Shown: positions 1 through 26,064 of the stretch, piece by piece | How positions within the stretch are numbered: position 1 is the stretch's first letter | Layout of the letters: the number at the start of each line of letters is the position of its first letter | Virus record (IMG/VR): IMGVR_UViG_3300036985_001218 | Coordinates: 1-26,064 of that record | Strand: one strand, 5' to 3' | Origin: a virus | Length of the DNA stretch: 26,064 nt | Position numbers and translations under genes: made by a program | Notes under the pieces: model-generated | Database searches by the model: none | Told to the model about the DNA's origin: nothing | What the model saw: the letters and a program-made list of their open reading frames with translations, nothing else

Positions 1-768
1 TACAAATACGTTTACAGCACCCATAGCAGTTGCAGCAGAAGCAGATTTACCTTGATCTGACATCAATGTTGCTACACGAGCAGATGAAGTAAATAAATAT
101 TCACTGAATCTACGAATAACACCAGGAACTGACATCATGATAGTTGGATCACCACCTTGTGAGTAAACAGATTGAACTGCATCACGCACAAGAGTTTCAG
201 TCAACGCTCTAGCAGTACCATAAGTACGTTTTAGAGTTACACCTGAAGATTGGAAACCACCAACTGCGCCAGTTGCACCAGCAGAAAAGTTAGTAGTCAA
301 CCAAGATGGTAAACCACCAGCATTACCAGCAGCAGAGCCAGTGTCAGCAAAAGAAGCTTGGTTAGTCAATGCAATAGCTTCAACATCACGACGTAACTCT
401 TGTTGTCTACGCATCATTTGATAAGACAATTCTTTAGTACGACCAATCACATCAGAAGAGTCTGCTCTGAAAGATGTACGAACAACTTTAGTAGAAATTT
501 GGTGATGATTACCAACACGCAAGCCTAATACTGTGTTGTTACCTGAAGCATCTGAACCGTCAATAACCGCATTGGTTAAGTTAGGTGCAGCAAGTGCATC
601 AGTAGTCCACTCTTTGTATGGATTTGAAGAAGTTTCAGTTCCAACTGCATCTGTAAATGGTAATGGAATTTTACTAATGTCCCATATCTGGTTCATGACA
701 TCTTCACGGATTAAACCGCCACGAACAACACCTTTAAGTGTTGCTGCATCTAAGTTAGCTGTACTCAT
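1..768 (-). CDS. Major capsid protein, DUF5309/SU10-like (3' end beyond window)
   Basis: The reverse strand is open for 256 codons from an ATG at 768 to the window edge, so the C-terminus is missing. The protein begins MSTANLDAATLKGVVRGG. It contains a GLIREDV motif, an IPLPFTDAVG stretch, NPYKEWTTD, and a QELRRDVEAIAL helix. This order matches the DUF5309 (SU10-type) HK97-fold capsid family of podoviruses, where an N-terminal segment is followed by an E-W-x-x-D element. Its role is to build the icosahedral shell. An AAAGGG Shine-Dalgarno lies about 7 nt before the start. It follows portal and scaffold in the standard head-gene order. The assignment is from family recognition by eye, not a profile search. 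Confidence 0.88.
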   Translation of the reverse strand, partial: MSTANLDAATLKGVVRGGLIREDVMNQIWDISKIPLPFTDAVGTETSSNPYKEWTTDALAAPNLTNAVIDGSDASGNNTVLGLRVGNHHQISTKVVRTSFRADSSDVIGRTKELSYQMMRRQQELRRDVEAIALTNQASFADTGSAAGNAGGLPSWLTTNFSAGATGAVGGFQSSGVTLKRTYGTARALTETLVRDAVQSVYSQGGDPTIMMSVPGVIRRFSEYLFTSSARVATLMSDQGKSASAATAMGAVNVFV

Positions 769-788
769 TTTGATACCCTTTTAAAAAA

Positions 789-1877
789 TTAATTATATAA
801 TCCGCCAAGCAACTCTGCTATGGCATCTGTTTCAGCATTTCTTCTTTGATAACCTTGTGAAGATTTTGCAATCTTTGTTAGTTTATCAAGTTTAGTAACT
901 GATTTGGTTGTTTTTCCTGAACTTTTTTGATACTTAGGTAAATTAACATCAAGTTTAGTTTTAACATTCTTTATGCTTGAACGATATTTCATGGCATCTT
1001 TTACCACCTCTAACATTCTAGCATCTTGTATTCCACCAAACTCTTCTGGTGTAAAACCATAAGCATCTGCTACAAAATCAGTCATATCTGTTAAAGCTTT
1101 TTTGAATACTTCAGGTTTTGCCCATGAAGGATTTTTCTCTAAAACTTTATCAGCTTGAGCCTTAATATACTCTTGTTGCATTGCCTGTTGCTCTGCGGTC
1201 ATTTGCTGACCAATGCCCTGCATTTCATTATTTACGGCATTTGAAATTTGTTCTATTTCACTGTTTCGTAAATTGAAATCTTGAACCATAGCTGCATATT
1301 CACCAGGATTATCAACTCTGAGTCTATTCCAATCAACATCTTTATAACTACCCATTAAGGTATCTTTAAGATGCTGTGTTAGCTTATTAACTGTTTCAAT
1401 CTTTCCAAGATACTCGCCAGCAACAGCGTTCTTAATGCTATCAAAATCTCGCCTTTCATCAGCAAGTTGTTTTGATTTATTAGTATTGCTCTTATTGCTT
1501 TGGTATCCAGCAATCAAGTCTTTAACTCCAACTGTACTTACCTTTCCATCAACCTTTACATTGATTCCAGCTAAGTTACCTTCTTCATCAAGGACTACAT
1601 TTTTTTCATCAATGCCAAGGGTATTTGCCCAAGTGACATCTTCATCAGACTCAGTTTCTTCAACATCATCTGTTTCCTCATTATCTGCATCATCTCCTTC
1701 ATCTTGGGTAGAATCGTCTGGTTGGGTATCATCCTCCTCTGATTCTTCAATTTCTGGTTTCTTAACAGATTCTTTTTCTGGTTCACCTGATAACAGGCTA
1801 GCAATTTGATCCACCATATTTACGCTTCCAGCTTCACTAGAAAGTTCAGCCGTTGAAGTAGTAGCTTGGTCTGACAT
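789..1877 (-). CDS. Putative head scaffolding protein
   Basis: A 362-residue protein with no enzymatic motif. Residues about 30-80 are extremely acidic (long Asp/Glu runs such as EESEEDDTQPDD). The middle is Lys/Gln-rich and probably helical (MTAEQQAMQQEYIKAQADK), and the C-terminus is basic. An acidic start, helical centre and basic capsid-binding tail, placed between portal and major capsid protein, is the usual profile of a podoviral internal scaffold that guides procapsid assembly and then leaves. The start has an AAGGAA Shine-Dalgarno overlapping the end of the preceding gene. Function is inferred from position and composition; no family signature is certain. Confidence 0.72.
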   Translation of the reverse strand: MSDQATTSTAELSSEAGSVNMVDQIASLLSGEPEKESVKKPEIEESEEDDTQPDDSTQDEGDDADNEETDDVEETESDEDVTWANTLGIDEKNVVLDEEGNLAGINVKVDGKVSTVGVKDLIAGYQSNKSNTNKSKQLADERRDFDSIKNAVAGEYLGKIETVNKLTQHLKDTLMGSYKDVDWNRLRVDNPGEYAAMVQDFNLRNSEIEQISNAVNNEMQGIGQQMTAEQQAMQQEYIKAQADKVLEKNPSWAKPEVFKKALTDMTDFVADAYGFTPEEFGGIQDARMLEVVKDAMKYRSSIKNVKTKLDVNLPKYQKSSGKTTKSVTKLDKLTKIAKSSQGYQRRNAETDAIAELLGGLYN

Positions 1878-1879
1878 TT

Positions 1880-2116
1880 TTAATTTCCTTTTTGTAGTTG
1901 AGCTAATCGCCCAGTTTCTATATCTGAAGTTATATCATTTTCAATAATTTGTAATGCCTTTTGTTGAGCCTTTATTAATTTTAAACTTTCTATATCATCT
2001 GTAAACAAAAACTGACTATATAAATCTGCATTTTTCTTAATAATATAATCAGCCAAGTAATTTGAGTAAGCTCTGCTTGCTCTATTTCCTAACTCTATCT
2101 CATCTTCAACCGTCAT
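1880..2116 (-). CDS. Small protein between portal and scaffold (78 aa), unknown
   Basis: The protein begins MTVEDEIELGNRASRAYS and is mostly helical and charged, with no membrane segment. I chose the ATG at 2116 rather than an upstream ATG at 2149 because CAGGAA lies about 8 nt before it and the resulting 11-nt overlap with the portal stop is typical here. Small proteins between portal and scaffold occur in many podoviruses. In some phages they are head-completion or assembly factors, but no such match is claimed here. It is translationally coupled to the portal gene and followed at once by the scaffold. Confidence 0.7.
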   Translation of the reverse strand: MTVEDEIELGNRASRAYSNYLADYIIKKNADLYSQFLFTDDIESLKLIKAQQKALQIIENDITSDIETGRLAQLQKGN

Positions 2117-4262
2117 ACATATTGTTCCTGTTCTGCTCATAATTAACATCTTGAGATGTATTTGATGATGATTCCAACTCTGTTAATTTAAGTGCTGTTT
2201 GAGCATACAACTGGTCATACTTAAACTTTATATCTTCTAAATCTTTTTCAGCTATCTGAACAGCCTTGGCTTTGTCTAATTCAGCCTTTAACTGCTCCAA
2301 CTGAATCTGAAATGATTGTTTTTCCATTTCACGTTGATGTTTACCTAATTCAACCTGACCTTTGATAGCTACATTTTGCATCTGCGCTTCTGCTGTGGTA
2401 GTTGCTGATTTAGCCAGCTCTGCTTGCATACGCATTTGTTCAAGTTGTGCTTGTTGCGATTCTTGCTGTTGTTGCTGTTGTGTTTGCTGAGATTGTTGTG
2501 CTGCTTGCTGACCTTCTGGACTTGATGGATCAACAAAATATTTATTAGCAGAGTCTAGTCCTGAGAACTTACAGAAGTCATCTATAGTGGCATATATCTT
2601 GTTAGGATTAGTAAGTGTTTGATTTGGCATACTCATAATTTTTTCTTGCAGTAACTGAACCTGTTGTATGGCTGCAAGTTTTGCTCTAGTATCGCCAGTT
2701 CCAGTTCCAACTCTCACTGAACTTCTTGTTCTTTCTTCCCACTCAGATGGATTAACCTTTACCCATTGACCACGAAACTTAAAATCTTCTATAGTATCAA
2801 CATGCATGGTAACAAGATCACGAATCTTATTACATAAAGGCTTAATTCCAGTTTCACAGATAACACGAATGATCAGACCAACCAATTCTTCTTTGGCGTT
2901 CATCATTCGCTCAACACCTTGTGAGCCAACTGCATTGCCAATATTTTCAGGACTAGCTGTACCATCTGCTGATACACCAGTTCTTCCTGCTTTTACTTCA
3001 TCAAGATATTGCATCATACTAAATGCTGCATCTCCAATAGCAGGTGTTTGCAACGGCATTATTGCATCAGTTCTTTTTACTCGGATTAATCCACCAGGTC
3101 TTGATACTAAAAGATCATCAAGATTTACTTGACCTTCAAGAACAACATTGCGCTGGTTGTTTTGCAAGTACATGTTATCCATAATATTACGGATAATTGC
3201 GGTCTTGTTGTCTTGGATAGACTTCAGTCTGTCATATATTGATAGCCCTTGGAACTTGTGTGACATTAATATCGCTGTGGTGCTAATCCAAGGTAAACTA
3301 TCTATTTCTTCCATGCTTAAAATAACAGTTGGAGTTTCAACTCCTGCGACTGTTACTTTCATTAATTCAGCTATTCCATCACCATTGACATCAAGCTTTA
3401 GATAACACTCAGTAACCTCTACTAATCTGTTAGCATCATCTGAACTTAATACTGATGGAACTTGTGTTGGTTCATTCTGATAATTAAATCTATATGCAGA
3501 CCTAAGCAAATCAGAACTAACTAAGTCTTCAATGTCTTCATCTTTGTAACCTTCTTCTCTTAGGTCAGAAAGTGTCTTGTTGACAATGTGACATGTAAAT
3601 CTAGCATTAGCTAAACTGATATTGTTATGTTGTGTATTAACTCTAAATTCTTCAGGAGCAACAGGATCAATACAAATCTTTCCACATTTCTCAGTGACCT
3701 TAATCTTTGCACTGTATGTTGTAGGTTCTTGTTCTAATGGATTTTCTGATTGACTTTCATCTTCAGTTAATTCCAATATCTCACTATCTTCATCCAACAG
3801 AGCAACAGCTAACTGATCTTCTGTTAATCCTGAATAGTTGTATGTGGTTATCTTTTCATCATCTTCATAATAAACTTTTAACATTCCATTGCGTTGCATA
3901 AGTGCATCTTTCACAAATTGATGGATTAAAGTAAACCCATCATTTTGCTTCATCAATACATCATATACATATTCTGATTCAATTTGCGCCTGTAATTCAT
4001 CTCCTTCATTGACAGGATCAAAAACCACCACCTCATTATTCTGAGTAAATGATTTCATAATCTGAGGCATTATCCACTCAATAGCATCAGCAACATCTGT
4101 TGACACCAATGAGCTACGCCCTTCCTGTTCATTACCTAATGGAAGCCCAAGATAATATCTTAAAGGTTCTTGTAATGCAGAAGATGAAGTTGTCGTAATA
4201 TCTGCATTAGCCATTTCATTTTGGATAATTGCCAATATTTCTGAATCAGTCATTTTTGCCAT
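2106..4262 (-). CDS. Portal protein (P22-like, podoviral)
   Basis: A 718-residue protein. The N-terminal part has RYYLGLPLGNEQEGRSS, TDVADAIEWIMPQIMKSF and VNEGDELQAQIESEYV, the typical start of P22/SU10-type portals. The middle contains SHKFQGLSIYDRLKSIQDNKT and NPSEWEERTRSSVRVGTGTG. The last quarter is a glutamine-rich coiled region (SQQTQQQQQQESQQAQLEQ) followed by a long charged coiled coil, which fits the helical barrel that extends into the capsid. The portal forms the dodecameric vertex for DNA packaging and tail attachment. The start at 4262 has AAAAAGG about 11 nt upstream; a second in-frame ATG lies three codons later. Confidence 0.9.
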   Translation of the reverse strand: MAKMTDSEILAIIQNEMANADITTTSSSALQEPLRYYLGLPLGNEQEGRSSLVSTDVADAIEWIMPQIMKSFTQNNEVVVFDPVNEGDELQAQIESEYVYDVLMKQNDGFTLIHQFVKDALMQRNGMLKVYYEDDEKITTYNYSGLTEDQLAVALLDEDSEILELTEDESQSENPLEQEPTTYSAKIKVTEKCGKICIDPVAPEEFRVNTQHNNISLANARFTCHIVNKTLSDLREEGYKDEDIEDLVSSDLLRSAYRFNYQNEPTQVPSVLSSDDANRLVEVTECYLKLDVNGDGIAELMKVTVAGVETPTVILSMEEIDSLPWISTTAILMSHKFQGLSIYDRLKSIQDNKTAIIRNIMDNMYLQNNQRNVVLEGQVNLDDLLVSRPGGLIRVKRTDAIMPLQTPAIGDAAFSMMQYLDEVKAGRTGVSADGTASPENIGNAVGSQGVERMMNAKEELVGLIIRVICETGIKPLCNKIRDLVTMHVDTIEDFKFRGQWVKVNPSEWEERTRSSVRVGTGTGDTRAKLAAIQQVQLLQEKIMSMPNQTLTNPNKIYATIDDFCKFSGLDSANKYFVDPSSPEGQQAAQQSQQTQQQQQQESQQAQLEQMRMQAELAKSATTTAEAQMQNVAIKGQVELGKHQREMEKQSFQIQLEQLKAELDKAKAVQIAEKDLEDIKFKYDQLYAQTALKLTELESSSNTSQDVNYEQNRNNMYDG

Positions 4263-4263
4263 C

Positions 4264-4329
4264 TTAGCAGCCTTTTTTCTTACCAGGCATCATTGGAGAT
4301 GGAGCTTTTTTTGATTTAGACTTAGCCAT
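4264..4329 (-). CDS. 21-residue Lys-rich peptide between TerL and portal
   Basis: A very short frame encoding MAKSKSKKAPSPMMPGKKK-GC, with a strong AGAGGA Shine-Dalgarno about 5 nt before the ATG. It fits exactly between the TerL stop and the portal start, ending 1 nt before the portal ATG. The peptide is basic with a Pro-Met-Met-Pro centre. It may be a real micro-protein, for example a nucleic-acid or head-vertex binding peptide, or a leader whose translation couples TerL to portal. Function is unknown. Support is the ribosome binding site plus the tight packing. Confidence 0.5.
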   Translation of the reverse strand: MAKSKSKKAPSPMMPGKKKGC

Positions 4330-4345
4330 TTTTAATCCTCTGTTA

Positions 4346-5611
4346 TTAAATTACACCACGTTGTATATATGAATAATCTAATGCTCCAGAACTCCAAGAG
4401 TCATTAGTCATATTCTGTTCTGCCATTGCAAGATACCTAAAGCAATCAGCACCATGAGATGAATCATCATGAAGTGGTGCGCCAAATGTACCAGTGCTTT
4501 GGTTTTGTGTTCTTCTATAGCGTTTGATTTGATTCAGTAACTCTGACGCTTTTTTATCAATCCAAACTCTACCAAACATCATCCTTGCCATCTTTATTCC
4601 TTCCTCGATGTCCTCACGTCCTAAAACATTAACGCTTCTTCCTAAAGCCATTAATATTTCTTCTGTAGACCTTCCTGACTTAAAGTCACGACTTCTACCA
4701 TCATGAGGAATATAGTCCGTGCCATAATTGTAACCCTTTGTATTCAATTCAGCAATGTAACTATCTAAAGTTCGGTGTGAATCTTCAATATAATCAATAA
4801 TCCTTACTTCACCAGAGCCTGATCTCTGCACCATCATTATAGACATAGAATCGTTCCAACCTAAATCCCATACTGTATGAACTTTCAATAGTGGATCGTA
4901 TGGAGCATTGCCTAGTCTTTTTTCAAGATGAAGTTTGGTTATCTCATTAACGTAAATAGCACCTTCAACAGCAGGACGACATTCTCCATCCCAAACTGTT
5001 TTATATCCTTCAGGATCACGCTTTAACCAGTTTATTCTTTCCTTTTCAAGTTCTTCTGGAAACCACGGATTATCAGAATAGTTGCATTTTATAACAACAG
5101 CTTCTTCATTATCTGTCAATACAAATCTAACATACGTTTCATCAGTATCTAATTCTGGATTGAATGTTATCCATATTTCGCTGTTTGGCTTCCTTATTGT
5201 AGGTATTAAAACATCCCATGATTTCTTAGTACAAACCTGAGCTTCTTCAACCCAACATATATCAACACCTTCAAAAGACTTTAGGTTTGTAATTCCTTGT
5301 TGACGAATACCTGCAAAACTAAACTCAGAACCATTAATTCCAATTATCTTTGTTTCAAGCACTGTAAACATATGCTGTAACCCAAGTATATCAATCTGAT
5401 CCTTAAGCAACTTATGTACTGATTCTTGTATGGACTTCTGTGTTTCACGAGCGCAAAGAACTCTTATCGGTTCATTAACAGACTTAATGATTAATGCTCT
5501 TGCAACACTCCAACTCTTTCCTGATCCACGTCCACCATAAATGACTTTATATCTTTTTGGCTTAAATATATCTTTAAGACTTGGAGGAAACTTTGCCTTA
5601 ATCGTCGCCAA
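4346..5611 (-). CDS. Terminase large subunit
   Basis: A 421-residue packaging motor and nuclease of the PBSX/Terminase_3-like type. The ATPase domain has Walker A GGRGSGKS at residues 26-33 and Walker B VDICWVEEAQ at 116-125. The RNase-H-like nuclease domain shows acidic residues in VWDLG (D249), PHDGRS (D304) and HGADCFRY (D389). It pumps DNA into the procapsid through the portal and cuts concatemers. The initiator is TTG at 5611: there is no ATG before the Walker A motif, and AGAGG lies about 6 nt upstream inside the end of terS. The 14-nt overlap with TerS suggests translational coupling. Confidence 0.93.
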   Translation of the reverse strand: MATIKAKFPPSLKDIFKPKRYKVIYGGRGSGKSWSVARALIIKSVNEPIRVLCARETQKSIQESVHKLLKDQIDILGLQHMFTVLETKIIGINGSEFSFAGIRQQGITNLKSFEGVDICWVEEAQVCTKKSWDVLIPTIRKPNSEIWITFNPELDTDETYVRFVLTDNEEAVVIKCNYSDNPWFPEELEKERINWLKRDPEGYKTVWDGECRPAVEGAIYVNEITKLHLEKRLGNAPYDPLLKVHTVWDLGWNDSMSIMMVQRSGSGEVRIIDYIEDSHRTLDSYIAELNTKGYNYGTDYIPHDGRSRDFKSGRSTEEILMALGRSVNVLGREDIEEGIKMARMMFGRVWIDKKASELLNQIKRYRRTQNQSTGTFGAPLHDDSSHGADCFRYLAMAEQNMTNDSWSSGALDYSYIQRGVI

Positions 5612-5894
5612 ATGAAACCTCTATCCTGTGGACTATTGCTCCACCATCTGCTCCAGTTATAGTATTGTCACTTCTTGCTAACTTTGGAACATGATATTCA
5701 ATAACACTTTGAAATAACTGAAACGCACGCTCTGGATTTGTTTCAGCAACTTGGTCAAGCCATCCTGTTAATCTGTGAGCATTTCCATCAACAAAATCTG
5801 CAATAGCTTGTCTTGCTTGTACAGTTGCAACATTTTGTACGCCCTTTTGACGACCACCTGTTTTTTCTCCACCTGCTTTTCCTAATGTTGCCAT
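5598..5894 (-). CDS. Terminase small subunit-like protein (98 aa)
   Basis: From ATG 5894 the protein begins MATLGKAGGEKTGGRQKGV. The GGRQKG element followed by a helical region is common in small phage proteins (DUF5681-like) just upstream of TerL. Such proteins recognise the packaging site and regulate TerL. Upstream in-frame alternatives use only non-ATG codons. The start itself has no nearby Shine-Dalgarno, but TAAGGAG lies 25 nt upstream with a perfect 7-bp hairpin between, which would bring it to 8 nt (see the separate entry). Function is inferred from position and family resemblance. Confidence 0.78.
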   Translation of the reverse strand: MATLGKAGGEKTGGRQKGVQNVATVQARQAIADFVDGNAHRLTGWLDQVAETNPERAFQLFQSVIEYHVPKLARSDNTITGADGGAIVHRIEVSFGDD

Positions 5895-5926
5895 ATCTAA
5901 TTTTGTCTGTTTCAGACAACTCCTTA
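5895..5926 (-). promoter_or_regulatory. Ribosome binding site with spacing hairpin, TerS
   Basis: On the reverse strand TAAGGAG (5920-5926) directly abuts a perfect hairpin, TTGTCTG-AAA-CAGACAA (5903-5919). This is followed by an 8-nt spacer and the ATG at 5892-5894. Without folding, the Shine-Dalgarno to AUG distance is 25 nt, too long for normal initiation. With the stem formed it becomes about 8 nt. The same architecture is known from T4 gene 38. Its role here is inferred. Confidence 0.6.
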
Positions 5927-5941
5927 TCTTAAAATTAGTTA

Positions 5942-6070
5942 TTAAAAATACTGCGATTTCCAATTAATAAACGCCACCTTTGGCGATTCCCCATAAGCAA
6001 CTCTATCAGCACTATAGCACTTCCAATAATTGCTAACCCATTTAATTTTTGGTTTTGTAGCTTTGTTCAT
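5942..6070 (-). CDS. Small protein upstream of TerS (42 aa), unknown
   Basis: The frame encodes MNKATKPKIKWVSNYWKCYS and ends INWKSQYF. It has an AAGG Shine-Dalgarno about 5 nt before the ATG at 6070. It is aromatic-rich and basic, with Trp-Tyr clusters and one Cys, and no membrane segment. It lies inside the leftward run of very small genes between the primase-helicase and the terminase and overlaps the next upstream frame. No function is recognised. Confidence 0.5.
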   Translation of the reverse strand: MNKATKPKIKWVSNYWKCYSADRVAYGESPKVAFINWKSQYF

Positions 6071-6128
6071 CTGCCTTAAACCTCATTACTTTTTTCTTTC
6101 TATTCTTGTTGCTTGTCTTTAATGCCAT
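6042..6128 (-). CDS. Possible very small basic peptide (28 aa)
   Basis: The frame encodes a strongly basic peptide starting MALKTSNKNRKKKV, with AAGG about 9 nt before the ATG. It overlaps the next gene (start 6070) by 29 nt in another frame. The Shine-Dalgarno and the close packing are the only support. It could be a leader for the 42-residue gene rather than a functional protein. Confidence 0.3.
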   Translation of the reverse strand: MALKTSNKNRKKKVMRFKADEQSYKTKN

Positions 6129-6134
6129 TAATTA

Positions 6135-6299
6135 TTACCTTGTATGTACTGGCATATCATTCTCAATATACCTTTTCTCATTACAGTTTTTACCATAACA
6201 CCATTTTTGTTTCAAGCTATACAGCATCATCCAATTTGTATGTTTACATATCGCCAATTGTTTTGGCGCACTAAATAAATTTATTGGTGGAAATCTCAT
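6135..6299 (-). CDS. Small Cys/His protein (54 aa), possibly metal-binding
   Basis: The frame starts MRFPPINLFSAPKQ and contains C18-x-H20 followed by C34-x4-C39 (ICKH and WCYGKNC). This arrangement could coordinate zinc, although the spacing matches no family I can name. The start shares an ATGA overlap with the stop of the upstream gene (6296-6520), which strongly supports translation. It belongs to the same leftward operon as the terminase genes. Function unknown. Confidence 0.55.
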   Translation of the reverse strand: MRFPPINLFSAPKQLAICKHTNWMMLYSLKQKWCYGKNCNEKRYIENDMPVHTR

Positions 6300-6520
6300 T
6301 TTAATTCATCCTCTTCCATCATATCCTGCCAACGTCCTAAAGTATCAATAGCTTCTTGAACATCTTGTTCAATGTCTTTTGCTCCTCTATCACCAGCGCA
6401 CAACAGTTTCTTAATTGCATGTTGCAGACATGGATTAGTAACACCGTACAATGAAAGTACACGGTAAACATCAACAGCATTTAAATGAACGGTATTTTTA
6501 AAATAATGATTGTGCTTCAT
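6296..6520 (-). CDS. Small phage protein (74 aa), unknown
   Basis: The protein starts MKHNHYFKNTVHLNAVDVY and includes QHAIKKLLCAGDRGAKDIEQ and a C-terminal DTLGRWQDMM helix. It looks like a conserved small hypothetical protein common in phage accessory regions, entirely soluble and helical. Its start forms a TAATG junction with the upstream 45-residue gene and its stop forms ATGA with the next, so it is translated in a coupled chain. No activity can be assigned. Confidence 0.68.
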   Translation of the reverse strand: MKHNHYFKNTVHLNAVDVYRVLSLYGVTNPCLQHAIKKLLCAGDRGAKDIEQDVQEAIDTLGRWQDMMEEDELK

Positions 6521-6657
6521 TACAGCCTCATCACAAAGACAAAAGCTTTTATCCTGCTCATAGTATTAAGAGCTTTTAAAAACGCCTCTAATTGCGCTTC
6601 AGTTGGCATTTTGTTCATCTTATCTGCCATATCATAAAAGTATTCAACATCATCCAT
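6520..6657 (-). CDS. Small protein (45 aa), unknown
   Basis: The frame runs from MDDVEYFYDMADKMNKMP to FVFVMRL. It is acidic at the N-terminus and amphipathic overall. An AGAAG sequence about 5 nt before the ATG is a modest ribosome binding site. The stop overlaps the next ATG as TAATG. A coupled position in the chain between two other small genes is the main evidence that it is expressed. No family recognised. Confidence 0.5.
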   Translation of the reverse strand: MDDVEYFYDMADKMNKMPTEAQLEAFLKALNTMSRIKAFVFVMRL

Positions 6658-6699
6658 CAGTTCTTCTCATTATTAAATATAAACCATATAAAATTGCAA

Positions 6700-6804
6700 T
6701 CATCTTTTAAACACCAACTTAACAATGCCCACTAACAATATAAAAAAATATACTACCAACACAAACGGTAATAAATACCACGACATTGCGTAATCTTTCT
6801 TCAT
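6700..6804 (-). CDS. Single-span membrane peptide (34 aa)
   Basis: The ATG at 6802-6804 forms an ATGA junction with the stop of the upstream 49-residue gene and has GGAG/AAGGA nearby. The product begins MKKDYAMSWYLLPFVLVVYF and continues with a hydrophobic stretch to a KLVFKR tail, giving one membrane helix with positive ends. A competing frame (6719-6844) reads the same DNA as another hydrophobic peptide. The ATGA coupling favours this one. It could be a holin-like or other inner-membrane peptide, but lysis function is only a possibility. Confidence 0.5.
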   Translation of the reverse strand: MKKDYAMSWYLLPFVLVVYFFILLVGIVKLVFKR

Positions 6805-6844
6805 AACTCCAATCCTTCACGTTCTTGTTGAAATCTACCTTCAT
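6719..6844 (-). CDS. Alternative overlapping membrane peptide (41 aa)
   Basis: This frame starts at ATG 6844 with GAGGTGG 6-7 nt upstream, the strongest Shine-Dalgarno in the cluster. The product begins MKVDFNKNVKDWSYEERLRN and ends with one hydrophobic helix (VVVFITVCVGSIFFYIV). It overlaps the 49-residue gene upstream and the 34-residue membrane peptide downstream in other frames. Either frame, or both, may be real. A thymine-rich codon centre makes both hydrophobic, so hydrophobicity alone does not decide. Confidence 0.42.
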   Translation of the reverse strand: MKVDFNKNVKDWSYEERLRNVVVFITVCVGSIFFYIVSGHC

Positions 6845-6950
6845 GTAAAACCACCTCGCTATTAATCTTAATTGCTTTTGCTTGTACTGTTCCAAAAACT
6901 TCTTCAAGCTCTTTTATAAGTTCTAAAACTTCTTCCATCATATCAACCAT
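6801..6950 (-). CDS. Small acidic helical protein (49 aa)
   Basis: The frame encodes MVDMMEEVLELIKELEEVFG and continues to QQEREGLEL. It is predicted to be helical with a coiled-coil pattern of Leu and Glu. The start is ambiguous among M1, M4 and M5, and no strong Shine-Dalgarno is seen; M1 starts directly next to the GC-rich palindrome. The stop overlaps the next ATG as ATGA. Function unknown. Confidence 0.45.
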   Translation of the reverse strand: MVDMMEEVLELIKELEEVFGTVQAKAIKINSEVVLHEGRFQQEREGLEL

Positions 6951-7058
6951 CCAAATGTATCATCCACCATCCCCCCCTATAGGGGGGGGGATTGGATGGA
7001 TGATTTGGTTCATTCGCATCCATCCATGGATCATCCATTAAATTATATGGATGGATAA
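6951..7058. repeat. GC-rich palindrome with TGGATGGAT repeats; candidate origin or operator
   Basis: This is the only sizeable gap between the primase-helicase stop and the tiny-gene cluster. C7-TATA-G9 (6971-6990) forms a perfect 7-bp GC stem. It is nested in a longer imperfect palindrome reaching CCAAAT at 6951-6956 and ATTTGG at 7003-7008. Around it are repeated ATCCATCC/GGATGGAT units at about 6993-7004, 7018-7039 and 7046-7056, including ATCCATGGAT. No T-run follows, so it is not a standard terminator. Repeats plus an extrusion-prone hairpin beside a primase-helicase fit a replication origin or a protein-binding site. That reading is inference. Confidence 0.5.
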
Positions 7059-7060
7059 TT

Positions 7061-8938
7061 TTAAATAAGCCACCAATAATCACCACTATTTCCTATAAGT
7101 TGTTGTTTTATTAAAGATTTTGTAACCCTGTCAAAATCTCTTGAACGAGTATTAGCGTTTTTAAATTCATCAGCAAAAAAAGGTTTCCACTTATCTTGAT
7201 GAACAGTTAAATAATACTCGCCATCCGCGCTTAAAACAGCGTCTTTTTTTCCATTAACCTCTAATGCTTCAACTAAAGAATCAATGGCTTTTTGTTGATT
7301 TAATGTTATTTCTTTATCCTTCTTAGCTACACCTTGATACTCTAAATAAACACTGGTGACTTGCTTATCATCATCTTCATCATAAAATACTTCACCTTCT
7401 AACTCTACTTCTTTAATAATAAAACTCATATCAGTACCAAATCCAAAATCTTTTGACTTGGTGCATGAAAAAGTAATGCCATCTCCATTCTTACTGACAC
7501 AAAACTCTGCGTCCATTGCAGCTTTAATTGATGATGACCCTCTTGATCTTCCTTTATCGCCATGTCCACTATGGTGAACAGTTACAATCGCAGCATCTAA
7601 ACGTCTAGCAAGTAATTCTATAGACTTAAAATACAATGCCATATCTTCAGAGCTGTTTTCATCTCCAACCATGTTCCTGTGCAACGTATCAATAATAATA
7701 ATATCAGGTTTAAAATCTAACTCTGCTACTATTTTTAATATTTCGTCAGCTTCTTTACTATCTAATAGATTAATAGAGCGTCTGCTCAATCTAATATTCT
7801 TTGGTGGTTCTCCATATTTTTGTGATAATGCTTTAAAGCGCATTGAAGCACCACGCAAACCTTCACCCATAATGATTAAAGTTTTTAATTCTTCTTTTAT
7901 CTTATGACCATGCCAGTTTCTGCCTGTTGCAGCGCAAAACGCCCAATCCATAGCAAATAAACTTTTACCTGCACCTGACTCACCAAAAAGAAGATTCATT
8001 GAGCCACGTTCAAGTATTCCCTTTATTAACCAATTAGGTTTCTTGATGCTTGCCATCATATCTTCAATGGTAATGAACAAACCTTCCTGTTTTACTTTTC
8101 CAAATACAATGTCACGAACTGCATCAATTCCTTTTTCTGACATCATGTCGTTAAAGTCACCATCAATAGTTGGCAATACAATATCAACTCCACATTCTTT
8201 TGCTTTACTCATGCCAATACCAGAACTATCATTGTCTGCACAAATAACTATTTTCTTGCCAATGTATTGGCTTGCTAACATTTGCGTTACTGGCTTAAGA
8301 TTTCCAGCGTTAAATGCTATACATACAGCAAGATTGGTGGCTTGGTTTAAACTATCCGCAGTTGCAAATCCTTCTGCAACTAAAAGAGTTTCAGACTCAG
8401 AAGGATCACCAATCCAGCAATGACCTCCAAGCATCTTTCCACCAGAATGAAACCTTTTAGCACCATCACTAAATATTGATTGTACGGACTGAATTTCTCC
8501 GTCTGCACCATAGACAGGTATAATTAACTTTCCTCCAAACATACGAGCCATATTTGGACGTATGCCTTTATTAGTAAGATAGTCATGACTTACAACTGGA
8601 ACAGCATTGTCAAATAAAACCTGCGCTTCCTTTGCTGCTACATAATAAGAAGCATCACGTTCAGCTATTGCTTTTCGTTTTGCTTCCTCAAATTGCTGAC
8701 GCATGGCTTCTTGTTCGTGTATATCTGGAACATAATCACGTTTCTCATGCCATTGGTGTTGCTCTCCACTACGCCAACACCCAAATACAGCACCACGAGC
8801 ATCATCAAATACATGAACCCAACCTGACCTATCATTTCTTTTTCCGTTGGTTGAAAATCTTGTAACTTTACCAACTGCTATGCTAGAAGGTGGTTCATAA
8901 CCTACAGCTCTGATTGCATCACATAATTCAGGCAACAT
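7061..8938 (-). CDS. DNA primase-helicase (Toprim plus RepA-like AAA ATPase)
   Basis: About 625 residues. The Toprim domain shows VAEGFATADS near residues 188-197 and the acidic ADND motif near 234-237. The ATPase domain has Walker A GESGAGKS (about 319-326), Walker B IIIIDT (about 413-418) and HHSGHG (about 455-460), the RepA/AAA_25 hexameric helicase pattern. The N-terminal region (FGCWRSGEQHQW) resembles a primase-associated domain without an obvious zinc finger. The protein would unwind the fork and prime DNA synthesis. I prefer ATG 8938 over GTG 8950: it gives an 11-nt overlap with the regulator stop and a GAGTGA ribosome binding site. It is the second gene of the leftward operon. Confidence 0.88.
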   Translation of the reverse strand: MLPELCDAIRAVGYEPPSSIAVGKVTRFSTNGKRNDRSGWVHVFDDARGAVFGCWRSGEQHQWHEKRDYVPDIHEQEAMRQQFEEAKRKAIAERDASYYVAAKEAQVLFDNAVPVVSHDYLTNKGIRPNMARMFGGKLIIPVYGADGEIQSVQSIFSDGAKRFHSGGKMLGGHCWIGDPSESETLLVAEGFATADSLNQATNLAVCIAFNAGNLKPVTQMLASQYIGKKIVICADNDSSGIGMSKAKECGVDIVLPTIDGDFNDMMSEKGIDAVRDIVFGKVKQEGLFITIEDMMASIKKPNWLIKGILERGSMNLLFGESGAGKSLFAMDWAFCAATGRNWHGHKIKEELKTLIIMGEGLRGASMRFKALSQKYGEPPKNIRLSRRSINLLDSKEADEILKIVAELDFKPDIIIIDTLHRNMVGDENSSEDMALYFKSIELLARRLDAAIVTVHHSGHGDKGRSRGSSSIKAAMDAEFCVSKNGDGITFSCTKSKDFGFGTDMSFIIKEVELEGEVFYDEDDDKQVTSVYLEYQGVAKKDKEITLNQQKAIDSLVEALEVNGKKDAVLSADGEYYLTVHQDKWKPFFADEFKNANTRSRDFDRVTKSLIKQQLIGNSGDYWWLI

Positions 8939-9098
8939 TGAAATAATCACTCAGTCTTTTAATTAAATCATAGGGAATGATTTTTAATTTATTATTGGCA
9001 AACTTCCACAGCACATTATATTTAATGCCAGTATTCTTTGATAGATAAGTTAAGTTTAAAGGTTGCAGTTTATTAATTATTTCTTCTGGTGTGAACAT
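8928..9098 (-). CDS. Small Cro/CI-like HTH DNA-binding protein (56 aa)
   Basis: The protein begins MFTPEEIINKLQPLNLTYLS and has a helix-turn-helix core: LTYLSKNTGIKYNVLWKFAN followed by a third helix IIPYDLIKRLSDYF. This is the layout of small Cro/XRE-like repressors. The start has AAAGGGA about 9 nt upstream, and the stop overlaps the primase-helicase start by 11 nt. As the first gene of the leftward transcript, next to two overlapping promoters, it is a natural candidate for controlling the switch between leftward and rightward transcription. The binding site is not known. Confidence 0.75.
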   Translation of the reverse strand: MFTPEEIINKLQPLNLTYLSKNTGIKYNVLWKFANNKLKIIPYDLIKRLSDYFNVA

Positions 9099-9138
9099 TA
9101 TTTTTTTCCCTTTGTTAAAAATTATTTTGTTTTAGGTG

Positions 9139-9166
9139 TTGCAATTCTAAATTATTTAAGTAAAAT
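9139..9166 (+). promoter_or_regulatory. Rightward sigma70-like promoter
   Basis: TTGCAA (9139-9144), a 16-nt spacer and TAAAAT (9161-9166) form a sigma70-like promoter. The start would be near 9173, about 39 nt before the recombination ATPase. It occupies the same DNA as the leftward promoter, so the two cannot be bound by polymerase at once. Confidence 0.55.
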
Positions 9167-9172
9167 GTGCAA
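9144..9172 (-). promoter_or_regulatory. Leftward sigma70-like promoter
   Basis: Reading leftward, TTGCAC (9172-9167), a 17-nt spacer and TAGAAT (9149-9144) match the sigma70 consensus well. Transcription would start near 9137 and serve the HTH regulator, primase-helicase and downstream genes. Its -10 overlaps the -35 of the rightward promoter. Confidence 0.65.
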
Positions 9173-9211
9173 CGGAATTAGAGAAAAAGATTTTTAACAA
9201 AGGAGAAAACC

Positions 9212-9970
9212 ATGAGCATACTAAGCTCTATTGCTAAACCAAATGATCGTTCGATTATTTGCACTATAACTGGCGATGCAGGATTGGGTAAAACCAGTTT
9301 AGCTGCCACATTTCCAAAACCAATATTTATCAGAGCTGAAGATGGTTTGCAAGCCATACCAACAGCAACAAGACCTGATGCTTTTCCATTATTATCAAAT
9401 GTAGATATGTTGTGGGAACAATTAACAGCATTGATTAAAGAAGATCATGATTATAAAACCCTGGTTATTGATAGCGTCACTCAACTTGATAATTTGTTCA
9501 CAAATCACATTGTTGATACTGATCCTAAAAAGCCCAGAACGATTGCCCAAGCACTTGGAGGTTATGGTGCTGGCTTCCAAGCGTTATCAAGTTTGCATGG
9601 CAGGGTTCGCAAAGCTTCTGGCATACTTAATGAAGTCAAGGGTATGAATATAGTATTTATTGCACATAGTGAAACAGAAACTATTGAGTTGCCAGACCAA
9701 GACCCTTACACCAGATACAACATCCGTATGCAGAAGAAGTCTGTATCTCATTACACTGATAATACCGATCTGGTTGGATATCTTAAGCTAGAAACCCATA
9801 CTTTTGGCGATGGTGAACGCAAAAAAGCCATTAGTGATGGCACACGCATACTGGTAACATATGCCTCCGCTGCAAATATATCTAAGAATCGCTATGGAAT
9901 TAGTGATGACTTATTGGTTGTGAACGGAACAAACCCACTTTTAACTTTAATACCAAGCATCGGAGCATAA
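9212..9970 (+). CDS. Sak4-like RecA-fold ATPase (AAA_24), recombination
   Basis: A 252-residue single-domain ATPase with Walker A GDAGLGKTS at 21-29, Walker B LVIDS at 84-88, and NIVFIAHSE at 146-153. It is of the AAA_24 type, which includes Sak4 single-strand annealing recombinases of phages. The neighbours support this: an SSB-like protein follows after 4 nt and a YqaJ exonuclease lies two genes on. Together they would pair processed single strands for recombination-dependent replication. The start has a strong AAAGGAG Shine-Dalgarno and is the first gene of the rightward transcript. The exact biochemical class cannot be settled by eye. Confidence 0.82.
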   Translation: MSILSSIAKPNDRSIICTITGDAGLGKTSLAATFPKPIFIRAEDGLQAIPTATRPDAFPLLSNVDMLWEQLTALIKEDHDYKTLVIDSVTQLDNLFTNHIVDTDPKKPRTIAQALGGYGAGFQALSSLHGRVRKASGILNEVKGMNIVFIAHSETETIELPDQDPYTRYNIRMQKKSVSHYTDNTDLVGYLKLETHTFGDGERKKAISDGTRILVTYASAANISKNRYGISDDLLVVNGTNPLLTLIPSIGA

Positions 9971-9974
9971 ACAA

Positions 9975-10487
9975 ATGACAAACTTTTGGACAACAAGCGA
10001 CAACGAAACAATTAAAACGACTGGTGAATTTACATCTGTTAGTGTGATTGAAAACATACCTGATAACACTACATGCCTAGCCATGATTGATGAAGCAGGA
10101 TTGGCAGAATATCAAGGTGATGAATATATAAGTCTAAGATGGGTAATTGCTGAACCTGCTATTTATAAAGGACGTAAGATATTTCAAAAGGTTCGTGTAT
10201 TTGATCCTGATACTAAAAAATCAGACAAAGCTAAAAAAATGTTAGCTGCTATCGATGCAAATTGTGGTGGCAAGTTAGCACAATCTAATGAATCACCGAA
10301 TGATACTGCAATGGCTAAAGCATTATTGAATAAACCAATGTTAATAAAAGTAATGGTTTGGGATTTAGAAGGTAGAACTGGAAACTGGGTATCTTCTGTA
10401 GCTCCACGCAAAGGAGCATCTGCACCAGTTAAAGAAGAAACATCTGCTGAACCAAGTATTGTTGAAATTGATTCAATCCCCTGGTAA
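9975..10487 (+). CDS. Single-stranded DNA-binding-like protein (Sak4 partner)
   Basis: A 170-residue protein with a beta-rich core (EYISLRWVIAEPAIYKGRKIF) like the DUF669/SSB-like proteins that often sit beside Sak4 ATPases. The last residues are acidic and end VEIDSIPW, echoing the acidic tip ending in Pro-Phe of bacterial SSB that recruits other repair proteins. A disordered Pro/Ser/Glu linker precedes the tip, as in SSB. It would coat single strands for the annealing module. GGAG in the end of the ATPase gene serves as ribosome binding site. No direct evidence of DNA binding is available here. Confidence 0.72.
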   Translation: MTNFWTTSDNETIKTTGEFTSVSVIENIPDNTTCLAMIDEAGLAEYQGDEYISLRWVIAEPAIYKGRKIFQKVRVFDPDTKKSDKAKKMLAAIDANCGGKLAQSNESPNDTAMAKALLNKPMLIKVMVWDLEGRTGNWVSSVAPRKGASAPVKEETSAEPSIVEIDSIPW

Positions 10488-10496
10488 ATAACTAAC

Positions 10497-10516
10497 GCAC
10501 ATGGATGTGCATTTTT
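10497..10516 (+). promoter_or_regulatory. Leader hairpin with TGGA loop and T-run
   Basis: GCACA-TGGA-TGTGC followed by ATTTTT, then AACTATAACTATAAGAG and the start at 10543. It resembles a weak intrinsic terminator. The loop context ACAUGGAUGU also resembles a CsrA/RsmA recognition hairpin. A close copy precedes the gene at 14208. Confidence 0.5.
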
Positions 10517-10542
10517 AACTATAACTATAAGAGTAAATAAAA

Positions 10543-10884
10543 ATGACTGAAAAAACTGTAAACAGATTAACTCAAAAAAAAATCTGGGAAATCTCAAAAA
10601 ACATTGAAGCAGATATAGAGTTATACCGAGATGTTGAGTACAAATTTATTGTAGATGAAATGAATAAGATTTTTGATTATGAAATTACTGTATCAAATAT
10701 TCAGCACATCAAAGAAATAACTGGATTGCAAATTGGTAGACCAAGCAAAAGACCTGTTTCAACAGCTCAAGAAGATATTAAAGCTGCTCATGAAGATATT
10801 AAAGCAATTGCAAATTTATTACTTAGCGTTAAGAATTTTGAAAATAACTCTATATTGTTAGATATTGTTAATAAAGGTCAATAA
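10543..10884 (+). CDS. Small helical protein (113 aa), unknown
   Basis: The protein begins MTEKTVNRLTQKKIWEISKN. The central part (DEMNKIFDYEITVSNIQHI) could form an HTH-like or other small helical fold, and the C-terminal third contains a short repeat, EDIKAAHEDIKA, then a helix. It sits between the SSB-like protein and the YqaJ nuclease, so it probably assists replication or recombination. I recognise no family. AAGAG serves as ribosome binding site, preceded by the repeated leader element. Confidence 0.65.
   Translation: MTEKTVNRLTQKKIWEISKNIEADIELYRDVEYKFIVDEMNKIFDYEITVSNIQHIKEITGLQIGRPSKRPVSTAQEDIKAAHEDIKAIANLLLSVKNFENNSILLDIVNKGQ
10771..10805 (+). repeat. 21-bp-period direct repeat inside the 113-residue gene
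   Basis: GAAGATATTAAAGC occurs at 10771-10784 and again at 10792-10805, a 21-bp period that encodes two EDIKA units seven residues apart. The heptad spacing suggests a short coiled-coil extension made by in-frame duplication. Confidence 0.6.
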
Positions 10885-10886
10885 CA

Positions 10887-11750
10887 ATGGAACAACAACG
10901 TACAGAAGAATGGTTTGAAAAACGCAAAGGTCGCATAACTGGAAGTAATGTCGGTGCAATTTTAGGATTGTCGCCATTCATGAAACGTGAAGATGTTATG
11001 CGTAATATGGTAAGAGAATACCATAACTACCCAAGCGAATTTACAAATAATCCAGCGACTAACTATGGAACGTATAATGAACCTAATGCATTAGCTGATT
11101 ATGAATTAAAGTTTGATAAAAAAGTAGAGCTTACTGGTTTTCATGAGTACGAAGATTGGCTTGGAGCATCACCAGATGGATTAATAGATACTGATGGATT
11201 AATTGAGATTAAATGCCCATATGGTCAACGTGACAAAAACCCACCAGAGTTTAAGTCTATAGATTACCAAACGCATTATTGGTTACAAATACAGATTCAA
11301 CTTCTTGTAACTGGTAGAAAATGGTGTCACTTCTATCAATGGTCAGCACACGGATACATGCTTGAAACAGTTTGGTTTAATGATTTTGCTATTGAAGAAT
11401 ACCTGCCAAAACTTGAAGAATTTTATGAAGAGTATTTTATAGAACGTGAGCTACCAAAAGCACAAAAGTATCTTGATGAAAAACGTCAACAGGTTAGATG
11501 TGAAGGACAAGTTGATCGTTATTTGATGATTGCAAAGCAGATCAAAGAACTTGAAGCAGAAAAAAAGAGATTACTGGATGAAATAGTTAAATTAGCTGAT
11601 GGTAAAGATAGTGAAATTAATGGTCATAAATTAACTAAAGTTACCAAAGCTGGTTCTATATCTTATCCTAAAGCAGTTAAAGAACTTCTGCCAGATGTTG
11701 ATCTTACTGATTACACTGGTGATCCTATTAGTTATTGGCTTTTAAAATGA
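10887..11750 (+). CDS. YqaJ-like exonuclease, viral recombinase
   Basis: A 287-residue PD-(D/E)XK nuclease. It opens with RTEEWFEKRKGRITGSNVG, the family start. Catalytic residues are E65 (GTYNE), D97 (GASPDG), E107 and K109 (IEIKC) and Q134 (YWLQIQIQ). It degrades one strand of double-stranded DNA to make overhangs for the annealing protein, as lambda exonuclease does with Beta. It sits with the Sak4-like ATPase and SSB-like gene, forming the complete recombination set. The C-terminus has a coiled stretch (KQIKELEAEKKRLLDEIV). Its stop overlaps the helicase start as ATGA. Confidence 0.9.
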   Translation: MEQQRTEEWFEKRKGRITGSNVGAILGLSPFMKREDVMRNMVREYHNYPSEFTNNPATNYGTYNEPNALADYELKFDKKVELTGFHEYEDWLGASPDGLIDTDGLIEIKCPYGQRDKNPPEFKSIDYQTHYWLQIQIQLLVTGRKWCHFYQWSAHGYMLETVWFNDFAIEEYLPKLEEFYEEYFIERELPKAQKYLDEKRQQVRCEGQVDRYLMIAKQIKELEAEKKRLLDEIVKLADGKDSEINGHKLTKVTKAGSISYPKAVKELLPDVDLTDYTGDPISYWLLK

Positions 11751-13525
11751 AACTCCGCCCATACCAACAACAATCTCATGATGCAGCTATAGATTGGATA
11801 AAGAAATGTACTGATCCATGTGTATTAGAATTGCCAACAGGAAGTGGCAAATCTTTAATTGTTGCAGCAATAGCAAATACACTACACCAAGTTAGTAGTG
11901 GTAAACATATATTGTGTCTTGTCCCCTCAAAAGAACTGTTAGAACAAAATGCAGAAAAATATAGAGATACTGGCAATCAATGCAGTTTGTTTAGTGCCAG
12001 CGTTGGTGAAACTTGTTTAAAACATCCAGTAGTGTTTGGCACACCAGTTAGTGTTAAAAATAAAATACACCGTTTTGGTTCTAAATTCTGTGCGGTTGTA
12101 CTTGATGAGGCACATCGTATAACACCAACAGTTAAAAGTATTATTGAATCTTTAGTTGCTTGTAATCCTAATCTGCGTGTAATAGGACTTAGTGCTACTC
12201 CATACAGACTTGGTGATGGATATATTTACAGAATGGATGAGCATGGTAATGCTTATGGAAATGATAAAACTAAGAACCCTTATTTTACTGCAAGAGTATT
12301 TACTGTTTATGCCAGAGATTTAATACAGCAAGGATACTTAACAAAACCTGTCATTGGTGCAATTAATTCGGGTCATTATGAAACTCTGGATATGCAACTT
12401 AATAGTATGGGTAAGTTTGCAAAAGCAGACGTTGATAGAGCATATCATGGTCAAGGAAGGCTCACCAGTGCGATTGTAGGCGATATTGTTTCGCAAGCAG
12501 TAAATAGACAAGGAGTGATGATTTTCGCTGCTACAGTGCAACATGCTGGTGAAGTAATGGAGTCATTGCCACCATCTTTATCATGTATAGTTACAGGTGA
12601 AACACCAAAATTAGAACGTGAACAAATACTGCAAAAATTTAAGTCTAGGAAGCTTAAATATTTAGTTAATGTGTCAGTGCTTACAACTGGGTTTGACGCA
12701 CCACATGTCGATTTGATAGCTATTTTAAGAGCTACAGAGTCAGTTAGTTTGCTTCAACAAATAATAGGAAGAGGACTTAGAATTGATAACAACAAAGATG
12801 ATTGTCTGATTCTTGATTATGCAGAAAATATTAGTCGTCATTGTCCTGATGGTGATTTATTTAATCCAGAAATTGAAGCATTAAGTAATTGTGGATCTGG
12901 TGAAGCAATAGAAGCACAATGTCCAGAGTGCAGAGCAATAAATCAGTTTGCACCAGTAATTAATGAAGCAAAACATGAGATTGACATCAATGGATATTTT
13001 ATTGATCTTGAAGGAATACGACTAGAAACAGAATATGGAGATATGCCAGCCCATCATGGAAGAAGATGTTTTGGTCAAGTAATGAACAAAACAATTAGAA
13101 AGTTAGTTAGATGTTCTTATCGGTGGACTTTTAAACCATGCCCACATTGTGAAGAAGAGAATGACATTACTGCACGTTATTGCTGTAGTTGCAAAGGTGA
13201 ATTGATTGACCCAAACAGTAAGTTAATTGCAGACTTTCAGATGAAAAAGAAAGACCCGACACAAATACAGACTGATAAAGTTGTTGCAATGCGTGCAATA
13301 CCTACATTAAGCAAAGCAGGAAATGAATGTTTAAGAGTTGATTTTATAACTGAATATAGATCATTCCCAGTGTGGTTTACGATGAAGATGCAAAAGCATT
13401 ACGATGCTTTTATGAAGTTTACTGATGGAGGATTTACAACACCAAATACTATCACTTATAAAAAGAGTGGTGATTTCTTTAGGATATACGATTACAACAG
13501 GACAGCTGATGAAGTTCCACAATGA
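11747..13525 (+). CDS. Superfamily 2 DEAH-box helicase with C-terminal zinc motifs
   Basis: From ATG 11747 there are 592 residues. The first domain has RPYQQQ (Q-like motif), PTGSGKS at 30-36, DEAH at 120-123 and SATPYR at 149-154. The second has TTGFDAP and QQIIGRGLR at 337-345. After the helicase core come cysteine pairs CPEC (about 392), CPHC (about 465) and CCSC (about 479), likely zinc ribbons. The Res/SSL2 class includes UvsW-like fork-remodelling helicases of phages. The ATGA overlap with YqaJ and the next nuclease suggest a role in recombination intermediates or branch migration. The final 60 residues hold an aromatic domain that I cannot name. Confidence 0.88.
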   Translation: MKLRPYQQQSHDAAIDWIKKCTDPCVLELPTGSGKSLIVAAIANTLHQVSSGKHILCLVPSKELLEQNAEKYRDTGNQCSLFSASVGETCLKHPVVFGTPVSVKNKIHRFGSKFCAVVLDEAHRITPTVKSIIESLVACNPNLRVIGLSATPYRLGDGYIYRMDEHGNAYGNDKTKNPYFTARVFTVYARDLIQQGYLTKPVIGAINSGHYETLDMQLNSMGKFAKADVDRAYHGQGRLTSAIVGDIVSQAVNRQGVMIFAATVQHAGEVMESLPPSLSCIVTGETPKLEREQILQKFKSRKLKYLVNVSVLTTGFDAPHVDLIAILRATESVSLLQQIIGRGLRIDNNKDDCLILDYAENISRHCPDGDLFNPEIEALSNCGSGEAIEAQCPECRAINQFAPVINEAKHEIDINGYFIDLEGIRLETEYGDMPAHHGRRCFGQVMNKTIRKLVRCSYRWTFKPCPHCEEENDITARYCCSCKGELIDPNSKLIADFQMKKKDPTQIQTDKVVAMRAIPTLSKAGNECLRVDFITEYRSFPVWFTMKMQKHYDAFMKFTDGGFTTPNTITYKKSGDFFRIYDYNRTADEVPQ

Positions 13526-13931
13526 TATAAAAGTTTTTGGTGATATTGAGTTTAGAGGTGAATGTCCTTCTGAAGCTGCTGAAGCAGTAACATTCTTTGC
13601 AAAGTTAAGGAGAGAATATCCTGATAGTTATGGAAAGATTGCTACGCACATTAGGAATGAAGGCTTAAGAACCTTTTACCAAGCAACTAAACAAAAGAGT
13701 GAAGGAATGGTAAAGGGCGCACCAGATATTATTATTCCAGCAAGCGTTGCGTTCGTCTGTGAATTAAAACGCCAAGATCATACACGGTCAAAATGGCAAG
13801 ATGGACAACAAGAATACCTGCTGGAAGCCCAGAAACAGGGAGCTTTTGTCTGTATTGGTCTAGGTTATGTTGGCGCATATGAAGCATTTATTTTCTGGAA
13901 AGATAAAAAATATTTGCAAAACGATAAATAA
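13509..13931 (+). CDS. VRR-NUC domain nuclease
   Basis: From ATG 13509 there are 140 residues; an upstream frame opening exists but lies inside the helicase. The nuclease core has GAPDIIIP (D73), VCELKRQ (E85, K87) and WQDGQQEYL (Q100-Q101), the PD-(D/E)XK pattern of the VRR-NUC family, which includes structure-specific and Holliday junction-type nucleases. It overlaps the helicase end by 17 nt, so the two may work together on branched DNA produced by recombination. The N-terminal half (GECPSEAAEAVTFFAKLRRE) is helical, with a possible catalytic Glu at 22. Confidence 0.82.
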   Translation: MKFHNDIKVFGDIEFRGECPSEAAEAVTFFAKLRREYPDSYGKIATHIRNEGLRTFYQATKQKSEGMVKGAPDIIIPASVAFVCELKRQDHTRSKWQDGQQEYLLEAQKQGAFVCIGLGYVGAYEAFIFWKDKKYLQNDK

Positions 13932-13940
13932 TTGATTAAT

Positions 13941-13976
13941 ATTTACCCAACTTAACAAGAAACACAAAGGGTAAAT
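13941..13976 (+). promoter_or_regulatory. Leader hairpin overlapping a ribosome binding site
   Basis: ATTTACCC (13941-13948) is the exact complement of GGGTAAAT (13969-13976), with a 20-nt loop. The right arm takes in the GGG of the AAAGGG Shine-Dalgarno for the gene at 13980, so folding would partly hide it. This could be a translational control element. Confidence 0.5.
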
Positions 13977-13979
13977 AAG

Positions 13980-14156
13980 ATGACTAAATTAGAAATAATA
14001 GAAAACATGATTGATAATCAATATAGCGAAAATATTGCTAATAAATTTATCAAAATGTATTGGAATACTATAGAAAAAGAAGTTGCTTTTTGGTCTGGAT
14101 CATATTTTGATAAAAATATTGTTTCTTATATGACTGAAATGTTTAAATTAATTTAA
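13980..14156 (+). CDS. Small protein (58 aa), unknown
   Basis: The frame starts MTKLEIIENMIDNQYSENIA and ends with helical MTEMFKLI. It is soluble, with several aromatic residues (MYWNTIEKEVAFWSG). AAAGGG lies about 9 nt before the ATG, with the inverted repeat described separately. It is the first gene after the recombination module and probably the start of the accessory block. No family recognised. Confidence 0.58.
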   Translation: MTKLEIIENMIDNQYSENIANKFIKMYWNTIEKEVAFWSGSYFDKNIVSYMTEMFKLI

Positions 14157-14164
14157 TAACCACC

Positions 14165-14180
14165 GCCACAAGGATGTGGC
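14165..14180 (+). promoter_or_regulatory. Leader hairpin with AGGA loop
   Basis: GCCACA-AGGA-TGTGGC is a perfect 6-bp stem with AGGA in the loop, followed by ATTAACTACAACTATAAAGAG and the gene at 14208. The string ACAAGGAUGU matches the CsrA SELEX consensus core (ACARGGAUGU). There is no T-run, so it is a poor terminator. It parallels the element at 10497-10516, including the shared downstream AACTAYAACTATAARAG. Confidence 0.55.
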
Positions 14181-14207
14181 ATTAACTACAACTATAAAGA
14201 GAACAAC

Positions 14208-14432
14208 ATGAACAAAAACACAATGATAGCAATAGCAATAACAGCATCTTTTATTTCAGGTGGAGTAGCAATTAGTAAATTTTCTACTAATGACTCAAAC
14301 ATAATCCACAAAACCAGATCAGGTGCATTCATTATCCAAAAGAATCTGAAGGGAGAAGAGCAAATCTACCAAGTTCTTGAACTTCCAAGTAACGTTCCTT
14401 CATTTGTAGCACCAAACAAAGGTGATTTCTAA
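14208..14432 (+). CDS. Small membrane-anchored or secreted protein (74 aa)
   Basis: The protein starts MNKNTMIAIAITASFISGG, an N-terminal hydrophobic helix of about 15 residues after a short positive start, then a polar domain (SGAFIIQKNLKGEEQIYQVL). There is no clear signal peptidase site, so an inner-membrane anchor with a periplasmic tail is most likely. AAGAG serves as ribosome binding site behind the repeated leader element. The stop overlaps the next start as TAATG. Function unknown. Confidence 0.62.
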   Translation: MNKNTMIAIAITASFISGGVAISKFSTNDSNIIHKTRSGAFIIQKNLKGEEQIYQVLELPSNVPSFVAPNKGDF

Positions 14433-14677
14433 TGGAAAAGCAATTTGATAAAATAATAACTGATATGCGTATAGATCAATCGCTTGGTGGCATTTTAATA
14501 GCACAAGCCTTTGTGGACTATTGCCAAGCAATAATTAACGCTGAAATAGCAGAAACAGATGGTTCTGAACTATTTGGATTGTTAGAGAACGCAACATTAT
14601 CACCAAAACATACAGATATTAATTATCTAGTTCGTGAAGCAATGGACTGGAAAGCAAATCAATTAATTACTTCCTGA
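14432..14677 (+). CDS. Small soluble protein (81 aa), unknown
   Basis: The protein starts MEKQFDKIITDMRIDQSLGG and is helical, with a C-terminal VREAMDWKANQLITS. It is coupled to the upstream membrane protein gene through a TAATG junction and followed by an intrinsic terminator. No motif or family is recognised. Confidence 0.6.
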   Translation: MEKQFDKIITDMRIDQSLGGILIAQAFVDYCQAIINAEIAETDGSELFGLLENATLSPKHTDINYLVREAMDWKANQLITS

Positions 14678-14693
14678 GGGGAAGCAACCACTC

Positions 14694-14720
14694 GCCTAGT
14701 TTATGACTGGGCATTTTTTT
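14694..14720 (+). terminator. Rho-independent terminator
   Basis: GCCTAGT-TTATG-ACTGGGC forms a 7-bp stem with one G-T pair and is followed by ATTTTTTT. It ends the transcript after the gene at 14432 or attenuates read-through into the gene at 14731, whose start is only 10 nt beyond the T-run. Confidence 0.72.
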
Positions 14721-14730
14721 GGATAAGATT

Positions 14731-15177
14731 ATGAATATTGAAAGATTGCAAATGAGATGGGATATTTGTTTGATGAATCATTTTTATGAAAAACCAAGTT
14801 ATAAAATTCTAAGGTTAGAACATACTTTTAGAAATAATAATAATTTAACTTATGATGATATGGATTTAATAAAAAGAAAAAGCAATGAATTTACTTCTAA
14901 AAAATTAGATATTTATTGTTTTGTAGCTACTAGATTAGAAAAGTTATATAAGATTTTAGATAAAAAACAAGTTGATGATATTTTAGATATTGCATTGTGG
15001 TTAAAAAATTCAGATATAAATACCAGTTTTGTTTCAAAAGAAACTAAGAATTATTTAACTGAAGCAAATAAAAATAACATTACAGATAAATTAGCAAAAG
15101 CAGCTAAAGCAGTAAGGATTGAATATAGGAATAATCTTGAAGCCAATAGCGCACGTAATTGGAGTGCATGTAAATGA
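14731..15177 (+). CDS. Hypothetical helical protein (148 aa)
   Basis: From ATG 14731 the protein starts MNIERLQMRWDICLMNHFYE. It is rich in Lys, Asn and Ile, mostly helical and strongly AT-biased in codon use. It contains a DDILDIALWLKNSDI helix and a C-terminal KLAKAAKAVRIEYRNN segment. There is no membrane segment and no recognised domain. The start lies directly after the terminator T-run with a weak GGATAAG ribosome binding site, so expression could depend on read-through. Its stop overlaps the next ATG as ATGA. Confidence 0.58.
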   Translation: MNIERLQMRWDICLMNHFYEKPSYKILRLEHTFRNNNNLTYDDMDLIKRKSNEFTSKKLDIYCFVATRLEKLYKILDKKQVDDILDIALWLKNSDINTSFVSKETKNYLTEANKNNITDKLAKAAKAVRIEYRNNLEANSARNWSACK

Positions 15178-15287
15178 AAGACTATAAAAATAAACCAGTT
15201 CATACATTTACTAAACATCAAGAAATACAAATATGGTGTTTGATTGCAGCAGGAATTATTCTAGCTATTAAGGCATGGTTACAATGA
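15174..15287 (+). CDS. Single-span membrane peptide (37 aa)
   Basis: The frame begins MKDYKNKPVHTFTKHQEIQI and ends with a hydrophobic helix WCLIAAGIILAIKAWLQ. ATGA junctions on both sides (with 14731-15177 and 15284-15754) support translation. It could be an inner-membrane regulatory or lysis-related peptide. Nothing allows a firm choice. Confidence 0.5.
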   Translation: MKDYKNKPVHTFTKHQEIQIWCLIAAGIILAIKAWLQ

Positions 15288-15754
15288 CACCAGAAGAACG
15301 CAAAGAAAAGCAAAGAGTTAGAATGTTGGAATATTATCATAAAAACAAAAAAGTCATACATGAGCGTGTTTTACTAAAACGTAAAGCTGATCGTTTAAAA
15401 ATGGAACATTTGAAAAATAATTCTGTAATCCATCCAGTTCCTCAAAAATGTATTACAAAAAAAGAAATAATGGCATTAATTGGTGTTACGGCATTAGTTC
15501 TGGATAGAATTAGCAAGGATAAAAAATATTGTATGCCGAAACAGGTTGCCACGCATATTGATGGCACTGTGTTGTTTAACAGAGCTGAAATAATTGAATG
15601 GTTGCCATACGCTCGGGAAGCTTGCGCTTTTATTAAAAAAACTAAACCAATCAAATTAACTGGTATGGCAGCATCAATAGTTGAGTTCATGCGTCGCAGT
15701 AAAGATATGGAATTGTATTGTAATGAATTAAGACGAAAAGGTAAAAATGGCTAG
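15284..15754 (+). CDS. MerR/AlpA-like HTH DNA-binding protein (156 aa)
   Basis: The N-terminus is basic (RKEKQRVRMLEYYHKNKKV). Residues about 58-110 form a winged-helix element: ITKKEIMALIGVTALVLDRI, then VATHIDGTVLFNRAEIIEWL, as in the AlpA/excisionase and HTH_17 class. The C-terminal region is Lys/Arg-rich. It probably binds DNA as a regulator of this accessory operon; an excisionase role has no support because no integrase is visible. From ATG 15284 it overlaps the membrane peptide as ATGA and the next gene by 8 nt. Confidence 0.65.
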   Translation: MTPEERKEKQRVRMLEYYHKNKKVIHERVLLKRKADRLKMEHLKNNSVIHPVPQKCITKKEIMALIGVTALVLDRISKDKKYCMPKQVATHIDGTVLFNRAEIIEWLPYAREACAFIKKTKPIKLTGMAASIVEFMRRSKDMELYCNELRRKGKNG

Positions 15755-16025
15755 AGATGTTGATTATGCGCTTTTACTGCAAGTTCTTTATAGTAAAGGA
15801 TATAGTTTAGCTAGTATATCCAGATTAACAGGTACAGCAGTAAGTACATTGAGCAATGTTAAACAAGAATTAAAAAATGTTCCTGAGGCATGGCATGATG
15901 GCTGGGAAGGTTTGTCAATGCAAGAGTATTACCGTAAAGCTACAGGTGAAGCCCCGCCCCGTGTCGGGGATTACATTGAATTAGGAGATTATTATTATGA
16001 AGATGAAGTATCCATTGCCAAATGA
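15747..16025 (+). CDS. Small HTH protein (92 aa), putative regulator
   Basis: The N-terminal half carries a helix-turn-helix: GYSLASISRLTGTAVSTLSN with a recognition helix STLSNVKQEL. The C-terminal half (YRKATGEAPPRVGDYIELGD) is acidic and aromatic. A GC-rich patch (15951-15969) encodes the PPRVG segment. It overlaps the preceding HTH gene by 8 nt, so two DNA-binding proteins are made from adjacent frames. It may act as a transcription regulator or DNA-specificity factor. The target is unknown. Confidence 0.6.
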   Translation: MARDVDYALLLQVLYSKGYSLASISRLTGTAVSTLSNVKQELKNVPEAWHDGWEGLSMQEYYRKATGEAPPRVGDYIELGDYYYEDEVSIAK

Positions 16026-16197
16026 AAACGCACGTTGCTTAGGAAGCAACTGCGAAAAGAAAGAGAACTGCGCCAGGTATTTAAGTATAGAAATTGATAC
16101 AAAAGATTATTTTTGGCATGGCGATTTTAAGAAAGAATTAAAACAACATGAGTGTGATTTTTTTATAGATTTTAGGGGGAATTACTATGAGAATTGA
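15997..16197 (+). CDS. Small cysteine-cluster protein (66 aa), duplicate copy 1
   Basis: The protein starts MKMKYPLPNENARCLGSNCE and has C14-x4-C19-x4-C24, plus a later Cys in HECDFFI, a likely zinc-binding set seen in small phage proteins. AGGAG lies 9 nt upstream of the ATG at 15997. Its C-terminal part (CARYLSIEIDTKDY to FIDFRG) is repeated in the next gene. The FIDFRG codons contain the AGGGGG ribosome binding site for that next gene. Function unknown. Confidence 0.62.
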   Translation: MKMKYPLPNENARCLGSNCEKKENCARYLSIEIDTKDYFWHGDFKKELKQHECDFFIDFRGNYYEN

Positions 16198-16324
16198 GTG
16201 CGCCAGGTATTTAAGTATAGAAATTGACACAAAAGATTATATGTGGCACATGGATGCCATGAAGGAATTAAAAGAAATGGATTGCAGTTTTTTCATAGAT
16301 TTTCGAGGTAAAATTATTATGACT
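16066..16324 (+). repeat. Tandem duplication, about 130 bp per unit
   Basis: TGCGCCAGGTATTTAAGTAT begins at 16069 and again at 16199. Matching continues, with substitutions, through CATAGATTTT and an ATG (16187 and 16319). Because 130 is not a multiple of three, the second copy is read in another frame in its own gene. Each unit carries a ribosome binding site for the next frame. Confidence 0.8.
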
Positions 16325-16624
16325 ATTAAGAGAGAGTTGTTAGAAAGTTGTTTAGATGAGATGCAGTACCACGAAGTTCCTTGCTCAGAATTAGTAATTA
16401 AAATAAAAGAACTCCTCGCCCAACCTGAGCAAGAAAATTTAACACCACGACAAGGGCTAGAAGAATATAAAAAAGGTTACTATCAAGCAGAGTTGGATTT
16501 GAAACGCACAAGTTTAGAATTGGAAATTGCAGATTGCTGCGGTAGTGAAGATTATAGAGAAGGATTTAAAGATGGTGCTTTATATGCAGAAAAAGCACAC
16601 GGCATTGGAGTAGACGATGAGTAA
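16187..16624 (+). CDS. Fusion-like protein: duplicate copy 2 plus RELLE/EKAHGIGV module (145 aa)
   Basis: Residues 1-43 repeat the previous gene (ECARYLSIEIDTKDY, FIDFRGK) but lack the first cysteines. From M45 (16319), which has its own CGAGGT site, a common phage module begins: TIKRELLESCLDEM, LLAQPEQE, and a C-terminal EKAHGIGVDDE. The product may therefore be made both as a 145-residue fusion and as a 101-residue protein from the internal start. The RELL and EKAHGIGV parts are paralogous to the next gene. The start is ATG 16187 with AGGGGG upstream. Function unknown. Confidence 0.62.
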   Translation: MRIECARYLSIEIDTKDYMWHMDAMKELKEMDCSFFIDFRGKIIMTIKRELLESCLDEMQYHEVPCSELVIKIKELLAQPEQENLTPRQGLEEYKKGYYQAELDLKRTSLELEIADCCGSEDYREGFKDGALYAEKAHGIGVDDE

Positions 16625-16997
16625 AGAAAGAGAGTTGTTGAAAAGAGTAAGAGATGCTTTACATGAGCTAAAAGAAACTCATTATGACTTATATTGGGAT
16701 ATACAATCTATGCTTGACCAACCTGAGCAAGAGCCTGTGGCTTGGATAATTGAAACAGAAATTTATGGGAAACTTAGTGAATGGGTATGTACGGATAAAA
16801 AACATTACATAGAAGCGCATGATGCTATTAAAGCCCCAATACCTTTATACACAGCACCGCAAAAACGTGAGCCTTTGAGTGATGAAGAAATAAAAATGAA
16901 GTGGAATAGATTGCCTACAACTACTAAAGACCCAATTATCAGGCTTGCAAGAGCAATAGAAAAAGCACACAGTATTGGAGTAGATGATGAAAATTAA
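16617..16997 (+). CDS. Phage accessory protein, RELL/QPEQEPVAW module (126 aa)
   Basis: The protein starts MSKERELLKRVRDALHELKE, then LDQPEQEPVAWIIETEIYGK, PLYTAPQKREPLSDEEIKMK and finally RAIEKAHSIGVDDEN. This arrangement is common in small modular proteins of proteobacterial phages, of unknown function. It is paralogous to the end of the previous gene (QPEQE, EKAH-IGVDDE). It overlaps its neighbours on both sides (8 and 11 nt). Modules appear to have been shuffled or duplicated in this block. Confidence 0.66.
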   Translation: MSKERELLKRVRDALHELKETHYDLYWDIQSMLDQPEQEPVAWIIETEIYGKLSEWVCTDKKHYIEAHDAIKAPIPLYTAPQKREPLSDEEIKMKWNRLPTTTKDPIIRLARAIEKAHSIGVDDEN

Positions 16998-17127
16998 AAA
17001 TAAATGGTGTCGTCTAGCATGGTTTTTAGATGCTAGAAGATCATGTAATAATCATAAATTTGAACATATTACACGTGACCGAAGGGTTACTAAAGCAATG
17101 CACAGCATGTATTGGAGAGAGAAATGA
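16987..17127 (+). CDS. Small basic protein (46 aa)
   Basis: The frame starts MKIKNKWCRLAWFLDARRSC and ends with MYWREK. It is basic and aromatic with two cysteines (C8, C20) and several histidines, suggesting a possible metal site. It overlaps the previous gene by 11 nt and joins the next by ATGA, which supports translation despite the small size. No family recognised. Confidence 0.5.
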   Translation: MKIKNKWCRLAWFLDARRSCNNHKFEHITRDRRVTKAMHSMYWREK

Positions 17128-17369
17128 GCGAGATAGATATATTAAAATACGACAATAAACTATTAAAAGAACAAGTAGCATATTTAAAAGAAAAAATAGA
17201 CCCTTTTAAACTAGATATACGTGACCACTTTGCTGGCTTGGCTATGCAATCTTTAATTAATGTTTATGTTAATACCGGAAATGAAATGGTTACTGACGAT
17301 AGATATTTGGCTGCTTGGGCATATAAAAAAGCAGACGCAATGTTAGCAGAGAGGGAAAAAGAGAAATGA
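17124..17369 (+). CDS. Conserved small phage protein (81 aa), DHFAGLAMQ type
   Basis: From ATG 17124 the protein starts MSEIDILKYDNKLLKEQVAY, a coiled-coil-like N-terminus. It continues with IRDHFAGLAMQSLINVYVNT and a C-terminal AWAYKKADAMLAEREKEK helix. The DHFAGLAMQ to ADAMLAER layout occurs in many tailed phages of proteobacteria and has no known activity. ATGA junctions join it to both neighbours. The frame also opens upstream, but the ATG at 17124 has the coupled junction. Confidence 0.65.
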   Translation: MSEIDILKYDNKLLKEQVAYLKEKIDPFKLDIRDHFAGLAMQSLINVYVNTGNEMVTDDRYLAAWAYKKADAMLAEREKEK

Positions 17370-17509
17370 TAAGTGAAAAAGAAATAGAAGAATATATTGA
17401 TTCAATACGTTCATCTTCATTTAGTGAGGAATACTACTCAGCAGAATGGGAAGAAGGTTTTGAAGATGGTGTTAAATGGGCAGAGAAACAACTGGAGGAA
17501 AAACAATGA
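17366..17509 (+). CDS. Small acidic protein (47 aa)
   Basis: The frame starts MISEKEIEEYIDSIRSSSFS and contains EGFEDGVKWAEKQLEEKQ. The GF-DG---AEK element resembles GFKDGALYAEKAHG in the protein at 16187-16624, hinting at shared ancestry. ATGA overlaps on both sides show it belongs to the coupled chain. Function unknown. Confidence 0.55.
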   Translation: MISEKEIEEYIDSIRSSSFSEEYYSAEWEEGFEDGVKWAEKQLEEKQ

Positions 17510-17607
17510 GTAAAGGTTCAGCACCACGTCCTATACAGGATAGGAAAAAGTTTGAAGAAAATTGGGATAAGATATTTGGTGATAAAAAGAAAGAGGAAAA
17601 GAAATGA
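17506..17607 (+). CDS. Very small conserved phage protein (33 aa)
   Basis: The frame starts MSKGSAPRPIQDRKKFEENW and continues DKIFGDKKK with a Lys/Glu tail. The SKGS-PRP---DRKKF--NWD-IFG pattern is a widespread tiny phage protein without known function. ATGA junctions on both sides and conservation support it as a real gene. Confidence 0.62.
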   Translation: MSKGSAPRPIQDRKKFEENWDKIFGDKKKEEKK

Positions 17608-17855
17608 AAAACATAATATTAATATTACTGTTAATCCCAACTATAGTGTTTGCTTGTGATGATGATAATGGTTATCAGTTAGCAGAAGAAGCAAGAACAA
17701 GTAGGATAACTAATGAATTACGCCAGCAACGAAATGATGCTAATTATAATGCTTATATAAATGAACTTAATCAAGATAGACAAATACGTCAAGAAAGAAA
17801 CAACGCTTATCAAACACAAATGATCTTGCTTGATGGTCAATTTGTTCGTAAATAA
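17604..17855 (+). CDS. Secreted or lipoprotein-like small protein (83 aa)
   Basis: The N-terminus MKNIILILLLIPTIVFACDD is a classic short signal peptide. The VFA-C junction is close to a lipobox, although Phe at -2 is unusual. The mature part is polar and helical, rich in Gln, Asn and Arg (RTSRITNELRQQRNDANYN), with no enzymatic motif. Possible roles are a periplasmic spanin-like, superinfection or lysis accessory protein. It is the last gene of the rightward chain and ends against the terminator hairpin. Confidence 0.58.
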   Translation: MKNIILILLLIPTIVFACDDDNGYQLAEEARTSRITNELRQQRNDANYNAYINELNQDRQIRQERNNAYQTQMILLDGQFVRK

Positions 17856-17880
17856 AAAAAGGGGATACTTAGGTATCCCC
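17854..17880 (-). terminator. Leftward Rho-independent terminator
   Basis: GGGGATAC-TTAG-GTATCCCC (17861-17880) is a perfect 8-bp stem. Read leftward it is followed by seven T (A7 at 17854-17860), so it ends the late leftward transcript after the gene at 17897. Rightward it lacks a T-run and would act only weakly on the convergent chain. Confidence 0.8.
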
Positions 17881-17896
17881 AAGCTACGAGCGCAAA

Positions 17897-18034
17897 CTAT
17901 TTTTTCCTTTTAGCTTTATCAGCTTTTACAAACTCTTGAGCAACTTCAACTGGTATCTTAACTTTCTTTGCAAACTTAGGATTATGTGCTGCTGCTTGCA
18001 TTAACTTTTCTTGTGCTTTTGATTTTGATGGCAT
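17897..18034 (-). CDS. DUF3008-like small basic protein (45 aa)
   Basis: The frame starts MPSKSKAQEKLMQAAAHNPK and continues FAKKVKIP, EVAQEFV, ADKAKRKK. The MP-KSK-Q---M--AAHNP-FAKKV-IP pattern is the DUF3008-like family, small basic proteins often found near phage structural genes. Its function is unknown; the basic charge suggests nucleic-acid or virion association. It shares a TAATG junction with the preceding ART-like gene and is the last gene before the terminator. Confidence 0.78.
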   Translation of the reverse strand: MPSKSKAQEKLMQAAAHNPKFAKKVKIPVEVAQEFVKADKAKRKK

Positions 18035-19482
18035 TATCTTTCCTCTGATGTTTTGTTTTCATTGTTAAATAATAAAGCACCTAATAATCCACTTGCTAAC
18101 AAACTAGAACTGTTTTTTCTTAGTGGATCAAATGCTGCAAATTTTGATCGTATTTGATTTGGTTCAAATGGAATTGTAACTTGATGACCTTGTCCTCCCA
18201 TTTTACCCCCCAAATCATAGATTCCATTGTATCCAAGTTTTTTTAACTCATTTGTTACTTTATCTGGAATTGATGTCCATACAAATGAGCTTTCACCATT
18301 CAAAGTGTCTTTTTCAAGTTCATTTACCCAGTCTTTTGGTGTAAATTTTGAATTTTTATCCCATGCGTCTGCTCCTATTTTTAATCTTGTTTTATCATTT
18401 TTAAATGCTAATTTTAATGATGGTATTATTTGTTCTTTTAATACTTGATTATTAGATGTATCTAATGGATTTGTAATTCTTGACACTCCAGTTAATATAC
18501 CTTTCGCTTCTGTCCAAGGAGCTGTATCTTGACTAATTTTATGAGGATAACCAGCCAATTTGTAAATATCTTCTAATTTTTGTTCTTCATTATACAAATT
18601 TCCGCTGTCTGCCCAATAATCACGCAATGCAGATAATGGATTGTTGCGATGCTCTCTTTTTAATAAATAATCAAAATGAGATGTGTTTATTGCGTCATTT
18701 TTACCTTCTGGATGCAATACAAAGTTACCTTGCATTGCATCTGGATTAGCATACCCAACTCTAGGTGCTTTTGATAAAATATCTTGTTTAATTTCTGTAG
18801 GTAAATGATTCCATGTTTGCTCAACAGTGTAAGGAATAGAACCTCTATATCCTAAATCTTTTGGTGATACTGTAAACGCATTTGAAATATTCCAATCTTC
18901 AGAATCAATCAATGAAGTATCTTTTTTACCTGTTGCATAATTAGATGCAATATTAGGAGAGTCAGTTCCATATGGCATAGCACCTGATGTTGCTCTTTTA
19001 GGATCAAGTCCTGGCTTAGATAATAATCTATCAAGTCTTTCCGTTCCATGAAACCAAGGCATATTAAATTCTTTAATATAAGATTGTTGCTCTGGTATTG
19101 AACTCGCATTTTCAATGTTATATTTTTGCAATTGTGGAGTTTCCATTTTTAAAGCATTTTTTTCATACTTAATTAATTCTTCTGGTGTTAATGATTGTCC
19201 AGATAAATGTTTATTTAATAATGCAAAATTTAAGTTAGGTATTTTAGTAGACAACGCCATCCCAGCCATGCCCATACCATTACCCAACGCCCAATCAGCT
19301 AACTTCTTACTGTATTCTTGGCTTTTAGCATCTTGTGTATTAGAAAACTGTGGTGGTACAAGGTTTTCAAGACCTTTAGTAACATTAGATGCTACTCCAG
19401 TATATCTAGGATTGTTATTAAACAACTGGCTATAATCTTGACCAGCAGATTTTAAACCATTAACAATTTCTTCTAATGTCAT
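18034..19482 (-). CDS. Virion-associated protein with ADP-ribosyltransferase-like domain
   Basis: A 482-residue protein. Residues 1-140 are helical with no match. The segment PWFHGTERLDR (H145-G146-T147) followed by GAMPYGTDSPNIASNYATG (about 168-185), and a C-terminal GYNGIYDLGG, FEPNQIRSKFAAFDP (about 417-452), fit the ART-PolyVal type (H-Y-E/Q layout of PARP-like ADP-ribosyltransferases) carried by many phage virion proteins. The last 25 residues include a hydrophobic SSLLASGLLGALLF stretch. As part of the late block next to ejection proteins, it may enter the host with the DNA and modify host targets. Catalytic identity is inferred from motifs only. Confidence 0.65.
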   Translation of the reverse strand: MTLEEIVNGLKSAGQDYSQLFNNNPRYTGVASNVTKGLENLVPPQFSNTQDAKSQEYSKKLADWALGNGMGMAGMALSTKIPNLNFALLNKHLSGQSLTPEELIKYEKNALKMETPQLQKYNIENASSIPEQQSYIKEFNMPWFHGTERLDRLLSKPGLDPKRATSGAMPYGTDSPNIASNYATGKKDTSLIDSEDWNISNAFTVSPKDLGYRGSIPYTVEQTWNHLPTEIKQDILSKAPRVGYANPDAMQGNFVLHPEGKNDAINTSHFDYLLKREHRNNPLSALRDYWADSGNLYNEEQKLEDIYKLAGYPHKISQDTAPWTEAKGILTGVSRITNPLDTSNNQVLKEQIIPSLKLAFKNDKTRLKIGADAWDKNSKFTPKDWVNELEKDTLNGESSFVWTSIPDKVTNELKKLGYNGIYDLGGKMGGQGHQVTIPFEPNQIRSKFAAFDPLRKNSSSLLASGLLGALLFNNENKTSEER

Positions 19483-21206
19483 TGGCGATTCTCCCTAGCT
19501 TGGTATAGTAAATTTCCAGTAAGTGTTGGATCAATATTTAAATAATCAAACATACCTTTTAACTTTTCAGATGCTTTTGTAACAGGTCTTGATATAACTC
19601 CTGCGCCATAAGCTGCTTCACCCATCAATCTAGGTGATTGCGCCATAAGCATAGGTACAGCCAATGGTGCGCCACCAACAGCATAACTTCCTATGCCTGT
19701 CAATCCAGCATTTGCAAGCCCTCTTGGAGTCCATGAGTTAAGTGCTTGACCAGCTATTGCTGAAGTTAATTGATTACGTCCTTGATTTTCTAAAGTTTTA
19801 AACAGATCAAGTCTATTTCCATAATTTGTATTAACATTATTACGCATTAAAGACTGTAGTTTACGCATCGCTGTATCTGGATTGCCAGACTGTTTTAATG
19901 AGAATGTACGGTCTATTTCATTGATTAAATCAGATGCCTGTGAATAATCCTTCATCACTTTTGAATATGTTGGCGCTTGATTAGATATTTCATTCTTTAC
20001 TGAATCATAAAGATTTTTAGCTACCATTCTTGCAGTCTTTTCTTCATATGGAATAGACTCTTGTATTCCACCTATTCTTTGCTTAAGCGAATCAAGACCT
20101 ATTGGAGTATGATATTCAGCAGGATCTAAATTTTTCCAGTTATTAATTTCATCAGCTATTTTACTAAAAGCAGTAAATGCAACATCATTCTTTGGTTTTC
20201 CTTTGAATGTTATCTTGTCATATGTATTTGCTAAAGTATTATCTATCTTATTAAAATCTAATATTGATTTATCATTAGATATACTGGCTATTCCTTGTTG
20301 ATATGCTTGTGCTTTTGCAGCACCCATATCATCAACATTTTGTTTTGCCATATCCAAAACATCCTTCATAGGAACATTTCCACGCATGTTTCCTAAAAAT
20401 GTTTCAGCCATCTTTCCACCTTCAACACCTGCTCTAGCTGCTGTTTTTAAACTTTCTGCACCTGTGTGTGTTCCAATTCCACCAATTACATTTGCAAGAC
20501 CTCTTCCGAATGAAGGAGCTGCATTAACAGCAATAGATAAAGGATCAACAATACGTCCTGCACCTGCTACAACATTACCAACTTTAGTCAATGCTGGAAT
20601 CTTTGAAGCTAAAGAACCACCACCTGTAAGAACTGTTGAAAAATCACCTAATACGCTTGCAGGATCAGATGCTAGAGCTTCTTTAAAGTTTTCTGCATTA
20701 CCATAGCGTGATTTATAAAAATCAACGACAGAGTTTAATTTAGCAGGATTATTTCGTGTACTTTCTGGCATCATTTGAACAATAGCATCAGGAAGAACTT
20801 TTTGTAATGCAGCATTGCCTAAATTTAAAACACCTTGTGCTGTATCAACAGGATGTAAAACAGTAGATACAACATCACCAGCTACACCAGCAATCGATGA
20901 AGGAAGATTAGCTACACCTCTTGTTGCTACTTTTAACCATGACTGTGGAGTATTTGATTGTACAGTTGGTGTGCTAGCAATGGTTTTTAATGGCAGATCA
21001 TACTTTTCAGGAGATACCCATCCTTTACCATTCCAAACATTACCACCTAATGTATCACCAGTTTGTAGATTTGATTCTTCAATCTGCTTTCCACTATAAT
21101 CAGTTCCTTGTGCTGCTAATTCTTTTGCAAACTTTGTGGCATGTTCAGTGTCACCTTTTTGTTGTGCTATATAAAATGCTTTTTGTAAATCACTATAAGA
21201 ACTCAT
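19479..21206 (-). CDS. Internal virion/DNA ejection-type protein (575 aa)
   Basis: The protein starts MSSYSDLQKAFYIAQQKGDT. The middle has Gly/Ala-rich segments (VVAGAGRIVDPLSIAVNAAP, GGIGTHTGAESLKTAARAG) and the C-terminal part has a hydrophobic GSYAVGGAPLAVPMLMA stretch. Long helical, Ala/Gly-rich proteins in this position are ejected with the genome in P22-like and related podoviruses and help build a channel through the envelope. AAAGGAG precedes the ATG, and the stop overlaps the next start as ATGA. The role is inferred from composition and neighbours; no enzymatic motif such as a lytic transglycosylase is visible. Confidence 0.68.
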   Translation of the reverse strand: MSSYSDLQKAFYIAQQKGDTEHATKFAKELAAQGTDYSGKQIEESNLQTGDTLGGNVWNGKGWVSPEKYDLPLKTIASTPTVQSNTPQSWLKVATRGVANLPSSIAGVAGDVVSTVLHPVDTAQGVLNLGNAALQKVLPDAIVQMMPESTRNNPAKLNSVVDFYKSRYGNAENFKEALASDPASVLGDFSTVLTGGGSLASKIPALTKVGNVVAGAGRIVDPLSIAVNAAPSFGRGLANVIGGIGTHTGAESLKTAARAGVEGGKMAETFLGNMRGNVPMKDVLDMAKQNVDDMGAAKAQAYQQGIASISNDKSILDFNKIDNTLANTYDKITFKGKPKNDVAFTAFSKIADEINNWKNLDPAEYHTPIGLDSLKQRIGGIQESIPYEEKTARMVAKNLYDSVKNEISNQAPTYSKVMKDYSQASDLINEIDRTFSLKQSGNPDTAMRKLQSLMRNNVNTNYGNRLDLFKTLENQGRNQLTSAIAGQALNSWTPRGLANAGLTGIGSYAVGGAPLAVPMLMAQSPRLMGEAAYGAGVISRPVTKASEKLKGMFDYLNIDPTLTGNLLYQARENRQ

Positions 21207-22384
21207 TATTGGTTCTCCTTTAAATATTGTTCAGCAGATTTTAAACCGCCTCCTGTTGATGATGGAGAATATGATCCATAATCTGTTTTAGGTAAAAATT
21301 CTGGAGGTATTCCAAGTTTTAAACCTTCTATTGCAGTTCTTCTTGCATTAGCTTTTTGCTCTTGTATCTTTTTTGATTCATTTGGTTGTGGAAAATATTG
21401 TTTTACCCCACTTGCAAATTCAACATCACCAATAACAGCACCAGATTCAGGTCTTAATACAGAATTAAGGAATTGGCGTTGAGCTTGTAAAACACGTTGG
21501 TCATTTTCACTTATAGCAGCATTAGCTATGTCACCTAATATTGGTGTATTCTCTAAATATCTAGCACCTTTTACATAAACTGGATCATAATTAGTACCAA
21601 CTTCAGATAAAACCTTATCTGCTTGTATCATTCTTGTAACAAAGTCTAAATCTTTTCTTTGCCAATCTTTTAATTCAGTTGGTGCAGGAGCAGATTTTAT
21701 AATACTGATAGTGCCTGTTTGTGGATTAAGTTGTGCAACATCTTTAACAGGAATATTAGCCTGTATTTTTTGCTCGTCAGACAATAAATTACCAATAGCA
21801 CCTGCAGCACCAGTATTAATATTAATACCTCCATCTGCTTTGTATGGTTCTCCAACTGGTACAGGTTGGTTATTAGCATCAAGATAAAAATTAACTTTGT
21901 AACCTGGTTTATTAGGAACTCCCATCGAATGAAGTGTTGGTCTTGCAGGTGGTTTTGCCAAGTCTGCCATCATATTAAATCCTTGACTTGCTAATGCTTT
22001 GTCAGGAAGTCCAGAAACACCAACAGCAAATTCTGGCATGGTTATTTGTCCACCCATTAATCCTGTTCCTTTAGTTGGCATTACTGCGCCCCTAAATGGT
22101 ATTGGAATATTATTACCAGCAGTTCCTTTAGTACCAATTAATTCACGCAATTTTGCAAATGAATCTTCTTGTTGTCTTTCCTGTCTTCTATTAGAAGAAA
22201 TTTGTGCTAACTCACTAAGACTTGTTGGAGTAAAAGTATTCTGATTTGATACAGTAGCAACAGGTTGATTATTGCTTTGCATTAAATATGAAAGCATCTG
22301 ACCAAGACCAGAACTTGTATCTTGCTGAGGTTGTCTTGGTTGAACAATATCTCCCCTCAGCATATCCATTACATTAAATGCCAT
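21206..22384 (-). CDS. Internal virion protein with conserved LRPESGA domain (392 aa)
   Basis: The N-terminal half is Gln/Ser/Pro-rich and probably disordered. The second half carries a widespread phage domain: QRQFLNSVLRPESGAVIGDV, then GVKQYFPQPNES and KANARRTAIEGLKLG. This domain recurs in ejection-type proteins of podoviruses, often annotated as DNA transfer proteins, and its exact task is unknown. It sits in the middle of the ejection block and overlaps both neighbours by one base (TAATG junctions). Confidence 0.72.
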   Translation of the reverse strand: MAFNVMDMLRGDIVQPRQPQQDTSSGLGQMLSYLMQSNNQPVATVSNQNTFTPTSLSELAQISSNRRQERQQEDSFAKLRELIGTKGTAGNNIPIPFRGAVMPTKGTGLMGGQITMPEFAVGVSGLPDKALASQGFNMMADLAKPPARPTLHSMGVPNKPGYKVNFYLDANNQPVPVGEPYKADGGININTGAAGAIGNLLSDEQKIQANIPVKDVAQLNPQTGTISIIKSAPAPTELKDWQRKDLDFVTRMIQADKVLSEVGTNYDPVYVKGARYLENTPILGDIANAAISENDQRVLQAQRQFLNSVLRPESGAVIGDVEFASGVKQYFPQPNESKKIQEQKANARRTAIEGLKLGIPPEFLPKTDYGSYSPSSTGGGLKSAEQYLKENQ

Positions 22385-22806
22385 TACGCACCTCCCATTA
22401 GTCTTCTAAATAATGACATCATGCTCTCATTAGGATGAATAGCACCTGGTGTTTGAGGCATATTTGCTTGAGGTATTCCAGTTTGTGGCAGTTGAGCTAC
22501 ACCTACGGAAGCCATTGGTTGTCTTTGTTGCTGTGGCTGTTGTTGCATAACCTGTTGCATCATTTGGCTATACATAGGATTATTAGGTTGTGCAGAAGTT
22601 AAACCAGCAGAAGTATCTATTGGTTGTGCAAACTTTTGCCAATTTCCTCCTCCTTGTTGACCTCCTTGTTGACCTCCTTGTTGTGGTTGTTGTTGCATAT
22701 ATTGATTAAAAGCATCATTTGGATTCATAACTTTCTTTTCAAATTGACCTGCTTGATTTCCAATATTTTTAAATATACTATCCCACAAACTTGACTCACC
22801 CATCAT
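22384..22806 (-). CDS. Gln-rich small virion protein (140 aa)
   Basis: The protein starts MMGESSLWDSIFKNIGNQAG and is dominated by Gln, Gly, Met and Pro (MMQQVMQQQPQQQRQPMAS). It includes three QQGG units from a 12-bp tandem repeat. The C-terminus NESMMSLFRRLMGG is amphipathic. Such Gln-rich proteins beside ejection genes are probably small internal virion or assembly factors. No family is recognised and the sequence is low in complexity. TAATG junctions on both sides. Confidence 0.58.
   Translation of the reverse strand: MMGESSLWDSIFKNIGNQAGQFEKKVMNPNDAFNQYMQQQPQQGGQQGGQQGGGNWQKFAQPIDTSAGLTSAQPNNPMYSQMMQQVMQQQPQQQRQPMASVGVAQLPQTGIPQANMPQTPGAIHPNESMMSLFRRLMGGA
22649..22684 (-). repeat. 12-bp tandem repeat encoding QQGG
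   Basis: CCTCCTTGTTGA (forward strand) repeats three times at 22649-22660, 22661-22672 and 22673-22684, the last with one mismatch. Each unit adds four residues in frame, so copy number could vary without breaking the gene. Confidence 0.85.
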
Positions 22807-23657
22807 TAACCTCCTAATACACTTGCACCAACATTAGCACCTTTTGCATTTGATTTTCCAGAACCACTACCTGAACTTAATACAGTTGGTGACCCTAAAG
22901 CATTTGCATAGTTACTAATATTTTGCCAAGGCATCATTGATGGAGCAAATGATCCCATACCAAGGTTTTGCATATTTTGACCCATGCCTAAAGCACCAGT
23001 AGACACGCCTTGTTGCTGACCTAACATGTTTGACATTAGTTGTTGTCTAGCAAGAGTTCCTTGGTCTGCCTGTTGAGCAATAGCAAGTTTGTTTTGCAAA
23101 TCTTTATCAAAAGTGTTGTAGCCAACATCTGCTAAGTTCTTTTGCAGATTGCTGTTAATATCATACATACCTTGAGAAGTTGCTGTTCCATGTCTTGACC
23201 CACCAGACATTCCAGAAGCTGCTGCCCTTGCATCAAGATTAGCAAGCATATTTGCAGTTGCTCTATTAGCATCAGCAGCATAACCAGCTTTCATTGCATC
23301 AGCATAAGTATTACCTTGTCCACCCATCATCTGAGCATAAATGCTTTGTGTGTTGGTTGGAGCATTTAACGATTGCTGTAATGATTCAGAAAGCCTATTG
23401 GCATTATCCATACCTTGATATACACCACCAGCTAACTGGTTTTTCCATTCTGGCATTGCTGCCTGATTAGTTTGGTTTATATAGTTTTGCGCTCCACCCA
23501 TTTGTTGATTAATAGTATTTCCAACATTACCATAAGTACCTGCTGCTGCATTATACATCTGAGTAAGCGCGTCAGATTGCCATTTTGGTATCTGTTGTTG
23601 AAATTGACTTTGATTGCTTGAACTGCTTTGTTGACCGCCTCCACCTGCACTTGCCAT
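22806..23657 (-). CDS. Gln/Ala/Gly-rich ejection-type virion protein (283 aa)
   Basis: The protein starts MASAGGGGQQSSSSNQSQFQ. The conserved centre (LANLDARAAASGMSGGSRHG then YDINSNLQKNLADVGYNTF) is found in small internal virion proteins next to tail and ejection genes of podoviruses, comparable in place and character to P22 gp7. The rest is Gln, Asn, Met-rich and flexible, ending in a Gly/Ser tail. It overlaps the next gene by one base (TAATG). The assignment is by family pattern and position. Confidence 0.68.
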   Translation of the reverse strand: MASAGGGGQQSSSSNQSQFQQQIPKWQSDALTQMYNAAAGTYGNVGNTINQQMGGAQNYINQTNQAAMPEWKNQLAGGVYQGMDNANRLSESLQQSLNAPTNTQSIYAQMMGGQGNTYADAMKAGYAADANRATANMLANLDARAAASGMSGGSRHGTATSQGMYDINSNLQKNLADVGYNTFDKDLQNKLAIAQQADQGTLARQQLMSNMLGQQQGVSTGALGMGQNMQNLGMGSFAPSMMPWQNISNYANALGSPTVLSSGSGSGKSNAKGANVGASVLGG

Positions 23658-23667
23658 GATAATCCCC

Positions 23668-23829
23668 TTATGCGAAAGTGTTGTTAAAGCCGTCTATCCA
23701 TGCTTGATAAGCAGGAACTCCAGCAGAATATGGGTTAGTACCAATCAATAAACCAGTTTGAGAAGCCCTGCGACCATCTCCCCATGCTTTTTGAAGTTTT
23801 ATTGTATTTTTATATATTTTACCAGACAT
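23668..23829 (-). CDS. Ribosome modulation factor-like small protein (53 aa)
   Basis: The frame starts MSGKIYKNTIKLQKAWGDGR and continues RASQTGLLIGTNPYS and YQAWIDGFNNTF. The A-x2-x-G-x2-A-x3-G, N/C-P-Y, W-x2-G order parallels bacterial ribosome modulation factor (A..RGY.AG, CPY, W..GW), which docks on the 30S subunit and drives 100S dimers. AGGGGAA lies 6 nt before the ATG, and it sits between the GNAT-like and ejection genes. It may act on host ribosomes or be a virion protein of the same fold. Homology is suggested by spacing, not proven. Confidence 0.55.
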   Translation of the reverse strand: MSGKIYKNTIKLQKAWGDGRRASQTGLLIGTNPYSAGVPAYQAWIDGFNNTFA

Positions 23830-23830
23830 A

Positions 23831-24262
23831 TTATTCCCCTAAATCTAATTTAACGATTGTTGATATTTTTTGAAAACCCATAGCATTAAGATACTTAATC
23901 CACCCATCTCTAACTGCACAACCTCTTACTTCTGTACAATTTAAGTCTTTTGCTATAGCTCTCATTACAAGAACATATTGTTCAAACCATTGATCCATTT
24001 CACTACCACCAATAAGATTAATAAATAATGCTCTTAATCCTGTTTCAAATATTCTTACTTCTAAAGTATGAACAGCAATAACTTCACTTCCTTTGCATAT
24101 AAGCAAAGCCATTTCTTTCCCAGATAATAAAGATAATTTTACACCTTCAAGTGTTACTTCATTATTGGCAAGTGGTATTACTCTTTCCAAATGTGGGATC
24201 ATCTTTTCCCACAATACTTCTACTAATGTTGGTGGTAGTGCTACTATATTATAATTATTCAT
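23831..24262 (-). CDS. GNAT acetyltransferase-like protein (143 aa)
   Basis: The protein starts MNNYNIVALPPTLVEVLWEK. The part VLVMRAIAKDLNCTEVRGCAVRDGWIKYLNAMGFQ resembles the C-terminal half of GNAT proteins as found in many podoviral late clusters, where the acetyl-CoA loop (Q/R-x-x-G-x-G/A) appears to be lost. It may be a structural protein on a GNAT fold rather than an active enzyme. It is coupled to the tail gene by a 4-nt overlap. Function unknown. Confidence 0.6.
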   Translation of the reverse strand: MNNYNIVALPPTLVEVLWEKMIPHLERVIPLANNEVTLEGVKLSLLSGKEMALLICKGSEVIAVHTLEVRIFETGLRALFINLIGGSEMDQWFEQYVLVMRAIAKDLNCTEVRGCAVRDGWIKYLNAMGFQKISTIVKLDLGE

Positions 24263-24963
24263 TGTGCTACATAGGTCATTGTTACTACATTAGATGCAGT
24301 TGATGGTTTAGTTGGTGAAGTTCCTGCTGTATATGCTTGTATAGTTACATTTGCACTTGTTGTAGACCATACTATTTCAATATATTGTCCTGCATTTAAC
24401 CTCAAAAAGAAATTCCAACCTTTAATGTCGTGGTATGGATCACCTGCTGATTTACGAGCTGGTAATCCGATAAGTCCTGTTGAGCCAACAACATCTACTC
24501 CATTCACTCTTAGCCATATGTAAACATCTTGTGGAGCAGTATCAACATTTTGAAACTGTGTACTAAATTGTATGTTATATAACCCTGCATAAGCAGCAGT
24601 TATTCTTGAACTGCTTACTATACTAACATTACTACTGTAATCAGTAGTATTAAATGTCATTAGATTAGCAGTATTTGCAGTAACTGTATGAGTTAAAGTA
24701 TCTGAAAATGCTCCATATGGAGCAGATGACATTGATGATAATGATGTCCATCCATAAGATGTATATACCCATGCTCCTTCATAAGTAATATCTGGCAGTA
24801 TTGCATTAGCAAAATAATAAATTTTACCTACATGCGGTTTTGCTGGTAATGCTGTTAATATATTAAGATTTCCTAAGTCATCAGCTTTATAATTAACGGC
24901 AGTAAGTTGTCTTACTAAATACTCTTTAAGTTCTGGTGTTGTTGTAAAAGGAGGTTGTTCCAT
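24259..24963 (-). CDS. Tail protein with TNF/C1q-like domain, putative receptor binding
   Basis: A 234-residue protein. Residues 1-70 (starting MEQPPFTTTPELKEYLVRQL) look like an attachment segment with GKIYYFANAILPDITYEGAW. The rest forms a beta-rich jelly roll: RITAAYAGLYNIQFSTQFQN, VYIWLRVNGVDV, NFFLRLNAGQYIEIVWSTTS and a C-terminal VTMTYVAQ. This alternation fits TNF/C1q-like globular tips of phage tail fibres that contact host receptors. The start overlaps the preceding structural gene by one base. The domain is recognised by pattern; the receptor is unknown. Confidence 0.66.
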   Translation of the reverse strand: MEQPPFTTTPELKEYLVRQLTAVNYKADDLGNLNILTALPAKPHVGKIYYFANAILPDITYEGAWVYTSYGWTSLSSMSSAPYGAFSDTLTHTVTANTANLMTFNTTDYSSNVSIVSSSRITAAYAGLYNIQFSTQFQNVDTAPQDVYIWLRVNGVDVVGSTGLIGLPARKSAGDPYHDIKGWNFFLRLNAGQYIEIVWSTTSANVTIQAYTAGTSPTKPSTASNVVTMTYVAQ

Positions 24964-26064
24964 TATCTTACCCCATTAATTACATATTCTATATCCAAAC
25001 CACTTAAAGTAAATGGCAATAAACCAGTTGACTTTATACGCCATGACAGTAACTTTCCAGTCGTTCTAATATCGACCTTACGCATTGTTTTTGGATCAAA
25101 TAACACCTCTGGCTTCCATCTTACTGCGCCACCTACAAAATCTTGTGATCCAAGTTGAATACTAACTGATTCATTACATGTTATATGTGGATATACACTT
25201 CTTGTAGTAGTCACAACCTCTTGCCCTTCTAAGGCAAAACTAAGCCGTTCTAGCAGTGTATTTTGAACAGTAGTATTGTCATCTAGTTCTAATGAAACAA
25301 TCGCACTGTTGACATTATTGGTGCTTACAATAGTCTTAGAGAAAACTGATGTTGGATCATAAGTCCATACCCGTGATGATGTGTCCCAAGTATCTGAAAT
25401 ATTGCTCCACAATAAAGGCGTTGCAAGGTTCACGCCAAATGCAAGACCTGTTGTTGTGCTGGGTATGTTGCGTATAGATGTTGTGCCATCAACATAGTTA
25501 AAAATAAAAGCGATATTAGGAAGTGTATTCCCCACTTCTGGAACGCAAAACCAGATTTCTTTAGTAATAGGGTTTGTTAATGCAAATGAGTTTGCATAAT
25601 AAGTAGAATCAATATTTGTAGTTAATCGTGTTTTTAATTGCTTATTTAAAATTGATTTTATAGAGTTTCCATCGTTAGATAATATGTCACCATCTGATAA
25701 GAAATAATGTACTCCATTAGCTTCTGCTAAACAATTCTTAGCTAATAAACCATGATTATCTGATAATACCTGACGTTGCCAAACAAATTCACCGCCAACA
25801 TAGTTTAATATGTTGATACCACGCTCAGAATAAAGAACAAAAGCATCTCTTAATGTTTTTCCATCAATTAGCGCACCCATGTCGCCACCAATCGATGCCT
25901 TACCAGCTATGGCCGCTAGATCAGTCTCATCCCATGTGTAGGGCAGACCATTGACATCTGCTGGATGACTCCATCGGTATGTTGATGGCAGAATTGTGCC
26001 ACCCTCAGAAAGATTTAACGCAAACAGAAAGTCTTTATGAGAACGGATAATATCTGCGCTATAG
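24963..26064 (-). CDS. Virion structural protein (tail hub or stabilisation type), 5' end beyond window
   Basis: The frame is open from the right edge (26064) to the stop at 24963. The first complete codon gives YSADIIRSHKDFLFALN, followed by PSTYRWSHPADVNGLP, TWDETDLAAIAGKASIGG and GALIDGKTLRDAFVLYSERG. This is a conserved structural protein of podoviruses in which many Gly/Trp/Asp-rich beta repeats suggest a propeller or tail hub; some relatives are annotated as packaged-DNA stabilisation (P22 gp10-like). The ATG at 25880 is internal to the longer frame. Which tail position it holds cannot be decided here. Confidence 0.7.
   Translation of the reverse strand, partial: YSADIIRSHKDFLFALNLSEGGTILPSTYRWSHPADVNGLPYTWDETDLAAIAGKASIGGDMGALIDGKTLRDAFVLYSERGINILNYVGGEFVWQRQVLSDNHGLLAKNCLAEANGVHYFLSDGDILSNDGNSIKSILNKQLKTRLTTNIDSTYYANSFALTNPITKEIWFCVPEVGNTLPNIAFIFNYVDGTTSIRNIPSTTTGLAFGVNLATPLLWSNISDTWDTSSRVWTYDPTSVFSKTIVSTNNVNSAIVSLELDDNTTVQNTLLERLSFALEGQEVVTTTRSVYPHITCNESVSIQLGSQDFVGGAVRWKPEVLFDPKTMRKVDIRTTGKLLSWRIKSTGLLPFTLSGLDIEYVINGVR

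Follow-up and report, generated by a model that had tools for sequence, protein, structure and literature searches.

The window, the whole stretch of DNA that was analysed, is a virus contig of 26,064 bases. It contains a gene resembling that of ribosome modulation factor (RMF) once, on the minus strand. This gene is an open reading frame of 53 codons and a stop, with an ATG start and with the exact ends 23668–23829 in the list of open reading frames. The features that are referred to below are as follows.

23668–23829, minus strand: gene of the 53-residue protein of predicted RMF fold, identified by its open reading frame, a sub-threshold Pfam RMF match, a structure model and purifying selection
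23827–23840, minus strand: AGGGGAATAATATG, ribosome binding site with the beginning of the RMF-like gene; of the two seam-repeat copies, this is the upstream one
23655–23668, minus strand: AGGGGATTATCATG, the other copy of the seam repeat, with two mismatches, where the next gene starts
23831–24262, minus strand: g143, the 143-residue gene directly upstream, a relative of Cronobacter phage Ss1 orf19
22806–23657, minus strand: g283, the 283-residue gene directly downstream, a relative of Ss1 orf20
24963–25880, minus strand: LUZ24-like podovirus virion structural protein of 305 residues, a marker of the late operon
2106–4262, minus strand: portal protein, a marker of the lineage; it lies downstream of the RMF-like gene in relatives with another terminase type
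4346–5611, minus strand: terminase large subunit (TerL) of type A; here no RMF-like gene lies between terminase and portal

The genes around the RMF-like gene form a tightly packed minus-strand series, with a gap of one base to g143 and of ten bases to g283. Read on the plus strand, 23668–23829 is interrupted by a stop. The preliminary description had credited the gene with a strong ribosome binding site; AGGGGAATAAT is indeed present ahead of the ATG, but we graded it only as plausible. Promoter and terminator scans near the gene gave no excess over shuffled sequences, and no RNA family was found around it. Among 18 coding sequences of the gene, pN was lower than pS in all 153 pairs, which are not independent of each other; the median pS was 0.53 and the median pN 0.075. 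The 53-residue reading frame is a real protein gene under purifying selection.

The placement of the gene among virion genes was borne out by TerL, the portal protein, the scaffold protein and the virion structural protein (phrog_3287, E=2.4e-55). The RMF-like protein of the window itself has no match in PHROGs. The closest phages with a name are Vibrio phage VA-RY-3 and Cronobacter phage Ss1, whose portal proteins are 47% and 46% identical to that of the window, respectively; LUZ24-like Pseudomonas phages are more distant. As judged by sequence, the window belongs to a podovirus lineage. Elsewhere in the window (18034–19482, minus strand), a 482-residue protein has ends that are kept in relatives (residues 1–147 and 442–482 in L028) and a middle that is swapped; the version in L028 has a very weak match to an ADP-ribosyltransferase polyvalent protein (E=0.061), and the swapped middle is possibly an interchangeable effector domain.

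The search for related loci gave 25, then 31 viral loci, of which 30 carry one copy of the RMF-like gene per record and the last carries one frame-broken copy in two pieces. Two arrangements were observed. In 12 of the 31 loci the gene lies between g143 (the dissimilar g143b in L045) and g283; in the other 19 it lies between a type-B TerL, a terminase according to Pfam (Terminase_3) and PHROG, and the portal gene. No third arrangement was found among the 31 loci. At all 19 terminase–portal loci, a match to the window's TerL is absent upstream of the RMF-like gene, and the type-B terminase is the gene directly upstream wherever the portal follows. Two dissimilar large terminases are paired with related portals (window 4346–5611 versus L042:4425–5822). 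In several phages with type-B terminase, the interval from the RMF-like gene to the portal gene also encodes a protein that carries an HExxH-like motif (L044:6162–7013, L043:6162–6935, L051:5851–6711); the L044 protein weakly matches the DUF6782 metallopeptidase family (E=0.0053).

Two alignments were built. A3 contains 24 distinct sequences, the window protein and those of 23 of the 31 loci; seven loci with proteins identical to a kept row and one frame-broken locus (L025/L048, on the same contig) were left out. A6 contains 20 sequences, the window protein, 11 of the 23 in A3 and eight more distant ones found with the A3 profile; some of its rows are domain cuts. It does not include L179, which is a shortened copy, nor L194 and L185, which repeat the domain of L195 and that of L184, respectively. 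In the shortened copy (L179:2408–2500), AWGDG of helix 1 is followed immediately by AWIDG of helix 2, which would fit a deletion between the two similar stretches or an error in assembly. When genome contigs were searched with A3 for a cellular origin, 257 candidate stretches yielded no confirmed relatives.

The RMF-like spacing of residues that had been reported for the window protein is present, as A15-x3-G19-x2-A22-x3-G26, N32-P33 and W44-x2-G47, and gives it the core signature of RMF (A-x3-G-x2-A-x3-G, P, W-x2-G). A regular expression for this spacing, composed after the alignment to RMF had been viewed, matched 30 of 2,000,000 peptide shuffles and one of the 209 stop-to-stop frames of at least 40 residues in the window, which is the frame of the RMF-like gene. 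In the 24 sequences of A3, K4, Y6, L12, W16, G17, G19, R20, R21, A22, G26, N32, P33, A43, W44 and G47 are invariant. In the 20 sequences of A6, G19, N32, P33, A43 and G47 are invariant, and L12, A15, A22, G26 and W44 almost so; by sequence this set is essentially the RMF-like signature. Lack of conservation of the NPY and W-G residues in relatives had been named as an outcome that would refute the RMF-like reading. N32, P33, W44 and G47 are kept in all 24 sequences, but the tyrosine of NPY is not: Y is found in only two of the 24, with F in 17 and H in five.

Comparison with curated profiles placed the protein near RMF at low scores. The Pfam RMF family (PF04957) scored 17.2 bits (E=0.0053) against the window protein, below its gathering cut-off of 27.9, and matched 20 of the 24 A3 members at E<=1, the best being L049 (8.9e-06, 26.1 bits, also below the cut-off); members matched one other Pfam family, at a best E of 0.13. 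NF041887 (Rmf_like_phage) gave 13.9 bits for the window protein (cut-off 40 bits) and matched ten of the 24 members at E<=1, with a best E of 0.0022. NF041886 (Rmf_CrpP_fam) gave 12.7 bits (cut-off 28 bits) and matched six of the 24, with a best E of 0.00053. Both of these families consist of small proteins of Rmf/CrpP fold, like the window protein, and NF041887 is named for phages; the window protein is under both cut-offs. The sequence link to RMF is probably real, yet it lies below all curated cut-offs. Could the likeness be a matter of chance, a helical hairpin without homology to RMF? The sub-threshold Pfam scores are what such a hairpin might give, and so is the weak profile comparison with an enterobacterial RMF alignment (score 16.46, exceeded in two of 200 column shuffles of A6 and one of 200 of A3). 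A sequence profile also found no RMF in the PDB, and an earlier model built on 18 close sequences had a pLDDT of 60 and no RMF match. On the other side stand the 20 members that match Pfam RMF and the structural searches, in which RMF alone occupies the top. We regard chance likeness as highly improbable.

The earlier model was replaced by an AlphaFold2 model on A6, an alignment that contains no bacterial RMF sequence. This model has a pLDDT of 82, with helices at residues 10–25 and 39–48 joined by a 13-residue linker, the helix-linker-helix fold of RMF in prediction. The E. coli protein likewise has two helices and a 13-residue linker, as described in PMC13411936. Foldseek, run against 350,542 PDB chains, placed RMF at ranks 1–3, with weak E-values of 0.8, 1.2 and 3.7 and probabilities of 0.90, 0.97 and 0.60. 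In VIA the top four rows were all RMF entries, with Z of 6.1, 5.2, 5.0 and 4.4, and the next row had 2.2; these modest values are convincing mainly because RMF alone occupies the top. In BFVD there were 131 matches at E<=10, and among the 50 listed many had a probability of 1.00 and some were named ribosome modulation factor. Structure prediction was one of the checks proposed in the preliminary description, with a fold unrelated to RMF as an outcome that would refute its reading; the model from A6 has RMF chains at the head of both the Foldseek and VIA lists. Neither of the two refuting outcomes that had been named, an unrelated fold or unconserved NPY and W-G residues, came about. The RMF fold of the 53-residue protein, as modelled, is well supported.

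Compared with RMF itself (PF04957; PDB 6h4n, 9iot, 4v8g, 2jrm), the phage protein is alike in size, in helix-linker-helix fold and in the A-G-A-G / P / W-x2-G spacing. It differs in its changed ribosome-binding and dimerisation residues, in a charge that is less basic to acidic, in its place in a late phage operon and in Pfam scores below the cut-off. PMC8778775 assigns ribosome binding of RMF to R3, K5 and R11, and dimerisation to G23 and R45. Residues were mapped in the VIA register, with an offset of +3 in helix 1 and of +4 at the end of helix 2. At the position of R3 all 24 members have Y, and at those of K5 and R45 all 24 have N or D, so that none of the three is basic in any member; the position of R11 is K or R in eight of 24, and that of R15 is D or E in all 24. 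Among R3, K5, R11, G23 and R45, G23 is the only one retained (24 of 24). Close to the positions of R3 and K5, near the N-terminus, lie K4 (24 of 24) and K7 (22 of 24), which on sequence could replace them and compensate in part. The net charge of 17 RMFs ranges from +5 to +8, whereas that of the 20 A6 rows ranges from +4 to −7.

These data bear on the proposal that the peptide is a phage RMF whose binding to the 30S subunit at a late stage of infection would dampen, protect or retune translation. The predicted fold is that of RMF, the main clade is basic (net charge +1 to +4), K4 and R20-R21 are invariant with K7 conserved, and expression would be late, judging by gene order. Against it, the contact residues are replaced as described, and the net charge is −7 in L171, which has the gene in the same terminase–portal place, and in L183, where it lies upstream of the portal gene. 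Even BatR (PA3049), the RMF homologue of Pseudomonas aeruginosa, is reported in PMC13411936 to have no role in ribosome hibernation; like the phage protein it is a relative of RMF, but it is chromosomal, has a 15-residue C-terminal extension and functions in biofilms. Literature searches for phage RMF found no functional study of any phage RMF, and the literature on CrpP added nothing further on the fold. Hibernation, or ribosome binding in the manner of RMF, as had been suggested for the window protein, was not sustained by these residues and by the strongly acidic members. The protein may bind the ribosome by a different surface, and we consider a ribosomal role unlikely overall.

The distribution of the gene among close relatives was analysed using the portal protein as marker. 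The portal search found 80 loci; 11 are in records of at least 37 kb, of which seven carry the domain (G086 weakly, E=2.4e-05, and G027 in frame-broken form) and four (G037, G056, G059 and G092) lack it on a rescan with the A6 profile at E<=5 that covered G092 except its last 718 bases. G037 has a portal protein 98% identical to that of the window; another gene stands in place of g143, and it lacks the RMF-like gene. The replaced g143 type is common to L045 and L225, which differ in whether they have the RMF-like gene; this indicates that the gene comes and goes independently. In L045 the 14-mer AGGGGAATAACATG opens both the RMF-like gene and g283, identical at both ends, and L223, which lacks the RMF-like gene, has it once. 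Among 232 fetched loci, AGGGGAATAACATG is confined to these two gene starts (24 loci), and the comparison with and without the gene gives a clean gap with AGGGGAATAACATG repeats on the flanks. The repeat at both starts, and its single copy in L223, suggests gain or loss of the gene by recombination between repeated ribosome-binding-site/start sequences. Divergence also varies along the region. G017 has a portal protein 100% identical to that of the window (pS 0.13), but its RMF-like protein is 81% identical (pS 0.51) and its 305-residue neighbour is divergent too (pS 0.58); since both are divergent, the region is mosaic. The RMF-like gene is a single-copy, position-switching accessory cassette of one podovirus lineage, and its accessory, late-cluster status is well supported.

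RMF-like domains were also found elsewhere in phages. In remote relatives the domain lies downstream of the capsid gene cluster (L195, 76 residues; L203; L205) or forms part of a fusion with one or two PASTA domains, encoded downstream of the major capsid gene (L190:10349–10756, L189:17063–17626). The PASTA scores are 31.1 bits in L190 and 49.4 bits in L189 (cut-off 23.2); the RMF assignment of L189 is by the A3 profile only (E=0.0052), with no Pfam RMF match reported. The window's lineage has a separate PASTA gene, which follows the scaffold and capsid genes on their downstream side, with or without the RMF-like gene. As a strict marker of RMF-carrying phages this PASTA gene failed, because it also occurs in L148, L168 and L172, which have no RMF-like gene. 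The A6 profile recognises three RMF-like segments in Pectobacterium phage MA11 gp32 (L053:5518–6363), a hypothetical protein of 281 residues that exceeds the Pfam RMF cut-off with two segments (36.6 bits). In Agrobacterium phage OLIVR4 (L054:6883–7359), a sub-threshold RMF-like N-terminus is joined to an A1S_2505 domain (142 bits). Delftia phage IME-DE1 has an RMF-like gene as well (L233 15374–15553). Phage RMF-domain proteins have been named in print already (PMC6588377). Agrobacterium phages OLIVR4 and Milano have proteins annotated with a 'ribosome modulation factor domain', which like the window protein are phage proteins with an RMF-like domain and have no assigned function. The OLIVR4 genes differ in that they are grouped with small genes, none of them annotated as a virion gene, in contrast to the late virion operon of the window. 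The kind is already known (NF041887); the features of the present variant are the late-cluster cassette, the lost contact residues and the PASTA fusions.

In the best reading, to which we give a probability of about 0.45, an RMF-fold docking module is re-used late, with a partner that belongs to the particle or to its assembly. The two-helix mini-protein would be made alongside the particle proteins, as the gene order implies. The A-G-A-G, NP and W-x2-G residues would form its folding core, and the exposed conserved K4, Y6, K7, W16, D18, R20-R21 and QAWIDGFNNTF a docking surface for a partner other than the site of RMF on 16S rRNA. The likeliest partner would be a particle or assembly component, because the gene always lies within virion-gene clusters and remote relatives have domain-PASTA fusions beside the capsid gene. 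The peptide may be accessory, decoration-like or carried inside, and could be delivered with the virion, as had been suggested; the PASTA fusions lend a link to the particle indirect support. It is not an essential structural part, as near-complete close relatives such as G037 lack the gene. Against the particle as partner, PASTA and RMF-like genes do not strictly co-occur (L148, L168 and L172).

A different partner would be a non-ribosomal host protein, on which an accessory mini-protein for host takeover or counter-defence docks. Presence and absence among close relatives, together with two alternative places, are typical of accessory genes, and those RMF-like domains of other phages that are not near annotated virion genes favour a host-directed role; one is fused to A1S_2505, a 'phage non-structural protein' domain, and a single MA11 protein holds three segments. 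In this lineage, however, the gene is always in virion clusters, and its presumed late expression would be late for takeover. We hold this host-directed role to be doubtful; in our rough odds it ranks after the particle or assembly partner and before the ribosome. Extending the particle or assembly reading to tailed phages at large, which would have turned the RMF fold into a swappable late or virion docking module, alone, PASTA-fused or tripled, with a particle or assembly partner and not the ribosome, is similarly doubtful.

Phage proteins commonly have RMF-like folds, and databases give some of them the name 'ribosome modulation factor'. Here the fold is kept, the ribosome-contact residues are lost and the place of the gene is tied to particle genes; the name is therefore not to be taken as a function. 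Close relatives with and without the gene constitute a natural experiment.
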